Shown: positions 1-64,000 of the stretch, piece after piece
Numbering within the stretch: the first letter of the stretch is position 1
Layout of the letters: every line of letters starts with the position of its first letter
Assembly: GCF_001895925.1 (NCBI RefSeq)
Contig: NZ_MPPI01000001.1
Span: 1-64,000 of the forward strand
Direction: 5' to 3'
DNA: 64,000 bases
From: Phormidesmis priestleyi ULC007
GTDB lineage: Bacteria > Cyanobacteriota > Cyanobacteriia > Leptolyngbyales > Leptolyngbyaceae
The notes under the pieces: model-generated
What the model was told of the DNA's origin: nothing
Database searches by the model: none
What the model saw: the letters and a program-made list of their open reading frames with translations, nothing else
Made by a program: the position numbers and the translations under genes

Positions 1-79
1 GAAACCTTTGCACAAGTCAAGCAGCTATTTGTGCAATTCTTGCAGTCTTACACGTTTGATTTTCCCAAGTTGCGGCGCT

Positions 80-664
80 ATGGCTGATCTTACAACTCAA
101 ATAGGACTGCTATATGCCGAACTGGTTAGAGAGGGATCGGTAGTCGCTAAAATTGCCAGAGTCTTGAGAGCGTGGGCACAAGAGTATCCAACAGGTATGC
201 GGGTCGTTCGTCGAGCAGACAATCTTAACGTAGCTGGCGTTATAATTCTTTTCCCGGTCAGCAGTGAGTCAGAGTTTAATTTCTTTCAGCCACCCAGCAA
301 GAGTTTTTATCTCACATCAGACAACCCTGTAGACCCCTTTATAAGAGCAGCCGTGGGTGATGAGAACTGTACCTCGGTTTACATTCGCGCCTGGATTATC
401 GATCCTATGTTTTTTAACCCTGCAACTCTTTATCAGCTTCTAGACGATACTCAAAAAACTCTGAAGCGAATGCAGTCTGACTTTCCACAACTTTGCGACC
501 TCTACTCTATCATTCTTCATCCGGTTCACGAAGAACTGAGACGGGTGTTGGGCTTTGAGCGAATTTATCAAGACACTCAACGCTCTTACTCTTGGGTCTA
601 TCTCGCCGCCGATCGTTTTGTCAATCTTGATATTAAGCAGGCGTTAACCAATCTTAAAATTTAG
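80..664 (+). CDS. Hypothetical protein
   Basis: I do not recognise this protein of 194 residues. The ATG at 80 (start MADLTTQIG) is chosen because it opens a compact soluble domain. The frame is open to the left edge of the window, so the gene could begin earlier and be partial. No signal peptide or membrane segment is seen. The last third (around LGFERIYQ and the following aromatic stretch) loosely resembles the end of a GNAT acetyltransferase fold, but that is only an impression. It ends about 200 bases upstream of psbA on the same strand. Confidence 0.5.
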   Translation: MADLTTQIGLLYAELVREGSVVAKIARVLRAWAQEYPTGMRVVRRADNLNVAGVIILFPVSSESEFNFFQPPSKSFYLTSDNPVDPFIRAAVGDENCTSVYIRAWIIDPMFFNPATLYQLLDDTQKTLKRMQSDFPQLCDLYSIILHPVHEELRRVLGFERIYQDTQRSYSWVYLAADRFVNLDIKQALTNLKI

Positions 665-721
665 CCAACATTCATAAACTGATCTACGAGGCTCTCATTT
701 TTCAAAAGGTATGCCCAGTAG

Positions 722-1954
<1,233 letters not shown>

Positions 1955-1985
1955 GCTTTCCTGGGTAGAATCGGTCTGACATAGA

Positions 1986-2015
1986 AAAGCCCTCCACTTG
2001 CGTGGAGGGCTTTTT
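1986..2015 (+). terminator. Intrinsic terminator of psbA
   Basis: The arms GCCCTCCAC (1989-1997) and GTGGAGGGC (2002-2010) form a perfect 9-bp GC-rich stem with a four-base loop, followed by a T run. It lies about 30 bases after the psbA stop codon. Confidence 0.93.
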
Positions 2016-2118
2016 GAATGTTTGGCCTTTGCAGCAATGAAGACTTTAGAGAAAACTTAGACTTTTTGCTGAACACGATCGTAGACTGCAAGAAAGGTTT
2101 TATTTTGCTTTTACAGTC

Positions 2119-5034
2119 ATGACGCTCACCCAAGTCTGGGGATCTCTCGTGATCTTCATAATCTGTCCAATTTTGGGAGGTCTGCCTCTGATCGATTGGA
2201 TGACTTATGGAATTACTAGGAAACGGTTAAAAAATCTCGGCACCGGAAATGTGAGTGTCTCGGCTGCTTTTTATCATGGCGGAAAGTTTGCCGGAATTTT
2301 AGCCGTTCTGTCGGAGGCGCTAAAAGGAATTGCAGCCGTTTTTCTGGCTCGTGCTTTCTTTCCTGATCATGCTGAGTGGGAAATGATTGCACTGATTGCT
2401 TTGGTGTTTGGGCGTTATTGGATTAGCCAAGGGGCGGGCACGACGAATGTCGTCTGGGGTTACGCAGTACACGACCCGATTTCTGCTCTTCTGGTTTTCT
2501 TAATCGGTGGCATCGGCTTTACAATTCTTCGAGAACGCAGCCAGGGTCGAATCGGCATTCTGATTTTATTCCCCCTAGTGACTGCGTTGCGGCATTCTCA
2601 AGACTCTGCATTGATTGTGATGACGATCGCGTTAGCAGTCCTTTTAGGATGGATTTACAAAAAGATTCCAGACGACTTAGATATGAGGACTGAAGCCGCG
2701 CAAAAAACATCTCAGTCTATGTTTAAATTCTTTCGGGGCGATCGCTCCCTAGTTTCTCTCGATCAACGTTTGTTACCGGGCAAGGCAGGAGAAAAAGCGG
2801 CAACTCTATCGGATCTGAAGCGATCGGGCTACCCAGTGCCAGAGGGTTGGGTTTTGTTTCCGGGTGATGACCCTGCGCCGCTGATCGAGATTCTTCAGCC
2901 TTCTGAGGCGGAGCCTTTGGTCGTCAGATCTTCTGCGATCGGAGAAGATTCTGAGGCGGCTTCGGCGGCAGGACAATATCAAACAATTTTGGGCGTGACG
3001 CGGCGAGAAGAACTGCTGCCCGCGATCGCGCAATGTTTAGAGTCTTATAATCGCGCTTCGGCAGTTCAATATCGGCGCGATCGTGGATTATCTGATAGTT
3101 CGATGGTGGTGCTGATTCAGAAGCAAATTCGGGGTGTGTTTTCTGGAGTTGCCTTTAGTCGCGATCCCATTTCTAGGCAAGGCAATGCGGTTGTTATTGA
3201 AGCCCTGCCGGGTGATGCAGAATCGATCGTATCAGGACGAGTGACTCCAGAAGCTTATGAGATTCAAGTCCCCGATGCTTTAACGCTAGATTCGGATTGG
3301 GTTTTACCCGATGAATTGATATTGGAAGTCACGGGAGTAGGCAATATTCCACCGAGATTAGTGCAGCAAGTGGCTTTTCTGGTGCGCCGTCTTGAGAATC
3401 AGTATCACGGCGTTCCTCAAGATGTGGAGTGGACTTATGATGGTCGCGCTTTGTGGGTGTTGCAGTCTCGACCCATCACAACTCTGTTGCCAATCTGGAC
3501 TCGTAAGATTGCGGCTGAAGTGATTCCGGGGTTGATTCGTCCGCTTACCTGGTCGATCAATCGTCCGTTGACGTGCGGCGTTTGGGGAGAAATTTTTACG
3601 ATCGTGCTGGGCGATCGCGCTCAAGGACTCGATTTTAATGACACGGCAACGCTGCACTACTCTCGCGCTTATTTCAACGCATCACTGCTAGGGCAACTTT
3701 TTCGACGAATGGGGTTGCCGTCTGAGAGTTTAGAGTTTCTCACGAGAGGGGCAACATTTAGTAAGCCTCCGGTGCAGTCAACGCTTCGCAATCTGCCGGG
3801 ATTGCTGCGGTTAATCGGTCATGAATGGCAGCTTGAGCAGAACTTTGGTCGGGACGATCGCCGCAGATTTTCTCCTTTTCTCAACGAGGTTGCGACGCAT
3901 CCCACTTCTGAATTGTCTGTTGCTAATCTGGTAGAGCGAGTTGAGCTGATTCTTGAGTTGCTCAAAACTGCCACTTTTTATAGCATTTTGGTTCCGTTGA
4001 GTGCAGCATTGCGAAAGGCGATTTTGCGAGTTAGCGATGAACAGATTGACAATGGAGATACGCCAGAGGTGGCGGCACTGCGATCGCTGCAAGCATTAGC
4101 GATCGCAGCCCATCAAGATTTAATCAGCAATGAACAGATAACTGGGACAGATAAAAATGCTGTTAGCAGTTCAGAACTTTTTGGAATGCTAGACAGAACA
4201 GTCAACGGGCGAGAAATTCTCGATCGGTTTGACCAAATCTTAAATCGTTATGGCTATTTAAGTGAGGTCGGAACCGATATTGCGGTGCCTACTTGGAGAG
4301 AATACTCACAACCTGTTCGAGATTTATTTGCTCAGTTTTGTTTGAATCCGCCCCTTAGAGCAGAATCAGTTAAGCCACGTAAAGCTGGGTTTGTTCAGCG
4401 TCGGTTTGGTCTCAAAGGGCGAGTCACAGAAGTTTATAGTCAGCTATTAGCAGAGTTGCGATGGAGTTTTGTTGCGTTAGAAAGGGATTGGCTGCAATCG
4501 GGCATACTTTCTGAACCGGGTGATATCTTTTTTTTAGCGTTAGAAGAAGTCCGCCAAGCCTCGCATCTTGATCGCCAAATGCTTGAGCGGATTCCTCAAG
4601 TGATTGCTCAACGTCGATCGCGCCTTCAGACCGATGATCAGCTTGAGCAAGTTCCGACGATCGTCTATGGAGACGATCCACCCGCCCCGATTTTGCAAAA
4701 TTGGCAATCTTCTCAGCAGTTGCAAGGCATTGGGGCCAGCCCCGGACAGGTTGAAGGACGCATTAAAGTGATGCGATCGCTGTCAGCAAATGTAACTGAC
4801 CTCGATCGAGAGACCATTCTCGTGGTTCCTTATACAGATTCTGGCTGGGCACCGCTTTTGGCAAGAGTGGGAGGATTGATTGCGGAGGTTGGCGGTCGGT
4901 TGTCGCACGGGGCGATCGTCGCTCGTGAATATCGCATTCCCGCTGTGATGGATGTCAACAACGCGACTCATCTTTTGCGCGATGGGCAGTCTGTTCGCAT
5001 CGATGGTCAAAGCGGAACGGTTGAAATTTTGTAG
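2119..5034 (+). CDS. PlsY-like acyltransferase fused to PEP synthase/PPDK-like domains
   Basis: This 971-residue protein has three parts. Residues 1-190 are a multi-pass membrane domain like PlsY (acyl-phosphate:glycerol-3-phosphate acyltransferase), with a GTGNVSVSAAF loop where PlsY has its G-N-[IV] motif. Residues about 225-465 match the ATP-binding PPDK/PEP-synthase N-domain (VVRSSAIGEDS, FSGVAFSRDP, PQDVEWTYDG, LQSRPITT). After a middle region of unknown fold, the last 80 residues are the PEP-utilising mobile domain with catalytic-type His in GGRLSHGAIVARE (about residue 930). This suggests a phosphotransfer enzyme tethered to a lipid-synthesis domain. The frame is continuous. The reaction of the fused protein is not known to me. 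The start is the first ATG before the first membrane helix, and no strong ribosome binding site is visible. Confidence 0.85.
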   Translation: MTLTQVWGSLVIFIICPILGGLPLIDWMTYGITRKRLKNLGTGNVSVSAAFYHGGKFAGILAVLSEALKGIAAVFLARAFFPDHAEWEMIALIALVFGRYWISQGAGTTNVVWGYAVHDPISALLVFLIGGIGFTILRERSQGRIGILILFPLVTALRHSQDSALIVMTIALAVLLGWIYKKIPDDLDMRTEAAQKTSQSMFKFFRGDRSLVSLDQRLLPGKAGEKAATLSDLKRSGYPVPEGWVLFPGDDPAPLIEILQPSEAEPLVVRSSAIGEDSEAASAAGQYQTILGVTRREELLPAIAQCLESYNRASAVQYRRDRGLSDSSMVVLIQKQIRGVFSGVAFSRDPISRQGNAVVIEALPGDAESIVSGRVTPEAYEIQVPDALTLDSDWVLPDELILEVTGVGNIPPRLVQQVAFLVRRLENQYHGVPQDVEWTYDGRALWVLQSRPITTLLPIWTRKIAAEVIPGLIRPLTWSINRPLTCGVWGEIFTIVLGDRAQGLDFNDTATLHYSRAYFNASLLGQLFRRMGLPSESLEFLTRGATFSKPPVQSTLRNLPGLLRLIGHEWQLEQNFGRDDRRRFSPFLNEVATHPTSELSVANLVERVELILELLKTATFYSILVPLSAALRKAILRVSDEQIDNGDTPEVAALRSLQALAIAAHQDLISNEQITGTDKNAVSSSELFGMLDRTVNGREILDRFDQILNRYGYLSEVGTDIAVPTWREYSQPVRDLFAQFCLNPPLRAESVKPRKAGFVQRRFGLKGRVTEVYSQLLAELRWSFVALERDWLQSGILSEPGDIFFLALEEVRQASHLDRQMLERIPQVIAQRRSRLQTDDQLEQVPTIVYGDDPPAPILQNWQSSQQLQGIGASPGQVEGRIKVMRSLSANVTDLDRETILVVPYTDSGWAPLLARVGGLIAEVGGRLSHGAIVAREYRIPAVMDVNNATHLLRDGQSVRIDGQSGTVEIL

Positions 5035-5054
5035 TGGTGAAGAAAAATCTAAGG

Positions 5055-5113
5055 ATCGTAAATTACATAACGTCGGTTACTTGCAAGGTTGAAGGCACGG
5101 CAGTGCCCTACCC
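5055..5113 (-). repeat. Dispersed repeat R2, copy a
   Basis: Read on the minus strand, this stretch gives GGGCACTGCCGTGCC followed by a tract ending AGTAACCGACGTTATGTAAT. It matches, with point differences, plus-strand stretches at about 23031-23096 and 27744-27805. The GGCAC/GTGCC part can form a small hairpin. Confidence 0.6.
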
Positions 5114-5131
5114 GTACGTAAATTTGCTTAA

Positions 5132-5310
5132 TTTAGCGTCAGTTCGATGAGTTCTTTCGCTTCGTTTTCAGCGGCTTCTGCCCCCTAAATCCCCCAATTT
5201 TGGGGACTTTAAGCTCAGAGTTTAGGTTCAAAGTCCCCCAATTTTGGGGGATTTAGGGGGCAATCCGGATTTGCAACCGCAGCGAAAAACTTCATCGATC
5301 TCACGTTAAA
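5132..5310. repeat. Hairpin repeat R1, copy 1
   Basis: The core (5180-5261) consists of two back-to-back palindromes: CCCCCTAAATCCCCC, a short inverted GGGGACTTT, a spacer, then AAGTCCCCC and GGGGGATTTAGGGGG. The core sits inside a longer imperfect inverted repeat. The left flank (from 5132, TTTAGCGTCAGTTCGATGAG) pairs with the right flank ending at 5310 (reverse complement TTTAACGTGAGATCGATGAA). It fills the gap between the PlsY fusion and sbcC. Confidence 0.8.
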
Positions 5311-5354
5311 TCAAATTGATACAATCACTCTGGCAATTTAATTTTGATAGATCC

Positions 5355-8300
5355 CTAGAGGCAGAGCATAATTTGTGAGCCTTCAGAGGTTTTTGTGACC
5401 TCAATGCGCGCTTGGAACGCCTCTCGAAAATAGGGCATGTGTGTAACTGTGAGAATGCAGGAAAAGTCAGGCGCGATCGCATTAATCGCCGCAATCAAGC
5501 GATCGCAGCCTTCTTGATCCTGTGTGCCAAAGCCTTCATCAACAATCAGCATTTGCAGGGCAGTGCCCGATCGGTGTGATAGCAATCGAGCCAGCGCCAG
5601 ACGAATTGCAAAATTAACCCGAAAGGCTTCTCCGCCTGAATAGGTTTCATAAGGGCGTGTGCCGTGAGCGTCGGCGATCAGAATGTCGAGGGTCTCGATC
5701 GATTTGGGATTTTGGGTGATGCCTCGCGTCGATTTGCTAGAAGATTTTGCACTGCGGGCGGTGCGTTGAGTCACAAATTGAACGTGCAGTTGATTGGCAC
5801 TGAGACGAGAAAGAATTTGATTCGTTGTCGCTTCTAGCTGCGGCAGCACATTCTCAATCAAGAGTGCCTGAATGCCATTTTTGCCAAAGGCTAAGGCGAG
5901 TTCTTGATAGACTCGGCTCTGCTGACGTGCCAGGGTTAACTGGGTTCTGAGTTCTCCATCTTGAATTCTGAGCGCGTCTTGCTGCTGTTGCTGTTGCTGA
6001 AGCCGACCCAGACGGGCAAGCTGTTCATCTAGCTGTTGGCGCTGCCGTTGTAGTTCTTGTTCGATCGCCTGAATCTGAGCCGTAAAATCGGATGTTTGCT
6101 CTAAATAACTGACGAGTTCTTGAGTGTGGAGGCTCACCGTTTGCAGCTCGTTTAGCCGCGTCTGGAGGGTTTGCGCCAAGTCTTGGAGACGCTGCTGCAC
6201 CTGCGGAAATTGCTGCTGTGCCTGTCGCAGTTCTTGAAACCGCAACTGCCAAGGCTGTGCCTGCCGGAGTGCGACTCTGAGCGCATTGTGTTGCGCTAAA
6301 TCATAGCCAATTTCAGCAATTTGGCGATCGCTCTGCACAAATCCGGCGGCGGTGTCTGCCTGAAGCTGTTCTATTTGCTGTTCTAGCTGAGACACTTGAG
6401 CTGTTAGCTCTGGCTGATGGGCAGTCATTTGGGCCTGTCGTCGCTGTGCCTGTTTGATATCTGCAAGTTTAATTTCTGCCCACCGCCAGCGATCGACGGC
6501 TCCTCGTGCCAGGGCGTGATCTTTTTCGTCATAGCTCAGTTGTTGGAGGCTGCGATCGAGTAGGGTCAATTCTTCTTGCACATCAGTGGCATAGTCTCGA
6601 TCGTGCAGTTGTTGTTCGAGTTGAGAAGCTTCTACCGTAAGTTGTTCCAGGCTTTTTTGCACATCGGCGGTAGTTTGAAGTTGTTCTTGCAGTTGTCCGC
6701 GTCGCTCTAACGCCGAGCCAAATTGCGCGAGTTGAGTGTCAAGTTCTGCATATTCTCGCCGCAAAACTTGAATTTCTCGCTCAGACACCGCTAACTGTTC
6801 TCGAATCACCCAAATTTGATCGAACACTTCTTGCCGCTGCTGCTCGTGTTTTTGTAAGACGAGATTCCAGTGGGGTTCATCGAGGGGACGATCGCAGAGC
6901 GGACAAGGCGGATAAGAAGAATTTTGCGGGTCGAGGATTGAGGGTTGCGTGAGAGTCGCAACAGATTGAGTTGCGGATGAGGACTCGGTTGAATGAATGG
7001 ATTGTTCATCCGTAACTCTATCTGCTGTCAACTCACGTTCTAGTTCTGCAAGATCTTGATCTCCTAATGTGCCTTGTTTGAGCATCCGCAGTTTGTGATC
7101 TAATTCGGCGAGATGGGCTTCGTGGTCGCGCTGATGGGCTTGCAGTCGATCCATAAAGCTGCGCCGCTCTAGCCCTTTTTCGCGCACTTGTTCTTGATAG
7201 AGTTTGAGTTTTTCTAACGCTTCAATGCGATCAGCAACTTCGACGGCTGCGCGCTGTAGTTTGGGCTGACGCTGCTGCTGGGTCTGAAGCTGATGTGCAG
7301 AAGTTCGCAGTTCATCAAGTCTGGCGGTGAGTCGGGTTGAGGCTCGATCGAGATCGCTTTGCAGGTGTTGGCGACGCTGAAGCAGCGGAGCCACTTGCAT
7401 TTGCAGTTGGTCTAGATGAGTCAGTTGCAGCCGTGCCTCTCGCAGTTGTTCAACTCCGGCTTCAACATCGGCAGCTTTGCTGAGGGTGCGCTGAATCTCT
7501 TGAAACTGTTGTTCTAACACCACGCCTTGCGCTTGCAGATTTTGTAACTGATTTTGAAGATCGTTGAGTTTCGTGGTTTGTTGCTGCTGATATTGTTGGC
7601 GTTTGGCTTGAGCAACCTGATGGGCTTGAAATTTTGTAGTAAAGCCGTCTTCCCGCATTTGCAGCGTTTGCCATTGCTGATATCCATTGGCGATCGCGCG
7701 TTCTTGTTGCAGCAATTCAATTAGCGTTTGCCGTTGGTGATCGATCTGCGTGAGTTCTTTTTGCAGGCGTTGGCAGTCTTGATTAAGATTACGTTGCTGT
7801 TGCTGTTGCCAGGTGAGTTGCTGTTTTGTGGTTTGTCGGTGTTGCTGTCTGGCTAAAAGATTCTGCAACTGCTCATTATAGGCAGTTTGCTGCTGCTGCA
7901 TTTGCGCTAGTGTTGCCTCTAACTGGGCGCGTTCTAGCGCGATCGCTTCGGTTTGTTGCAACTGTTGTTGAATCGACGCTAGATTTCGTTCTAGCAGTTC
8001 TACTTGCCCTTTAAACTGACGAGATTTATCTTTGGCTTGCTCTGCTAACTCATCATAGCGCTGTAGCTTTAACAGATCAGCGAGAATTTGTTTACGATCG
8101 CCCGGACGCTTGAGCATAAACTCATCGGCGCGACCCTGCCGCAAATAAGCTGAGTTGACAAACGTATCGTAATCGAGCTTCAAATGCTCCAGAATTAAGT
8201 GCTGAGTGGCACGAATTCCTTTTTCGGTGAGCGATCGAAACGAGGGTAAGTGTGAATCTGAGTTGTGACTTGCGATCGCTCCGTGGGCAATTTGAAACTC

Positions 8301-8585
8301 TAGCGCTACGCCGTTTCCTCGTTGCCGAGTTCTGATCACGCGATAGGTTTGTTGATGCATGCTAAACACAAACTCAACTCGCGCTTCAGCTTCACCAACG
8401 TGAATTACATCATCTTCAGAGGCTGCCCGACTTTCGCCCCAGATCGCCCAAGCAATTGCCTCTAACAGCGACGATTTGCCAGCCCCGTTAGCTCCGCACA
8501 CGCAAGCGGTGTGCAGCCCCCGAAAGTCAAGCGTGGCGGCACGATAACTCAAAAAATTCTTGAGTGTGAGTTGCTGAGGAATCAT
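5355..8585 (-). CDS. sbcC: Exonuclease SbcC (Rad50-like ATPase)
   Basis: SbcC is the SMC-like ATPase that works with the SbcD nuclease to open hairpins and process double-strand ends. The 1076-residue protein has an N-terminal Walker A (GANGAGKSS, residues about 32-40). Two long Gln-rich coiled-coil arms flank a zinc-hook CPLC near residue 560. The C-terminal half of the ATPase has the signature YSGGEAFRVN and Walker B LIVDEGFGT. The length and layout are normal for the family. The start MIPQQLTLKNF is the usual N-terminus. No sbcD is adjacent; its location is outside this window. A SbcCD substrate, long hairpin DNA (R1 repeats), lies on both sides, which may be coincidence. Confidence 0.95.
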   Translation of the reverse strand: MIPQQLTLKNFLSYRAATLDFRGLHTACVCGANGAGKSSLLEAIAWAIWGESRAASEDDVIHVGEAEARVEFVFSMHQQTYRVIRTRQRGNGVALEFQIAHGAIASHNSDSHLPSFRSLTEKGIRATQHLILEHLKLDYDTFVNSAYLRQGRADEFMLKRPGDRKQILADLLKLQRYDELAEQAKDKSRQFKGQVELLERNLASIQQQLQQTEAIALERAQLEATLAQMQQQQTAYNEQLQNLLARQQHRQTTKQQLTWQQQQQRNLNQDCQRLQKELTQIDHQRQTLIELLQQERAIANGYQQWQTLQMREDGFTTKFQAHQVAQAKRQQYQQQQTTKLNDLQNQLQNLQAQGVVLEQQFQEIQRTLSKAADVEAGVEQLREARLQLTHLDQLQMQVAPLLQRRQHLQSDLDRASTRLTARLDELRTSAHQLQTQQQRQPKLQRAAVEVADRIEALEKLKLYQEQVREKGLERRSFMDRLQAHQRDHEAHLAELDHKLRMLKQGTLGDQDLAELERELTADRVTDEQSIHSTESSSATQSVATLTQPSILDPQNSSYPPCPLCDRPLDEPHWNLVLQKHEQQRQEVFDQIWVIREQLAVSEREIQVLRREYAELDTQLAQFGSALERRGQLQEQLQTTADVQKSLEQLTVEASQLEQQLHDRDYATDVQEELTLLDRSLQQLSYDEKDHALARGAVDRWRWAEIKLADIKQAQRRQAQMTAHQPELTAQVSQLEQQIEQLQADTAAGFVQSDRQIAEIGYDLAQHNALRVALRQAQPWQLRFQELRQAQQQFPQVQQRLQDLAQTLQTRLNELQTVSLHTQELVSYLEQTSDFTAQIQAIEQELQRQRQQLDEQLARLGRLQQQQQQQDALRIQDGELRTQLTLARQQSRVYQELALAFGKNGIQALLIENVLPQLEATTNQILSRLSANQLHVQFVTQRTARSAKSSSKSTRGITQNPKSIETLDILIADAHGTRPYETYSGGEAFRVNFAIRLALARLLSHRSGTALQMLIVDEGFGTQDQEGCDRLIAAINAIAPDFSCILTVTHMPYFREAFQARIEVTKTSEGSQIMLCL

Positions 8586-8734
8586 TGAGAGCGATTCGCC
8601 CGATCGAGTGAATTGAGTACAAATGCACCGAAGTACACTCGCACTTCTTGTAGTGTACGCGCTTGAAGGGTTAGTCCGTAACGGTTTTTCTAAAAACTCT
8701 TAAAAATGACGGCGCGATCGGGCTTTTCAACATA

Positions 8735-8929
8735 CCCTATGGGTCTACTGTGTATACACAAATCGTTTATCGCTCCATTTCAGCCCCCTAAATCCCCCAT
8801 TTTGGGGGACTTTGAGAAGAGAGAGTTCCAAAATTCAAAGTCCCCCCATTTTGGGGGATTTAGGGGACAATTCCCAAGAAATCCGAACTTGAAGCCATTT
8901 GTATATACACAGTAGCCCCATGAATAGGG
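8735..8929. repeat. Hairpin repeat R1, copy 2
   Basis: The core at 8783-8868 has the same CCCCCTAAATCCCCC ... GGGGGATTTAGGGG arrangement. Outside it is a private outer inverted repeat: CCCTAT at 8735 and CTACTGTGTATACACAAAT on the left pair with the right flank, whose reverse complement reads CTACTGTGTATATACAAAT, ending ATAGGG at 8929. This outer arm has no similarity to the outer arms of copies 1 and 6. Short ATG-led frames here are repeat sequence, not genes. Apart from this repeat I see nothing in 8586-9083. Confidence 0.8.
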
Positions 8930-9083
8930 GATTGGCGATCGAGCATCGTTGATAGCAGAAGCCTTTCACAATCTGCACCTACCTTATGCCCTTTGGATGA
9001 TTTTTCCCTCATTAGGAACCTTGCTAAACTTGCCTCGGTCATTGAAACCATCGCTACTAGACTAAGACTCTAAGGACGTGCAA

Positions 9084-9764
9084 ATGTTGAAATTCAGAAA
9101 ATGGCAAACGGGGACTGTCCTGGCTCTCACATTGGGCATGACCTCTACAAGTCTGGCACCCTTTGCGATCGGCAATGCTGCCGCCGCGCCCTTGTTCCCT
9201 TCACAGCAGTATCCTTCTACTCAACCCGTCCAATCGGGTCAGGTGAGAATTCCGAGAGGCACGGTTCTGCCTGTTACCTATGACAACGACAAAATTGTGG
9301 TGGCACCTAACGAAACCAGTGCAGTCACGCTGAAGATTGCTAGAAACGTTCGCACTTCGTCTGGCGCGTTGTTGATTCCGGCTGGAAGCCAGGTAGAAGG
9401 CGAACTCAGACCTTCGCAAGGCGGCACTCAGTTTTTTGCGAAAACGCTGGTTTTGACGAATGGCGATCGCCTGTCGATCGATGCCTCTTCTAATGTGGTG
9501 ACCCGCAGAGAAACCATCCAAAAAGGTGCAAGCACAGGCAGTATTTTAACGGGTGCCGCGATCGGGGCGGGTGCTGCCGCGATTATTAGTGGAATCACAG
9601 GCAACCGCCGCATTTCTGTAGGCAAGGTTTTGATCGGGAGTGGTGTGGGTGCTTTAGGTCAATTCTTGCTGAAACGTGGCAGTGCCGACGTGCTAGTGGT
9701 AAATCCTCAAACTGATTTGTCGTTGACGCTCAACAGTTCTCTAACAGTGAACGCTGTCTACTAA
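9084..9764 (+). CDS. Secreted/periplasmic conserved hypothetical protein
   Basis: This 226-residue protein has a clear N-terminal signal: a basic MLKFRKW stretch, a hydrophobic core and an Ala-rich end (NAAAAP), so it is probably exported. A beta-rich region follows (RIPRGTVLPVTYDNDKI, IPAGSQVEGELRP), resembling a TrbI/VirB10-like or SH3-like cyanobacterial family. After it comes a Gly/Ala-rich segment (residues about 150-175, GAAIGAGAAAIISG) that looks like a glycine-zipper membrane-active stretch. The ATG at 9084 is preferred over GTG at 9078 because TAAGGA lies 7 bases before it. The function is unknown. The gene appears to stand alone. Confidence 0.7.
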   Translation: MLKFRKWQTGTVLALTLGMTSTSLAPFAIGNAAAAPLFPSQQYPSTQPVQSGQVRIPRGTVLPVTYDNDKIVVAPNETSAVTLKIARNVRTSSGALLIPAGSQVEGELRPSQGGTQFFAKTLVLTNGDRLSIDASSNVVTRRETIQKGASTGSILTGAAIGAGAAAIISGITGNRRISVGKVLIGSGVGALGQFLLKRGSADVLVVNPQTDLSLTLNSSLTVNAVY

Positions 9765-9879
9765 AGCTCTGAGGTTAATCGGTGTAGGTGCGTTATTTGT
9801 AATGCTTTTACACAGATTATTTTTGTTTAAAGTAATTTAGTGACGCGATGTGCGACTTTCCTAAAACCGCCTCAAAGCA

Positions 9880-9967
9880 GCCCCCACCCTAGCCCTCTCC
9901 CCAAGGAGAGGGAACCAGAGATTGATTGAAACCCATCTCCTGCGGGAGAGGGGTTTGGGGTGAGGGT
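9880..9967. repeat. GC-rich inverted repeat (CCCTAGCCCTCTCC type)
   Basis: CCCACCCTAGCCCTCTCCCC is followed by AAGGAGAGGG, and then by a second palindromic unit, ATCTCCTGCGGGAGAGGGG, ending TGGGGTGAGGG. A shorter relative, CACCCTAGCCCTCTCCCGCA, occurs at about 47715. It looks like a non-coding intergenic hairpin element. Confidence 0.6.
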
Positions 9968-10215
9968 TTATGGCTTTCTGCTTGAGCAATCTCGTAGACA
10001 ATCTCAAATTCAGCATCGGGGCTAAGGCGCTGAATCACTTTCAAATATTCTTCGGCGTGGGTGCGGCGACGAAATCGATCGATAAATTGACGCTGAAAAT
10101 TAGGCAGGCGACGATAATCACCCAGGGACTGAGCGAGTTTTGGTAACTCATATTTTAGATGCCACGAAAAACAGTTGAACTTTCTAACAATAAAAAACCC
10201 CTGGTTTGGGGTCAA
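9889..10215 (-). pseudogene. Probable gene fragment, unknown family
   Basis: A minus-strand frame encodes a charged helical segment of about 60 residues (YELPKLAQSLGDY, FQRQFIDRFRRRTHAEEYLK, FEIVYEIAQ) that looks protein-like. The frame lacks a credible start, since its only start codon, a TTG at 10215, lies in the terminator hairpin of the gene upstream. Its last 30 residues are read from a repeat. It is most likely a truncated remnant. I do not recognise the parent family. Confidence 0.35.
10191..10213 (-). terminator. Intrinsic terminator, minus strand
   Basis: On the minus strand, CCCC-AAACCA-GGGG is followed by TTTTTTATT. It lies about 60 bases downstream of the minus-strand gene ending at 10271 and fits as its terminator. 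Confidence 0.65.
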
Positions 10216-10270
10216 TAGATAAGGATGAGAGTTTCCAGTAAAAAGTCAGAAAATAATTCAATAATAAATT

Positions 10271-10552
10271 TTATGAATCTTCCAACTGTTGCAAAACGGC
10301 TTGAAAGATCTCGCGTTGACTCTTTCCGCCTTCTTCCAGCATTCGCTTAATCGTCATGGCATAGCCCAGCGTGTTTTCGTATTGGTCTGGCATTCCAGGA
10401 AAATCGACCCCTGAACCCCAACGTTCGATCGTGTCTTCCTCCAAACCAATGACGCGGGAAAGCAGTTTTACGCATTGCGTGCGGTAGCCTCTGGCTTTCT
10501 CGTCTTCTTCACTAACGTTGAACCACAAGCGGCAAAATTGTCTCGGCTTCAT
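10271..10552 (-). CDS. Conserved hypothetical protein
   Basis: This is a soluble protein of 93 residues. The internal ATG at 10552 (MKPRQFCRLW) is chosen over one 19 codons earlier because the earlier stretch is Ser/Pro/Lys-rich and low in complexity. The body contains RLLSR-like helices and an EDTIERWG segment that suggests an HTH-like fold: helices at residues about 25-45 and 60-90, with LEEDTIERWGSG possibly at a turn. It is followed by a terminator. I do not know its function. The family looks cyanobacterial. Confidence 0.6.
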   Translation of the reverse strand: MKPRQFCRLWFNVSEEDEKARGYRTQCVKLLSRVIGLEEDTIERWGSGVDFPGMPDQYENTLGYAMTIKRMLEEGGKSQREIFQAVLQQLEDS

Positions 10553-10755
10553 CTTGTTCGGCAAATCATGCGGACTAAACGATGATCTACCTTTACCCTT
10601 TAACCTCAAGATTGGATACCTGTTTAAGCGGAAGGATTGGGGTTAATGTATCACGAATCCTAGGATAGAAGGCTGGAAACTTTCCATCAAACACTGGAAA
10701 GTTTTTCAGTTCGCGTTATCGTAATATCAGTTGAAAGATGAGAGAGGCAAGCACT

Positions 10756-11367
10756 ATGTTTCAAGCTTCGCCAAAATTTATGAGTTTTGAGGAGTTTGTA
10801 GAGTGGTATCCCGATCGAGCAGGGCGCTACGAACTCTATAGAGGAGCGATCGCTGAAATGCTGCCAACAGGTGATCACGAAGAAGTAACCGCATTTACTA
10901 CAGGTGAATTGTTTCTGGAAGTTCGACGGCTGCAATTGCCTTATATCATTCCCAGAACTTACCTGGTTAAGCCTCCCGGCGAAGACAGTGGCTACCAACC
11001 AGACATTCTTGTTTTAGACCGAGGGGCACTTCAGGATGAACCCCGCTGGAAGAAATCATCGACGATCGAGCATGGCAAATCGATCAAACTAGTCGTAGAA
11101 GTGGTGAGTACCAATTGGAACACCGACTATGGAAACAAGGTGACAGACTACGAACGGATGAGCATTCCTGAGTATTGGATTGTCGATTTTAAAGGATTGG
11201 GTGCAAAGCGATATATTGGCTCTCCCAAACAGCCGACGATTTCGGTTTATCAGTGGATGGAAGGCGAGTATCAAGTGCAGCAATTTCGGGGAAAAGATCG
11301 GGTTATTTCTGACACCTTTCCAGAGTTGGCGCTTACCGCAGAACAAATCTTTGCGGCTGGGGTTTAG
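10756..11367 (+). CDS. Uma2 family endonuclease-like protein
   Basis: This is a 203-residue Uma2 (DUF820) protein of the PD-(D/E)XK nuclease superfamily, very abundant in cyanobacteria and of unproven physiological role. Visible hallmarks are the N-terminal MSFEEFVEWYPD, the YELYRGAI motif, QPDILVLDR (acidic catalytic position), LVVEVVS (Glu of the core), YERMSIPEYWIVD and a C-terminal FPELALTAEQIF. The ATG at 10756 is chosen because AGAGAGG lies 8 bases upstream. It is one of three Uma2 genes in the window. Confidence 0.9.
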   Translation: MFQASPKFMSFEEFVEWYPDRAGRYELYRGAIAEMLPTGDHEEVTAFTTGELFLEVRRLQLPYIIPRTYLVKPPGEDSGYQPDILVLDRGALQDEPRWKKSSTIEHGKSIKLVVEVVSTNWNTDYGNKVTDYERMSIPEYWIVDFKGLGAKRYIGSPKQPTISVYQWMEGEYQVQQFRGKDRVISDTFPELALTAEQIFAAGV

Positions 11368-11467
11368 AAGAAGTTTATGTTTAGCTGCTCTTAGAGGTAA
11401 ACCATCTCGTAAACGATATGACACGTCACCTATCAATCCGGCAATATGGCGCGTCAATATTTTGAGA

Positions 11468-11710
11468 GTGAACAAAGATCGCCGCCCCCAAGACAGCCAA
11501 TCGCCGATCGAAGCTTTGAGAGTCGAACGAACCCATTTTTCTCAAGCTGAGTTTGCGGTGCATTGTGGCGTTCCCCTTCGCACCTATCAGAGATGGATCT
11601 CTGGCGAAACGGAAGCGAAACTCACGCCTCGTCAGTGGAAAGCGATGATGCAAGTATTGCAGATCTCAGCCGATGAGATTCCCAATGATTTTAGTTCGCT
11701 AGGTAGCTGA
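11468..11710 (+). CDS. Small helix-turn-helix protein
   Basis: This 80-residue protein from a GTG at 11468 contains an HTH: residues about 15-60 run SPIEALRVERTHFSQAEFA, then CGVPLRTYQRWISGETEAK. It resembles the small XRE/MerR-like cyanobacterial DNA-binding family in which the second helix reads YQRWISGE. It lies 100 bases downstream of the Uma2 gene on the same strand and may be co-transcribed. The start is uncertain because the frame remains open upstream. Confidence 0.6.
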   Translation: MNKDRRPQDSQSPIEALRVERTHFSQAEFAVHCGVPLRTYQRWISGETEAKLTPRQWKAMMQVLQISADEIPNDFSSLGS

Positions 11711-11892
11711 GATGAGTGCGTAAAGCAGTTTGCGTGATCGTAATAGCAGTTTGCTCAACTCAACGGTTTTAGTAATGTGTTGATTAAGTGCAGTATGGTC
11801 GTTTGTCTGTACCACAGCCCGACTGCACCCTGGCAGGATGCTAGATCAACTGCGCGTAGGGCGGCGATCGTTTAGTTATCCAAAACAGAGTC

Positions 11893-12108
11893 TCAGTCTT
11901 CGCTCATCAAGGCTTTCCGATAACCCAACTTTTCTAGCTGGACTAGGACGACAACGCCTGTGATTTTACCTGGTTCTTGTTGGGTGCGATCACGAATCAG
12001 ATCGCCGATCAGTGGGTATAGATATTTCGCGAGTCCTGGGCGTAAGGTATCGCTGTTGTTAGCACCATAAAGAATGCTACAAATGTCTTTGCAGGTATAT
12101 CCCAACAA
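11893..12108 (-). pseudogene. Short frame, possible gene remnant
   Basis: A minus-strand frame of 71 residues (GYTCKDICSILYG, LAKYLYPLIGDLIRDRT, ITGVVVLVQLEKLGYRKAL) has a protein-like composition. It begins only with TTG, and an in-frame stop lies a few codons upstream, so it looks like the tail of a longer gene. I cannot name the family. Confidence 0.3.
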
Positions 12109-12163
12109 CCAGGCACCACCATTACATCATCCGAAACCTGATTAAGCATATCCGCAGACACGA

Positions 12164-12370
12164 TCACTGCGTTGCCAACTCATCTACAAAAAGTTCATCA
12201 TACACGTCATTTTCCGCGCCTACCCAAGCCTGATAAGCCCCGGACGCTTCACTCGAAACCTGCTTGACTTGATGATGATCTCGCAAGGCAAGAACCAACG
12301 GCATCAACAAAACCAACTGCTCATCAGAAAGCTGTTCAATCAAATTTAGAAGGTCTTGGCGAAGCTGCAT
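12164..12370 (-). CDS. Small antitoxin-like protein
   Basis: This 68-residue protein has an amphipathic N-terminal helix (LRQDLLNLIEQLSDEQ), as in small cyanobacterial addiction-module antitoxins, and an acidic C-terminus (ENDVYDELFVDEL). An AAGGTAAGGTC tract precedes the ATG on the minus strand. No toxin gene is adjacent, so it may be an orphan. The functional assignment rests on size and composition only. Confidence 0.45.
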   Translation of the reverse strand: MQLRQDLLNLIEQLSDEQLVLLMPLVLALRDHHQVKQVSSEASGAYQAWVGAENDVYDELFVDELATQ

Positions 12371-12503
12371 AATGACCTTACCTTGACATATATCTTCTCT
12401 ATTCTATTGTCGCAATACAGAAGGGAATTAGAACAGGAATTGAAACTGCTGTTTTGTTGGAAGGGCGATCGCTCCCAAATCTAACAAACGCCTGCGATCG
12501 CCT

Positions 12504-12692
12504 ATGTTAGAAGCGATCGAATCTCTCTCCATTGACGATCAAGCCGCGCTGCTCGAAATCATCCAACGCCGACTGATTGAACACCGCCGTGCAGAAATCG
12601 CCAATAACATTGCTCAAACGAAAGCCGCTCATCAAGCAGGCACCGTATTTCGAGGAACTGTGGAGGATGCGATCGCAGAGTTAAATCGTTGA
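12504..12692 (+). CDS. Small addiction-module-like protein (orphan antitoxin)
   Basis: This 62-residue protein, MLEAIESLSIDDQAALLEII, followed by RRAEIANNIAQTKAAHQAG and a terminal RGTVEDAIAEL, is typical of short cyanobacterial antitoxin-like proteins normally paired with a ParE/RelE or BrnT-like partner. No toxin gene lies within 150 bases on either side. It points away from the antitoxin-like gene at 12164-12370. Confidence 0.55.
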   Translation: MLEAIESLSIDDQAALLEIIQRRLIEHRRAEIANNIAQTKAAHQAGTVFRGTVEDAIAELNR

Positions 12693-12858
12693 AAACTATC
12701 ACAAGAGGTAACAGTTATAAGCTACAAAAAACAGTATCGTGCGTTACTTATCTTCAAGAAATATGCTGCGAGATGTTATATTTTCGCGCTCTTAATACCT
12801 GATGGTTAGTCTGGAGGTGAATTTAAGCTAGACCGATCGCGGTAAGGAAACCCTTTAT

Positions 12859-14364
12859 ATGACCCGTCATGGAGCCATGCCTTTAGGAGGAGAGAACCCT
12901 CCTCGCTCTATCTACCACGACCAAGGAAAGTTTGGACGACTATTCCCAACGCTACCGCCCTTTGCAGGAGACAACCCCACCTTGCGAGCAGCCCTCAAAG
13001 AGATTGGTAAACAAGGCGGCATCATGGATGCCAAAGATGATATCAATGACCCCGTTGGACTAATTACCAAACCCGAAAAAAGTCTGGAAAATCCCAACAA
13101 CCCAAACCTGACCGCAGGCATGACTTTTTTGGGTCAGTTTCTCGACCACGATATGACCTTCGACCCTACATCGAGTTTAGAACGTCAGCAAGACCCAGAA
13201 ACGATCGCCAACTTCCGAACACCGACCTTGGCGCTAGACAACGTTTATGGGTCGGGTTCGATCGCCTCACCTCACTTATATGATCAAAACGTTGACTCTG
13301 GGCTGACCACCTTTCTGACCGAAGAAATCCCAGACTCAAGTACCGTGTCTCGCGATGGCAAACCCCGATTTGATCTACCTCGCAACAGTCAAAACGTTGC
13401 CCTGATTGGTGACCCCCGCAACGACGAAAACTTGATTGTCTCTCAACTCCACCTTGCCTTTTTGAAGTTTCACAACGCAGTCGTGGCGAGGGTCAAGCAA
13501 GAAACAGAATTGAAAAATCCGAATGAGATTTTTGCAGAGGCACAGCGCTTGGTCAGATGGCACTATCAGTGGATTATTGTGCATGAGTTTCTGCCCAAAA
13601 CGGTAGGTCAAGAGATGGTCACAAACGTTTTGACCCATGGGCGGAAGTTTTATAACTGGCGCAACTTGCCCTTCATTCCTGTTGAGTTTTCGGTAGCAGC
13701 CTATCGATTTGGGCATTCGCAGGTGCGTCCCAGCTATCGCGCCAACTTTGGGGCAAAACCTGATGATAGTGAACAGTTTATTGCGCTGATCTTTGATGAC
13801 GGCAGAGTCAATTCACCCGCACCCAATGATCCAGACCCCAATGACCTGCGGGGGGGTAAACGATCGAAACGCCGCTTTATTGACTGGCAAACGTTTTTTG
13901 ATTTTGGAGATGGGCGATCGCGTCCTAACAAAACGATCGATACGAGGCTCTCGTCAGTGCTGTTTGATCTGCCGGGTATTCCCGGTATGGAGCCTCAGTC
14001 GCTTGCTCAGCGCAATCTGCTCCGAAATCTAGCATTTCGAGTACCTTCGGGTCAGAGCGTCGCGAAAGCAATGAATGAGAAGATTCTTGAGCCAAGCGAT
14101 CTTGCTGACCTCAAGCACTTTGTTTTAGATACCCGTACGCCCCTATGGTTTTACGTGTTGCGCGAGGCAGACGTATTGGGTGACGGCAAGCGCATGGGTC
14201 CGGTAGGCGGACGCATTATTACAGAGGTGTTAATTGGTTTGCTAGAAGGAGACTCTTTGTCTTATTTGAAGCAAGATCCTGAGTGGATACCGACTCTCAG
14301 CACGACCGGAGACTTTAAGATGATTGATCTGCTTAAGTTTGCAGGAGTCGTGATCAATCTCTAG
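12859..14364 (+). CDS. Haem peroxidase, animal-peroxidase superfamily
   Basis: This 501-residue protein belongs to the An_peroxidase (peroxidase-cyclooxygenase) superfamily, including the bacterial peroxicins known from Lyngbya-type cyanobacteria. The distal-His segment is GQFLDHDMTFDP (residues about 92-103), LRNARTP-like FRTPTLALDNVYG follows, and the proximal-His region is YRFGHSQVRPSY. It probably oxidises halides or small organics with H2O2. No signal peptide is evident, as MTRHGAMPLGG starts directly in the mature-like region, so location is uncertain. The length fits a single catalytic domain without an appended calcium-binding domain. It stands alone between small antitoxin-type genes, which suggests an accessory gene. 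Confidence 0.9.
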   Translation: MTRHGAMPLGGENPPRSIYHDQGKFGRLFPTLPPFAGDNPTLRAALKEIGKQGGIMDAKDDINDPVGLITKPEKSLENPNNPNLTAGMTFLGQFLDHDMTFDPTSSLERQQDPETIANFRTPTLALDNVYGSGSIASPHLYDQNVDSGLTTFLTEEIPDSSTVSRDGKPRFDLPRNSQNVALIGDPRNDENLIVSQLHLAFLKFHNAVVARVKQETELKNPNEIFAEAQRLVRWHYQWIIVHEFLPKTVGQEMVTNVLTHGRKFYNWRNLPFIPVEFSVAAYRFGHSQVRPSYRANFGAKPDDSEQFIALIFDDGRVNSPAPNDPDPNDLRGGKRSKRRFIDWQTFFDFGDGRSRPNKTIDTRLSSVLFDLPGIPGMEPQSLAQRNLLRNLAFRVPSGQSVAKAMNEKILEPSDLADLKHFVLDTRTPLWFYVLREADVLGDGKRMGPVGGRIITEVLIGLLEGDSLSYLKQDPEWIPTLSTTGDFKMIDLLKFAGVVINL

Positions 14365-14430
14365 CGTTAACTTCAGCAATTTGAGCGATCGAGGGGCGTG
14401 GGCGATGCGTCCCGACTTGCCTTCAGATTG

Positions 14431-14847
14431 TTAGCTCTCCCGTAGCAGAGGCACAAAACCTGCTTGCCGAAAGTGTTCATCGTAGGGAAGTGCCTGTGAA
14501 ATTCTTCGCTCTGGCATAATCAGAAATGAAGCACAGTCTATGAATCCCTACTCTTTATCTTGTCTCTGTGCGTAGAGAAGCAAAGCCTTATCAAATTGCT
14601 CATTGGTTTGGGAAATGATTTCAACATCTGGCTCTTGTTGAAGGCGCTCTACAACTTCGACAGCGCGTTGACGAAATCTTGAACCCATTGATGCGTAGTG
14701 ATTGAGAAACTCCACTAACACCGTTTGACTTGTAACGATCGGTTGAGCCTGTATTGCTTGAGAAACTGTGAGTGCTTTAGTATGCAGTGCGTCATGAGGA
14801 TTGAAAAGCGCAATCCAATATCCTGCATCAGCAAACACAGCCGTCAT
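14431..14847 (-). pseudogene. PIN-domain (VapC-like) toxin interrupted by an in-frame stop
   Basis: The first 99 codons encode a PIN domain: FADAGYWIALFNP carries the first catalytic Asp, and SQTVLVEFLNHY the conserved Glu. They end RQDKE-TAG at 14548-14550. The same frame continues past the stop for 38 codons with the expected end of the family (G-F-IDCASFLIMPERRISQAL, then YDEHFRQAGFVPLL) before TAA at 14431. Relatives have Trp at the stop position (DKEWG), so a single TGG-to-TAG change explains the break. The truncated product would lack the C-terminal catalytic Asp. It overlaps the antitoxin gene by 4 bases. Confidence 0.8.
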
Positions 14848-15047
14848 GAGTTTTTCGAGAGCTGATCATACAGATAATGTTTGTAATTGATGGAGGCATC
14901 ACTGGGCACAGTTGTCCATTCTTCATCAGGAATCTGAGCGCCAATTTCGGCAACAATTTCCCAAATCGGTCGCTTAGTGGCGTTTTCTGAGGCGGAAGGC
15001 TTTGCATTCGCTACAGCATTGTCTTGTCCGGGCAGTGATGTTGTCAT
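14844..15047 (-). CDS. Antitoxin partner of the PIN toxin
   Basis: This 67-residue protein is upstream of, and overlaps by 4 bases (ATGA), the PIN toxin gene. The C-terminal half (RPIWEIVAEIGAQIPDEEW, SDASINYKHYLY) is characteristic of cyanobacterial antitoxins coupled to PIN toxins. The N-terminus is low-complexity. It is intact although its toxin is broken, as expected if the toxin has been disarmed while the antitoxin has not yet been lost. Confidence 0.7.
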   Translation of the reverse strand: MTTSLPGQDNAVANAKPSASENATKRPIWEIVAEIGAQIPDEEWTTVPSDASINYKHYLYDQLSKNS

Positions 15048-15150
15048 AATTTTAAGGTGTGCAAGTGCGCCTAAAATCTAGTTTAGTCTATGCAAAAAGC
15101 GGGCTGCGGAATTCTTTGATCTCGATCTTCTGCTTTGCAGTTACCGCAAT

Positions 15151-15672
15151 CTACACGGCTTCGTCCATCTGCTCTAAAAAGATCGGTAACTGATTGTCTT
15201 CCTGGTTTTTGCGTTGGGCAGATTTAAGGACTTCCATGCTGAGAGGTACGTGCAATCGTAGACCGTTTTCGATCATGTCTTGAATGGTGACGATCGCAAT
15301 CTTGTCATAGGAACATCCCATAATTTTGTGATGATAGAGTCCGCAAGTTTTGGCTTCTTGCAGCATATCTTTGGTGGGTTTTTTGAGGGTGATGAAGATG
15401 CCAAGGGCGGCTTTTTCGCGGGTCATTGTGCCCAAGAGATCGCGAATGTCACGAGAATCGACTTTGCCAGATTTGACTTGAAAGTCGTTCTTGTTCGCCA
15501 AGGCTTCGGCAGATTTCATGTCTCTCGGAATGCCTGTCATTTTGACGTTAAAGACGGCTGCTTCTCCATAGCTATCTTCGAGGCGTTTGAGAATTAAACT
15601 AATGCTTTAATAAGTGATGTCGATGCCAATCCATTTACGGTTAAGTTTTTGAGCAACAGCGATCGTTATTTC
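15151..15672 (-). pseudogene. Remnant of a DNA methyltransferase fused to an Mrr-like domain
   Basis: The minus-strand frame reads TIAVAQKLNRKWIGIDIT, typical of the C-terminal end of a site-specific DNA methyltransferase. It meets a TAA at 15607-15609, then continues in the same frame (SISLILKRLEDSYG, ...) into FQVKSGKVDSRDIRDLLGTM and REKAALGIFITLKKPTKDM. The latter is the restriction-endonuclease-like (Mrr/PD-(D/E)XK) module that follows such methylases. The bulk of the methylase, including its SAM and catalytic motifs, is missing. The largest open part starts at 15540. It lies just downstream of the DUF6602 gene, on the same strand. Confidence 0.75.
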
Positions 15673-15741
15673 TGATGCCTTACTAGGGTTGACACTAAGC
15701 GCAGAGAAGATCTTTTTAGCAGAGGTTTAGAAGGAATGATC

Positions 15742-16722
15742 TCAAAACATGATCTGCCACTCGTCCCAGGGTTCACCATTTGACACTATGCTTCTTTCGA
15801 CACCTGTTATATATCTCTCAAGTTTTACTTTGATTTCATCAGAATAAATATTGCTGTTCCAATACCTGACAGGACCACTACCAGAACCAGCTATATCAGT
15901 CAGGTCATAATAATCAGCAAGGCTACGGTACTCTTGATTCTCCCACGCCAATTTGTGAAATAAGTAAAAGATAAAAGCGCCTATTGGTTTAAAGTGCTCC
16001 ATTTGATTCTCAAAGTTGTTTGTATGTCCTATGTATGCAGTAGTGGTTTCAAGCGATCGTCCAGAATGATTTGGTGGAGTCCTTAAATTGAGGTATTGAT
16101 TCGGTGTCAAAAAAGTCTTCTTTGAGGAATGCCAAGATCCAAGATCGGCCACACAGATCAAGTCAATTGTTTTTCTTGGATGATCAACCAATCTGCGATC
16201 TTCTTCAACAAGTTTATTTTCAATATTTTCAACTGGTGTTGACCTATCGCCCTTCCAATAATGGGAATGTGCCAGTAACCCATATAATATTGGAGCATTT
16301 AGCTCCTTAAAGGGAGAGCCTTTTCTGGGCGTGAAGAATGACTTTATTGCAACACAACTTTCTAAAGCTTCAGCAATATGAGCAGCCTTGAGAGTGACTT
16401 TGCATTCAAAAGCAGCAGCTACACCTGCTGCCAAATAAACCTTCTTATTGAGTAGCTTCTTGGGGTAAGACGACTTTAGTACGATTACGTCAACTTGAGG
16501 ACTGGTATTACCATCCTGGTTTATGATTCTGCCTTTCGTCACAATTTGATAGGTAGGTGGTAACCAATCCCTCAATAGTTCAGCCCAGTTCTCCTCTCCT
16601 TGATCTCCAGCAGTACCAGAATCTTCGGTAGCACGTTTCTGAATACGGGCATACTCCGAGGACATCTCTTGGCTGATTTGCGACATAAAATCGAAAAGAT
16701 CATGACTTTTGATTTCTTCCAA
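15742..16722 (-). CDS. DUF6602 nuclease-like protein
   Basis: This 326-residue protein resembles the DUF6602 family. Its middle has the pattern of a PD-(D/E)XK nuclease core: acidic helix GEENWAELLRDWLPP (residues about 41-56), SPQVDVIVLKSSYP with the central Asp, then AAFECKVTLK with the E-x-K pair (around residue 105). The C-terminal half is helical and aromatic-rich. Proteins of this type are often found in bacterial defence islands. Here the neighbours are a methyltransferase/Mrr remnant and a disabled toxin pair, so a restriction or abortive-infection role is plausible but inferred. The gene has lower GC and fewer GCGATCGC octamers than its neighbours, suggestive of transfer. Confidence 0.7.
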   Translation of the reverse strand: MEEIKSHDLFDFMSQISQEMSSEYARIQKRATEDSGTAGDQGEENWAELLRDWLPPTYQIVTKGRIINQDGNTSPQVDVIVLKSSYPKKLLNKKVYLAAGVAAAFECKVTLKAAHIAEALESCVAIKSFFTPRKGSPFKELNAPILYGLLAHSHYWKGDRSTPVENIENKLVEEDRRLVDHPRKTIDLICVADLGSWHSSKKTFLTPNQYLNLRTPPNHSGRSLETTTAYIGHTNNFENQMEHFKPIGAFIFYLFHKLAWENQEYRSLADYYDLTDIAGSGSGPVRYWNSNIYSDEIKVKLERYITGVERSIVSNGEPWDEWQIMF

Positions 16723-16782
16723 ATACTTCTATCTCCCTCTATAGAAAGCTAACGTCTAAGTTCTACAAAAATCATTGCTCCT

Positions 16783-17361
16783 CTAATCCCCTGCCTTCAA
16801 AATCTCTTCAGCCGTCAACTGCAAACTTTGGAGAATTTCAAGCTGAGGTTGAATACGATCGTTTCCTCGAAACTCCCTCACTTCATAGCTTCCACCGAGC
16901 AGATTGCAGACAGATATCTCTTGAGTTTCAGGGTCAATGATCCAATATTCGGGGATGGCGATCGCTGCATATTGCCCTAGTTTTGCCACATAGTCGCGGT
17001 CTCGCTGCAAGTCTCCAGGGCTAACCACTTCAACAACCAATAATGGAGGAGCCATCGACAGACGAATCGTGTTGCGCCGTTTCAGTTGTTCGATATGTTG
17101 TTCACAAATGATGGTCAGATCTGGGAATCGGTTGCGCGGTTCGCCTCTAACTTCGAGTTCTAGCCCATGAGGTCTGACTCTCAGATGTCCTACCAGTGGA
17201 AGAAATTGAGCCAGTAGAAAAACTGCAATTCCGACATTAAATCCTGGCTCTGGCGGCACTTCGATTAATTCTCCGTTGAACAATTCATACACATTATCCG
17301 TCCCGTCGTCATCGTCAAGATACTCCTCAAAACTTGAGAACCGTTGCTTTGTTTGGGTCAT
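16783..17361 (-). CDS. Uma2 family endonuclease-like protein
   Basis: This is a second Uma2 protein, 192 residues. It has FSSFEEYLDDDDG, YELFNGELIEVPPE, NRFPDLTIICEQH (acidic catalytic position), LLVVEVVSPGDLQRDRDY, IPEYWIIDPETQEI and a C-terminal LTAEEILKAGD. It belongs to the subgroup with an NVGIAVFLLAQ helix after the first strand. It is intact, with the start ATG at 17361. It faces away from proB, leaving a 242-base intergenic gap in which I see no clear element. Confidence 0.9.
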   Translation of the reverse strand: MTQTKQRFSSFEEYLDDDDGTDNVYELFNGELIEVPPEPGFNVGIAVFLLAQFLPLVGHLRVRPHGLELEVRGEPRNRFPDLTIICEQHIEQLKRRNTIRLSMAPPLLVVEVVSPGDLQRDRDYVAKLGQYAAIAIPEYWIIDPETQEISVCNLLGGSYEVREFRGNDRIQPQLEILQSLQLTAEEILKAGD

Positions 17362-17603
17362 GGCGTTAGCTTTGCTCTAAGTGATATTTGTGCTTCACTA
17401 AGTCTTGTTCTGAGTTTTCTCAGGTGCTTAACTATAGATGCTAGTACATTTACCGTTTGTTCGCGATCGACATTCTCCATCCTGCACCCTACGGTTCTTT
17501 ACTCTATGGTTAGCTATTCATCGTAGCGCAAAATTCATGAGTGATTCTCCATCTCTTTAGTGATTAACAGTCGCAATCATCTAATCATTATTTTAAATTT
17601 GCT

Positions 17604-18716
17604 ATGGCTCAAACAGTAGTGGTCAAAATTGGTACATCTAGCCTGACTCAGCCTGAGACGGGTCAACTCGCTTTATCCACAATCGCTGCCTTGGTAGAAG
17701 TTCTCAGTACCTTACGACAGCAAGGAAGTCAGGTAGTGCTGGTGTCTTCAGGAGCCATTGGAGTGGGGTGCGCGAGACTGGGAATGACCGATCGCCCTAA
17801 ATCGATCGCCCTTAAACAAGCTGTTGCCGCCGTTGGGCAAGGTCGCCTGATGCGAATCTACGATGACTTTTTTACGGCAATGCAGCAGCCGATCGCGCAA
17901 GTGTTGCTGACTCGTGGCGACTTGATTGAGCGGAGTCGCTATGTGAATGTCTACCGCACCTTTCAAGAGCTGTTGCAACTGGGAGTCGTTCCGATCGTCA
18001 ATGAAAACGATACGGTTGCGGTGGATGAACTCAAATTTGGCGATAACGACACGCTATCAGCGCTAGTTGCCAGTTTGGTCGATGCAGATTGGTTATTTTT
18101 GCTCACCGATGTCGATCGCCTCTATTCCGACGATCCGCGCAGCAACCCTGATGCTCAACCGATCTCGCGGGTTCAAAGTATCAAGCAACTCGCAGAGCTT
18201 CAGGTGCAGACGGGCAGTGCGGGTTCTCGCTGGGGCACAGGTGGCATGGTGACAAAGATTGCGGCTGCCCAAATTGCGACGGGTGCCGGGGTGAGAACCG
18301 TGATCACTCAAGGACGATCGCCGATGAATCTCTTAAAGATTTTGGCAGGAGAAGCGATCGGCACTCAATTTGAACCGCAACCTCGCCCCTTTAATGCTCG
18401 TCAACGCTGGATCGCTCACGGCTTAGTCTCGACTGGAAAGCTAATTTTAGATGATGGAGCCGTCGAAGCAATTTCCAACGCCGGAAAATCTCTACTCGCT
18501 GCCGGAATTCTGCAAGTTGAAGGCGAGTTTGAGAGTCATGACGCGGTGACTTTATGCGATCGCTCTGGTCTTGAAATCGCTAAAGGGCTAGTGAACTACA
18601 GCCGCGAAGAGTTGCAGAAGATTCAAGGACACCAATCTGAAGAGATCCCCATAATCTTGGGTTATGAGGGTGCAGAGACGATCGTGCATCGCGACAATTT
18701 GGTGTTGAGCCACTAA
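17604..18716 (+). CDS. proB: Glutamate 5-kinase
   Basis: ProB phosphorylates glutamate with ATP in the first step of proline synthesis in the cytosol. The 370-residue protein has the amino-acid-kinase domain first ([62 protein letters not shown]). A C-terminal PUA domain runs from about residue 275 ([20 protein letters not shown]). Length and layout match the family. No proA or other proline gene is adjacent, as is usual in cyanobacteria. Confidence 0.97.
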
Positions 18717-18772
18717 TCAGATTTGGGTGCAAAATTTGGTTGGTCAGTTAAAATCCATAGCTTGATAAGCTG

Positions 18773-19618
18773 ATGGGGATGAGGAACGTGAGCCATTTAA
18801 CGATGAAAACAGACCGCCAATTTTCGGTCATGGGGTTGCCCATACACTTGCGAGACGATTATTCTGGCTGGTTACTCGATCGCCTCGATCAGCGTTTGGG
18901 CTGTCATGTCGTCACTCTCAACGCCGAAATGACCATGCAAGCCGAGCAAAATTTTGCCCTGGCAGACATCATTCATCGCGCTGACTTGGTGATTCCTGAT
19001 GGGGCAGGCATTGTGTTTTATCTGCGGCTCTATGGCAAGCGAGTTGCCCGATGCCCTGGCATTGAGTTGGCAGAGTCGATTCTCAGAAAAGCGGCTCAGT
19101 TTAACCTTCGTTCAGAATCTCTAGGTTCAAAGCAAACTTCTACGATCGAGTCCTCTTCAAACCCGGCTCTCTCAGTTTTCTTTTTTGGAGGTGCCCCAGA
19201 CGTGGCTCAAATCGCCGCTGACCAGTGGCAAAAACAGTTATCGGGGTTGACGATCGCGGGCGTGCAAAACGGCTATCTTTCTGCTCAAGAAGAACCTGCT
19301 TTTCTCAAGACTCTACAAACGCTACAGCCGCAGATTATTTTTGTGGGCTTGGGCGTTCCTCGTCAAGAATTGTGGATCGCGGCGCACCGTCACCTCTGCC
19401 CCCAATCGCTGTGGATGGGGGTGGGCGGCAGCTTTGACATTTGGGCAGGTACCAAAACTCGCGCTCCCGGCTGGCTGAGAGATAACCATTTAGAGTGGGT
19501 TTATCGCCTCTATCAAGAACCCTGGCGCTGGCGAAGAATGCTGGCACTGCCACAGTTTGCCTGGCGATCGATCCTCTATCGGTTCACGAAACGCAACCCG
19601 GTCAGCACGAGACTTTGA
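18773..19618 (+). CDS. WecG/TagA/CpsF family glycosyltransferase
   Basis: This 281-residue GT26 enzyme would transfer an N-acetylhexosamine-type sugar to a lipid-linked acceptor for exopolysaccharide or surface-glycan synthesis at the cytoplasmic membrane. Visible motifs are VVTLNAEMTMQAE, DLVIPDGAGIVFYLRLYG, RCPGIELAESIL, FFFGGAPDVAQ, IFVGLGVPRQELWIAAHR and WMGVGGSFDIWAGTKTRAP. Starts at 18773, 18779 or 18803 are all possible, and no ribosome binding site decides between them. ftsE follows 55 bases later on the same strand. Confidence 0.9.
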   Translation: MGMRNVSHLTMKTDRQFSVMGLPIHLRDDYSGWLLDRLDQRLGCHVVTLNAEMTMQAEQNFALADIIHRADLVIPDGAGIVFYLRLYGKRVARCPGIELAESILRKAAQFNLRSESLGSKQTSTIESSSNPALSVFFFGGAPDVAQIAADQWQKQLSGLTIAGVQNGYLSAQEEPAFLKTLQTLQPQIIFVGLGVPRQELWIAAHRHLCPQSLWMGVGGSFDIWAGTKTRAPGWLRDNHLEWVYRLYQEPWRWRRMLALPQFAWRSILYRFTKRNPVSTRL

Positions 19619-19673
19619 AGTTTAGATTCGGGTCTTCGTGTTCTAATAGATTGAATTTCCATCGTCACGTCTC

Positions 19674-20417
19674 ATGCCGCAAGTTCTCACCGATTCTTCT
19701 GGAAACGCGCAACGCGATCGCCGATCGTCGAGCCAGCCTCCTAATCAAGACAGCATCATTCAGCTTAAGGGTGTTAGCAAAACTTATCGCAATGGCAGTC
19801 AAGCGCTGATCGATGTCAGCTTAGAGGTCAAGCGGGGTGATTTCTTGTTTGTCACGGGCCCGTCGGGTTCTGGCAAATCTACCTTTCTCAAACTGCTTTA
19901 TGGCGAGGAGTGTGCCTCTGAGGGCGAAGTCAGGGTAGACAATGATTTTCCGGCAACGCTGCGGGGCGATCGGCTCTCATTATTACGTCGTCGGATCGGC
20001 ATTGTCTTTCAAGATTACAAGCTGATTTCCAGGCGTACAGTGACTGAGAATGTGTCGTTTGTGCTGTGGGCACAGGGCTATACGCGCAAAGAAATTAATC
20101 GACGCTTGCCCCCCGCACTCAAAATGGTGGGATTGCAGCACAAAGCAGAGTGCTTCCCAGAAGAGCTATCGGGCGGTGAGCAGCAGCGAGTTAGCATTGC
20201 TCGTGCGATCGTGGGCACTCCTCCCTTACTCTTGGCTGACGAGCCAACCGGAAACCTCGACCCAGACAATTCTTGGCAGGTGATCAAGATTCTTAAAAAA
20301 CTGAATCAGATCGGCATTACGGTGATTGTGACGACTCACGATGAGAGTTTGATTCGTCTGTCCAATCATCCAGTTGTGCAGATTAAAAACGGGCGGCTAT
20401 CGTCTGTGAATTATTAA
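19674..20417 (+). CDS. ftsE: FtsE-like cell-division ABC ATPase
   Basis: This 247-residue ABC ATPase has Walker [11 protein letters not shown]-loop VFQDYKL, signature LSGGEQQR, Walker [13 protein letters not shown] and switch His in VTTHDES. The FQDYKL and GNLDP features and the short linker to the end are those of FtsE, which with FtsX couples septal wall hydrolysis to divisome assembly. The first 27 residues are polar and not conserved. No ftsX is adjacent. The stop overlaps by 4 bases, tail to tail, with the DUF2949 gene on the other strand. Confidence 0.85.
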
Positions 20418-20605
20418 ATAATTTCCATTCGATCAAAAATTTGATCGAGTTGCGATAGCGTCACTAAGCCATATTGCCAAAGCACCATTGGCAATGCGGT
20501 CGTGTTTTGCTCAGACTGACGCGCAGCAAGCTCGATCGCTGCCGCCGGAAGTGCCAGTTCTTCTCTCAAAAATCGAATTAAGTCAAGCCTTCTCTTGAGT
20601 TCCAT
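20414..20605 (-). CDS. DUF2949 protein
   Basis: This 63-residue cyanobacterial DUF2949 protein has ELKRRLDLIRFLREELALP, then ARQSEQNTTALPMVLWQYGLV and LSQLDQIFD. It is small, helical and soluble, with a winged-helix-like feel. The function is unknown. It converges on ftsE. Confidence 0.8.
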   Translation of the reverse strand: MELKRRLDLIRFLREELALPAAAIELAARQSEQNTTALPMVLWQYGLVTLSQLDQIFDRMEII

Positions 20606-20763
20606 GAATTTTGCTATCCCTGATTAAAATTATATTAGATTGGTATTAAATTATGTAAAATTCTCTCATAATCTCCCAGGATGGAAATCTGTCTGAAGAG
20701 ATAGGTCAAAAACTGTTGGATTCAATCAATTTAGATCCGATCGCGCTATTCAAAACAAGTCTT

Positions 20764-21486
20764 ATGATTCGAGTGCTGCTTGTAGAAGACCAAGAAATTG
20801 TGAGGCGGGGTCTGAAGACGCTGCTAGAAACAAAGCCCGATCTCCAAGTGATTGGTGAAGCAGATAATGGTCACAGCGCGATTCGCTTTCTAGCCGACTG
20901 CCAAGCCAACGATCAACTTGAAGCGCCAGAAATAACTCCATTTCCCGATGTCGTGTTGATGGATATCCGCATGCCGGGGATGAATGGCGTAGAAGCAACC
21001 CGGCTAATTTGTCAGCAGTTTCCAGACCTCAAGGTTTTGGTTTTGACCACATTTAACGATACAGAATACGTTTCTGAGGCGCTGCGCTTTGGGGCCAAGG
21101 GATATTTGCTCAAAGACACTCCCGCCGATGAACTGGCTAAAGCGATCCGATCGGTTCACCAAGGCTATACCCAATTTGGGCCGGGAATCGTCGAAAAAGT
21201 GATTGCTAAAAAAGTGATGGCTGAACCGCCACCCACAAAGCCAGACTCACCGCAACCATTACCTCCCGGCTTGGCGGAACTGACCGATAGAGAGCGAGAC
21301 GTGTTGCGATTGATTGCCGGGGGCGCAAATAACCGAGAAATCTCCCAAGCGCTCCACCTGTCTGAAGGAACGGTGAGAAATCACATTACACACATTCTTA
21401 CCCGACTGAACTTGCGTGATCGCACCCAGGCCGCGATCGTGGCAAATTCCTGTCGCCCCTGGTTAGAAGGAAGAGACGAAAAATGA
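20764..21486 (+). CDS. NarL/FixJ-type response regulator
   Basis: This 240-residue regulator has a receiver domain (residues 1-130: LLVEDQEIVRRG, phospho-acceptor Asp in VVLMDIRMPGMNG, KVLVLTTF, Lys in GYLLKDTP). A LuxR-type HTH (LTDRERDVLRLIAGG, NNREISQALHLSEGTVRNHI, LTRLNLRDRTQ) completes it. The ATG at 20764 (MIRVLL) is preferred over 20716, which adds a non-conserved tail. An unusually long acidic insert (QANDQLEAPEITPFP) precedes the phospho-Asp strand. No histidine kinase is adjacent. A close paralogue lies at 22281. Confidence 0.92.
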   Translation: MIRVLLVEDQEIVRRGLKTLLETKPDLQVIGEADNGHSAIRFLADCQANDQLEAPEITPFPDVVLMDIRMPGMNGVEATRLICQQFPDLKVLVLTTFNDTEYVSEALRFGAKGYLLKDTPADELAKAIRSVHQGYTQFGPGIVEKVIAKKVMAEPPPTKPDSPQPLPPGLAELTDRERDVLRLIAGGANNREISQALHLSEGTVRNHITHILTRLNLRDRTQAAIVANSCRPWLEGRDEK

Positions 21487-21754
21487 GAGATTGCATAACT
21501 TCATCAAGACGCACGTCTAAAAGGAGGTAGTCACTAGCGAGAGAATACACGATGACTAATCCAGTCCCACTCCATGACAAATCTCCTATCTCAGCCGTGA
21601 CATCTATTCGATGTGAGCAACCCTTTAAACCCGGTAAATTGAGCCTGTAAATCTGGGGGCACTTAACTCCCATCAGGCTTAAATTCATGACCAAAATGGA
21701 AGAATTCAAGCTGATTTGCGGACGCACCCAAGCAAGTCTCCACACCGAATTCGC

Positions 21755-22168
21755 ATGAGCAATCAAGTCTTTGAACCCAATCTGTTTGTCTTCCACAATG
21801 GCGAAACTCAGATTCAATACTCGATCGGTCGTCAATCAGGTGTTTCAGAACTCGATTATCAAACCGCGCTACTCGATCGTAGTAACCATTTTAGCGGTGA
21901 CGAAATTAGCATCATTGCCATCGCGATCGGCAGACTGATCACCGTCACACTAGCGTCTGATCTCGCTCAACAAAGTGAGAAAATATTGACCTTGCTGTTA
22001 CCCATTGTTTATCTACCTGTCGGTGTAATGGAGTATTCCATTCAGGCTGAGGTGATTCTGACGACTCGACGACTGCCGCAGCCGAGGGGTTGGCGGCGAG
22101 TTGAAGGACAAGTTGAAACCTATCAGACGCGATCGCTCAGTGGCATCGCGCGGCTAGTCGAATTTTGA
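21755..22168 (+). CDS. Conserved hypothetical protein
   Basis: This 137-residue protein from ATG 21755 (MSNQVFEPNLFVFHNGE) sits between two response-regulator genes. It is beta-rich (TQIQYSIGRQ, SIIAIAIGRLITVTLAS), with a hydrophobic but not clearly membrane-spanning centre and a basic end. I do not know the family. Its position suggests co-function with the regulators, but nothing in the sequence proves it. The 267-base gap before it contains only a 32-codon frame at 21552, which I do not trust. Confidence 0.6.
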   Translation: MSNQVFEPNLFVFHNGETQIQYSIGRQSGVSELDYQTALLDRSNHFSGDEISIIAIAIGRLITVTLASDLAQQSEKILTLLLPIVYLPVGVMEYSIQAEVILTTRRLPQPRGWRRVEGQVETYQTRSLSGIARLVEF

Positions 22169-22280
22169 CTCATCCGCTTCTAGAGAAATCATCAACGTCA
22201 TGCCTTTGTCCATTGCTCTGTTTATTGACTGACTTAACCACCCCTCGATCATTCATCTCACCCTTAAGAGGTCGCCCCCG

Positions 22281-23012
22281 ATGAAACCTGATCAATCCCC
22301 TCCAATTCGCCTGTTGATTGTTGATGACCAAAGCCTGATTCGGCAGGGACTCAAAGCAATGCTAGAGATAGAGCCTGATTTGCAGGTGGTCGGCGATGCT
22401 GAAAATGGCAAAGTTGCGCTAGAACTGGTTGCCACTCTCCAGCCTGATGTCGTGCTGATGGATATTCGGATGCCCGAAATGGATGGCCGAACCGCAACAA
22501 AGCTAATTACTCAAAACTTTCCTAATGTCAAAGTTCTCGTCTTAAGCACGTTTGATGATGATTCTTATATTGCTGGAGCAATGAGGGCAGGGGCAAAAGG
22601 CTATTTGCTCAAAGATATGCCTTCGCGTGAGTTGGCAAATGCGATTCGCTTTGGGCATTATGGCTATACTCAATTTGGCCCAGGGTTATTTGATAAATTG
22701 TTGGCGACAGACGGGGTTTCGACTTCAACAAACCAAGCATCTCCATCAAAGCCTTCAGAAATCACTGCACGAGAACACGAAGTTCTACGGTTAATTGGGG
22801 TCGGGGCGACAAACCGCGAAATTGCCCAACGGCTTTACATCACAGAAGGAACTGTGAAAACCCATGTAACCAGCATTCTCAGTCGCCTCAATCTCCGAAA
22901 TCGATCGCAACTTGCCATCTATGCCAATGCGGTTCCCAACGAGAAAAACAGCCTGTCAGGAAGATTAGGCAACCAATGGGAGGACGATCGAGCACTCTTA
23001 AACGATTCGTAG
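22281..23012 (+). CDS. NarL/FixJ-type response regulator
   Basis: This 243-residue paralogue of the regulator at 20764 has receiver motifs LLIVDDQSLIRQG, VVLMDIRMPEMDG, VLVLSTFDDD and GYLLKDMP, then a LuxR HTH (ITAREHEVLRLIGVG, TNREIAQRLYITEGTVKTH, LSRLNLRNRSQ). The shared GYTQFGPG linker shows the two arose by duplication. No kinase is adjacent. The start ATG at 22281 sits in the usual position eight residues before the first receiver strand. Confidence 0.93.
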   Translation: MKPDQSPPIRLLIVDDQSLIRQGLKAMLEIEPDLQVVGDAENGKVALELVATLQPDVVLMDIRMPEMDGRTATKLITQNFPNVKVLVLSTFDDDSYIAGAMRAGAKGYLLKDMPSRELANAIRFGHYGYTQFGPGLFDKLLATDGVSTSTNQASPSKPSEITAREHEVLRLIGVGATNREIAQRLYITEGTVKTHVTSILSRLNLRNRSQLAIYANAVPNEKNSLSGRLGNQWEDDRALLNDS

Positions 23013-23030
23013 ACTTGGATCTCGTCCATT

Positions 23031-23096
23031 AATCGTAAGGCCATGGCACTGCTGTGCCCATTGACACTGCCAGTAACCGATCCTATTTAATCCACG
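23031..23096 (+). repeat. Dispersed repeat R2, copy b
   Basis: AAGGCCATGGCACTGCTGTGCC is followed by CATTGAC and AGTAACCGATCCTATTTAAT. It matches 27744-27805 in the same orientation and 5055-5113 inverted. Its 3' end overlaps the left direct repeat that bounds R1 copy 3. Confidence 0.6.
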
Positions 23097-23342
23097 ATCG
23101 TTAAGAACGTGGATTTATTAAGGTGCAACTTCTCGGACTCAACTAGCGCGTCTATCAGTTCGTTGATGGCTGCGTTTGAGTCGGCTTGTGCTCCCTAAAT
23201 CTCCCATTCTGGGGGACTTTGAAACCGGGAATCTTGGCTCAAAGTTCCCTAATTTTGGGGGATTTAGGGGGCGAAAATCTCAGCCATGACGAATCAAGAG
23301 TTTGATCATAAGATTGACAGGTTATTTAATCCACGATCGTTA
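23084..23342. repeat. Hairpin repeat R1, copy 3, bounded by 20-base direct repeats
   Basis: The core (about 23190-23272) carries the CTCCCTAAATCTCCC ... GGGGGATTTAGGGGG arms, slightly decayed on the left. The element is bounded by an exact 20-base direct repeat, TATTTAATCCACGATCGTTA, at 23084-23103 and 23323-23342. Inner flanks GTTCGTTGATGGCTG and CAGCCATGACGAAT form a further imperfect inverted repeat. Most of the sequence recurs at 45247-45437. Confidence 0.8.
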
Positions 23343-23371
23343 GGATATATTCCTAGAAGACAATCTCCTGC

Positions 23372-24586
23372 ATGATTCAAAAATACATGTCAGCACCTGT
23401 GAAACAAATCCTTAAACACTCTGCGTTTTATCTGGCTCTATTAACTGCAAGCAGCAGTGTAGGATGTTCTGCAATTAGAGGCTCAAGTCAGCCCCAAGAA
23501 CCCATTCTGAGCCAGACGGCTCCTGTGGCACCGACTCAACCTAATCAATTGACTCCAATTCGATCGAGCGACAATCCCGATTATGTGACTCAAGTTGTCA
23601 AGCAGACTGGGCCCGCCGTCGTGCGAATCAACTCGACTCGCACGGTGCAAGAAGAACTTCAAGACCCCTCGATCGAGCAATTTTTTGGCGGTCAGGCACC
23701 TCGCAAACAACAAGTGCAGCGAGGCACTGGGTCAGGCTTTATCACCAGCGCTGATGGTCGAGTCGTCACCAATGCCCATGTGGTCGAAGGAGCCGACAGT
23801 GTGGTCGTAGTGCTTACCGATGGGCGACGGCTACGAGGCGAAGTAGTCGGAACCGATCGCGTGACCGACCTGGCCGTAGTTAAAATCGACGCGACGGGGC
23901 TACCCACCGCAAGATTAGGAAACTCAGACAACTTACTGCCGGGGCAAGCCGCGATCGCGATCGGCAACCCGCTCGGACTTGACAACACCGTCACTCAAGG
24001 CATTATCAGCGCGACCGGACGATCGAGCGCTGATGTCGGCGTTCCGACTGAGCGCATTAACTTTATCCAAACCGATGCTGCGATCAATCCGGGCAACTCT
24101 GGCGGGCCGTTGCTCAACTCATCGGGTGAAGTGATTGGAGTCAACACTGCGATCATTCAAGGCGCACAAGGGTTAGGGTTTGCAATCCCCATCAACACGG
24201 TGAAACGGATCGCAGAGCAGCTTGCTACAAAAGGTCGCGTTGACCATCCCTATTTGGGCGTTCAAATGGGCGAGTTAAGCCCAGAGTTACGATCGCAGAT
24301 CAATCAAAGCAATGCTGGGTTTAAAGTCAATCAAGACTCTGGCGTGATCGTGATCGCAGTTGCGCCTAACTCCCCGGCGGCTCGTGCGGGGTTGCGTCCG
24401 GGTGACGTGATTCAATCGGTTAACAATGTGGCGATTCAAAGTTCTCGACAAGTGCAAGAGCAGGTCGAAGCGAGTAGTATCGGCAACCCAATGCAAATCA
24501 CAGTCAAGCGGGGAAATCAGACAGAAGCGATCGCGGTCAAACCAGAGCAACTGCCTGTGCAAGAAGCCGTCGATCGTCGAGGGTGA
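23372..24586 (+). CDS. Deg/HtrA-type serine protease with PDZ domain
   Basis: This HhoA/HhoB/HtrA-like serine protease acts outside the cytoplasmic membrane in protein quality control. The 404-residue protein has an N-terminal hydrophobic segment ending in a possible lipobox-like Cys (SSSVGC, with Ser instead of Leu/Val at -3). The trypsin-like triad follows: TNAHVVEGAD (His), DLAVVKID (Asp) and NPGNSGGPLL (Ser). One PDZ domain comes last (AARAGLRPGDVIQSVNNVAI). A later ATG at 23387 is an equally good start. A second copy in the opposite orientation ends at 27816. Confidence 0.93.
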   Translation: MIQKYMSAPVKQILKHSAFYLALLTASSSVGCSAIRGSSQPQEPILSQTAPVAPTQPNQLTPIRSSDNPDYVTQVVKQTGPAVVRINSTRTVQEELQDPSIEQFFGGQAPRKQQVQRGTGSGFITSADGRVVTNAHVVEGADSVVVVLTDGRRLRGEVVGTDRVTDLAVVKIDATGLPTARLGNSDNLLPGQAAIAIGNPLGLDNTVTQGIISATGRSSADVGVPTERINFIQTDAAINPGNSGGPLLNSSGEVIGVNTAIIQGAQGLGFAIPINTVKRIAEQLATKGRVDHPYLGVQMGELSPELRSQINQSNAGFKVNQDSGVIVIAVAPNSPAARAGLRPGDVIQSVNNVAIQSSRQVQEQVEASSIGNPMQITVKRGNQTEAIAVKPEQLPVQEAVDRRG

Positions 24587-24695
24587 AGACTTAGTTGATG
24601 GATATTTGTAACCAATTATGAAGTCGCTCCCGGTCAAAATTCTAAGATCAGCGTAATCGCTTGAGTCGTGCCCTGTTCTGAAGGATGGTTTAAGA

Positions 24696-26381
24696 ATGCG
24701 AATCTTGATCGTTGACGACGATGAGTTGATGACCCATGCTCTAACAGAAATTCTGACGGGCCAAAACTATGCCGTTGAAGTGGTCACCGATGGTCAAGCT
24801 GCATGGAACCTGATTGAAACCTTTGACTATGACCTGGTGCTGCTCGATGTGATGTTGCCCAAACTGGATGGCATTAGTCTTTGTCAGCACATCCGATCGC
24901 ACGGCTACCCAATGCCGATTTTGCTCTTAACCCGGCGAGATAGCAGTCACGACAAAGCGATCGGGCTAGATGCTGGAGCCGATGACTATGTGGTCAAACC
25001 CTTTCAAGAAGAAGAACTGGTTGCCCGAATTCGAGCGCTGTTAAGACGCGGCAGCAACGCTTTGCAACCCGTGCTGGAGTGGGAACACCTGCGGCTTGAC
25101 CCCAGCAGTTGCGAAGTGACTTATCAAGACCAGTCTTTAGCGCTAACCCCCAAAGAGTATGCGCTGCTAGAGCTATTTTTGCGAAACAGTCGGCGAGTGT
25201 TTAGCTGCGGCATGATCCTAGAACATCTCTGGACTTATAACGATATGCCCGGAGAAGAAGCGGTGCGAACTCATATCAAAGGGTTACGGCACAAGCTCAG
25301 GGCAGCAGGCGCGGCAGGCGGTCTAGTCGAGACGGTTTATGGCATTGGCTATCGGCTGAAGCCATCAGCAGGGGTGAAGAGTCGATCGCTCTCAACTCCA
25401 GCGCCATCAGATCAGGCGGCGATGTTGGTCAAGATTGCCGGAGTCTGGGAACGGTTTCAAGGTCATGTGAGTGATCAAATCTCGGTGATTGAAAGGGCGA
25501 TCGCTGCCGTTGCTCAGGGCAGCGTGGATGCAGATTTGCTGGCAGCGGCGCAATTAGAGGCACATTCACTCGCGGGGTCGCTCGGAACATTTGGGTTTCC
25601 AGAAGGGTCGAGGTTGGCAGCCCTGATTGAGAGTGCTTTGAGAGATCATGACATTTCTTCAGAGCCAGTGCAAACTTGGGTGAATTCTCTGCGGCAAGAA
25701 ATTTCTCAATCACCTAGTTCAACCTTAGAGAGTGCAGAATCTACGCAACCGTTGCCTCTGGCTCAGGTTCAGCAATTAGATCAGGCAGAAACCAAGATTT
25801 TACTAGTGGACGATGACCCTAAAATCCTGGCACTGCTGCAAACCTTGCTTCAGCCGTGGGGTTTGCAGGTAAGCACGATCGCTGACCCTCGTCAATTTTG
25901 GCAAACCCTAGAAGCCGTATCGCCCGATCTATTAGTGCTTGATGTTGAAATGCCTTATCTAAACGGCATCGAACTCTGTCAAGTGATTCGCAATGACCCA
26001 CACTGGAGCGAGTTGCCGATCGTGTTTCTGACGGTTCACAAAGAGACCGATATTGTCAATCAAGTGTTTAGCGCCGGGGCAGATGATTTTGTCAGCAAAC
26101 CGATCGTCGGCCCTGAGTTAGTGACGCGCCTTATCAACCGTTTAGAGCGCAACAAAAGACTTCATCGTCTGGCAAAAGCAACCGAGTCTCAACTCAATGA
26201 GGCGTTAGTCAAGGCTCAACAGTTACAAACCACGATCCAATCTTTGCAAGCTAAAGCAACGCTAAAAATGGCAACTGATGATTCAGAGTTGCCTATTGCA
26301 GAATGCGAACAAATCGATCGCATAAAAGACGAATTGATTTCACTCGTCAAATTGTTGGTCGAAATGAAGGTTCGTCATTAG
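24696..26381 (+). CDS. Complex response regulator REC-wHTH-Hpt-REC
   Basis: This is a 561-residue regulator. Residues 1-115 form an OmpR-family receiver (RILIVDDDELM, LVLLDVMLPKLDG, DDYVVKPF). Residues about 130-225 are a winged-helix DNA-binding domain (LTPKEYALLELFLRNSRRVF, VRTHIKGLRHKL, VYGIGYRL). Residues about 245-330 are an Hpt domain with the phospho-His in AHSLAGSLGTFG (near 290). A second receiver follows (KILLVDDDPKIL, LVLDVEMPYLNG, FVSKPIVG). The tail is coiled-coil-like. The presence of both Hpt and receiver modules implies a multistep phosphorelay ending in transcription control. No kinase gene is adjacent. The frame is uninterrupted. Confidence 0.92.
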   Translation: MRILIVDDDELMTHALTEILTGQNYAVEVVTDGQAAWNLIETFDYDLVLLDVMLPKLDGISLCQHIRSHGYPMPILLLTRRDSSHDKAIGLDAGADDYVVKPFQEEELVARIRALLRRGSNALQPVLEWEHLRLDPSSCEVTYQDQSLALTPKEYALLELFLRNSRRVFSCGMILEHLWTYNDMPGEEAVRTHIKGLRHKLRAAGAAGGLVETVYGIGYRLKPSAGVKSRSLSTPAPSDQAAMLVKIAGVWERFQGHVSDQISVIERAIAAVAQGSVDADLLAAAQLEAHSLAGSLGTFGFPEGSRLAALIESALRDHDISSEPVQTWVNSLRQEISQSPSSTLESAESTQPLPLAQVQQLDQAETKILLVDDDPKILALLQTLLQPWGLQVSTIADPRQFWQTLEAVSPDLLVLDVEMPYLNGIELCQVIRNDPHWSELPIVFLTVHKETDIVNQVFSAGADDFVSKPIVGPELVTRLINRLERNKRLHRLAKATESQLNEALVKAQQLQTTIQSLQAKATLKMATDDSELPIAECEQIDRIKDELISLVKLLVEMKVRH

Positions 26382-26533
26382 CACTTTGTCAAAGATAGAT
26401 TGAGACACGATCGCCTAACTCTTAAAGTCGAGATAACTGAACGCTTACCCTCGCTTAACCAGGCTCCCTAAAGAATTCAAGTATCCTATCGAAGGGTGCG
26501 TGTGTTTTGTGTCTAAAAAGTAACTGCCAGGAT

Positions 26534-27238
26534 ATGTCTAACTTATTTGAAACGATCGCGAAAGGTGGACTGACGATGATTCCCCTGGTGGGGATGTCGA
26601 TCGCCACGATCGCCTGTGGTCTAGAAAGATCCTGGTTTTGGTTTCAACTAATGAGCCAAGAAGAACGCATTGTGCACGACGTGATAGAAGCGGCTCGATT
26701 TGATTTATCTAGAGCCGCTGAGATTGCTAGCCAAGCTCAAGAGTTAGCGATCGGTCGATTTTTATTGGCTCCGCTCAAACTCAAGCAGCCGACTCCTGAA
26801 ACGTTTCGGTTAGCAATGGAAGCGGCTGCCGATCGGGAATTTATTCAAATGCGAAAGGGCGACAAACTTTTAGAATCGGTGGTTGGGCTGGCACCTCTTT
26901 TAGGGCTATTGGGAACCGTCACCGGATTAATTGCCACCTTTGCAAGCTTAAAAATTGGCGGCGGTGGAACTTCTGCTGACACCACCAAAGCCGCCGCAGG
27001 AATTGGTGAAGCGCTGATCACTACTGCATCTGGGATGGTTGTCGCAATTATCTCTCTAGCCATTTTTCGAGTCATGGTGACTCTACAATCTCGTCAGGTT
27101 GACTATTTTGGCAGAGTCGGCAGCGATCTGGAACTAATCTACCGTGAGATTTGGTATGAACCGACGTTTCATCACAATCACCATCAGTCTGATGATGACT
27201 ATTCAAATGCAAGCAAGGTGCAGTTAATTGACAGCTAA
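26534..27238 (+). CDS. exbB: MotA/TolQ/ExbB proton-channel protein
   Basis: This 234-residue inner-membrane protein of the ExbB/TolQ family harvests the proton gradient to drive TonB-type outer-membrane transport or a Tol-like function. Three membrane segments are visible (residues 8-27, and two around SVVGLAPLLGLLGTVTGLI and AAAGIGEALITTASGMVVAI, with the family Gly/Thr pattern). The start at 26534 (MSNLFETIAKGG) matches relatives. It precedes exbD by 92 bases on the same strand. No tonB or receptor lies nearby. Confidence 0.9.
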   Translation: MSNLFETIAKGGLTMIPLVGMSIATIACGLERSWFWFQLMSQEERIVHDVIEAARFDLSRAAEIASQAQELAIGRFLLAPLKLKQPTPETFRLAMEAAADREFIQMRKGDKLLESVVGLAPLLGLLGTVTGLIATFASLKIGGGGTSADTTKAAAGIGEALITTASGMVVAIISLAIFRVMVTLQSRQVDYFGRVGSDLELIYREIWYEPTFHHNHHQSDDDYSNASKVQLIDS

Positions 27239-27330
27239 AGAATGGTTTCTAAAAGGCTGCTGACTCTCAGTCAAAATTGCTTCAACAACCCCAAAGTCTA
27301 CATAAGCTGAAATTAACAACGGTATGAGTG

Positions 27331-27744
27331 ATGCGGTTTAAATCACAGCAAAAGCAATCAGAAATGCCAGAAGTCAACCTGGTGCCGATGATGGATGTGT
27401 TAATGACTATCTTGACATTCTTTATCATCATTGCGATGACATTAACTACGCAGCAAACCGTTAACGTCACACTACCTAGCACGAGTGCTGGCGCGATCGA
27501 GACCAAGGAACCCGACCCGCTAATCGTCGGACTCAATCTGCAAAATCAAATCATTCTGGCAGAAAAGCCAGTTTCCTCTGACGAATTGGGTCAAAAGGTT
27601 CAATCCTACCTGACTCAAAACCCCAAAGGAGTCGTAATTCTCAAAGCTGACAGCAAAATCCCTTACGAGCAAGTCGTTAAGCTGCTGGGCACCCTGCGCG
27701 ACATGGGCGGCGATCGCGTATCGTTGGCGATCGAAGGCAACTAG
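27331..27744 (+). CDS. exbD: ExbD/TolR biopolymer-transport protein
   Basis: This 137-residue partner of ExbB has a short cytoplasmic start (RFKSQQKQSEMPEVNLVPM) and one transmembrane helix with the essential membrane Asp in NLVPMMDVLMTILTFF. A periplasmic domain ending VVKLLGTLRDMGGDRVSLA completes it. ATG at 27331 is used; a GTG one codon earlier is also in frame. It forms an operon with exbB. Confidence 0.92.
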   Translation: MRFKSQQKQSEMPEVNLVPMMDVLMTILTFFIIIAMTLTTQQTVNVTLPSTSAGAIETKEPDPLIVGLNLQNQIILAEKPVSSDELGQKVQSYLTQNPKGVVILKADSKIPYEQVVKLLGTLRDMGGDRVSLAIEGN

Positions 27745-27805
27745 TAGGGGCATGGCACCGCCGTGCCCATTGACTTACAAATAACCGACATTATTTAATT
27801 CACGA
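27744..27805 (+). repeat. Dispersed repeat R2, copy c
   Basis: GTAGGGGCATGGCACCGCCG is followed by TGCCCATTGAC, ATAACCGACATTATTTAATT and CACGA. It is the closest relative of copies a and b. It begins directly at the exbD stop codon and may act as a hairpin in the convergent exbD/protease intergenic space. Confidence 0.6.
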
Positions 27806-27815
27806 GCCTAACCGC

Positions 27816-29078
27816 TTATTCACTTTGAGCCGTCTGTGTCGGAAACGCTCCTGGCTGCACCGCAACCGTAGTCGCTCGCCCGTTGCGATTAACTTCTACT
27901 TGCAGTGATCCCCCTACAGAACTGGCTTCTACCGCGTTCTGAACCTGATCGGCTGTCTCCACCGCCTGACCATTGATCTTTTTGATCACGTCTCCTGCGC
28001 GCAGCCCAGCCCTCGCCGCCGGAGAATTTTGCATCACACTATAGATCAAGATCCCGCGATCGTCTTGCACCGAGAGATTGGCTTCCCGATCGCTGTTAAT
28101 CTGTTTTTTCAGTTCAGGAGTCAGCGTCGTCATCCGAATTCCCAAATAGGGATGATTCACTTTTCCGGTTGCAATCAACTGCTGCGAAATCTTTTGCGCC
28201 GTATTGATCGGAATCGCAAACCCTAACCCTTGAGCGCCTCCCCCAATAATGGCAGTGTTCATCCCAATCACTTCACCGCGCTGATTTAATAAGGGGCCGC
28301 CTGAATTGCCAGGGTTAATCGCGGCATCGGTTTGAATAAAGCTAACTCGCTTGTCAGGAACGCGCACCTCAGCACTGGTGCGACCCGTCGCGCTAATAAT
28401 TCCGGCAGTTACGGTGTTGTCTAACCCTAGCGGATTGCCGATCGCGATCGCCCACTCACCCGGACGCAACTGATCTGAGTTTCCGATCGTCACAACTGGC
28501 AGATTATTGGCCTGAATTTTGACTACCGCCACATCAGTTACAGGGTCTTGGCCCAACACCTTGCCTTGAAACTCTCGCCCATCTTTGAGTTTTACAGAAA
28601 CCGTGTCTGCGCCATTCACAACATGGGAGTTGGTTAAGATTAATCCTTCCCCATTAATAATGAAGCCCGACCCGGTGCCTCGTTCAACCCTGGTAGACGG
28701 AGCATCGGGCAACTCTGAGCCGAAAAATTGTCGGAAAAAAGGATCGTTAAAAATTGGAGGAATCTGAGTTCTGACCGTTCGAGACGAATTGATTCGCACG
28801 ACCGCAGGCCCGACTCGCTCGACTGCCGCCGCAATAAAGTTAGGATCTGTAGCAGAAAGAATAGCACCCGTGCGGCTCTGAGCCACTTGTGTCTCGGCAG
28901 CTTGAGCAATCGCAGGCTGCACCACTGGCACCGGGTTGGATGAAGATAACCAACGATCGCCGATTAAGGCCGTCCCGGCTCCGACGAGCGGCAACATCAA
29001 ATAGATCGCAGGCTGCTTCCAAGAAAATTTGCGAGGCTTAATCGTTGAATGGGGATCTGAATCGTGGGGCGTTTTCAT
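27816..29078 (-). CDS. Deg/HtrA-type serine protease with PDZ domain
   Basis: This 420-residue paralogue of the protease at 23372 has an N-terminal membrane anchor or signal (WKQPAIYLMLPLVGAGTALIG). The triad is TNSHVVNGAD, DVAVVKIQ and NPGNSGGPLL, followed by one PDZ domain (AARAGLRAGDVIKKINGQAV). It has Ser/Ala-rich linkers before the protease domain. It converges on exbD. The two proteases bracket the response regulator and exbBD genes in opposite orientations. Confidence 0.94.
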   Translation of the reverse strand: MKTPHDSDPHSTIKPRKFSWKQPAIYLMLPLVGAGTALIGDRWLSSSNPVPVVQPAIAQAAETQVAQSRTGAILSATDPNFIAAAVERVGPAVVRINSSRTVRTQIPPIFNDPFFRQFFGSELPDAPSTRVERGTGSGFIINGEGLILTNSHVVNGADTVSVKLKDGREFQGKVLGQDPVTDVAVVKIQANNLPVVTIGNSDQLRPGEWAIAIGNPLGLDNTVTAGIISATGRTSAEVRVPDKRVSFIQTDAAINPGNSGGPLLNQRGEVIGMNTAIIGGGAQGLGFAIPINTAQKISQQLIATGKVNHPYLGIRMTTLTPELKKQINSDREANLSVQDDRGILIYSVMQNSPAARAGLRAGDVIKKINGQAVETADQVQNAVEASSVGGSLQVEVNRNGRATTVAVQPGAFPTQTAQSE

Positions 29079-29280
29079 TGAGTCTCAACTCTCCTTGACA
29101 GTAACCATAGCTTTAGTAGCTCGAACCTAGACTATCTTTATGACGATCGGGTTGCGATCGCGTCACACACTCATGAATCTCACGGGCGATCGTGGATATT
29201 GACGCTCAACCCAGTCAACTTGCTCCCTGTTTTTTAAATTTGTTAAACCGTCATTGCAAGTTCATGCCTGAAACATGAGA

Positions 29281-29309
29281 TTGACAAGCCTGCTCGATAC
29301 TCTTTAACT
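29281..29309 (+). promoter_or_regulatory. Possible promoter of the candidate small RNA
   Basis: An exact consensus TTGACA (29281-29286) is followed 17 bases later by TTAACT (29304-29309), a weak -10 box. Predicted transcription would start near 29316, shortly before the first arm of the structured element that ends in a T run. Confidence 0.35.
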
Positions 29310-29315
29310 ACAGGT

Positions 29316-29440
29316 GAATGAATGGTAAGAGCGAGTTGATTGCCGCGATCTATCCAAAATCACCCTATCTGAATGGCAGCACTTGCAGCACTCCAAAGAT
29401 AGGGCGAGGTGGGTCAGATGCAGTCTTCTCGCTCTTTTTT
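29316..29440 (+). ncRNA. Candidate structured small RNA with intrinsic terminator
   Basis: Three complementary blocks are seen. AGAGCGAG (29328-29335) pairs with CTCGCTCT (29428-29435), which is followed by a T run to 29440. Between them CCCTATCT (29363-29370) pairs exactly with AGATAGGG (29397-29404). GGGCGAG (29402-29408) can also pair with CTCGCTC, so two mutually exclusive folds compete for the terminator strand. A consensus -35 box lies just upstream. An overlapping 99-codon frame is not protein-like. I cannot match it to a known family. The rest of the 820-base gap (29079-29898) shows nothing else. Confidence 0.45.
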
Positions 29441-29898
29441 ATATTTTATACATTTCCCAATCCGGTGAGATACATTCCGATCGACGCTAAATTTATCTTC
29501 AACTCGGCTCAATCAACACTCAGACAAAGCGCTTGGTTTCCATCAACTAAATCTTATTACTTGAATTTTCTTGGCTGCATTACAATCACAAAGATCAAAT
29601 TGCTAATTTATCAATAGAGCGGTTTTGAAGGAAGGCAACCTCAAGCGCAGCATCAATAGACAAACACACAATTTAGTAGGTTTTTCTACAAGCCTCTGAT
29701 TTAAAAGTTGAGCGTTTGAGTGTCTTAAAATATCTCTCGATCGGCTTTGCAAGTTTCTGAAAAATCGAATGTAAAAAAATCACAGCATCAGTGTAATATA
29801 AATCAAATGGTTAATATTGACTCAGGAAATGTTTCCTAAAGCAAGTTAGCCAAGTTAAAGTCGAGCAAACTCATCTTCATTATTTCAGACTCAAGTTG

Positions 29899-30288
29899 AT
29901 GACTAAAAAGAAAAAGATTGAGCCTCTTATCGGTGAAGCCCTCCTCAAGAAAGTCAAAGAGCTAGAGACTCTTAGCAAAGAGGAAAAAGCGCGCGAGTGT
30001 GGCTATTACACCGTGACTAAGAACGGGGTTGAGCGAGTCAACATGATGAAGTTCCTCAATGCCCTGATCGATGCAGAAGGAATTGAACTCGACGGGAAAC
30101 AAAACACTAACGGGCGCGGTGGGCGCAGCGCTAGCTATCGAATCAATGTTCAATCTAACGGGAACTTGCTGATTGGTGCTGCCTACACTAAACAAATGGA
30201 ACTGCACCCCGGAGATGAGTTTGAAATCTCACTAGGGCGAAAGCACATTCACCTTCGTCAAGTTGAGCGTCAAGACGAAGCTTCTTGA
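29899..30288 (+). CDS. cyAbrB family transcriptional regulator
   Basis: This 129-residue protein belongs to the cyanobacterial AbrB-like family, global regulators linked to nitrogen/carbon balance, hydrogenase and stress genes. Conserved blocks are LLKKVKELETLSKEEKAREC, GYYTVTKNGVERVNMMKFL, ALIDAEGIELDG and the C-terminal AbrB-like part (RSASYRINVQSNGNLLIG, LHPGDEFEISLGRKHIHL). ATG at 29899 is chosen over TTG at 29896. The long 5' region and the candidate small RNA upstream may matter for regulation. I cannot decide by eye between the cyAbrB1 and cyAbrB2 subfamilies. Confidence 0.92.
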   Translation: MTKKKKIEPLIGEALLKKVKELETLSKEEKARECGYYTVTKNGVERVNMMKFLNALIDAEGIELDGKQNTNGRGGRSASYRINVQSNGNLLIGAAYTKQMELHPGDEFEISLGRKHIHLRQVERQDEAS

Positions 30289-30417
30289 AGTTGACTGCTC
30301 TCTCGTTCAATAGTCTTGAACCAGATTCTCTCGGCGATTCTGGTTAACTGTACTAAGGTGAGAAGGTGACTCTTAACCTCGAAGATTGACCTCTTAATTT
30401 TTTGCTGATTCAGTCTT

Positions 30418-30528
30418 ATGGAAAATGTTGATTGGCTAACCGTAGTGCCTGCCGGACTCGCGATCGCCATTTTTATCGGCGGCATGTTGATGATGTTTAC
30501 TGGCATCTGGACTGCCCGTAACAAATAG
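30418..30528 (+). CDS. Small single-span membrane protein (36 residues)
   Basis: A 36-codon frame starts at ATG 30418 and encodes MENVDWLTVVPAGLAIA, a continuing hydrophobic stretch and IWTARNK. This is one predicted transmembrane helix with an acidic N-terminus and a basic C-terminus, as in small photosynthetic or respiratory subunits. It does not match PsbM, PsbT, PsbI, PsbJ, PsbX, PsbY, PetG, PetM, PetN, PsaI, PsaJ or PsaM as I know them. It lies 130 bases after cyAbrB and ends 13 bases before the convergent ClC gene. No strong ribosome binding site is seen. Confidence 0.5.
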   Translation: MENVDWLTVVPAGLAIAIFIGGMLMMFTGIWTARNK

Positions 30529-30541
30529 GGCTTCAATCGAT

Positions 30542-32485
30542 TCAGAGTTTATCGACCAGAGACTTAACCCCCTGACTTGAATCGACTTCAGGCAGATCTA
30601 AGCTAATCTGTGCCTGAGTCAAAATCGATAGATAGGGCGTGAGTGCCTCGCGAGTTAACGCCAATTCACAGGCCAACGCCACATTTCCTTGCGTCAACAA
30701 ACCCAAAAGCTGATGAGGCTTTTGGCGCGAGACAACAGGCAGTTGGTGAATGCCTTGGGCAGCCATGCGATCGAGCGCCTCGTTCACAAGCTCGTCGGGG
30801 TAAGTGTAAAGGATTTCATTGGTGCAAATTTCTCCAATAGTTTTGTTCATCAGAGACTGATCAAGCAAGCACACCTTAGCTTGAGTTTGTTCAAAACGGG
30901 CGATCGTGCGGTTGATGTCTTGCAGCGTGACGATACCAACTAATTGATCATCGGCATCTACGATCAGCGCACCGTGCAGATGTTGCTCGATGAGAGAAAG
31001 CCCCGCTTGCAGCAGCGGCAATGACTGCGGCAGCATCGCAAAGTTTTGCTGCATTGCCTCACCCACCAGCATTGCGTTTAAAACTTTTTGAACTCGGTCT
31101 TGCTCCGGGTCAGACTCGATTTGCTTTAGGTTTGAGCCTCGCTCTGGGCGGTGATTGAGCCGCTCTGCCAGCCAAGCACTCAAGCCAACGGCTGCCATTA
31201 GGGGCAACACAATTCGATAGTCACGAGTCATTTCAAACAGCAGCAAAATCGAGGTCAGAGGCGCATTCACACTCGCTGCCAAAACTGCCGCCATTCCCAC
31301 CATCGCATAAGCAGGAGGAGCCGCAATGCTAGAAGCAAACCAGGGCAATGCAAACGGCAAAATCTTCCCATAAGCGGCTCCTAGCGTTGCCCCTAAAAAC
31401 ATGGCTGGGGCAAAGACTCCGCCGACTAAACCGCTCCCTAAACTCACCGCCGTGACTAATAGCTTGACGACCAGCAATGTGAGCAGCAGCCCTAGTGAGA
31501 ATTCGACATCTCGCAGCATCGCCTCGACGGTTTCGTAGCCGACTCCTAAAATTTGGGGCAGTTGCAGCGCGACCAGTCCGACACACAGCCCGCCGATCAT
31601 CGGCTGAATCTCTCGCGGCAGGTTGCCAAACCAGGCAAATCCCGGAATTTGTCCTTTAAAGCAGTCTTGCGCCCATTTTAGAGATTGGGTGTAGGCGATC
31701 GAGACCAAACTTGCAAACAGTCCTAACCCCAAATAGAGCGGCAACTCTAACGGGCTGCGAACTTCGTAGGCAGGGAGATTAAAAGCAGGTTGAGATCCTA
31801 AACCAATCTGGGCGACCAAAGCAGACACCACGGCTGCTAAGAGGACAACACTTGCCGCAGAAGTCGCAAATGTTGTGCCCAAAACGACTTCTAGGGCAAA
31901 AAAGACACCCGCGATCGGAGCATTAAATCCTGCTGCCAGTCCTGCCGCGGCCCCAGCTCCCAACAGCAAGCGCTGTCGTTCTTGAGAAACGCGCAGAGCC
32001 TGTCCTAAAAGAATGCCTAGATTTGCCCCAATTTCGACGCTGGGGCCTTCGGGCCCCAACGATGCCCCCGACCCAAGCGACACGGCGGCTGCCACCATTT
32101 TAGTCACCGGGCGAATTGCGGAGACTTCTTGCCCTGCCTGAACAGCGGCGATCAGAGAAGAAATGCCAGGGCCAAAATCTTTCCAGCACCAGCGCATCAG
32201 TCCAACCACAATGCCGCCCAACGTGGGGACGCACGCCAACGTCCACGCGCCTAAATGAGCGATCGTACCCATCAAATCTTCTAGCATCAAATGATGCAGA
32301 ATCTCAATCAAGTAGCGAAATATCACCACGCCCATCCCGGCTCCGCCCCCAATCACGACTGCTAGAATCAGCACGATCGTCTCTGGAGAAGATTGCAGAC
32401 GATTTAAAGTGTTAACAAAAGGAGGGGCAGTAGACGGTAAATTGGGTGGATCAGGCAGCAAGACTTTGAGCGGAGGGAGAGGCAT
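30542..32485 (-). CDS. ClC-type chloride channel/antiporter with CBS pair
   Basis: This 647-residue membrane protein has the ClC fold: motifs GSGASLGPEGPSVEIG (gating Glu), AGFNAPIAGVFFALE and GSGLVGGVFAPAMFLGATLG. Two CBS domains follow at the C-terminus (residues about 465-600: MLVGEAMQQNFAM, GALIVDADDQLVGIVTL, MNKTIGEICTNE, QLPVVSRQ), which would sense adenine nucleotides. It is likely to move chloride, in exchange for protons or as a channel, across the cytoplasmic or thylakoid membrane. Length and domain order are normal. A 300-base gap separates it from the divergent gene at 32789. Confidence 0.94.
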   Translation of the reverse strand: MPLPPLKVLLPDPPNLPSTAPPFVNTLNRLQSSPETIVLILAVVIGGGAGMGVVIFRYLIEILHHLMLEDLMGTIAHLGAWTLACVPTLGGIVVGLMRWCWKDFGPGISSLIAAVQAGQEVSAIRPVTKMVAAAVSLGSGASLGPEGPSVEIGANLGILLGQALRVSQERQRLLLGAGAAAGLAAGFNAPIAGVFFALEVVLGTTFATSAASVVLLAAVVSALVAQIGLGSQPAFNLPAYEVRSPLELPLYLGLGLFASLVSIAYTQSLKWAQDCFKGQIPGFAWFGNLPREIQPMIGGLCVGLVALQLPQILGVGYETVEAMLRDVEFSLGLLLTLLVVKLLVTAVSLGSGLVGGVFAPAMFLGATLGAAYGKILPFALPWFASSIAAPPAYAMVGMAAVLAASVNAPLTSILLLFEMTRDYRIVLPLMAAVGLSAWLAERLNHRPERGSNLKQIESDPEQDRVQKVLNAMLVGEAMQQNFAMLPQSLPLLQAGLSLIEQHLHGALIVDADDQLVGIVTLQDINRTIARFEQTQAKVCLLDQSLMNKTIGEICTNEILYTYPDELVNEALDRMAAQGIHQLPVVSRQKPHQLLGLLTQGNVALACELALTREALTPYLSILTQAQISLDLPEVDSSQGVKSLVDKL

Positions 32486-32788
32486 CCAAGACTAATCACT
32501 AGATAGCATTAAACTTTATTTCTAACTTTCATTGTCAGTCATAGATCCCAGCTAAAACAAACAAATTTGGAATCTGTGAGGAGTGGAAAGCCAATCTTCA
32601 AAAAACGTGGGTAAACTAAGTAGGTAAGAATGCGTAATCGTAGCGAAAGCTGATCCGTGTCTTAGATTGTGGGGAGTGTCTCAAAACTAAGTCAAAATAG
32701 TTAGAGTTCTTGACCGCGAAGTTCCCCTGGTTTTAGAGTTGCCTGTTTGAGAAACTTGTCATTTTGTCTTTGACAGCAGAAGTGCCTG
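32486..32788. other. Intergenic, no feature recognised
   Basis: This divergent gap lies between the ClC gene and the zinc-ribbon gene. It must carry promoters for both, but I see no convincing paired -35/-10 boxes, hairpin, repeat or small gene. Confidence 0.5.
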
Positions 32789-33178
32789 ATGAACGCTGAC
32801 ACCTTTGATCGTCCCTCTTCTCCTTGCCCGGTTTGTCATCATATGAGTGGTCTGCGATCGCTCAAGATGGTCGATGGGTTGTTGACCTGCCCTTATTGTC
32901 GTGAGCGGTTAGTCGTGAGTGTCAGTGGTCATTATGTACGTGACCCATTCGCGCTAAAGCAGAGAGTGACGGGTCAGATGCTGCGTCGCCAGAGCCGTCC
33001 CCTGGCCAGAATTTTGCGAGACTCTGGAATTTCTAGACATTCATCTTTGCTGGCGATGGTAGGCAGTCTGTTTTTTTTGGGCTTCACGATCGCTGCGGTG
33101 AATGAAGTCAGTCACCAGCGTTTTCCTTTTCAAGACAAGCTAGAGCAAATCGTTAATCTGAATGAGAGTGCTGAATAG
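32789..33178 (+). CDS. Zinc-ribbon membrane protein, unknown function
   Basis: This 129-residue protein has an N-terminal zinc ribbon with two Cys pairs, CPVC (residues 13-16) and CPYC (34-37). A basic segment rich in Arg follows, then one transmembrane helix (SLLAMVGSLFFLGFTIAAV, about residues 85-104) and a short acidic tail. It could be a small membrane-anchored regulator or assembly factor. I do not recognise a named family. It lies about 410 bases upstream of chlH on the same strand. Confidence 0.65.
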   Translation: MNADTFDRPSSPCPVCHHMSGLRSLKMVDGLLTCPYCRERLVVSVSGHYVRDPFALKQRVTGQMLRRQSRPLARILRDSGISRHSSLLAMVGSLFFLGFTIAAVNEVSHQRFPFQDKLEQIVNLNESAE

Positions 33179-33589
33179 TTGCACTCATGCTCAGAACTTA
33201 ATATTGATAATTGACTAGATTTTTTAAGATTTGTTGCACTCTTAACCCGAACTTTAAGAGTCTTGTGAGTGCTTACTCACTTTTATGTAAATTAGTGTAA
33301 ACAAATAACTCAGGTTTTTTATCAAATTGTGTCGGTTATTTCCTGGAACGCTCTTCTAGTAGGCGTTTTCTGGTAAATATATATATGAAGATAAACTGAT
33401 GTCTCTGACCAACAAGTCAAACTTCGACTTCACATTTCTTTATAAAGCCGCAGTTTAGATTGAGAACCGTCTCAAGATCGTCGTAGATTTAGGTCTCAGT
33501 TCTGGGAGTAATTGTGGTTGCTCATCCAGGCTTTGCCATCTTCACCGATTTACTCGAAGAGAACACGCATCGCAAGGAGTCTGACCCGC
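33179..33589 (+). other. chlH upstream region
   Basis: This 411-base AT-rich region precedes chlH. It contains a TATATATATGA tract around 33380 that may include a -10 element, and an AAGGAG ribosome binding site at 33574-33579, 10 bases before the chosen ATG. No hairpin terminator for the preceding gene and no riboswitch-like structure was recognised. Confidence 0.45.
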
Positions 33590-36500
33590 ATGTTCACTCA
33601 CGTCAAGCCCACCATTAGACACATTTCGCCCGACAATCTTCAAGGTCGGTCACTCGTAAAGGTGGTATATGTCGTGCTAGAGCCGCAATATCAAAGCGCT
33701 CTGTCTGCCGCCGTTCGATCGATTAATAAAGCTCATCCCAATGTGGCGATCGAGATCAGTGGTTATCTGATTGAAGAACTGCGTGACACCGAAAACTACG
33801 AGAACTTCAAAAAAGATGTTTCTGAAGCCAATATTTTTATCGCCTCGCTGATTTTCTTAGAAGATCTCGCAGACAAATTGGTGGCTGCGGTCGAGCCTCA
33901 TCGCGATCACTTGGATGTCGCCGTGGTTTTCCCCTCAATGCCGCAGGTGATGCGCCTCAATAAAATGGGCAGCTTCTCGATGGCGCAGTTGGGGCAGTCG
34001 AAAAGCGCGATCGCTCAGTTTATGAAAAAGCGCAAAGAAAAGTCTGGCGCTGGTTTTCAAGATGGGATGCTGAAGCTGCTGCAAACCTTGCCCAAAGTGC
34101 TGAAATATTTGCCGATGGATAAGGCGCAAGATGCGCGCAACTTTATGTTGAGCTTTCAATATTGGCTCGGCGGTTCTCAGGAAAACTTAGAGAACTTCCT
34201 GTTGATGCTCACCGATCGCTATGTGTTTAAGGGCATCAAAACCACTGGCGACTTGGTGTATCAAGATCCCGTCACCTACCCAGATATGGGCATCTGGCAT
34301 CCGCTTGCGCCCGCGATGTATGAAGATGTCAAAGAATATCTCAACTGGTTCAACTCGCGCAAAGATATTTCTTCAGACTTAAAAGATCCGCTTGCCCCGT
34401 GTATTGGCTTAGTGCTGCAACGAACGCACTTAGTCACCGGAGATGACGCGCACTATGTCTCGATGGTGCAGGAGTTGGAGTCGATGGGCGCACGGGTGAT
34501 TCCGGTGTTTGCAGGCGGTTTAGATTTCTCGAAGCCTGTAGAGGCGTTTTTCTACGATCCGATTAGAGGAGATTCATCGATCGTCGATGTCGTCATCTCG
34601 CTAACAGGTTTTGCCTTGGTCGGCGGCCCGGCGAGACAGGATCACCCCAAAGCGATCGAAGCCCTGACTCGGTTGAACCGTCCCTATATGGTGGCGCTGC
34701 CGCTGGTCTTCCAAACGACCGAAGAATGGCAGGATAGTGACCTGGGATTACACCCGATTCAAGTCGCGTTGCAGATTGCGCTACCTGAGTTAGATGGTGC
34801 GATCGAGCCGATTATTTTGTCAGGTCGAGATGGCAATACGGGGAAAGCGATCGCCCTCCAAGATCGCGTCGAAGCGATTTCGCAACGGGCAATGAAGTGG
34901 GCAAGTCTGCGCCGCAAACCCAAGCTAAATAAGCGAGTCGCGATCACCGTTTTCAGCTTTCCGCCCGATAAAGGCAATGTCGGAACAGCCGCTTATTTAG
35001 ATGTGTTTGGCTCCATTTATAAAGTGATGGAATCGCTGAAGCACAATGGCTATGATGTGCCAGAGCTACCCGAATCGGCAGAAGCGCTGATGCTAGAAGT
35101 GCTGCATGATGCCAGAGCGCAATATAACAGCCCCGAACTCAACATCGCCTATAAGATGTCGGTGCCTGAATATGAAGAACTCACCCCTTATCACGAGAAG
35201 CTGATTCCATCTTGGGGTGCGGCTCCTGGACATCTCAACACCGACGGTCAGAACCTTCTGATTTACGGCAAAGAGTTTGGAAATGTGTTTATCGGAGTGC
35301 AGCCAACTTTCGGGTATGAAGGCGATCCGATGCGGTTGTTGTTCTCTCGATCGGCAAGTCCTCATCACGGGTTCGCCGCTTACTATACCTATCTAGAGCA
35401 AATCTGGAAAGCCGATGCGGTGCTGCACTTTGGCACTCACGGATCGCTAGAGTTTATGCCCGGTAAACAGATTGGGATGTCAGGCGATTGTTTCCCGGAT
35501 AGTTTGATTGGCACGATTCCCAATCTCTATTACTACGCGGCAAACAATCCGTCTGAGGCGACGATCGCGAAACGTCGTTCTTATGCGGAAACCATCAGCT
35601 ACTTAACGCCTCCGGCTGAGAATGCTGGACTGTATAAGGGTTTGAAGGAACTCGGTGATCTGGTTGCGTCTTACCAAACGCTGAAAGATACGGGGCGCGG
35701 CGCTCAGATTGTGGATACGATCGTCGATCAGTGCCGGATCGTAAATCTGGATAAAGACATCACATTACCGGAAGTCAGCGCGAAGGAACTCACACCAGAA
35801 GAACGAGATAGTGTGATTGGGAAGGTCTACATCAAACTGATGGAGATCGAATCGCGTCTGTTGCCATGTGGGTTACATGTGATTGGGAAGCCTCCCAGCG
35901 CTGAAGAAGCCATTGCAACTTTAGTCAACATTGCGAGTTTAGATCGTCCTGAAGATGATGTTGTGAGTCTGACTCGCATCATTGCTGATAGCGTTGGACG
36001 TGACATGGACGACGTGTATCAGGGCAGCGATCGTGGCGTTCTCGCTGACGTTCAACTGCTGCAAGATATCACGTTAGCGACTCGTGAAGCCGTGGCTGCA
36101 ATGGTCAAGGCTCAAACCGATGCTGATGGTCGCGTCTCGAAGGTGACGAAGCTCAATTTCTTCAACATGGGCAAGAAGGAACCTTGGATTGAAGCCTTGC
36201 ATGAAGCGGGCTATACCAAGGTGAATGTTGAGCAAATCAAGCCCCTGTTTGAGTACCTGGAATTTTGCTTAAAGCAAGTCATTGCCGATAACGAATTAGG
36301 GGCATTGCTCACCGCGCTGGAAGGTGAATATATTCTTCCCGGCCCCGGTGGCGACCCGATTCGGAATCCTGATGTGTTGCCGACGGGTAAGAACATCCAC
36401 GCTCTTGATCCGCAGTCCATTCCGACGGCGGCGGCGGTAAAATCTGCGAAAGTGGTCGTCGATCGGCTCTTATCGCGTCAATGTTCTGAAAATGACGGTC

Positions 36501-37573
36501 AATATCCTGAAACGATCGCGTGTGTTTTGTGGGGCACTGACAACATCAAAACCTACGGCGAGTCGCTGGCGCAGATTCTCTGGATGGTGGGTGTACGTCC
36601 GATTCCCGACTCGCTGGGACGCATTAACAAGGTCGAACTAATTCCCCTTGAAGAATTGGGTCGCCCTCGCATTGATGTGGTGGTTAACTGTTCGGGCGTG
36701 TTTCGCGACTTGTTTATTAACCAGATGAACTTGCTCGATCGGGCGGTCAAAATGGCAGCCGAAGCCGATGAACCTGCGGAAATGAACTTCATTCGCAAAC
36801 ACGCGCTCAAGCAGTCTGAAGACATGGGCATCAATCTGCGTCAGGCAGCAACTCGTGTTTTCTCAAATGCTTCCGGTTCTTATTCGTCGAATATTAATTT
36901 GGCAGTTGAGAACAGCACTTGGGAGAACGAATCGGAACTTCAGGATATGTATTTGTCTCGCAAATCGTTTGCGTTTTCGTCAGACAATCCGGGTGAAATG
37001 GGGCAAGACCGCAAGATTTTTGAGGCGGCTCTCAAAACGGCAGATGTCACGTTTCAAAACCTCGATTCGTCTGAGATTTCGCTGACGGATGTGTCACACT
37101 ACTACGATTCTGACCCGACAAAAATCGTGTCTCGACTGCGGGATGATGGCAAAAAGCCTGTTTCTTTCATCGCCGACACGACGACCGCAAACGCCCAAGT
37201 GCGAACGCTTTCAGAAACAGTCCGACTCGATGCACGGACAAAACTGCTCAACCCCAAATGGTATGAGGGAATGTTGAGTCACGGCTATGAAGGAGTGCGG
37301 GAACTGTCGAAGCGATTGGTCAACACAATGGGTTGGTCAGCCACAGCCGGGGCGGTTGACAATTGGATCTATGAAGACGCGAATGATACGTTCATCAAAG
37401 ATGATGAAATGCAAAAGCGATTGCTAGATCTCAATCCAAACTCGTTCCGTAAAATGGTGACGACATTGCTGGAAGCTAACGGTCGCGGATACTGGGAAAC
37501 CAGCGAAGAGAATCTCGATAAACTTCGTGAGTTGTATCAAGAAGTGGAAGACAAGATTGAAGGCGTTGAGTAG
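33590..37573 (+). CDS. chlH: Magnesium chelatase subunit H
   Basis: ChlH binds protoporphyrin IX and, with ChlI and ChlD, inserts Mg2+ in the first committed step of chlorophyll synthesis. From the ATG at 33590 ([12 protein letters not shown]) the product is 1327 residues, the usual ChlH length. The earlier in-frame start at 33512 adds 26 residues that relatives lack, and AAGGAG precedes only the later ATG. Family features seen include [11 protein letters not shown] near the start, [13 protein letters not shown] in the centre, and [19 protein letters not shown]. It is monocistronic with a strong terminator. Confidence 0.98.
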
Positions 37574-37601
37574 TTCAGTCGCTCAATAATCCTTTTCTTG
37601 C

Positions 37602-37632
37602 GGGGTAGATAGTCACATATCTACCCCTTTTT
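37602..37632 (+). terminator. Intrinsic terminator of chlH
   Basis: GGGGTAGATA and TATCTACCCC form a perfect 10-bp stem with a six-base loop, followed by five Ts. It lies about 30 bases after the chlH stop. It could also serve the convergent minus-strand gene ending at 37638. Confidence 0.93.
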
Positions 37633-37637
37633 GTTGC

Positions 37638-38048
37638 CTATTCAATCCACCTTGGCTGACCTAGAGAGGCACTGCTAGTCTCAGCAATTGTTTTATACAG
37701 GTTCAGCACTGTTTTCAATGTAGTGCGATCGTCTTCAGTGATTGTTTGATCAGTATCCACTATGTTATGAATTTCTTGACAATCGATGCTAGATACGTAG
37801 AGCGAAGTCAGTGAAACTAAATCGTGTTCTTGCGCTACTGTTAAATACTTGTTGGAATCAACGAAGACCGCCAAAGTTTCAGAAGTGTAAAAATCCAAGG
37901 TGCGGTAAAGACTTTTTGATGTTTTAAACAGGTGTAGCACCGCTTGGTAGGCAGCACTCCGTTGTCCTGCTTCACTTAACCGATCTTTTACAGACTCATA
38001 GAACTGATTAGTGGAGGGTTTTATATGTCTAGGTTGGTAATATTTCAT
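37638..38048 (-). CDS. Hypothetical protein
   Basis: This 136-residue protein, mostly helical and rich in Ser, Thr and Tyr (KYYQPRHIKPSTNQFYESVK, SKSLYRTLDFYTSETLAVF, LKTVLNLYKTIAETSS), shows no signal peptide or membrane span. I recognise no family. Its frame is uninterrupted and its third-position composition is coding-like. It has lower GC than chlH. It converges on chlH and shares the terminator region. Confidence 0.5.
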   Translation of the reverse strand: MKYYQPRHIKPSTNQFYESVKDRLSEAGQRSAAYQAVLHLFKTSKSLYRTLDFYTSETLAVFVDSNKYLTVAQEHDLVSLTSLYVSSIDCQEIHNIVDTDQTITEDDRTTLKTVLNLYKTIAETSSASLGQPRWIE

Positions 38049-38229
38049 TGGATTGCTAGAGTGTCTTCACCTATAAAGTACCCAGATTAGGTGCTTGCGT
38101 ATTCATCTACTCATCTCAAGATTTCGACATCTGCACACAGACTTCTAAAAGGAAATAGTTCAAGGATTTTGAAGCAGTATCATCAGAGGAGAGCCGCAAA
38201 ATTTTCTCCTCACACAAGCGAATGAAGCA

Positions 38230-38904
38230 ATGGTAGAACTCAAAGCGAAATTAGTAGCTGATGCCTGGGTTCCTGCGTCGTGGGAGGACTATCTTCAGAC
38301 GATCGCTGATCCCACCTACGAAAAAGCAAAAGGCTACTATTATCAAGGGCACATGAGGATTGAGATGGCCTCAGTTGGACGCGATCACGCAGATGATCAC
38401 ACTGTCATCATTTTGGCAGTCGGTTTATTTGGGATTGTCAAAGGAATTTCACTGCGCGGACTTGATAACTGCTCATTTCGTAAAGCAGGTGTGCAGGAAT
38501 TTCAGCCTGATGTGTCTTACTATGTTGGAGAACGTGCCCAATCAGTTCCACCCGGTACAAATGTTGTGAATCTCGATTTGTATCCTGTTCCTAATCTCGT
38601 GATCGAAGTTTCTAAGACGACGCTGCTCGACGATCGCGGCAACAAACGCACCTTATACGAAGAATTAGGTGTGTCTGAATATTGGGTCGTAGATGTCGAA
38701 AAAACAGAAATTTTGGCGTTTCAGATGATCGATCGCGGCAGCAAACGCATTGATGAATCGCAAGTCTTACCCGGATTAGCGGTTGCTTCGCAGTTCCCCA
38801 AAGGGGTAATCGCTACCTTAGAAGCAGCCCTTCGGCAAAGCCGCGAAACAGACCAGTCTCAAGTCGGAGCTTGGTTAATGACACAGTTTCAGCAACCCAG
38901 CTAA
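38230..38904 (+). CDS. Uma2 family endonuclease-like protein
   Basis: This is the third Uma2 gene, 224 residues. It has SWEDYLQTIADP, KGYYYQGHMRIEMASVGRDH, a core QPDVSYYVGE, NLVIEVSKTTLLDDRGNKR, LGVSEYWVVDVEKTEI and VLPGLAVASQF. The subgroup differs from the other two: it has the long KGYYYQGHMRIE start and a C-terminal helical extension (ALRQSRETDQSQ). The start ATG is at 38230. Confidence 0.9.
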   Translation: MVELKAKLVADAWVPASWEDYLQTIADPTYEKAKGYYYQGHMRIEMASVGRDHADDHTVIILAVGLFGIVKGISLRGLDNCSFRKAGVQEFQPDVSYYVGERAQSVPPGTNVVNLDLYPVPNLVIEVSKTTLLDDRGNKRTLYEELGVSEYWVVDVEKTEILAFQMIDRGSKRIDESQVLPGLAVASQFPKGVIATLEAALRQSRETDQSQVGAWLMTQFQQPS

Positions 38905-38922
38905 AGGGCTTTTTGAAAATGG

Positions 38923-39984
38923 TTAAACTGGGATCGCTTGAGGTTTCACCGATCGAGCAAGTTCTTGCAGCATTGTGACCGTAGTGCCAAAATCAACACA
39001 GGCATCCGTGACGCTTTGCCCATAGGTGAGTTGACTGAGATCGGCTGGAATCGACTGATTTCCGGCAACGAGATGACTTTCAATCATCACCCCGAAGCAG
39101 TGACGAGAGCCGCTTGCCATCTGTTCTGCGATCGACTGAAGCACGATCGTTTGGCGATTGTGATCTTTGCTGCTGTTGCCGTGGCTGCAATCGACCATCA
39201 CCGGAGTCGAAATGCCCTGCTTGATCAGTTGGCTAACGGCCTCTTCAAGGTCAGCCGCACCGTAGTTAGTTCCGCCTTTGCCGCCTCGCAAAATGATGTG
39301 ACAGTCAGGGTTGCCCGTCGTGGCGACAATGCTTGCCAAGCCTTGAGCGTTGATTCCTAAGAAATGATGAGGATGGTTGGCGGCGAGAATCGCGTGAATA
39401 GCGGTTAACAGATTGCCATCCGTGCTGTTTTTAAAACCTACAGGCATCGACAAACCCGATGCCATTTCGCGGTGGGTTTGGCTCTCAGTAGTGCGGGCCC
39501 CGATCGCGCTCCAAGTGATCACATCGGCAATGTATTGCGGAATGATCGGATCTAATAATTCGGTGGCGCTGGGCATTCCTAAATGGGCGAGATCGATCAA
39601 CAGTTTGCGAGCCGTTCGCAGCCCCGTGTTGATGTCATAGCTCTCATCCAGGTGGGGATCGTTGATTAGACCTTTCCAACCTGTAGTGGTGCGGGGTTTC
39701 TCAAAATAGACGCGCATCACAATCTCTAAGCGATCGGACAATTCATTTCGCAGGTGCATCAACTTTTGCCCATATTCATAGGCAGCATCTACGTCATGAA
39801 CCGAGCAAGGCCCAACGATTACGAGTAAACGATCGTCTTGTCGGTTTAAGATTTTGCGAATGCGATCGCGGGTCGTGGCAATGAGCGCGGCGGCAGTCTC
39901 GGTTAATGGAATTTCTTCTTTTATTGCTGTTGGAGACATCAGCGTTCTGGTCTCAACAACATGCAGGTCGTAAGTCTTATGCAT
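38923..39984 (-). CDS. aroF: DAHP synthase (3-deoxy-7-phosphoheptulonate synthase), class I
   Basis: This enzyme condenses PEP and erythrose 4-phosphate in the first step of the shikimate pathway. From ATG 39984 (MHKTYDLHVVETRTL) the product is 353 residues, as in AroF/G/H-type enzymes. Motifs are VIVGPCSVHD, VYFEKPRTTTGWKGL, SQTHREMASGLSMPVGFKN, LRGGKGGTNY, VMVDCSHGNS and SVTDACVDFG. A start 13 codons earlier exists but is not conserved-looking. Which feedback class it belongs to (Phe, Tyr or Trp) cannot be read by eye, so the symbol is approximate. Confidence 0.93.
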   Translation of the reverse strand: MHKTYDLHVVETRTLMSPTAIKEEIPLTETAAALIATTRDRIRKILNRQDDRLLVIVGPCSVHDVDAAYEYGQKLMHLRNELSDRLEIVMRVYFEKPRTTTGWKGLINDPHLDESYDINTGLRTARKLLIDLAHLGMPSATELLDPIIPQYIADVITWSAIGARTTESQTHREMASGLSMPVGFKNSTDGNLLTAIHAILAANHPHHFLGINAQGLASIVATTGNPDCHIILRGGKGGTNYGAADLEEAVSQLIKQGISTPVMVDCSHGNSSKDHNRQTIVLQSIAEQMASGSRHCFGVMIESHLVAGNQSIPADLSQLTYGQSVTDACVDFGTTVTMLQELARSVKPQAIPV

Positions 39985-40174
39985 CAATTCAATTATCCAG
40001 CAGAAATCGGTGAGCACAATCAAGGACAGGCTGAAGGAGGAATCTTAAATCGCCTCAAACAGTATATCAGTGAGAGATCGATCGGTGGTGATCTCGATCT
40101 TCTTTTGCTAGTAGAGGATTTTTCTACCGTAGCGTTCTTAATTTTTGAAGTGATATATCTTCACGCTCTCATAA

Positions 40175-40214
40175 ATGCAGTAGAGACGTTCCACTGAGAA
40201 CGCCTCTACTGCAT
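40175..40214. terminator. Long stem-loop after the RND gene; possible terminator and repeat
   Basis: ATGCAGTAGAGACGTTC and GAACGCCTCTACTGCAT form a 17-bp stem with one mismatch and a six-base loop. It lies 13 bases past the stop of the minus-strand RND gene. The following minus-strand bases (TTTAT) are only modestly T-rich. The GTAGAGACGTTCC type of arm also occurs as an intergenic repeat in other cyanobacteria, so it may be a repeat acting as a terminator. Confidence 0.55.
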
Positions 40215-40226
40215 CGGGTGAAGTGA

Positions 40227-43200
40227 TTAATGACCAGAAGGGGTTTTATCGGAGGACGATCGCCCAACTGCGGTTTCTCTCGATCGCTGACTGCCATCAT
40301 GACCATCTAATGAGCCATCAACGGTTACAACGGTAGGAGACGGCGGGGGCGATTTGCGAAAGCGACCTTCTGCTGACTTGATGACAACATAGAGAACTGG
40401 GACGACAAATAAACTGAGAACGGTGGCGACACACATTCCCCCCACGATCGCGGTTCCTAGTGATTGTCGTGCTGCCGCTCCGGGCCCTGTGGCTAACACG
40501 AGGGGAACTGCGCCGACCACAGTTGCGATCGCGGTCATTAAGATGGGGCGCAACCGTTCTCGACAGGCTTCGGTCACCGATCGGGCGATCGTTTCCCCAT
40601 GTTCTCGCTGTTGGTTGGCAAATTCCACAATCAGAATCGCGTTTTTACTTGCCATGCCGATTAGCATAATAAATCCGATTTGAGTGTAGACATCGTTGGC
40701 GGTGCCGCGTAGAAGCACGGCTGCCAGTGCGCCCAAAATTGCCAGAGGCACGGTGAGCATGATGATCAGAGGATCAATAAAGCTTTCATATTGGGCTGCC
40801 AGGGTCAGAAAGACGAAGATGATTCCCAAGGCGAAGATGAAGATTGCGGCACCGCCTGACTGAAGTTCTTCGAGTGAGAGTCCTGACCACTCGTAGCCAA
40901 AGCCTTTGGGTAGGGTTTCTTGGGCGATCGTTTGCATCGCGGTGATGGCTTGACCAGAGCTTGAGCCGGGAGCGGCGGCTCCGTTAATTTCGACCGATCG
41001 AAACAGATTGTAGTGATTGATAATTGAAGGGCCGTTGATTTGAGTAATCTTCACCAAATTACTTAGTGGAATCATTTGCCCAGTTTGTGCCCCGTTTGTG
41101 GCGGCAGTGCGGACATAGAGCCGTTTAATGTCATCAGGATTTGACCGAAATTGGCTATCGGCTTGCACATAAACTCGATAAGCGCGATCGAACTGGTTAA
41201 AGTCATTAACGTAAGTCGATCCTAAGAAGATTTGCAACGTGCTGAAAATGTCTTGCAGAGATACTTGCAGTTGGTTTGCCCGCACCCGATCGACCTCAAC
41301 TGAGATTTGAGGGGTGTTGGCGTTAAAGTTAGGTCGCAGTCCGGTGAGTGCAGGACTTTGAGCCGATGGATAAGTAGTGGCTCGACCGAGAAATTTGCCG
41401 AGGGTTTCACCTAGAGCGGCAAAGCCAAACCCTGTGCGATCTTGCAGGTGAAATTCAAATCCGCCAAAGCTGCCGATCCCAGGGATGGCAGGCAGATTAA
41501 ACGGCAAGACAACCGCCTCCTGAATCGATGCCATTTTGGGAAATAAGCCAGAGGGTTGGGGGAAGAATCCGCCGATGATCGCTTTTAAGGATTGGTTGGC
41601 TCCGGTTCTTTCTTCCCACGGCTTGAGGGTGGAGAAAATGAGACCGTTGTTTGGCGTTGCTCCGCTAAAGCTAAAGCCGCCGACTGCAAAGATATTTGAG
41701 ATTTCTGGCTGCTGTTTGAGAATTGCCTCAGCTTTTTCTAACACGCGTTCGGTGTAGTCGAGCGACACGCCTTCAGGTGCCTGAACAACGGTGATAAACA
41801 CGCCCTGATCTTCATCGGGAATGAACGCTTTGGGGACAAAATTATAGACAAAATAAGTGAGCACTAACGCGAGTGCGAAGACCGATACGATCAGTCCTTT
41901 GCGCCGAATTACACTGCCGACTGAGCGCCCGTAGCTCTCCCGTGTGTGGTCGATCGCCCAGTTAATGCGATTAAAGAACCAGTTATTAGGAGCCTGCCCT
42001 CGCCTCAGCAACAGCGCAGACAACATCGGAGTAAACGTAATTGCATTAAAAGTCGAAATCGTGATTGAGAATGCGATCGTTAATGCAAACTGTCGATAAA
42101 GCTGCCCCGTTGTGCCCGGAAAAAACGCTACGGGAACAAACACCGTCACCAACACAACCGATGTTGCAACGACCGCACTAAAAAGTGTATTCATTGAGGC
42201 GATCGCGGCTTCAATCGGTCGCAGTCCTTCGTCTTGAATACGGCGAGTAATATCTTCAACAATCACGATCGCGTCATCGACGACCAAACCCGTTGCTAAG
42301 GTTAATCCGAACAGTGTCAGGGTGTTAATCGAGAAACCGAGCAGTTTGACGAAAATAAAGGTGCCGATTAGCGCAACTGGAATTGCGATCGAGGCAATCA
42401 GCGCCGATCTCCAGTTCTGCAAAAACAAGAAGATCACGCCGATTACAAGCGCGATCGACAAGATCAGCGAGGTGATCACTTCTCTGGTTCCCGCTTCGAT
42501 AAACGTGGTGGTGTCGAAAGCGATCGCGTAGCGCATCCCTGGCGGAAAGCTCCCAGAGAGCAGCCGAATCTCTTCTTTAATAGCTTTGGCAACGTCGAGG
42601 GCATTGCTGCCAAACTGCTGGTTAATGCCAATGCCAACGCCCCGGTGAGTGACGCGATCGTCAGGAGTGAATCGCAAAACCGAACCGTAATTTTCTGCGC
42701 CCAACTCAGCCCGACCCACATCTTTTAGTCTGACTAATGTTCCATTATTGACGGTTTTGATCACGAGATTGCTAAATTCTTCAGCGTCTTTGAGTCGCCC
42801 TTGAGCCGTGACCGCATATTGATATTGCTGTCCAGACTGAGCAGGAGGCTGTCCGATTTGTCCGGCTCCGACCTGAATATTTTGCTCTTGAAGTGCCGTG
42901 ACAACTTCTTGAGGCGTGAGCGATCGACTCGCCAATCGTTCGGGGTCGAGCCAAAGCCGCATCGCATATTTGCGTTCGCCAAAAATCTGCACACCGCCCA
43001 CGCCTTTAACGCGCTTCACCGCATCGGCAATATAAAGGTCGGCGTAGTTGCTGAGATAGATGTCATCGTAGAGATCTTTTCCGGCTTTTTCGTCACGATC
43101 GGAATATAGCCCGATCGCCAGCAAAAAGTTGTTGTTAGCTTTCTCAACCTGCACACCCGTTTGGGTCACAGGACCCGGTAAGCGTGACTGCACGGTTGAA

Positions 43201-43544
43201 ACGCGGTTTTGCACATCGACGGCTGCCAGATCTTGATCGCGTCCCAGGTCAAACGTTAAATTGATATTGCTAGTTCCGGTGCTGGCACTCGTGGACTTGA
43301 TGTATTTCACCCCATTAATGCCGTTCAATTCCCGCTCTAGGATGTTAGTGACGGTTGATTCCACCACTTCAGCATTTGCGCCCACATAGTTTGAGGTAAC
43401 GGTGACTTGAGGCGGCGCAATGTCGGGATATTGAGCGATCGGTAAGGTCGGAATGCAGGCAATTCCCAACAGCGTGATCACGATCGAACACACGGTCGCA
43501 AACACGGGACGTTGAATAAAGAAATTAGAGATCGACAGAATCAT
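40227..43544 (-). CDS. RND efflux transporter, HAE1/AcrB type
   Basis: This 1105-residue inner-membrane proton/drug antiporter has the AcrB architecture. The N-terminal helix is followed by a porter domain, the TM block with paired Asp in GLVVDDAIVIVED, the second porter domain and TM7-12. The first helix reads FFIQRPVFATVCSIVITLLG and motif FFPGTTGQLYRQF is present. A Ser/Pro/Asp-rich tail of about 45 residues extends past the last helix. It would expel hydrophobic compounds from the periplasm/membrane together with the adaptor upstream. No TolC-like outer-membrane gene is present in the window. Confidence 0.95.
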   Translation of the reverse strand: MILSISNFFIQRPVFATVCSIVITLLGIACIPTLPIAQYPDIAPPQVTVTSNYVGANAEVVESTVTNILERELNGINGVKYIKSTSASTGTSNINLTFDLGRDQDLAAVDVQNRVSTVQSRLPGPVTQTGVQVEKANNNFLLAIGLYSDRDEKAGKDLYDDIYLSNYADLYIADAVKRVKGVGGVQIFGERKYAMRLWLDPERLASRSLTPQEVVTALQEQNIQVGAGQIGQPPAQSGQQYQYAVTAQGRLKDAEEFSNLVIKTVNNGTLVRLKDVGRAELGAENYGSVLRFTPDDRVTHRGVGIGINQQFGSNALDVAKAIKEEIRLLSGSFPPGMRYAIAFDTTTFIEAGTREVITSLILSIALVIGVIFLFLQNWRSALIASIAIPVALIGTFIFVKLLGFSINTLTLFGLTLATGLVVDDAIVIVEDITRRIQDEGLRPIEAAIASMNTLFSAVVATSVVLVTVFVPVAFFPGTTGQLYRQFALTIAFSITISTFNAITFTPMLSALLLRRGQAPNNWFFNRINWAIDHTRESYGRSVGSVIRRKGLIVSVFALALVLTYFVYNFVPKAFIPDEDQGVFITVVQAPEGVSLDYTERVLEKAEAILKQQPEISNIFAVGGFSFSGATPNNGLIFSTLKPWEERTGANQSLKAIIGGFFPQPSGLFPKMASIQEAVVLPFNLPAIPGIGSFGGFEFHLQDRTGFGFAALGETLGKFLGRATTYPSAQSPALTGLRPNFNANTPQISVEVDRVRANQLQVSLQDIFSTLQIFLGSTYVNDFNQFDRAYRVYVQADSQFRSNPDDIKRLYVRTAATNGAQTGQMIPLSNLVKITQINGPSIINHYNLFRSVEINGAAAPGSSSGQAITAMQTIAQETLPKGFGYEWSGLSLEELQSGGAAIFIFALGIIFVFLTLAAQYESFIDPLIIMLTVPLAILGALAAVLLRGTANDVYTQIGFIMLIGMASKNAILIVEFANQQREHGETIARSVTEACRERLRPILMTAIATVVGAVPLVLATGPGAAARQSLGTAIVGGMCVATVLSLFVVPVLYVVIKSAEGRFRKSPPPSPTVVTVDGSLDGHDGSQRSRETAVGRSSSDKTPSGH

Positions 43545-43599
43545 ACAGAATCGTAGGGGGTGAAGGGCGCGAGATTCTGGTCAAATACGAATTCAGATT

Positions 43600-45021
43600 T
43601 TACTGTGGTGCGGCTGCGATCGGGGCACAGTTTTGCAGTTGCAGAATGCCTGCTGTCACGATGCGATCGTTGGAGCTGATTCCTTCTAAGACTTCTTGAT
43701 CATTGCCGACAATTTTGCCTAACTTGATGGGTTTTTGGGCGGCAACCAATTGGTCTGGCTCGATCGCAGCTCCTGGCACGGTAGGAGCCTCACATTTTGA
43801 TTCTTTAAAGGGAGCGGCAACGAACAGAAAATCTCTGCCGCCGAGTCGAGAAATTGCTGAGGTCGGCACTAACACGCCCGGACTTTTTGACCAAATAACT
43901 CTGGCGCGCACAAACTGCGAGGCGCGCAAACTGCCCGGATTGTCAAAGGTAGCTTTCGCCTGCACCGATTGAGAAGTCGCATCGACATTGGGCGCAACAA
44001 ACGAAATTCGCCCTGTCTGCACTTCTCGATTTTGGTCATCTAACAGCTTGACGGGTAGACCAATTTTCAGATCTGACGATCGTTCTAAGGGCACCTGAAG
44101 CAGAATTTCTAAGCGCTGATTTTGGGTGACATTCATCAACTGAGTCGTCGGACTCACGCCATCGCCCACTTTGATCGGAAGATCGCCGATCGTGCCCGTA
44201 AACGGAGCCGTCACAGTGTAGTCTCGCAGTTGGGCTTGCCCTTCAGAAATGTTTGCCTGTGATTCTTCTAGCGCCCGTTCATTTTTCGTGACGATGGTTC
44301 GAGTGCGATTGATCACCGATCGTTGGGCTTGCACATCCGCTTCGGCTTGTCGTAGGGCAGCTTGTGCCGTTCGCAATGCGTTTAATCGCTGATCCAAGAT
44401 TTGTTTGCTAGAGGCTCCTTGGTTGGTTAGGTCTTGATAGCGGGCATATTCTTGCTGGTTTAACTGAACATTGGCGGCGGCGGCGGCACGTTGTGCTTCG
44501 AGCGATCGCAGCGTGTCATTTGCGTTGATCACATCTGCCTGAGCCGACGCAATATCGGCATTGGCACTTTGGGCGGCGGCAACGCGGCTGGCAACTTGGG
44601 CACGAGGCCCGGCGGCATCAATTTGCAGCAGCGGCTGACCTGCGGTGACGCGATCGCCTGCTTTGACATAAATGGCAGACACCTGTCCAGACACGCGCGG
44701 TTGCAGCGTGATTGACTGACGCGAATCTAAACTAGCCGCATAGTCAGAACTGTCTGCGATCGTGGCGGTTTTGGGGTTGGAAAGCGGGACAGGAGTCGGG
44801 GGTGTTTTCATCTGACTCGCCATCATCATCGGCAAAATGATCCGACTAAACACAAGCCAACTGACTCCGCCCAACAGTGCCATCGCAATCAGTGCCGGAA
44901 TTAGAAATCGCCGCCAGCGAGGAGGACGCGGTTTTTCTGGATGACTGGAGTCGTGTAGAGGAATTGTGTCTACGATCGGAGAACGACTAATTGAATTTCG
45001 ATTAATCTCTTCGCCACTCAT
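43600..45021 (-). CDS. RND pump periplasmic adaptor (HlyD/AcrA family)
   Basis: This 473-residue membrane-fusion protein has an N-terminal anchor (FLIPALIAMALLGGVSWLVF). A split lipoyl domain follows (VSAIYVKAGDRVTAGQPLLQI and ITVTAPFTGTIGDL-like YTVTAPFTGTIGD). A long Ala/Gln-rich alpha-hairpin runs from residues 140 to 250, with beta-barrel and membrane-proximal domains after it. It is upstream of the RND gene by 55 bases on the same strand and they form an operon. The coiled coil is long enough to contact an outer-membrane channel. Confidence 0.94.
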   Translation of the reverse strand: MSGEEINRNSISRSPIVDTIPLHDSSHPEKPRPPRWRRFLIPALIAMALLGGVSWLVFSRIILPMMMASQMKTPPTPVPLSNPKTATIADSSDYAASLDSRQSITLQPRVSGQVSAIYVKAGDRVTAGQPLLQIDAAGPRAQVASRVAAAQSANADIASAQADVINANDTLRSLEAQRAAAAANVQLNQQEYARYQDLTNQGASSKQILDQRLNALRTAQAALRQAEADVQAQRSVINRTRTIVTKNERALEESQANISEGQAQLRDYTVTAPFTGTIGDLPIKVGDGVSPTTQLMNVTQNQRLEILLQVPLERSSDLKIGLPVKLLDDQNREVQTGRISFVAPNVDATSQSVQAKATFDNPGSLRASQFVRARVIWSKSPGVLVPTSAISRLGGRDFLFVAAPFKESKCEAPTVPGAAIEPDQLVAAQKPIKLGKIVGNDQEVLEGISSNDRIVTAGILQLQNCAPIAAAPQ

Positions 45022-45246
45022 GAGTCTCCAGCCTGGTAAATGAAAAGTTGAGCTAGGGAGCGATCGTGAGAGGAGTCTCTCACATCACTAAGTCGAATTG
45101 AAGAAACAAAAAAGTCACCCTAACATATATTGTGGTGAATAGATTACTACGGGTGCGAATCGTTAGGCTTCTTCCTTTTGACAGACTTCGAGTGAGCATT
45201 GCTGATGTAGGCGTGAATTGTTGGGTTTGGAACTCGAACGATCGAG

Positions 45247-45437
45247 GAACGTGGATTTATTAAGGTGCAACTTCTCGGACTCAACTAGAGTGGATATCAA
45301 TTCGTGGATGGCTCCGTTTGAGTCGGCTTGTGCCCCCTAAATCCCCCATTCTGGGGGATTTAGGGGGCGAAGATCTCAGCCATGACGAATCAAGAGATTT
45401 GATGACAAGATTGACAGGTTATTTGATCCACGATCGA
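45247..45437. repeat. Hairpin repeat R1, copy 4 (collapsed core)
   Basis: This copy shares the full flanks of copy 3 (GAACGTGGATTTATTAAGG, TTCTCGGACTCAACTAG, GTTTGAGTCGGCTTGTG, TCTCAGCCATGACGAATCAA, GATTGACAGGTTATTTGATC). The core is reduced to one perfect palindrome at 45332-45368, 16-bp arms around ATTCT, having lost the inner pair of arms and spacer. A 50-residue reading frame across it is repeat sequence. Confidence 0.8.
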
Positions 45438-45535
45438 GCGTTAATCTCGGAACTTGCAGATGAAAATAGGAACGATCGAGCGTTAACCTCGGAACTTGGA
45501 GCTTGGAACTCAAACGATCGAGCTTTGAACTCGAA
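45431..45535 (+). repeat. 42-base tandem repeat, 2.5 units
   Basis: CGATCGAGCGTTAA followed by TCTCGGAACTTG or CCTCGGAACTTG begins at 45431 and 45473, with a diverged third start (CGATCGAGCTTTGAACTCG) at 45515. The period is exactly 42 bases. In one frame it reads as a 14-residue repeat, DRAL-SEL, but there is no credible gene around it. A related GGAACTCGAACGATCGAG lies at about 45229. Confidence 0.65.
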
Positions 45536-45612
45536 AAGCGGGTTAATTTGGTCGCTTGCCTTTTCTCTAGAGTAGGCTAGTGGTGCTTCTCTAAGTGCTT
45601 TTGGATATTGCG

Positions 45613-47685
45613 ATGACTCTCGACCCCATTTCTACCGGAATTGCTCTAGAAATCGGCAAAATTGTTCTCAAAACAGTGTGGGAAGGGGGCGGTAAAGTCG
45701 CGGGGATGCTTGGCAGAACAGTAGACAAAGCAACCCAAAATCTAGTCTTTCAAGCCTCTCAGAAATATGTCGAGAATTATGAGAAGCGTCACGGCATTCT
45801 CAAAGTGTTGGGGATGCGGGAACCTGTGACGCTGGAGAGTGTGTATGCTGCCGTGCAGTTTTTAGACGATCGAGCCTTGCAACGATTTGAATCGGTGGAG
45901 GCGCTCGAAGAAACCTATCGACTCTCAGAAGGTCGCAGCTTTCAGGGAAAAGATTGCCCCAAGCAAGAAGGGCTAAAGGTCGCGAATGCAAAGCAATATT
46001 TGATGGTGTTGGGCGGGCCCGGAGCCGGGAAATCGACCTTTTTGCGGCGCATGGGTTTAGAAGCGCTGAAAGGAAACAAAGGAGCTTATCAGCCGGGTTA
46101 TATCCCGGTGTTTGTTGACCTGAAAGTGTTTAATAAAGGGGAGATCAACATTGAGAAAACCATCGCCGAAGAGTTTCGGATCTGTGGCTTCCCGTCGCCC
46201 GAAGAATCGACGCAGAGACTTTTGCAGCAAGGCAAGCTTTTAGTCTTGCTCGATGGCTTAGATGAAGTGGCGACCGATCGCATGAATGAAGCGATCAGCC
46301 AGATTCAAAACTTTGTCGATGCTCACAAGCAAAACCGCTACATTGCATCGTGTCGAGTTGCGGCTTACCGTCATAACTTTCGGCTGTTTACCGATGTGGC
46401 GATGGCAGATTTTGATGATGCTCAGATCAAACAGTTTATTGATAACTGGTTTCGTCGAGAACCTGACATCGCTGAGGATTGCTGGAAAAAGTTAAATAGT
46501 AAAGACCACACGGCGGCTAAAGAACTGACGCAAACGCCGTTGCTGCTGACGTTGGTTTGTTTGTTGTATGAGCGATCGCGCAAGTTTCCCACGAATCGAT
46601 CGACGCTGTATGAGCGGGCGCTGCGAGTGTTGCTCGAAGAATGGGCAGCCGAGAAGGGCATTCCGCAAGACGACCTCTATAAAGGGCTAGACACCAAACG
46701 CAAAGAGATGATGCTGGCAGAAATCGCCCATGATAGCTTTCAGCAAAATCGATTGTTCTCGACCCGTCGCGAAATTGCCGACCAAATTGAGCAACTGTTA
46801 AAAGAAATCTTGCCGGATGAGAAGGGCGTAGATGGATTAAAAGTGTTGCGTAGCATTGAAGTGCAGCACGGCATCTTGGTAGAACGGGCAGACGGGATTT
46901 ATTCGTTTTCGCATTTGACGCTGCAAGAATATTTGACCGCGCAACACATTGATGACCAGCGACAGATTGAGAAACTGGTGACAGAACACCTGACCGATCG
47001 CCGTTGGAAGGAAGTTTTTATTTTGGTGGCGGGGCTGATGCGCGGCGGAGCCGATGAACTGCTGTTGCTGATGGAGAAAAAAGCTCAGACCTACCTCAAC
47101 ACCCCAAAATTAAAAGCTTTGGTCATGTGGGCTGACCAAGCAACAGCAGGATCAGCAGGAAACTATAAACCTGCGGCTAAACGGGCGGCAGCGATCTTTC
47201 TCCACCTCGACCTCGATCCCGATCGCGCCCTCGCTAACGCTTACGCCCATGCCCTTGCCCACATCCTCGACTTTCCCATCGCCCTCGCTGTCAACCTTGA
47301 CCTCAACCCCGACCTCAACCATGTTCTCGTCCAGTCCCTCTCCCGCGCCCTCTCCCTCGCTTACACCTTTGAAAAAACAAAAATCTTTAAATCTGTAAAC
47401 TTTGTTGTGTTGATTGCTCGACTAGAAGCTCTGAAAACTAAGATTTCCAGAAACAATCAACCTATCGAATTCTGCCGAGCCTTTCACAACAAAGTTCTGC
47501 AAACCTGGTGCAACGCCCTCAATCTAAATTTAGAATTAGTCGATTTATCTGAAGCAGAAACTGAAGCTTTAGATAACTATTTCTATGCAAGTTGGCTGAT
47601 GGTGCGGTGCAGACAAGCCGCCGTGCGAGTGTCGCCTACAACTTGGGCAGACATTGAAGACCGCATGGTGACGGTGAGAGACTAA
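45613..47685 (+). CDS. NACHT-domain STAND ATPase
   Basis: This 690-residue signal-transduction ATPase with a NACHT domain has an N-terminal helical region (residues 1-100, including ALEIGKIVLKTVWEGGGKVAG, possibly membrane-interacting). Walker A is GGPGAGKSTF, Walker B LLVLLDGLDEVAT, sensor YIASCRVAAYR, and a helical module QTPLLLTLVCLLYERSRKFP, ending FSHLTLQEYLTA. The C-terminal part has a low-complexity Leu/Asp/Ala stretch (residues about 535-585: LDLDPDRALANAYAHAL, NLDLNPDLNHVL). Bacterial NACHT proteins include anti-phage sensors, so a defence or sensing role is likely but inferred. No WD40, LRR or nuclease domain is present. ATG at 45613 (MTLDPISTG) is preferred to an upstream TTG. Confidence 0.88.
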   Translation: MTLDPISTGIALEIGKIVLKTVWEGGGKVAGMLGRTVDKATQNLVFQASQKYVENYEKRHGILKVLGMREPVTLESVYAAVQFLDDRALQRFESVEALEETYRLSEGRSFQGKDCPKQEGLKVANAKQYLMVLGGPGAGKSTFLRRMGLEALKGNKGAYQPGYIPVFVDLKVFNKGEINIEKTIAEEFRICGFPSPEESTQRLLQQGKLLVLLDGLDEVATDRMNEAISQIQNFVDAHKQNRYIASCRVAAYRHNFRLFTDVAMADFDDAQIKQFIDNWFRREPDIAEDCWKKLNSKDHTAAKELTQTPLLLTLVCLLYERSRKFPTNRSTLYERALRVLLEEWAAEKGIPQDDLYKGLDTKRKEMMLAEIAHDSFQQNRLFSTRREIADQIEQLLKEILPDEKGVDGLKVLRSIEVQHGILVERADGIYSFSHLTLQEYLTAQHIDDQRQIEKLVTEHLTDRRWKEVFILVAGLMRGGADELLLLMEKKAQTYLNTPKLKALVMWADQATAGSAGNYKPAAKRAAAIFLHLDLDPDRALANAYAHALAHILDFPIALAVNLDLNPDLNHVLVQSLSRALSLAYTFEKTKIFKSVNFVVLIARLEALKTKISRNNQPIEFCRAFHNKVLQTWCNALNLNLELVDLSEAETEALDNYFYASWLMVRCRQAAVRVSPTTWADIEDRMVTVRD

Positions 47686-47791
47686 AGTTTGGGGTGTGAA
47701 GTGTAGAAGAACTCGCCCTCACCCTAGCCCTCTCCCGCAGGAGCGATCGTGCATACACGCGTTGATCAATCCGTCATTGCCGAAATTGTTT

Positions 47792-47896
47792 GCCCCCTAA
47801 ATCCCCCATTCTGGGGGACTTTGAGCCAGAAAGAGGGTCAGCGTTCAAACCATTTCTCAGGGTCAAAGTCCCCCAAAATTGGGGGATTTAGGGGGC
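47792..47896. repeat. Hairpin repeat R1, copy 5
   Basis: The core CCCCCTAAATCCCCC-ATTCT-GGGGGACTTT is followed by a 40-base spacer, then AAAGTCCCCC-AAAATT-GGGGGATTTAGGGGG. Its spacer is longer than in other copies. It is preceded at 47715-47740 by a fragment of the CCCTAGCCCTCTCC repeat. The rest of the 47686-48168 gap holds only one more hairpin. Confidence 0.75.
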
Positions 47897-48109
47897 ACAA
47901 GCCGACTGAAACGCAGCGATGCCTTCGGCACACGCAAGCGTGACTGAGACGGAAACTCTGCTTTTACAATTACAATCCACCTGAATTTTAGCGATTCTCA
48001 CTCTTCATCAATAGAGTCGTCATCGATCGTCCCACCCAAAATACTTTCTGCTGTAAATTTTCGGTTGATTGTAGAGGTAGTGCCCCCGTGCCTACCCCTG
48101 ACATATGGA

Positions 48110-48132
48110 GGGCAACCACGGGGGGATTGCCC
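48110..48132. repeat. Short hairpin repeat GGGCAACC/GATTGCCC
   Basis: GGGCAA and TTGCCC form a stem around CCACGGGGGGA. This GGGGCAATCCCCCCGTGG type of sequence is a common cyanobacterial intergenic repeat. It lies just downstream of the minus-strand XRE gene and could contribute to its 3' end. Confidence 0.45.
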
Positions 48133-48168
48133 CTACCCAGGTTATTCTCTATTCAGCAACGCCACATT

Positions 48169-48792
48169 CTAACGATCGCCAGTTGGCACCGCATAGTGAA
48201 TAATCGCCAGAAATCGAATCGGTAACTCAATCAGCTTTTCAGGGCCGTGAGGAACTTCACCCCGAAAGCTCAAAGAATCTCCTGGCTCTAACAAATAAGT
48301 GTGGATTCCGTGGCGATATTCCAGCTTGCCTTGCAGCAGATAGATAAATTCGATGCCGGGATGCTCAAATGTGGGGAAGACCTCAGACGCATCATCCATT
48401 GTGATCAAAAACGGCTCAAACAACTTCGTCGGGCCCTGATCGTATGCCAGCAAATGATAGGTATGTCCGCATTTCGTCCCGCGTCTCACCACCTCCATAC
48501 CGTCGCCTTGTTTAACCAACTGTGCGCCGCCTGCTGGCATATTGTAGTTGCGAAATAGCGTCGAGAGAGACACGCCTAATGCACTCGCTAACTTCCCGAT
48601 CGTCTCTAAACTAGTCGCAGTTTGGGCGTTTTCGATTTTTGACAACATCCCGCGAGAGATGCTCACCTGTTCAGCGACTTCAGCGATCGTCAACCCATGT
48701 TTCTGCCGCAGATCTCGAATGGCGTTGCCTAAATATCGCTCTAAAGAGTTGCTAGAAGAGACTTCTGTAGTTTTTGCGGGAGCTTCTGTCAT
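48169..48792 (-). CDS. XRE-family regulator with cupin sensor domain
   Basis: This 207-residue regulator has an N-terminal helix-turn-helix (residues about 20-78: IRDLRQKHGLTIAEVAEQ, VSISRGMLSKIENAQTATSL). A C-terminal cupin follows (residues about 125-200: FEHPGIEFIYLLQGKLEYRH, YLLEPGDSLSFRGEVPHGP). Such XRE-cupin proteins usually control amine or amino-acid catabolic genes and bind the small-molecule inducer in the cupin. It is divergent from, and 300 bases from, the methylamine/N-methylglutamate operon, and is the obvious candidate regulator of that operon (inference). Confidence 0.9.
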   Translation of the reverse strand: MTEAPAKTTEVSSSNSLERYLGNAIRDLRQKHGLTIAEVAEQVSISRGMLSKIENAQTATSLETIGKLASALGVSLSTLFRNYNMPAGGAQLVKQGDGMEVVRRGTKCGHTYHLLAYDQGPTKLFEPFLITMDDASEVFPTFEHPGIEFIYLLQGKLEYRHGIHTYLLEPGDSLSFRGEVPHGPEKLIELPIRFLAIIHYAVPTGDR

Positions 48793-48823
48793 AGTGATTT
48801 ATCTCGATCGTCTCGCTTAATGT

Positions 48824-48998
48824 GACGTGAATTCGATGAAGCTTTTCGCTACGGTTGCCAATCCGGGCTGCCCCCTAAATCCCCCAAAATTGGGGGACTT
48901 TGAACCTAAATTCTGGGCTTGAAGTCCCCCAGAATTGGGGGATTTACGGGGCTGAAGCGCTGAAGAACGCAGCGAAAGAACTCATCGAACTGACGTTA
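48824..48998. repeat. Hairpin repeat R1, copy 6
   Basis: The core at 48870-48952 has GCCCCCTAAATCCCCC, GGGGGACTTT, GAAGTCCCCC and GGGGGATTTACGGGGC. The outer arm matches copy 1: left GACGTGAATTCGATGAAGC and TTTTCGCTACGGTTGC pair with right CGCAGCGAAAGAACTCATCG and AACTGACGT. It occupies the shared regulatory region between the XRE gene and mgdA. Confidence 0.8.
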
Positions 48999-49023
48999 AT
49001 GTGAATCATAGCAAGAAACTTTG

Positions 49024-49052
49024 TTGACACTCATGAAACTTCGATCCATGAT
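49024..49052 (+). promoter_or_regulatory. Predicted promoter of the mgd-gmaS-mgs operon
   Basis: TTGACA (49024-49029) and CATGAT (49047-49052) are separated by 17 bases, about 40 bases before the first gene. An AGGAG site at 49083-49087, five bases before ATG 49093, follows. Position and spacing fit a standard housekeeping-type promoter. Confidence 0.55.
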
Positions 49053-49092
49053 GTTTACTAAAGTTTTCCGATGAAAACTTGCAGGAGTTGTC

Positions 49093-50334
49093 ATGCCGTT
49101 TCGTCTCTTAAAATTCGCTCTGTCGAAAGAACATCCCGAACCGCGAATGTTTCGCCAGCCCGATCGTTTAAAGTCAAATTACGATGCGGTGATTATTGGC
49201 GGCGGTGGGCATGGATTGGCAGCCGCTTATTATTTAGCACGCGATTATGATATAAAAAATATCGCTGTGCTAGAAAGAGGCTATATCGGTGGAGGCAACA
49301 CTGGACGCAACACAACGATTATCCGATCGAACTATCTCACCCCAGAAGGCGTAAAATTCTACGATGAATCGGTGCGACTGTGGCAAGACTTATCACAAGA
49401 CTTCGATCTAAACTTGTTCTATTCAAATCGCGGACACTTCACTCTGGCACACACCGATTCATCACTCAGAACCATGCGCTGGAGAGCCGAAGTCAACAAA
49501 CATTTTGGCATCGATAGCGAACTCGTTGATCCCTCTGAAGTGCAAAAAGCTTGTCCGATGATAGATATGACCTGTGGAGGCCACGCCCCAATCTTGGGGG
49601 CACTTTATCACGCACCTGGCAGCATTGCCCGTCACGATGCGGTCGCGTGGGGTTACGGTCGCGGAGCCGATTTGCGCGGAGTCGAGATTCACCAACAAAC
49701 CGAAGTTTTGGGGATTCAGATTGAGTCCGATCGCGTCACCGGAATTGAGACTTCGCACGGCACGATTTCAACGCCTCGCGTTTTATGTGCGGTTGCCGGA
49801 TTTACGCCGCGAATTTTAGACATGGTGGGGTTACGATCGCCGATCCAGATTCACCCCCTACAAGCGATGGTCAGCGAACCGATGAAGCCCTGGCTTGACC
49901 CGATTATTGTCTCTGGAAGCCTGCACGTTTACGTCAGTCAAACAGCGCGAGGAGAGTTGGTAATGGGTGCCTCGCTTGACCCTTATGAATTGCACTCTAC
50001 GCGATCGACCCTTGATTTTGCCGAAGGACTCGCCGCCCACATGCTAGAGCTATTTCCGTTTTTGTCTCACGTCAAAGTGGTGCGTCAATGGGCAGGCATG
50101 GCAGACATGACCCCCGATTTTGCGCCGATTATGGGCAAGACCGCGATCGAGGGATTCTATCTTGATGCAGGCTGGGGCACTTGGGGGTTTAAAGCAACGC
50201 CTGTGTGTGGCAAAACAATGGCGTATACCGTGGCAAACGATCGCAATCATGATCTGATTCAAGATTTTTCGCTGTCTCGATTTGAGCGATATGAATTGGT
50301 GGGTGAAAAAGGCGCAGCGTCAGTGGGTCACTAA
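49093..50334 (+). CDS. mgdA: N-methylglutamate dehydrogenase subunit A (sarcosine oxidase beta-like)
   Basis: This 413-residue flavoprotein has the DAO/SoxB fold. The FAD dinucleotide motif is VIIGGGGHGLAAAYYLAR (residues 33-50), and IARHDAVAWG contains His-181, the residue type that carries covalent FMN in heterotetrameric sarcosine oxidases. The C-terminal MTPDFAPIMG and GWGTWGFKATPV are family motifs. In the N-methylglutamate pathway this subunit oxidises the N-methyl group. Sequence alone does not separate it from sarcosine oxidase SoxB. The assignment comes from the linked gmaS and mgs genes. It is first in the operon, with AGGAG upstream. Confidence 0.85.
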   Translation: MPFRLLKFALSKEHPEPRMFRQPDRLKSNYDAVIIGGGGHGLAAAYYLARDYDIKNIAVLERGYIGGGNTGRNTTIIRSNYLTPEGVKFYDESVRLWQDLSQDFDLNLFYSNRGHFTLAHTDSSLRTMRWRAEVNKHFGIDSELVDPSEVQKACPMIDMTCGGHAPILGALYHAPGSIARHDAVAWGYGRGADLRGVEIHQQTEVLGIQIESDRVTGIETSHGTISTPRVLCAVAGFTPRILDMVGLRSPIQIHPLQAMVSEPMKPWLDPIIVSGSLHVYVSQTARGELVMGASLDPYELHSTRSTLDFAEGLAAHMLELFPFLSHVKVVRQWAGMADMTPDFAPIMGKTAIEGFYLDAGWGTWGFKATPVCGKTMAYTVANDRNHDLIQDFSLSRFERYELVGEKGAASVGH

Positions 50335-50336
50335 CC

Positions 50337-50594
50337 ATGAAACTTATGACTTGTCCGATTAACGGTTCACGACCGATTTCAGAGTTTTTTTATGGGGGAG
50401 AGCTGCGATCGATGCCTGACCCAAACATGGTGACGGATGAGGTTTGGGCAGACTATGTGTTTCACCGTAATAATGCTCCGGGTATTAAATGTGAATGGTG
50501 GTGTCACATACCTAGCAACTCCTGGTTTATCGCTGAACGAAACACGCTAACGGATGAAATTATACACACTTATCTGTGGGGTGAGGTCGTATGA
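50337..50594 (+). CDS. mgdB: N-methylglutamate dehydrogenase subunit B (sarcosine oxidase delta-like)
   Basis: This 85-residue SoxD-like subunit has CPINGSRPISEFFYGGE at the N-terminus and VWADYVFHRNN, then EWWCHIPSNSWFIAERNT. Known delta subunits bind zinc through a CPxCG pair plus a later His and Cys. Here the first Cys is kept (Cys6), the second is Asn, and the WRHxxGC region reads WCHIPSN, so the zinc site is changed. It overlaps mgdC by four bases (ATGA) and follows mgdA by two bases. Confidence 0.85.
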   Translation: MKLMTCPINGSRPISEFFYGGELRSMPDPNMVTDEVWADYVFHRNNAPGIKCEWWCHIPSNSWFIAERNTLTDEIIHTYLWGEVV

Positions 50595-53524
50595 ATCAAC
50601 GCAGACTACCGCTCATCTCAGGAGAATGGATCGATCGCAGTCAGCCGATCGAATTCACGTTTGAAGGAACTCGCTTTACGGGATATGTAGGGGATACGAT
50701 CGCCAGTGCGCTTTGGGCATCAGGTCAGCAAATCTTGGGACGCAGCTTTAAATATCACCGTCCGCGTGGGATTTTGAGCCTCGCCAACCATGACGTAAAT
50801 ACTTTAATGCAGTCTGGGCAGAAACTAAATATCCGAGCCGATGTCACGCCGCTAGAAGATGGAATGACGCTTTCAGCCATTAATACTTTTGGGGGAGTGA
50901 TGGGCGATCGTGCGAGTGCGATCGAGTTTTTCTCACCGTTTCTCCCAGTTGGTTTCTACTACAAAGCGTTTAACAGCAAGCGTTTATTTCCTTTCTGGGA
51001 ACGCTTGATTCGCAACATGACAGGGCTTGGACAGGTAGACTTCTCGACTCCTCACATTCGGACTGCAAAACGCTATGATTTTTGTGATCTTTTAGTGATT
51101 GGAGCAGGCATATCAGGACTCTCGGCAGCACTCTCGGCGGCAGATTTAGGTGCAGACGTTGTGATTGTCGATGAGAGCGCTAGAGCGGGAGGATCGGGTC
51201 ACTACCAATTAGGAAATGACCCACTCCAATTAGAGAAAACAAACGAATTATTAAGCGCTGTCGAGAATCATCCGAGAATCCGTCTCTATACACAAACACA
51301 AGCGGCGGGATATTATGCCGATCGCTGGATTCCGTTATTAGATCGCGATCGCTTCACTAAAATGCGCGCAAAAACAGTCATTGCCGCAACTGGAGCCTAT
51401 GAACAACCTGCTGTGTTTCGCAACAATGACTTGCCCGGTGTCATTCTATCAAGTGCAGCGCAACGATTAATCTATCGCTATGCAGTCAAACCGATGAATC
51501 GGGCTGTAGTTCTGGTTGCCAACGCTGATGGATACCGAGCGGTAATAGATTTGATTACAAATGGGGTAACAGTTGTTGCAGTGGTTGACCTGCGTGAAAG
51601 TTCTCTCAAAAGTGATGTGGCGCAAACGCTAGAACAGCAGGGAATCTCAATCTTTTTAGGCTACTGCGTCTATGAAGCGAGAGCCAATCCGGGTCGCGAT
51701 GGCGTATCGGCGGCAGTGATTTGCCCGATCGACGTAAACGGCAACCCGCAAACAGGATTTAGGCAAACGATCGCGTGTGATGGCATTGTAGTTAGCGTAG
51801 GCTGGGCACCTGCGGCAAACCTGCTCTATCAGGCGGGCACTAAAATGCGGTTTAATAAACGGTTGCAGCAGTTTGTCCCGGAGGTTTTACCATCTGGTGT
51901 ATTTGCGTGTGGTCGGGTGAATGGCGTTTTTGAGTTTGAACAGAAGTTGATTGACGGTCATCGGGCGGGTCTAGAAGCCGCTGCTCATCTAGGATTTGAC
52001 TCACAGATTGAGGTGACAATCTCGCCCGAACTAGAATCACCTTCACACCCGTGGGCGATCGTCGAACATCCTGCCGGAAAGAATTTCGTAGACTTCGATG
52101 AAGACTTGCAATACAAAGATTTTCTCAACGCTGCCCAAGAAGGATTTGACAACATTGAACTACTCAAGCGATACACAACCGTTGGAATGGGAGCAAGTCA
52201 GGGCAAACACTCGAATATGAGTGCGCTGAGAATATTAGCGCGAATCACTGGGAAGACTCCGGGTGAAGTCGGCACAACGACCTCTCGACCATTTTTTCAC
52301 CCAGTTCCGCTCTCACATTTAGCAGGGCGAGGCTTTACGCCTGAGCAACGTACTCCACTACATAGTCGTCACGTCAAACTGAATGCTAAATTTATGTTAG
52401 CGGGAATGTGGCAGCGACCTGAATATTATGCTCAGTCAGGAAAAAGTCGCGAGGAGTGTATCTGTCTAGAAGCTCAGGCAGTCAGGCATCAAGTAGGAAT
52501 CATCGATGTCGGGACGTTGGGCAAGTTTGAGATTCGCGGGGCAGATGCGGCTGAGTTTTTAGAGCGCGTTTATGCTGGGCGATATAGCAAGATGAAAATC
52601 GGCACCACGCGGTATGCACTGATGCTGGATGAAACGGGAGTGACGATCGACGATGGCATGATCGCCCGACTCGGAGCAGAGCATTTCTATTTCACAACGA
52701 CGACATCGGGCGCTACCGCGATCTATCGTGAGTTATCTCGTTTAAATACTTTGTGGCGGTTAGACTGTGGAATCGTGAATTTGACCGGGGCACGATCGGC
52801 AATCAATCTCGCGGGACAATATTCCCGTGATGTGTTGTCTAAGCTCACTGATTTAGATCTCTCTAGCGTTGCATTTTCTTATCTCGCCGTTCGTGAAACA
52901 CACATTCAAAATATTCCTGTGATGTTGATGCGAGTCGGATTTGTGGGTGAGTGGGGTTATGAAATTCACGTTGCAGCAGATTCTGCTCCAGCATTGTGGG
53001 ATCTGTTGTTAGAAGCAGGATTTGAGTATGATATTTGTCCGTTTGGCGTTGAGGCGCAGCGCCTTTTGCGACTCGAAAAAGGGCATCTAATTATCGGTCA
53101 GGATACCGACGGGTTAACGACTCCAATCGAAGCGGGGCTAGAGTGGGCGGTGAAGATGGATAAATCCTTTTTTATCGGGCAGCGCAGTTTACAAATTTTG
53201 GCAAAACGACCCATTAAACAAATCCTGATCGGATTCATGCTTGATCCTAATTTTCAAGGAACACCGCCGCAGGAATGTCATTTAATCATTCATGGCAATG
53301 AGATTGCAGGTCGCGTTACGAGCGTTGCATTTAGTCCCATTCTCAATCGTCATATCGGACTCGCCTACGTGAAACCAGAACTGGCTGCGATCGCCGATCT
53401 CATCTCAATCCGCCTATCAGACGGCACGATCGTATCAGCAACCATCACCCCCACTCCGTTCTATGACCCTGAAACCTCACGCCAGCAAGAAGACGTTACC
53501 CAACTTCAGGAGGTGACGGTATGA
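50591..53524 (+). CDS. mgdC: N-methylglutamate dehydrogenase subunit C (sarcosine oxidase alpha-like)
   Basis: This 977-residue SoxA-like subunit has an N-terminal SoxA_N domain (FTFEGTRFTGYVGDTIASAL, GRSFKYHRPRG). A flavin/NAD-binding domain follows (LLVIGAGISGLSAALSAADL, about residues 172-191; VIAATGAYEQPAVFRNNDLPG). The C-terminal half is GcvT-like and folate-binding (GILDVGTLGKFEI-like VGIIDVGTLGKFEIRG, and FGVEAQRLLRLEKGHLI). The GcvT part would hand the methyl-derived formaldehyde to tetrahydrofolate. Length and order are as in heterotetrameric enzymes. It overlaps both neighbours by four bases, indicating translational coupling. Confidence 0.88.
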   Translation: MNQRRLPLISGEWIDRSQPIEFTFEGTRFTGYVGDTIASALWASGQQILGRSFKYHRPRGILSLANHDVNTLMQSGQKLNIRADVTPLEDGMTLSAINTFGGVMGDRASAIEFFSPFLPVGFYYKAFNSKRLFPFWERLIRNMTGLGQVDFSTPHIRTAKRYDFCDLLVIGAGISGLSAALSAADLGADVVIVDESARAGGSGHYQLGNDPLQLEKTNELLSAVENHPRIRLYTQTQAAGYYADRWIPLLDRDRFTKMRAKTVIAATGAYEQPAVFRNNDLPGVILSSAAQRLIYRYAVKPMNRAVVLVANADGYRAVIDLITNGVTVVAVVDLRESSLKSDVAQTLEQQGISIFLGYCVYEARANPGRDGVSAAVICPIDVNGNPQTGFRQTIACDGIVVSVGWAPAANLLYQAGTKMRFNKRLQQFVPEVLPSGVFACGRVNGVFEFEQKLIDGHRAGLEAAAHLGFDSQIEVTISPELESPSHPWAIVEHPAGKNFVDFDEDLQYKDFLNAAQEGFDNIELLKRYTTVGMGASQGKHSNMSALRILARITGKTPGEVGTTTSRPFFHPVPLSHLAGRGFTPEQRTPLHSRHVKLNAKFMLAGMWQRPEYYAQSGKSREECICLEAQAVRHQVGIIDVGTLGKFEIRGADAAEFLERVYAGRYSKMKIGTTRYALMLDETGVTIDDGMIARLGAEHFYFTTTTSGATAIYRELSRLNTLWRLDCGIVNLTGARSAINLAGQYSRDVLSKLTDLDLSSVAFSYLAVRETHIQNIPVMLMRVGFVGEWGYEIHVAADSAPALWDLLLEAGFEYDICPFGVEAQRLLRLEKGHLIIGQDTDGLTTPIEAGLEWAVKMDKSFFIGQRSLQILAKRPIKQILIGFMLDPNFQGTPPQECHLIIHGNEIAGRVTSVAFSPILNRHIGLAYVKPELAAIADLISIRLSDGTIVSATITPTPFYDPETSRQQEDVTQLQEVTV

Positions 53525-54159
53525 TTCGTCGCATTAGCCCTAATCACGATCGACTTCAATCTCTGAATGGCACCTGGCGCGACATTAATGGAATGCCATC
53601 CCTCGTTTCCATTCCTGGAGATGACAGAATTGTGGCGAATTTGGGCATCGCTGATCTGTCATTTCTCACCCGCTTTGGGGTCAAAGGAGCCGGGGCTGTC
53701 GCTTGGCTTGAGAGTCAGAAGCTTGAGGTGCCCGATCGTGCCAATACCTGGAAGCCTCTCCCCGATGGCGGAATCATCGCCCGTCTTGGTTTGACTGAGT
53801 TCTTGATCGAAGATAGCTTACACAGCAGTTTTGCGCTGCGTTTGGCTGAGGCGTGTCAGTCTGTTCCCGCGAAAGTTTATCCGGTGTTGAGACAAGATGC
53901 CGCGATCGTGCTGTGTGGTAAAGCGATTCAAGATCTGTTGCGACAAACTTGTAGCGTTAACTTTCAAGCGTTGTCTCTGGCTGAACATCCTGTAATTTTG
54001 ACGTTGATGGTAGGCGTTAGCGTTACGATTATTCCAATTTTGCCTGACCGTTATCGAATCTGGTGCGATGGCACGTTTGGAGCTTATTTATGGGAAACTT
54101 TGTTGACGATCGCGCAAGAGCTAGGCGGGGGAGTTGTCGGTGTCGATCGCTTGATTTAA
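53521..54159 (+). CDS. mgdD: N-methylglutamate dehydrogenase subunit D (sarcosine oxidase gamma-like)
   Basis: This 212-residue SoxG-like subunit has ADLSFLTRFGVKGAGAVAWL near the N-terminus (GcvT-like fold), RLGLTEFLIED and a C-terminal DRYRIWCDGTFGAYLWETLL. Gamma subunits are poorly conserved, and the assignment rests on position directly after mgdC (four-base overlap) plus this pattern. It completes the A-B-C-D set in the order known from heterotrophic methylamine users. Confidence 0.8.
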   Translation: MIRRISPNHDRLQSLNGTWRDINGMPSLVSIPGDDRIVANLGIADLSFLTRFGVKGAGAVAWLESQKLEVPDRANTWKPLPDGGIIARLGLTEFLIEDSLHSSFALRLAEACQSVPAKVYPVLRQDAAIVLCGKAIQDLLRQTCSVNFQALSLAEHPVILTLMVGVSVTIIPILPDRYRIWCDGTFGAYLWETLLTIAQELGGGVVGVDRLI

Positions 54160-54188
54160 GTTCAGACTAATTTTTAGGAGAGGAAACC

Positions 54189-55517
54189 ATGACACCAGCA
54201 GAAGCGACTCAATTTTTAGCCGCGCATCAGATCAAGTTTGTTCTGGCGCAGTTTGTCGATATGCACGGAACCGCCAAAACAAAAGCCGTTCCTGTCTCAC
54301 ACTTTGAGGATATTTTGTGCCCAGGTGCAGGCTTTGCGGGGTTTGCCGTCTGGGGCTTGGGAATGCAGCCTAACAGTCCCGACTTTATGGCAGTGGGCGA
54401 CCTGTCAACGCTGTCGATCGTGCCCTGGATGCCCGGATTTGCCCGCATTGTCTGCGTCGGTCATGTTCACAGCAAGCCTTACGCTTACGATGCCCGATTT
54501 ATTTTGCAACAGCAGATCGATCGCTTGACCCAAAAAGGTTGGGCACTCAACACCGGGGTCGAGCCAGAATTTGTGCTACTCCGCAAAGATGAACAGGGTA
54601 AAATTCAGCCGTGCGACTCGACCGATACCCTTGATAAACCTTGCTATGACTATAAAGGGCTATCTCGGAGTTTGACCTTTATTGAGAAGCTGGTAACGAG
54701 TCTGCAAGCGGCTGATTTTGATGTCTATCAGATCGATCACGAAGACGCAAACGGTCAATTTGAAATCAATTACACTTACACGGATTGCTTAACGACTGCC
54801 GATCGCTTTATCTTTTTCAAAATGGCAGCGTCAGAAATCGCCAAAGAACTGGGGTTAATTTGCTCCTTTATGCCCAAACCGTTTGCGAACCGAACGGGCA
54901 GCGGAATGCACATGCATATGTCAATGTGGGAGGGTGACACAAATCTCTTTGCAGATGACACCGACGATCGGAAATTAGGGCTGTCAAAACTGGCTTATCA
55001 TTTCATGGCAGGATTGCTCGCCCACGCTCCCGCATTGACTGCCATTTGTGCGCCGACAGTGAACTCTTATAAGCGGTTAGTGGTGGGTCGATCGCTGAGT
55101 GGGGCAACCTGGGCACCTGCCTATATTACTTACGGAGATAACAATCGTTCTAGCATGGTGCGCGTTCCGGGCGGACGGTTAGAGTTGCGTCTTGCCGATG
55201 GGTCTTGCAATCCTTATCTGGCAACAGCCGCCGCGATCGCCGCAGGGTTAGACGGCATCGAAAAACAACTCGATCCGGGTGAACCGTGGAATGTGAATCT
55301 CTATGATTTCTCAAATGTAGAACTTACAGAAAAAGGAATTCATACACTACCGCAGAGTTTAAAAGAAGCGATCGACGCGCTTGTCTCTGATGACGTGATT
55401 AAAAATGCGTTAGGTGTTTTAGCCGATGAATTTATTAATCTAAAGCAAATGGAATGGGTCGAATATATGCGACACGTTTCTGAATGGGAAGTTCAACGTT
55501 ATCTAGAATTCTTCTAA
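54189..55517 (+). CDS. gmaS: Gamma-glutamylmethylamide synthetase (glutamine synthetase III-like)
   Basis: This 442-residue ligase of the GlnA superfamily would make gamma-glutamylmethylamide from glutamate, methylamine and ATP. Motifs are [42 protein letters not shown]-type [40 protein letters not shown] and [20 protein letters not shown]. It resembles the GmaS/GlnT (type III glutamate-ammonia ligase) group rather than the assimilatory GlnA: residues VDMHGT replace the GlnA strand, and no Tyr adenylylation loop is seen. AGGAGAGG precedes the ATG. Position between mgdD and mgsA supports the methylamine role. True substrate choice needs assay. Confidence 0.83.
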
Positions 55518-55523
55518 AAGATT

Positions 55524-56420
55524 ATGTGTGGAATTGTTGGACTACTGGTTAAAAAACCTGAACTACGAAAATCACTCGGTGAAATGATAGTGCCGATGTT
55601 GATTGGGATGAGCGATCGCGGGCCCGATTCAGCCGGACTTGCTATCTTTACAGAAATGCTAGATCCAAGTCATCGCAAACATAGTCTCTACTCCGGTGAC
55701 AAAGAATTTAATTGGTCAGAATTGCTCTATAAATTTCAATCACACTTTGAAGGAGATACTGAAATTGATAGTCAAGGCAATCACGCAATCTTGATTAGTG
55801 ATGCCGATCCAGAATCAGCAAAACAATGGATCAAACAACACTATTCACAGTTGTATATTTTGTCTACAGGAAGATCAATTAACCTCTATAAAGACACTGG
55901 AACGCCCCAAGAAGTCAGCGATCGCTATCACTTCAAATCGCTCAAAGGCTCTCACCTCGTTGGTCATACGCGTATGGCAACCGAGTCGGCGGTGACAGCC
56001 GCTCACGCTCACCCTTTTACGGCTGGCGAAGATTTCTGTCTCGTCCACAACGGCTCTCTCTCCAACCCCTATGAGATTCGTCGAAAACTTGAGCCACGTG
56101 GTATCAAGTTTGAAACCGATAACGACACCGAAGCCGCCTGTCGCTTTTTAGAATGGCGAATGCGTGAAGGCGACAACTTGGAAGCCTCAATCCAAAAGGG
56201 ATTTGAAGCGTTAGACGGCTTCTACACGTTCTTAATGGGAACGACAGACAAACTCGCCTTGGTGCGCGATGCTTTTGCCTGTAAACCTGCGATCGTGGCA
56301 GAAACCGATGATTATGTGGCGATCGCGTCAGAGTTCCGATCGCTCGCTCATTTACCTGATGTCAACCACGCCCATCTCTACGAACCCGCACCAGAGGAAC
56401 TGTATGTATGGACAGTGTAA
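55524..56420 (+). CDS. mgsA: N-methylglutamate synthase subunit A (class II glutamine amidotransferase)
   Basis: This 298-residue Ntn-type amidotransferase has nucleophilic Cys2 exposed by Met removal (MCGIVGLLVKKP). SDRGPDSAGLAI, GHTRMATESAVTAAHAHPF and LVHNGSLSNPYEIRRKL follow. It would release methylamine (or ammonia) from gamma-glutamylmethylamide for transfer to glutamate. It is also called GlxB in rhizobia. It is six bases after gmaS and overlaps mgsB by 13 bases. Confidence 0.87.
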   Translation: MCGIVGLLVKKPELRKSLGEMIVPMLIGMSDRGPDSAGLAIFTEMLDPSHRKHSLYSGDKEFNWSELLYKFQSHFEGDTEIDSQGNHAILISDADPESAKQWIKQHYSQLYILSTGRSINLYKDTGTPQEVSDRYHFKSLKGSHLVGHTRMATESAVTAAHAHPFTAGEDFCLVHNGSLSNPYEIRRKLEPRGIKFETDNDTEAACRFLEWRMREGDNLEASIQKGFEALDGFYTFLMGTTDKLALVRDAFACKPAIVAETDDYVAIASEFRSLAHLPDVNHAHLYEPAPEELYVWTV

Positions 56421-57088
56421 TCTTCGACTTATCGCAAACTCCGCTACGCGAGGTGAATCAGTTTCTCCATCACAACGCCAATGGGAAGCCGATTAAAATT
56501 TTGAATCCCAACGGTGCCCATAATATCGCTATCGGACTTGATTCACCTATCAGCGTTGAGATTGCGGGTCACGTCGGCTATTATGCTGCGGGAATGAATC
56601 AGTTAGCGAACGTGACGATCGACGGCAACGCAGGGACTGGGGTTGCAGAAAATATGATGTCTGGACGGGTTCATGTCAAAGGCTTTGCGTCTGTCTCGGC
56701 AGGGGCTTCTGCTCAAGGGGGATTGCTGATCATTGATGGCAATGCGAGTTTGCGCTGCGGCATTTCACTTAAAGGTGGCGATATTGTAGTAGGTGGGAGT
56801 GTAGGTAGCTTCTCGGCGTTTATGGCACAAGCGGGGCGAATCATAATTTGTGGAGATGCTGCTGACGCGATCGGAGATTCTCTCTATGAAGCAGTGATCT
56901 ATATTCGCGGCACTGTAAAATCTCTGGGGGCAGATGCCCAGTTTGAGCCGATGTCAGAAACCGATTATCAAACCGTCGGTGAGCTATTAGCAAAAGCCGA
57001 ATTTTGTCACGACCCCAAAGAGTTTAAGCGCATCGCCTCCGCCAAGCAGCTTTATCACTGGAACGCGGATGCCAATCAGGAGTATTAA
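56408..57088 (+). CDS. mgsB: N-methylglutamate synthase subunit B (GXGXG, FwdC/GltB C-terminal-like)
   Basis: This 226-residue protein is made of a repeated right-handed beta-helix with Gly motifs (IAGHVGYYAAGMNQLANVTI, GNAGTGVAENMMSGRVHVKG, GLLIIDGNASLRCGISLKGG, GGSVGSFSAFMAQAGRIIIC). This is the GXGXG domain seen at the C-terminus of glutamate synthase and in FwdC. It would form the scaffold between the amidotransferase and the FMN subunit. It is also called GlxC. It overlaps mgsA, and mgsC starts four bases after its stop. Confidence 0.87.
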   Translation: MDSVIFDLSQTPLREVNQFLHHNANGKPIKILNPNGAHNIAIGLDSPISVEIAGHVGYYAAGMNQLANVTIDGNAGTGVAENMMSGRVHVKGFASVSAGASAQGGLLIIDGNASLRCGISLKGGDIVVGGSVGSFSAFMAQAGRIIICGDAADAIGDSLYEAVIYIRGTVKSLGADAQFEPMSETDYQTVGELLAKAEFCHDPKEFKRIASAKQLYHWNADANQEY

Positions 57089-57092
57089 CCCC

Positions 57093-58454
57093 ATGAATCA
57101 GTCTGAATCAGGCCAATCTTTCTCGCTTGAAGAATCGGCAGGCTACGATCGTCGCATTCTCAACTACATTCAAAATGCTGCCGCTCATGGGCTTTATGAA
57201 ATTCGCGGATTGGGCGCTAAACGTCGATTACCTCATTTTGATGATTTAGTCTTTCTCGGTTCGTCGCTGAGTCGCTATCCTCTCGAAGGCTATCGCGAAA
57301 AATGCACCACGAAGACGATTCTCGGCACTCGCTTTGCCAAAAAACCGATCGAGCTAGAGATGCCAATCACGATCGCAGGGATGAGTTTTGGGTCACTTTC
57401 TGCCAACGTCAAACAAGCCCTCGGACTCGCCGCCACCGAAGCGGGAACCTCGACTACGACAGGCGATGGGGGTATGACATCAGAAGAACGGCTCTCGTCT
57501 AAAACCCTAATTTATCAATGCTTACCGTCTCGCTACGGATTCAATCCTGATGATGTGAGAAAAGCAGACGCGATCGAGATTGTCATCGGTCAAGGCGCAA
57601 AACCAGGCGGAGGTGGAATGCTATTAGGACAAAAAGTAAATCCTAGAGTGGCAGAAATGCGAACGCTACCCGAAGGAATTGATCAACGCTCGGCGTGTCG
57701 TCATCCTGATTGGACAGGGCCCGACGATCTCACCATTAAAATACAAGAACTGCGAGAACTCACCGATTGGGAAAAACCCATCTATGTCAAAATCGGCGCA
57801 TCGCGAACGTTTAACGATGTCAAGCTGGCGGTTCACGCGGGGGCAGATGTGATTGTCTTGGATGGCATGCAGGGTGGCACCGCCGCGACTCAGAGCGTCT
57901 TTATCGAACACGTTGGCATTCCGACTCTGGCAGCCCTTCGGCAAGCAGTGGAGGCACTCGAAGATTTGAATATGAAAGACCACGTGCAGCTAATTGTGTC
58001 GGGCGGCATTCGCACCGGGGCAGATGTGGCCAAAGCTCTAGCAATGGGAGCTGATGCGGTGTCGATCGGGCAAGCGATTCTAATGGCTTTGGGCTGCAAT
58101 AGTGAAACCTATATTCAAAACGAGACTCATCATTCAGCGATCGCAGACTACAACGCATTGGGAACAGCCCCAGGATACTGTCATCATTGCCACACGGGTC
58201 AATGTCCAGTTGGAGTGACTACACAAGATGCAACGCTAGAAAAACGCCTGGAACCACAAGTCGGAGCACGTCGCGTTAAAAATTATTTACAGACTCTAAA
58301 CATGGAATTAACCACGATCGCCCGTGCCTGTGGAAAGCAAAATGTCCACCATCTGGAACGCGAAGATCTGGTGGCTCTCACTGTTGAAGCGGCGGCAATG
58401 GCGCGGATTCCTCTCGCCGGAACAAGCTGGATTCCGGGCTACTCTAACTTCTGA
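57093..58454 (+). CDS. mgsC: N-methylglutamate synthase subunit C (FMN glutamate-synthase-like)
   Basis: This 453-residue protein, from ATG 57093 with AGGAG 10 bases upstream, matches the FMN-binding central domain of glutamate synthase. It has IAGMSFGSLSANVKQAL, TTTGDGGMTSEER, IEIVIGQGAKPGGGGMLLGQKV, VIVLDGMQGGTAATQ and a cysteine cluster GYCHHCHTGQCPVGVTTQ for an iron-sulfur cluster. It is also called GlxD. With mgsA and mgsB it makes a complete synthase. An earlier ATG at 57069 lies inside mgsB and is less likely. Confidence 0.87.
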   Translation: MNQSESGQSFSLEESAGYDRRILNYIQNAAAHGLYEIRGLGAKRRLPHFDDLVFLGSSLSRYPLEGYREKCTTKTILGTRFAKKPIELEMPITIAGMSFGSLSANVKQALGLAATEAGTSTTTGDGGMTSEERLSSKTLIYQCLPSRYGFNPDDVRKADAIEIVIGQGAKPGGGGMLLGQKVNPRVAEMRTLPEGIDQRSACRHPDWTGPDDLTIKIQELRELTDWEKPIYVKIGASRTFNDVKLAVHAGADVIVLDGMQGGTAATQSVFIEHVGIPTLAALRQAVEALEDLNMKDHVQLIVSGGIRTGADVAKALAMGADAVSIGQAILMALGCNSETYIQNETHHSAIADYNALGTAPGYCHHCHTGQCPVGVTTQDATLEKRLEPQVGARRVKNYLQTLNMELTTIARACGKQNVHHLEREDLVALTVEAAAMARIPLAGTSWIPGYSNF

Positions 58455-58476
58455 CCCAACTCACCCACCCACACTT

Positions 58477-58995
58477 ATGAATCAGTTTGAACAGACCGCA
58501 GAACCGTCTTCTACTTCAGCATCGATCTATACGATGTTGACCGCTTTGCTGAATTTTGTGTGTGCGACCACCGACTGGGAGTATGGTGAATCCTGGATTC
58601 CTGATCAAGCATTCAACACGTTAGAGTTGAGCCTCGCCTGGTGTTCCAGCAATCAAATAGAAATTTATCGGGCGATCGCGTGGTCACAGTTTCAGCTTTG
58701 CAGTCAGGCGTTTGTGCTGCATCGAAACGAGGGCTTACCTGGACGGGTGTGGGCATCTCAAAAAACAGAGTGGATTACTGACGCTTCCGCTCACTCAGAA
58801 ACCTATTTTTTGCGGCATCAAATTGCCCAAGCTTTTAGCGTTAAAGCAGGGTTTGGCGTGCCGATTCTCGTCGATTCTAAGGTTTTAGCGGTGGTGGTTT
58901 TTTTCATGTCTACGGCTCAACCTGAAAACCCGGTTTTGATTCAACAAACGCAAGATGCGATCGCCCAATTTAGACAATTGTTGCCTTTTGAGTAA
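58477..58995 (+). CDS. GAF-domain protein at the end of the mgd-gmaS-mgs operon
   Basis: This 172-residue protein consists of one GAF-like domain: TTDWEYGESWIPDQA, FVLHRNEGLPGRVWASQKTEWI, then ETYFLRHQIAQAFSVKAGFGVPI and VLAVVVFFMS. No kinase, cyclase or DNA-binding part is attached, and no chromophore Cys in the usual context was seen. It follows mgsC by 22 bases, so it is probably co-transcribed. It may sense a metabolite for the pathway (inference). The start at 58477 is chosen because upstream codons overlap mgsC. Confidence 0.75.
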   Translation: MNQFEQTAEPSSTSASIYTMLTALLNFVCATTDWEYGESWIPDQAFNTLELSLAWCSSNQIEIYRAIAWSQFQLCSQAFVLHRNEGLPGRVWASQKTEWITDASAHSETYFLRHQIAQAFSVKAGFGVPILVDSKVLAVVVFFMSTAQPENPVLIQQTQDAIAQFRQLLPFE

Positions 58996-59034
58996 GATGA
59001 GAGAGTTAACACTGAGTGCAGCTTGGATAATTTT

Positions 59035-59256
59035 ATGGCGGACTATCAAACAATTGAGTATCGCATCGGCAAAGATGGCAAAATCACTGAAAGGGTGTTG
59101 AACGGTGACACAAATTGCACAGAAATGACGTTAGAAATCGAACGAGCGATCGGCACCGTTGAATCGCAGAAATTATTGCCAGACTATTACGAAGGCGACG
59201 AATTCCTAATGGTAGAAGATACTCAAATTCGTCAGGTGAAGTCTGATGACGGATGA
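59035..59256 (+). CDS. DUF2997 protein
   Basis: This 73-residue protein of the cyanobacterial DUF2997 family has YQTIEYRIGKDGKITERVLN, then CTEMTLEIERAIG and LPDYYEGDEF. In this family DUF2997 genes sit next to DUF1257-type genes or chaperone genes. Here it leads the GrpE-like/Hsp70 pair, overlapping the GrpE-like gene by 11 bases. The biochemical role is unknown. Confidence 0.8.
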   Translation: MADYQTIEYRIGKDGKITERVLNGDTNCTEMTLEIERAIGTVESQKLLPDYYEGDEFLMVEDTQIRQVKSDDG

Positions 59257-59800
59257 TTCTAATCTGATTGGATTTGGGATTGTTCTTACAGTTGGGTGTA
59301 TTGCTCTCGTCTTAAGCTGGATTGGCAAAACGCCCGATCGTAGCGAACTGTCCAACAATAACGAACTCACGGTCACTGAACTGCAACAGCAATGTCAACG
59401 ACTCCGCGAAGAATTACGATTACAAAAAGAACAACTGGCGCTAGATTTTAGTAATGCGAACTTTGAACAACTGCAAATGCTATTAATCAACTATCCAAGC
59501 GCTTGTAAAATGGCGCAGACCAACCCTGATATGCCTGCCCAAAATTTAGTTGCCCTCTTTACACCTTTAGAAAATCTACTGCAAACGTGGGGCATGGAAG
59601 CGATCGGTTCTCCCTGGCAGCAGGTTTCTTACCATCCGCAACTCCATCAGCCCGATGTAGATGGTATCGCGATCGGCGAAGGCGTTTATATTCGCTTTGT
59701 CGGTTATCGCCAGGGAGAACGGATTCTCTGTCCTGCAAAAGTAAGCCGCACTCTTCCGCCTGGAGCGTTGATTAGTGTGGATTCTGGCAATAAACTTTAA
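59246..59800 (+). CDS. Membrane-anchored GrpE-like nucleotide exchange factor
   Basis: This 184-residue protein has an N-terminal transmembrane helix (residues about 7-26, LIGFGIVLTVGCIALVLSWIG), then a coiled coil (residues 40-68, VTELQQQCQRLREELRLQKE). A C-terminal domain resembles the GrpE wing (FTPLENLLQTWGMEAIG, GIAIGEGVYIRFVGYRQGERIL, SRTLPPG). Together with the Hsp70-like gene nine bases downstream, it looks like a dedicated exchange factor that would work on that chaperone at the membrane. GrpE assignment rests on pattern, gene order and length. Confidence 0.65.
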   Translation: MTDDSNLIGFGIVLTVGCIALVLSWIGKTPDRSELSNNNELTVTELQQQCQRLREELRLQKEQLALDFSNANFEQLQMLLINYPSACKMAQTNPDMPAQNLVALFTPLENLLQTWGMEAIGSPWQQVSYHPQLHQPDVDGIAIGEGVYIRFVGYRQGERILCPAKVSRTLPPGALISVDSGNKL

Positions 59801-59809
59801 ACTTTTTCT

Positions 59810-61366
59810 ATGACCACTGTCGCGATCGACTTCGGCACTACCACCACCGTTGTTAGTTCTCTCGAACCCGATACCCAAACGCCTAAAACGATTCGCTTTT
59901 CAGCGATCTCACGACTGTTAAAAGGAGCAGGCGACGAGGTTCCGGTGATTCCGACGCTGGTATTTGTGAATAATGTGGGGCAATTGATCCTGGGGGAACA
60001 GGTGCGATCGCAGCGTTTAGGCGTGTCTCAACCCGATCGCCTGTTTAAAGCGTTTAAACGCAATCTTGCTGCCGATTTTCAGCCCCCCGATCGTCACATT
60101 GATGGACAACGTTACTCGGTTGAATGGATATCTGAACAATTTCTGCAAGCGATCTGGCAACAACTTCAGCAACAGCAAATTGATCCATCTCACGTTGTTT
60201 TTACTGTTCCAGTAGGCGCGTTTGAACGTTATCTGGGCTGGTTTCGTGAGGTGGCATCTCGGCTCGGCGCTGCTGATGTGCGGCTGGTCGATGAGTCTAC
60301 GGCAGCAGCTTTAGGCTATGCAGTGCAGCATCCTGGTGTCGTATTAGTTGTTGACTTTGGCGGTGGCACCTTAGATCTAAGCCTAGTGCGAACCACTGGA
60401 GTCTCTAAAGATTCTGACGTGCAACGGGCAGATGTGTTGGCAAAAACAGATGCTTATATCGGGGGTGAAGATATCGACCAGTGGATTGTTGAAGATTATT
60501 TGCATCAAATTGGCTCATCTCGCGACGCGATCGGGACGATCGGGTGGCAAACCCTGCTAGAAATTGCCGAACGTCTAAAAGTTCGTTTATCAACCACTGA
60601 AGAAGTCAAAGAAAGCTGGCTCGATGAAGAGACGTTTAGGTCTTACGATCTGCGTCTGACGCGCACACAGTTAGAAGACATTCTAGAAACGCGACAGCTA
60701 TTAGAACAGGTGCGACAATCACTTGATGAAGTGCTGACGATCGCACGTTCAAAAGGCATTCATAAATCTGAGATTGAGCAAGTGTTGCTCGTCGGTGGCA
60801 GTTGTTTGATCCCGGCAGTGCAACACCTGATTGAGTCTTATTTTGGTCGGCAGCGAGTCAAGCTTGATAAACCCTTTGAAGCAGTCTGTCATGGTGCATT
60901 GGCGATCAGTTCTATAACGATCGCGGATTATCTGCGTCACAGCTACGCGATTCGTCTGTGGGAGCCTTATACTCGAACTTATTCCTACTTTCCGCTATTT
61001 GAGCAGGGCGATCACTATCCCTGTCAGCGGTCTGAACCACTGATTTTGCAAGCCGCGATCGAGGGACAAACTGACCTTCGTCTCGACATTGGAGAGGTCG
61101 CGGTGATCACTCAATCAGAAGTTAAATACGACGAACAGGGCAAAATGACGAGTCTACCGATGCGTCAACAAGAGACTTACCGATCGCTCGAAAGTCAGCA
61201 CGAACAAGTATGTGTGGCTCACCTCGATCCACCGGGGCAAGTGGGTAGCGATCGCATCTCAGTGCAGTTTGAAGTCACCGATCAACGAGTGCTGATTGCG
61301 ACGGTTCAAGATTTGTTAACGCAACAGATTTTAGTCGAGCGAGGCGCGATCGCTAAACTGCAATAG
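59810..61366 (+). CDS. Short Hsp70-family protein
   Basis: This 518-residue Hsp70 protein has phosphate motifs AIDFGTTTTVVSSL, VVDFGGGTLDLSL and VLLVGGSCLIPAVQ, and the connector LVDESTAAALGYA. The nucleotide-binding domain is about 370 residues. The rest (residues about 385-518) is shorter than a full DnaK substrate domain plus lid and has no C-terminal EEVD-like end, as in Hsp70-like cyanobacterial proteins. It follows the GrpE-like gene by nine bases. Client and function are unknown. Confidence 0.9.
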   Translation: MTTVAIDFGTTTTVVSSLEPDTQTPKTIRFSAISRLLKGAGDEVPVIPTLVFVNNVGQLILGEQVRSQRLGVSQPDRLFKAFKRNLAADFQPPDRHIDGQRYSVEWISEQFLQAIWQQLQQQQIDPSHVVFTVPVGAFERYLGWFREVASRLGAADVRLVDESTAAALGYAVQHPGVVLVVDFGGGTLDLSLVRTTGVSKDSDVQRADVLAKTDAYIGGEDIDQWIVEDYLHQIGSSRDAIGTIGWQTLLEIAERLKVRLSTTEEVKESWLDEETFRSYDLRLTRTQLEDILETRQLLEQVRQSLDEVLTIARSKGIHKSEIEQVLLVGGSCLIPAVQHLIESYFGRQRVKLDKPFEAVCHGALAISSITIADYLRHSYAIRLWEPYTRTYSYFPLFEQGDHYPCQRSEPLILQAAIEGQTDLRLDIGEVAVITQSEVKYDEQGKMTSLPMRQQETYRSLESQHEQVCVAHLDPPGQVGSDRISVQFEVTDQRVLIATVQDLLTQQILVERGAIAKLQ

Positions 61367-61367
61367 A

Positions 61368-61536
61368 CCTCCTGCACGAATCCGGGAACGCCCCCTAAAT
61401 CCCCCAAGTTTGGGGGACTTTGAGAAGACTTACGGTTTCAAAGTCCCCCAGAATGGGGGATTTAGGGGGCACAAGCTGACCTGAACGGAGCGAAACCTGA
61501 GAGAGTTTGTATCGAGAATTTTATTCATGCAGGAGG
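61368..61536. repeat. Hairpin repeat R1, copy 7
   Basis: The core is at 61390-61470 (GCCCCCTAAATCCCCC ... AAAGTCCCCC-AGAAT-GGGGGATTTAGGGGGC). Its private outer arms are CCTCCTGCACGAAT (from 61368) and a right arm whose reverse complement is CCTCCTGCATGAAT (ending 61536). It begins one base after the Hsp70 stop codon, so it may act as a transcription end for that operon. Confidence 0.8.
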
Positions 61537-61588
61537 TTTTATGAGGGAGCCGCCCCAATCTAGCGACGACTTCCTCACGCCCAACTTC

Positions 61589-61960
61589 CTATAATTGAAT
61601 GGTGACTTTGTTGTGCAACTCCTCCACTTGAACGGGTGAACCCTCGCCGATAACAATGTTGAACTTCACTAAAGAACGTTCAACTTGATATCCGGGCAAC
61701 ACCCGAACAATTTGATATTCAGTCATCAAGTCACTCGTGCCATCCCATTTGAACAATGCCAGTTGGTTTGATGCAATCTCACTCAGTTGTGAGACAAACT
61801 CTTCAATGCGATCGCTCACATTCACGAGAATGCCAGACGAGAGGAAGATGTAACGCTCTTGCAAATCTAAAGTGACACTGACTCGATACCGTTTTTCCGT
61901 TGAGCAACGCAACTCAACGGTGAACGAAATCGAGCCAGGAACGATCGTCCTAACTCCCAT
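61589..61960 (-). CDS. Hypothetical protein
   Basis: This 123-residue beta-rich protein (PGSISFTVELRCSTEKRYRV, VTLDLQERYIFLSSGILVNV, QIVRVLPGYQVERSLVKF) has no signal peptide, membrane span or Cys pattern. I recognise no family. GAGAGGAC precedes its ATG on the minus strand. It follows the 39-residue gene by 18 bases and is probably co-transcribed with it. Confidence 0.5.
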   Translation of the reverse strand: MGVRTIVPGSISFTVELRCSTEKRYRVSVTLDLQERYIFLSSGILVNVSDRIEEFVSQLSEIASNQLALFKWDGTSDLMTEYQIVRVLPGYQVERSLVKFNIVIGEGSPVQVEELHNKVTIQL

Positions 61961-61978
61961 ATTGTTTTGTCCTCTCGG

Positions 61979-62098
61979 TTAGTTCAAAGAGGACAAGAAT
62001 GCTGATTGATCAGACGTTCCGTTGGGATAAAAAGTGTATGCAGGATCTTGATTCCAGCCTTTCAAGATCCCATAGCAAAGCTGACGGTGTACAATCAT
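61979..62098 (-). CDS. Small protein (39 residues) with strong ribosome binding site
   Basis: This minus-strand frame of 39 codons begins MIVHRQLCYGILKGWNQDPA and continues YTFYPNGTSDQSAFLSSLN. AGGAGG lies five bases before its ATG. Together with the 123-residue gene after it, it forms a two-gene transcription unit with a plausible promoter at 62197-62225. I do not recognise the peptide. It is not secreted by any visible signal, and it is not obviously a leader peptide with a repeated codon or a RiPP precursor with a double Gly. Confidence 0.45.
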   Translation of the reverse strand: MIVHRQLCYGILKGWNQDPAYTFYPNGTSDQSAFLSSLN

Positions 62099-62139
62099 GA
62101 ACGCCTCCTGAGTTAATTACGCTAACTAGGGATGGAAGT

Positions 62140-62174
62140 CCTCGGAGTCTGATTGCCTAGATCAGGCTTCGGGG
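62140..62174 (+). other. 14-bp stem-loop, fully paired on the plus strand
   Basis: CCTCGGAGTCTGAT and ATCAGGCTTCGGGG pair over 14 positions with three G-U wobbles, closing a seven-base loop TGCCTAG. On the minus strand three of those positions become mismatches (C-A), which suggests that RNA is made from the plus strand or that the structure tolerates changes in that sense. It lies in the leader of the 39-residue minus-strand gene. No T run follows. Confidence 0.4.
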
Positions 62175-62196
62175 CACAACTTCATCACTGCGGTGT

Positions 62197-62225
62197 ATTG
62201 TACAAGAGTTTTTAGGTTTTTGGAA
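62197..62225 (-). promoter_or_regulatory. Possible promoter for the 39- and 123-residue genes
   Basis: On the minus strand TTCCAA (-35 position) is followed after 17 bases by TACAAT, preceded by TTG. The predicted start lies about 90 bases upstream of the small gene. Confidence 0.35.
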
Positions 62226-62289
62226 TGCTAAATTTTTGAGGAGCAATTACCCCTCTAAGCAATGATTACGATCGCTTTCAAGAATAGGG

Positions 62290-62410
62290 AGAAGGAGCAA
62301 CCGTCACTGCGAACTTTATCAAAATCAGCGTCAGTTTCTGCCATCTCACGATAGTTGGAGTCGAGGTCGGTTAGCTTCGCAACAGTCAGAGGCAAAGCTC
62401 GTCTAAAATT
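62290..62410 (-). pseudogene. Tail fragment of a TPR gene, copy A
   Basis: The minus strand encodes AKLTDLDSNYREMAETDADFDKVRSD, the same ending as the intact TPR protein at 63753-63995 (CREMAKTDADFDRVRSDDRF). It breaks down afterwards and has no start. It follows the broken DUF5615 gene. Confidence 0.6.
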
Positions 62411-62470
62411 GGCGATTACCCCTTCGGAGAACTATGAAGCCATCTCTAGTTCAATAAGCAGCATTTTTAC

Positions 62471-62742
62471 TCAGAATAAGGTCAGTATTCCAGCGTTTGG
62501 GTTTTCATTCAAGGATTGAATTGTGTCAAAGTGCGATCGCAACATGGTTTCGATGTCGCGAGTCGAACAATTTCCTCGACGAATCCATACAATGATAAAG
62601 TCATGGTGTTGGGCGTAAGTCCACAGAGTCCCTCGTTTGATTGGTCAAGCCCAATTTCGTAGACGTGTTTTGAATTTGGATATAAGTCTGCAAGGCGATC
62701 AACGAGACAAGGCGATAAATTCTGGTCATACAAAAGTTTCAT
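62471..62742 (-). pseudogene. DUF5615 (PIN-like) toxin, frameshifted and internally deleted
   Basis: The frame starts correctly (MKLLYDQNLSPCLVDRLADL, then SKHVYEIGLDQSNE). It loses the family reading after codon about 40 and would end at 62509. In another frame, LWTYAQHHDFII leads directly into VWIRRGNCSTRDIETMLRSH and ends NAGILTLF-stop at 62471. Relatives have about 20 residues with the central acidic motif (KDSDF) between those parts, so both a frameshift and a deletion have occurred. The downstream half of the active site is gone. Confidence 0.75.
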
Positions 62743-62963
62743 GCTTGGGCGACGAGGGTTTGTCTTTCTCGATCAGCGGCGTAGCTCAAACAGGCTAAGA
62801 TATCTTCTTGCGTCAAGTACGGAAAGTCTTCTAAGATTTCCTGGTAGGTCATGCCTGAAGCGAGGTAAGACAACACATCGTAAACGGTGATTCGCATTCC
62901 TCGGATGCAAGGTTTGCCGCTACGTTTGCCAGGTTCGATCGTGATGATGTTTTGATAGTTCAT
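62739..62963 (-). CDS. DUF433 antitoxin
   Basis: This 74-residue protein from ATG 62963 (MNYQNIITIEPGKRSGKPCI) continues RGMRITVYDVLSYLASGMTY and ILEDFPYLTQEDILACLSYA. It is a classic DUF433 antitoxin paired with DUF5615 toxins and overlaps that gene by four bases. It remains intact while the toxin is broken. Confidence 0.88.
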   Translation of the reverse strand: MNYQNIITIEPGKRSGKPCIRGMRITVYDVLSYLASGMTYQEILEDFPYLTQEDILACLSYAADRERQTLVAQA

Positions 62964-63029
62964 ATGACTGTTTGTACCGAGTGCTTTGAGGGCGATCGCG
63001 CTTCTCTGTCTTATTCTACCTGTTCGATG

Positions 63030-63131
63030 AGTGATGCCTGAAATCGATCGTCGCTCAAAATCAGCATCGGTTTTTGCCATCTCACGATATTTGGGGTCGA
63101 GGTCGGTTAGCTTCGCAACAGCCGAAGGCAA
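63030..63131 (-). pseudogene. Tail fragment of a TPR gene, copy B
   Basis: AVAKLTDLDPKYREMAKTDADFE matches copies A and C. After a short deletion the DDRFQAS ending continues in a different frame to a TAA. It abuts the upstream side of the DUF433 gene, and the long minus-strand frame that joins the two is not one gene. Confidence 0.6.
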
Positions 63132-63158
63132 CGCTTGCTTGAGGTTGACGATCGCTGG

Positions 63159-63407
63159 TTACACCTGATTGAGAGACAATTTGATTTCTGATGATTCCCC
63201 CAATGCTTCGTTTACGACAATCAGGTTTGACTGATCGGCGTTTCCAAGTTGTTGGTTGGCGTTGAGTAACTCAATTCCATAAATGGTGCCATCTGGGGCT
63301 AGATCGATGTTCATCTCGCTGCTGACTTCAATCGTTTCAACTTGCTCTGTTTTGTCTCTGAGAGTGATGTAAGCGATGTTGTATCGAGGGTCGTAAGTGA
63401 GTTTCAT
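63159..63407 (-). CDS. DUF2283 protein
   Basis: This 82-residue DUF2283 protein has MKLTYDPRYNIAYITLRDKT, then EMNIDLAPDGTIYGIELLNA. These are often the partner of DUF4258 proteins in small toxin/antitoxin-like pairs. ATG 63407 is chosen because it starts at the conserved KLTYD strand; the nine earlier residues are not conserved-looking. It is the downstream gene relative to DUF4258, with an 87-base gap. Confidence 0.85.
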   Translation of the reverse strand: MKLTYDPRYNIAYITLRDKTEQVETIEVSSEMNIDLAPDGTIYGIELLNANQQLGNADQSNLIVVNEALGESSEIKLSLNQV

Positions 63408-63494
63408 AAGGCTAGTCCCATTACCAGAATTCATCTATTTCAATCCCGTTGCTGGGATTTAGTGCTTTTAGTCTAACTTGATCAGTTTGTGCCG

Positions 63495-63749
63495 TCAGAA
63501 GAACTTGACAATAACGGCAATGACAAGCCACGCTTTTGGTTCTGTTTCAACCGCGATCGCGTCAATTTGCTTGGTTGCATAAATCTTTTCTCTCCATTCT
63601 GCGTTGAAGGGAAAGCGGCGACGAAATCGAGTGCGATCGAAGTCGGCTTGAGCTACTTTTCCACCTTCCACGGTTGCAATAACTTCTTCAACGGTGGCTC
63701 CTCGTTCCACCAATCTCGCTTGAGCGTGAGGATGAATGGTAATGTTCAC
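63495..63749 (-). CDS. DUF4258 toxin-like protein
   Basis: This 84-residue DUF4258 protein has ITIHPHAQARLVERGATVEE, then FRRRFPFNAEWREKIYATKQ and a VIVKFF end. DUF4258 is related to RelE/BrnT-like folds and often sits with a DUF2283 gene. It starts three bases after the TPR gene stop, in the same operon. Confidence 0.85.
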   Translation of the reverse strand: MNITIHPHAQARLVERGATVEEVIATVEGGKVAQADFDRTRFRRRFPFNAEWREKIYATKQIDAIAVETEPKAWLVIAVIVKFF

Positions 63750-63752
63750 TAT

Positions 63753-63995
63753 TCATCCTTTCAGCAGAGCTTGAAAACGATCGTCGCTGCGAACCCGATC
63801 GAAATCAGCATCAGTTTTTGCCATCTCACGACATTCAGGATAGAGGTCGATCGCTTGCTTGAGAGTGGCGATCGCTAATTCAACTTGTCTCTGTAACCCA
63901 TAATTACGGGCTTGATTGTAAGTCGCGATCGCTTGTCGCTGCCGTAGTTTTTCTGTTTGTTGTTGCCAATATGAAAGTTCTTCTAAGAGCGTCAT
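63753..63995 (-). CDS. TPR-type protein, intact tail (copy C)
   Basis: This 80-residue protein has one TPR-like helical pair (RQAIATYNQARNYGLQRQVELA, LKQAIDLYPECREM) and ends DRFQALLKG. Its ATG at 63995 is five bases from the window edge, so a longer upstream gene in the same frame cannot be ruled out. Its end recurs as degenerate copies A and B downstream. Confidence 0.65.
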   Translation of the reverse strand: MTLLEELSYWQQQTEKLRQRQAIATYNQARNYGLQRQVELAIATLKQAIDLYPECREMAKTDADFDRVRSDDRFQALLKG

Positions 63996-64000
63996 ATTTC

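Follow-up and report, generated by a model that had tools for sequence, protein, structure and literature searches.

The protein encoded at positions 2119..5034 (+ strand) of the window, the 64,000-nucleotide stretch of Phormidesmis priestleyi ULC007 DNA analysed here, is proposed to be a membrane-embedded 'X,water dikinase' of the rifampin phosphotransferase (RPH) type, in which a pocket of the membrane domain most likely serves to present or receive a lipid-like acceptor. We put the probability of this reading at about one half. The evidence comes from the domain layout, the catalytic residues retained and replaced, and the distribution and decay of the gene among cyanobacteria.

Domain Organization of the Fusion Protein

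The gene is a single open frame of 971 codons plus a stop, and it is conserved in relatives. The first-pass annotation had described a PlsY-like domain joined in one frame to ATP-grasp and phospho-histidine domains, and this was borne out by three Pfam matches above the curated cut-offs: G3P_acyltransf (PF02660, residues 15-180, 58 bits), PPDK_N (PF01326, residues 263-456, 142 bits), and PEP-utilizers (PF00391, residues 896-966, 78 bits). Together with structure matches and profile alignments, these delimit four domains, all on the + strand: a PlsY-fold transmembrane domain (residues 1-207, 2119..2739), matched by PF02660 and by structure; an ATP-grasp domain (residues 208-457, 2740..3489), matched by PF01326 and by structure to 5hv6; a middle domain similar to the RPH acceptor (RIF-binding) domain (residues 458-864, 3490..4710), matched by a co-linear profile and by structure; and a swivelling phospho-histidine domain (residues 865-971, 4711..5031), matched by PF00391 and by profile alignment to the RPH His domain. 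The roughly 400 middle residues are thus not of unknown fold, as had been noted at first; they match the RPH RIF-binding region in sequence order and predicted structure.

The Dikinase Half Resembles RPH

RPH was the best match in sequence as well as in the Foldseek structure search (E 1.8e-26). Residues 208-971 of the model matched residues 2..866 of 5hv3 with a Z of 32.9 and an rmsd of 10.7 over 628 residues, and the ATP-grasp part matched 5hv6 with a Z of 22.1 and an rmsd of 2.4 over 222 residues. The domain arrangement is uncertain, because the full-length model has a pTM of 0.56 and the RPH match has this high rmsd. The three-part order of ATP-grasp, acceptor domain, and C-terminal swivelling His domain is the same as in RPH (PDB 5fbs/5hv1/5hv3), as are the ATP-site residues and the histidine, but identity is about 20-26% and the N-terminal PlsY-fold domain is found in the fusion alone.

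The roles of the RPH ATP-site residues K22, R117, T136, and E297 and of the phospho-accepting His825 are described in the account of RPH in PMC4844700. Their fusion counterparts K226, R270, and E437 are invariant (43/43 rows), and position 289, the T136 counterpart, is S in 25 and T in 18 rows; R270, E437, and position 289 were taken from the profile alignment to RPH, and K226 was paired with K22 by eye. The predicted phosphoryl-carrying histidine is H930 (4906..4908, +), aligned to RPH His825 and invariant in 43/43 rows. The acceptor-site Arg-Glu...Lys of RPH is apparently not kept as such. An ungapped register of helix 756-794 on RPH Arg666-Glu667...Lys670, set by eye where hhalign gave no reliable alignment, places K766 (4414..4416, +; K in 43/43 rows) as a candidate counterpart of the catalytic Arg666, followed by G767 and T770. 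The second half-reaction may therefore differ, since in this register Glu667 has no counterpart and Lys670 falls at T770.

The two-component phenolic dikinases HpeHI, CreHI, and PpsAB (phenylphosphate synthase) have RPH-type ATP-grasp and His/acceptor parts like the fusion and, as described in part of PMC12167813, transfer phosphate to a small hydrophobic compound, releasing AMP. The ATP-grasp part of the fusion matched HpeI (9goj) with a Z of 18.1 and an rmsd of 4.3 over 226 residues. Unlike the fusion, these enzymes consist of two separate components acting on phenolic acceptors, and that part of the paper (PMC12167813) mentions no membrane domain. PEP synthase and pyruvate phosphate dikinase also share the ATP-grasp and swivelling His domains, but in the fusion the His domain is C-terminal rather than central and no PEP/pyruvate barrel was found, with no Pfam match to a PEP/pyruvate-binding domain at E <= 1 across all 971 residues. 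A role as PEP synthase or PEP sensor, suggested in the first-pass annotation, was rejected on this ground; the nearest solved relative is RPH, not PEP synthase.

The Membrane Domain Has a PlsY Fold with Altered Residues

The AF2 model of the N-terminal part (pLDDT 90) gave TM scores of 0.72-0.76 to PlsY structures, which alone matched at E <= 0.001. The membrane part of the full-length model matched 5xj7 with a Z of 17.9 and an rmsd of 2.9 over 180 residues. Residues 1-207 thus have the fold of PlsY (PDB 5xj5-5xj8), but with the G3P-clamp and acyl-phosphate residues replaced, a dikinase attached, and a canonical PlsY coexisting. Alignments with 21 canonical cyanobacterial PlsY (the own copy and 20 picked from the PlsY search matches) revealed two altered motifs. 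The first, GTGNVSVSAAFYHGG (residues 41-55, 2239..2283, +), stands where canonical PlsY has GSGSTGATNVLRxxGK, and the second, GRYWISQGAGTTNVVWG (residues 98-114, 2410..2460, +), lacks the His and Lys of the PlsY GH...GGK.

According to PMC5700162, Aquifex PlsY needs S35, R45, H92, K104, H177, and N180 for G3P and acyl-phosphate, and exchanging phosphate-clamp residues for alanine costs > 92% of activity. We matched these residue numbers by motif and by eye to 26 fusion rows, hand-picked from the full-length rows with the degenerate forms left out. S35, R45, and K104 are replaced by T, Y, and G, the H92 counterpart is R (R99) in 26/26 rows, the H177 counterpart is Y (24) or F (2), and the N180 counterpart is variable. 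The canonical cyanobacterial PlsY have S, R, K, N, and H at the G3P-site positions, and H at that of H92, in 21/21 sequences. As the replacing residues (S>T, R>Y, H>R, K>G, H>Y) are conserved in 24-26 of the 26 rows, the pocket residues, judged from these alignments, are switched to other near-invariant residues rather than drifted. At the T41 counterpart we found S (24), T (1), or A (1); going by the Aquifex mutants, in which T41S retains about half of the activity and S35T 17% (PMC5700162), this change by itself would be tolerated in PlsY.

A complete canonical PlsY is encoded elsewhere in the same genome, which answers the question of a stand-alone plsY, and a separate canonical PlsY (E 1.3e-44 or better) is present in 96/97 genomes. 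Because the PlsY residues are replaced and PlsY itself is encoded by a separate gene, the membrane domain is not a G3P acyltransferase, contrary to the activity first suggested.

Joint Decay of the Two Halves

Membrane (15 positions) and dikinase (9 positions) motifs were scored in 127 rows, some of which may represent the same genome twice and which are related by descent: the window, 78 of 80 loci, 47 proteins from further loci, and the second half of L190. Left out were L033 (no complete ORF), L090 (844 aa), and L189 and L198 (no matching ORF). Both sets were high in 101 rows and low in 23, one of which, L207, is a frameshifted MAG gene left out of the degenerate count, giving 22 degenerate proteins. 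We chose the positions and thresholds ourselves from conserved columns, so the joint decay partly restates a decay that occurs everywhere after loss of a job. The three remaining rows are off-diagonal and correspond to the two halves of L190, which are adjacent genes overlapping by 4 bases with motifs intact in both, and to L187, where the membrane set is lowered (11/15) and the dikinase set passes (8/9).

The 22 degenerate proteins comprise 14 short forms (346-472 aa), 6 of 591-650 aa, and 2 of 900 aa. The six of 591-650 aa lack the middle domain, and their loss is partial, with 7-11/15 membrane and 6-7/9 dikinase positions kept and the carrier His present in 2/6. The share of degenerate forms is uninformative on their frequency, since 35 genomes had been chosen because their N-terminal scores were weak or they carried two copies. 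In a tree of 59 of the 127 rows, only L187 is clearly separate from the remaining degenerate forms; family f26 also branches apart, but with weak support (0.214). On these motif counts, the halves appear to be evolving jointly.

Distribution and Gene Neighbourhood

The phyletic distribution of the fusion proved wide. Fusion homologues, 48-82% identical in the relatives, were found in 28/39 genomes, the own genome counted; one of these copies (G002) ends at a contig edge and two (G005, G030) have broken frames. The fusion is old, and since it is conserved in so many genomes, a chimeric assembly or annotation accident was ruled out as its origin. All genome searches were made within the phylum, and the contig scan kept the best 80 of 472 relatives. 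In the phylum-level search, 50/53 matched places fell in open frames 900 codons long or longer, with the window's own gene counted twice. The N-terminal profile matched 231/388 genomes of the class, in 116/160 genera (E <= 1e-12, shortened forms counted). Invariant positions amount to 39/207 (19%) in the membrane domain, compared with 56/250 in the ATP-grasp, 88/407 in the middle, and 35/107 in the His domain (22-33%).

Directly upstream of the fusion gene lies what is presumably psbA (D1; 800..1954, +), named from its sequence; a same-strand psbA precedes the fusion in a minority of relatives. No conserved operon was seen across the class, the largest non-fusion flank family occurring at 26/79 loci, and no common upstream gene was seen in many of 40 diverse genomes. 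Promoter and terminator counts in a scan of 1800-5400 were not above those of shuffles.

Alternative Functions

The membrane domain could be an anchor only, with the RPH-like dikinase held at the membrane and using just its middle domain to act on a small molecule, hydrophobic or soluble. The loss of the PlsY catalytic residues, which had been named as a sign of a mere anchor, was indeed observed; RPH as described in PMC4844700 has three domains, none in the membrane, and L190 encodes the two parts as separate genes. Nevertheless, polar and charged residues, T42, N44, H53, E66, K69, R78, R99, T109, and N110 among them (43 rows), belong to the 39 invariant membrane-domain positions, and degenerate forms lose pocket residues while their N-terminal part stays hydrophobic (a crude hydropathy count, 9/22). 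The domain is probably no mere anchor, because its new residues are strongly conserved and decay jointly with those of the dikinase, and we give the anchor reading perhaps one chance in five.

A sensor or phosphorelay, with a lipid or ion bound by the membrane domain and the dikinase half handing phosphate on to another protein, like PTS enzyme I, is improbable: the His domain is similar to that of enzyme I, and the persistence of short forms lacking catalytic residues would suit regulatory pseudoenzymes, but the entire RPH acceptor region is retained, with its 88 invariant positions, and no widely shared partner gene was seen in the flanks examined. Slightly less probable still is a defence or resistance enzyme phosphorylating hydrophobic antibiotics during membrane passage, as RPH does with rifampin (PMC4844700). 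The distribution across the class looks more core-like than patchy, and some relatives have separate soluble RPH-like genes (REYPK motif in L143).

A working PlsY with a PEP-synthase-like module making its acyl-phosphate or sensing PEP is very improbable and was rejected, for although the PF02660 match, the Ser/Thr at the T41 counterpart in 25/26 rows, the basic R99 at the old phosphate hole, and the partial activity of the Aquifex T41S and S35T mutants would fit it, the counterparts of the catalytic residues are replaced in 26/26 rows or, for N180, vary, losses of this kind abolish most activity in the clamp mutants, no PEP/pyruvate domain was found by Pfam, and a canonical PlsY is nearly always encoded separately.

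Proposed Mechanism and Significance

For the membrane-embedded dikinase, the reaction would be ATP + X + H2O -> X-P + AMP + Pi, as we infer from the RPH-like half. The ATP-grasp domain would bind ATP; the swivelling domain would take up the beta-phosphate on His930 (ATP -> AMP + Pi) and carry it to an acceptor sitting in the middle domain. The N-terminal PlsY fold would have given up G3P acylation, and its re-equipped pocket (Thr42, Asn44, Tyr52, His53, Arg99, GAGTTN105-110, and Arg/Lys144) would most likely present or receive a lipid-like acceptor at the cytosolic membrane face, serving, we infer, the same reaction as the dikinase half. A membrane lipid as acceptor, such as a fatty acid or isoprenoid alcohol, is a guess. 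More tentative than the dikinase reading itself, at less than even odds, is a new lipid-dikinase class in which the PlsY scaffold, formerly an acyl-phosphate/G3P site, now presents the head group of a membrane lipid to the swivelling phospho-histidine.

A search of open-licence literature found no paper on a PlsY-dikinase fusion, and no described function for this protein, which is large and highly conserved and occurs in many cyanobacteria; one passage of a review of Synechocystis metabolism (PMC7133116) names just PlsX, PlsY, and PlsC. The fusion also cautions that PF02660 matches in cyanobacteria are not all acyltransferases. Should the reading as a membrane-embedded dikinase hold, the RPH-type dikinases would gain an integral-membrane form, the PlsY fold would be seen to have taken on a new job, and a so far unrecognised phosphorylation step would be indicated in the lipid or isoprenoid metabolism of cyanobacteria. 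A lipid dikinase, if true, could convert recycled fatty acids directly into acyl-phosphate, a route parallel to that of PlsX, or could instead form the phosphate of an isoprenoid alcohol; it would spend two ATP bonds in doing so, in many oxygenic cyanobacteria.

Domain organization and the dikinase half

The fusion gene is a single open frame of 971 codons in the window (2119-5034, + strand). Pfam places in it, above cut-off, a G3P_acyltransf domain (residues 15-180), a PPDK_N domain (residues 263-456) and a PEP-utilizers domain (residues 896-966), in agreement with the first-pass annotation, which had a PlsY-like membrane domain joined in one frame to PPDK-type and phospho-histidine domains. 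The PEP/pyruvate-binding domain gave no Pfam match at E <= 1 in the 971-aa protein. PEP-synthase-like and rifamycin-inactivating phosphotransferase models were on top among the NCBIfam matches listed (best 25 of 33), every score being far below its curated cut-off.

The closest solved relatives by sequence are rifampin phosphotransferase (RPH) structures. An AlphaFold2 model of the whole protein, built from 43 sequences (mean pLDDT 81, pTM 0.56), matched RPH in Foldseek (E 1.8e-26, 922 columns), and VIA-align superposed residues 208-971 on residues 2-866 of 5hv3 (Z 32.9, 628 residues). The high rmsd of 10.7 is consistent with differing domain placement, which the model leaves unfixed. Sequence and predicted structure both identify the C-terminal 760 residues as an RPH-type dikinase. 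Because the predicted structure matches RPH across 208-971, the middle stretch (458-864), annotated earlier as of unknown fold, instead corresponds to the RPH acceptor-binding region.

The roles of RPH K22, R117, T136, E297 and H825 were taken from excerpts of PMC4844700. In a profile alignment the last four pair with R270, position 289, E437 and H930, and K22 was paired by eye with K226. K226, R270, E437 and H930 are each found in 43/43 aligned sequences, and position 289, the T136 counterpart, is S in 25 and T in 18. On helix 756-794, a stretch that hhalign did not resolve, a gap-free register, set by eye with the RPH-like protein L143 as anchor, gives K766, G767 and T770 as counterparts of RPH Arg666-Glu667...Lys670, with K766 being K in 43/43 sequences. 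The ATP-site and histidine residues are kept and the acceptor-site Arg-Glu...Lys is less clear; the ATP half therefore looks intact and the acceptor half changed. Soluble RPH-like proteins of 869-890 aa are also encoded in some relatives (L143:528-3137, L144:507-3179 and L145:377-3028), and that of L143 has the acceptor motif REYPK.

The membrane domain has a PlsY fold

When residues 1-197 were modelled alone (pLDDT 90), only PlsY structures matched at E <= 0.001 (five chains, TM 0.72-0.76). We compared 26 fusion sequences with 21 canonical cyanobacterial PlsY (own + 20) at positions that are 21/21 in the canonical set, Aquifex numbers (numbering and roles from excerpts of PMC5700162) being paired by motif, by eye. 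S35 is replaced by T, R45 by Y, H92 by R and K104 by G in 26/26 fusions; T41 is S in 24/26 (T 1, A 1), H177 is Y in 24/26 (F 2), N180 is variable, and position 144, the S142 counterpart by eye, is R in 18, K in 6 and Q in 2. In these alignments the PlsY residues are swapped for different near-invariant ones, and drift is not the pattern. PlsY is described as keeping about half its activity with T41S and 17% with S35T (PMC5700162, in part); these exchanges are mild in PlsY itself, and the remaining ones are not.

A stand-alone canonical plsY, looked for elsewhere in the genome, is present on contig C8. Separate canonical PlsY was found in 96/97 class genomes (E 1.3e-44 or better), the 97th (G101) having a weak match only. 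With the S35, R45, H92, K104 and H177 counterparts exchanged and a separate PlsY available, the acyltransferase identity first proposed does not hold: judged from its residues, the membrane domain shares the fold of PlsY without its chemistry.

Both halves decay together

Degenerate forms fall into three size classes. Fourteen proteins of 346-472 aa lack the middle and His domains (L104-L108, L191, L192, L194, L199-L201, L204-L206). They are intact ORFs in several genera, retain the membrane part plus what is left of the ATP-grasp domain, with few catalytic residues, and are possibly pseudoenzymes with their own role. Six proteins of 591-650 aa lack the middle domain, the carrier His being Asn in four and retained in two; these (L110, L178-L182) are a second copy in genus g31 genomes. 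Two proteins of 900 aa have Gln at the carrier position. The N-terminal part remains hydrophobic in degenerate forms by a crude hydropathy count (9 of 22).

We scored motifs in 127 rows at positions of our own choice, 15 in the membrane domain and 9 in the dikinase half, at least 12 and at least 8 counting as high. Both sets were high in 101/127 rows and low in 23/127, one of the latter being the frameshifted fragment L207. The three off-diagonal rows are L187 (11/15, 8/9) and the two parts of the split pair L190, both with motifs intact. L190:380-3312 is a natural fission, with membrane (207 aa) and dikinase (770 aa) parts as adjacent genes with a four-base overlap. The short forms have lost nearly all of the scored residues, whereas the 591-650-aa forms have lost only some of them, keeping 7-11 of 15 and 6-7 of 9.

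In a FastTree tree of residues 1-455 from 59 of the 127 rows, L187 falls among Nostocales-like sequences, the short forms of family f26 lie apart from other degenerate forms with weak support (0.214), and the degenerate forms of families f1, f12 and f37 cluster with the g31 second copies, which may be an effect of long branches. Because L187, the f26 forms and the remaining degenerate forms sit apart, we count at least two separate losses, perhaps three or more. The scored positions were picked for being conserved, and a functionless protein decays throughout; at the level of these motifs, the joint decay shows a shared constraint on both halves, not a shared reaction.

The first-pass annotation had allowed that a domain lacking the PlsY catalytic residues would be only an anchor. 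The residues are indeed gone, but the joint decay and the invariant positions among the 43 sequences (39/207 in the membrane domain, next to 56/250 in the ATP-grasp, 88/407 in the middle and 35/107 in the His domain) make a mere anchor unlikely; the membrane domain is probably more than that.

Distribution of the fusion

The phyletic distribution was checked at several levels. By hand count from search rows, 28/39 genomes including our own have fusion homologues (one copy cut by a contig end and two with broken frames among them), and 5 further genomes of the 39 have shortened relatives. The N-terminal profile matches 231/388 class genomes and 116/160 genera (E <= 1e-12), counts that take in shortened forms. 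A phylum-level sample of 146 genomes gave matches in 51 members of the same class and a single one, weak, beyond it (5.7e-7, in a 389-codon frame); the frame reaches at least 900 codons at 50/53 matched places. Within the cyanobacterial class, the fusion is old and broadly distributed. Among the best 80 of 472 relatives, 79/80 named loci have cyanobacterial names, the exception being one MAG labelled Tatlockia sp. (L097, JACCVJ010000118.1). It is probably misbinned; its fusion copy is cyanobacterial-type (61% identity).

Window positions 856-48945 are repeated over 48 kb on contig C108 (1-48090) of the same genome. The copies are identical except for 13 mismatches, all inside psbA (868-1258), and the sequence 5' of psbA differs between the two contigs. 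The C108 repeat probably reflects redundancy or a misjoin in the assembly at a psbA repeat, so the second fusion copy is likely not a real duplicate.

Proposed mechanism and gene neighbourhood

No literature on a PlsY-dikinase fusion was found in the open-licence papers searched, and we class the fusion with the RPH-type dikinases, as a new variant fused to a membrane domain, and not as a PlsY. By analogy with RPH, the ATP-grasp domain and His930 would form phospho-histidine from ATP, releasing AMP and Pi, and the swivel domain would bring the phosphate to an acceptor. The PlsY G3P clamp faces the cytoplasm (PMC5700162, in part), and the ATP-using dikinase half has to be cytoplasmic, on the side where the clamp opens. 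Because of this opening, and because conserved polar and basic residues occupy the old PlsY pocket in the fusion family, we propose that the pocket presents or takes up a lipid-like acceptor or product; a fatty acid or isoprenoid alcohol is our guess for the acceptor. Hydrophobic small-molecule precedents for RPH-type enzymes appear in excerpts of PMC4844700 (rifampin) and PMC12167813 (phenolic compounds).

No operon common to the whole class was seen in 40 diverse genomes or in the flanks of the 79 named loci (at least 2.5 kb upstream covered in 65, at least 1 kb downstream in 71). Neighbours were counted within 5 kb, at E <= 1e-10 for psbA (79 loci) and E <= 1e-15 for other families. A GDSL lipase lies upstream on the opposite strand at 26/79 loci and in 6/40 diverse genomes, and a cupin gene downstream at 22/79; in six rows among the matches listed, all Nostoc, the cupin start precedes the fusion's last base by 3 bases. 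At 6/79 loci a YegS-type lipid kinase (DAGK_cat) lies downstream, in three of them <= 113 bases away (L098, L058 and L097, same strand, match starting 58-113 bases past the fusion; 61 bases in L097). A PlsC-like acyltransferase is nearby at 6/79 loci and in 1/40 diverse genomes. Several of these neighbours encode lipid enzymes, at most a hint at lipid metabolism.

Same-strand psbA lies upstream in the window (800-1954), at 8/79 named loci and in 1/40 diverse genomes (L060, L070, L043, L047, L048, L032, L044, L041 and L264), at distances of 0.15-4.6 kb. By rough estimate this proximity would be above chance for a few-copy gene, and the psbA neighbour raises a possible link to photosystem II repair.
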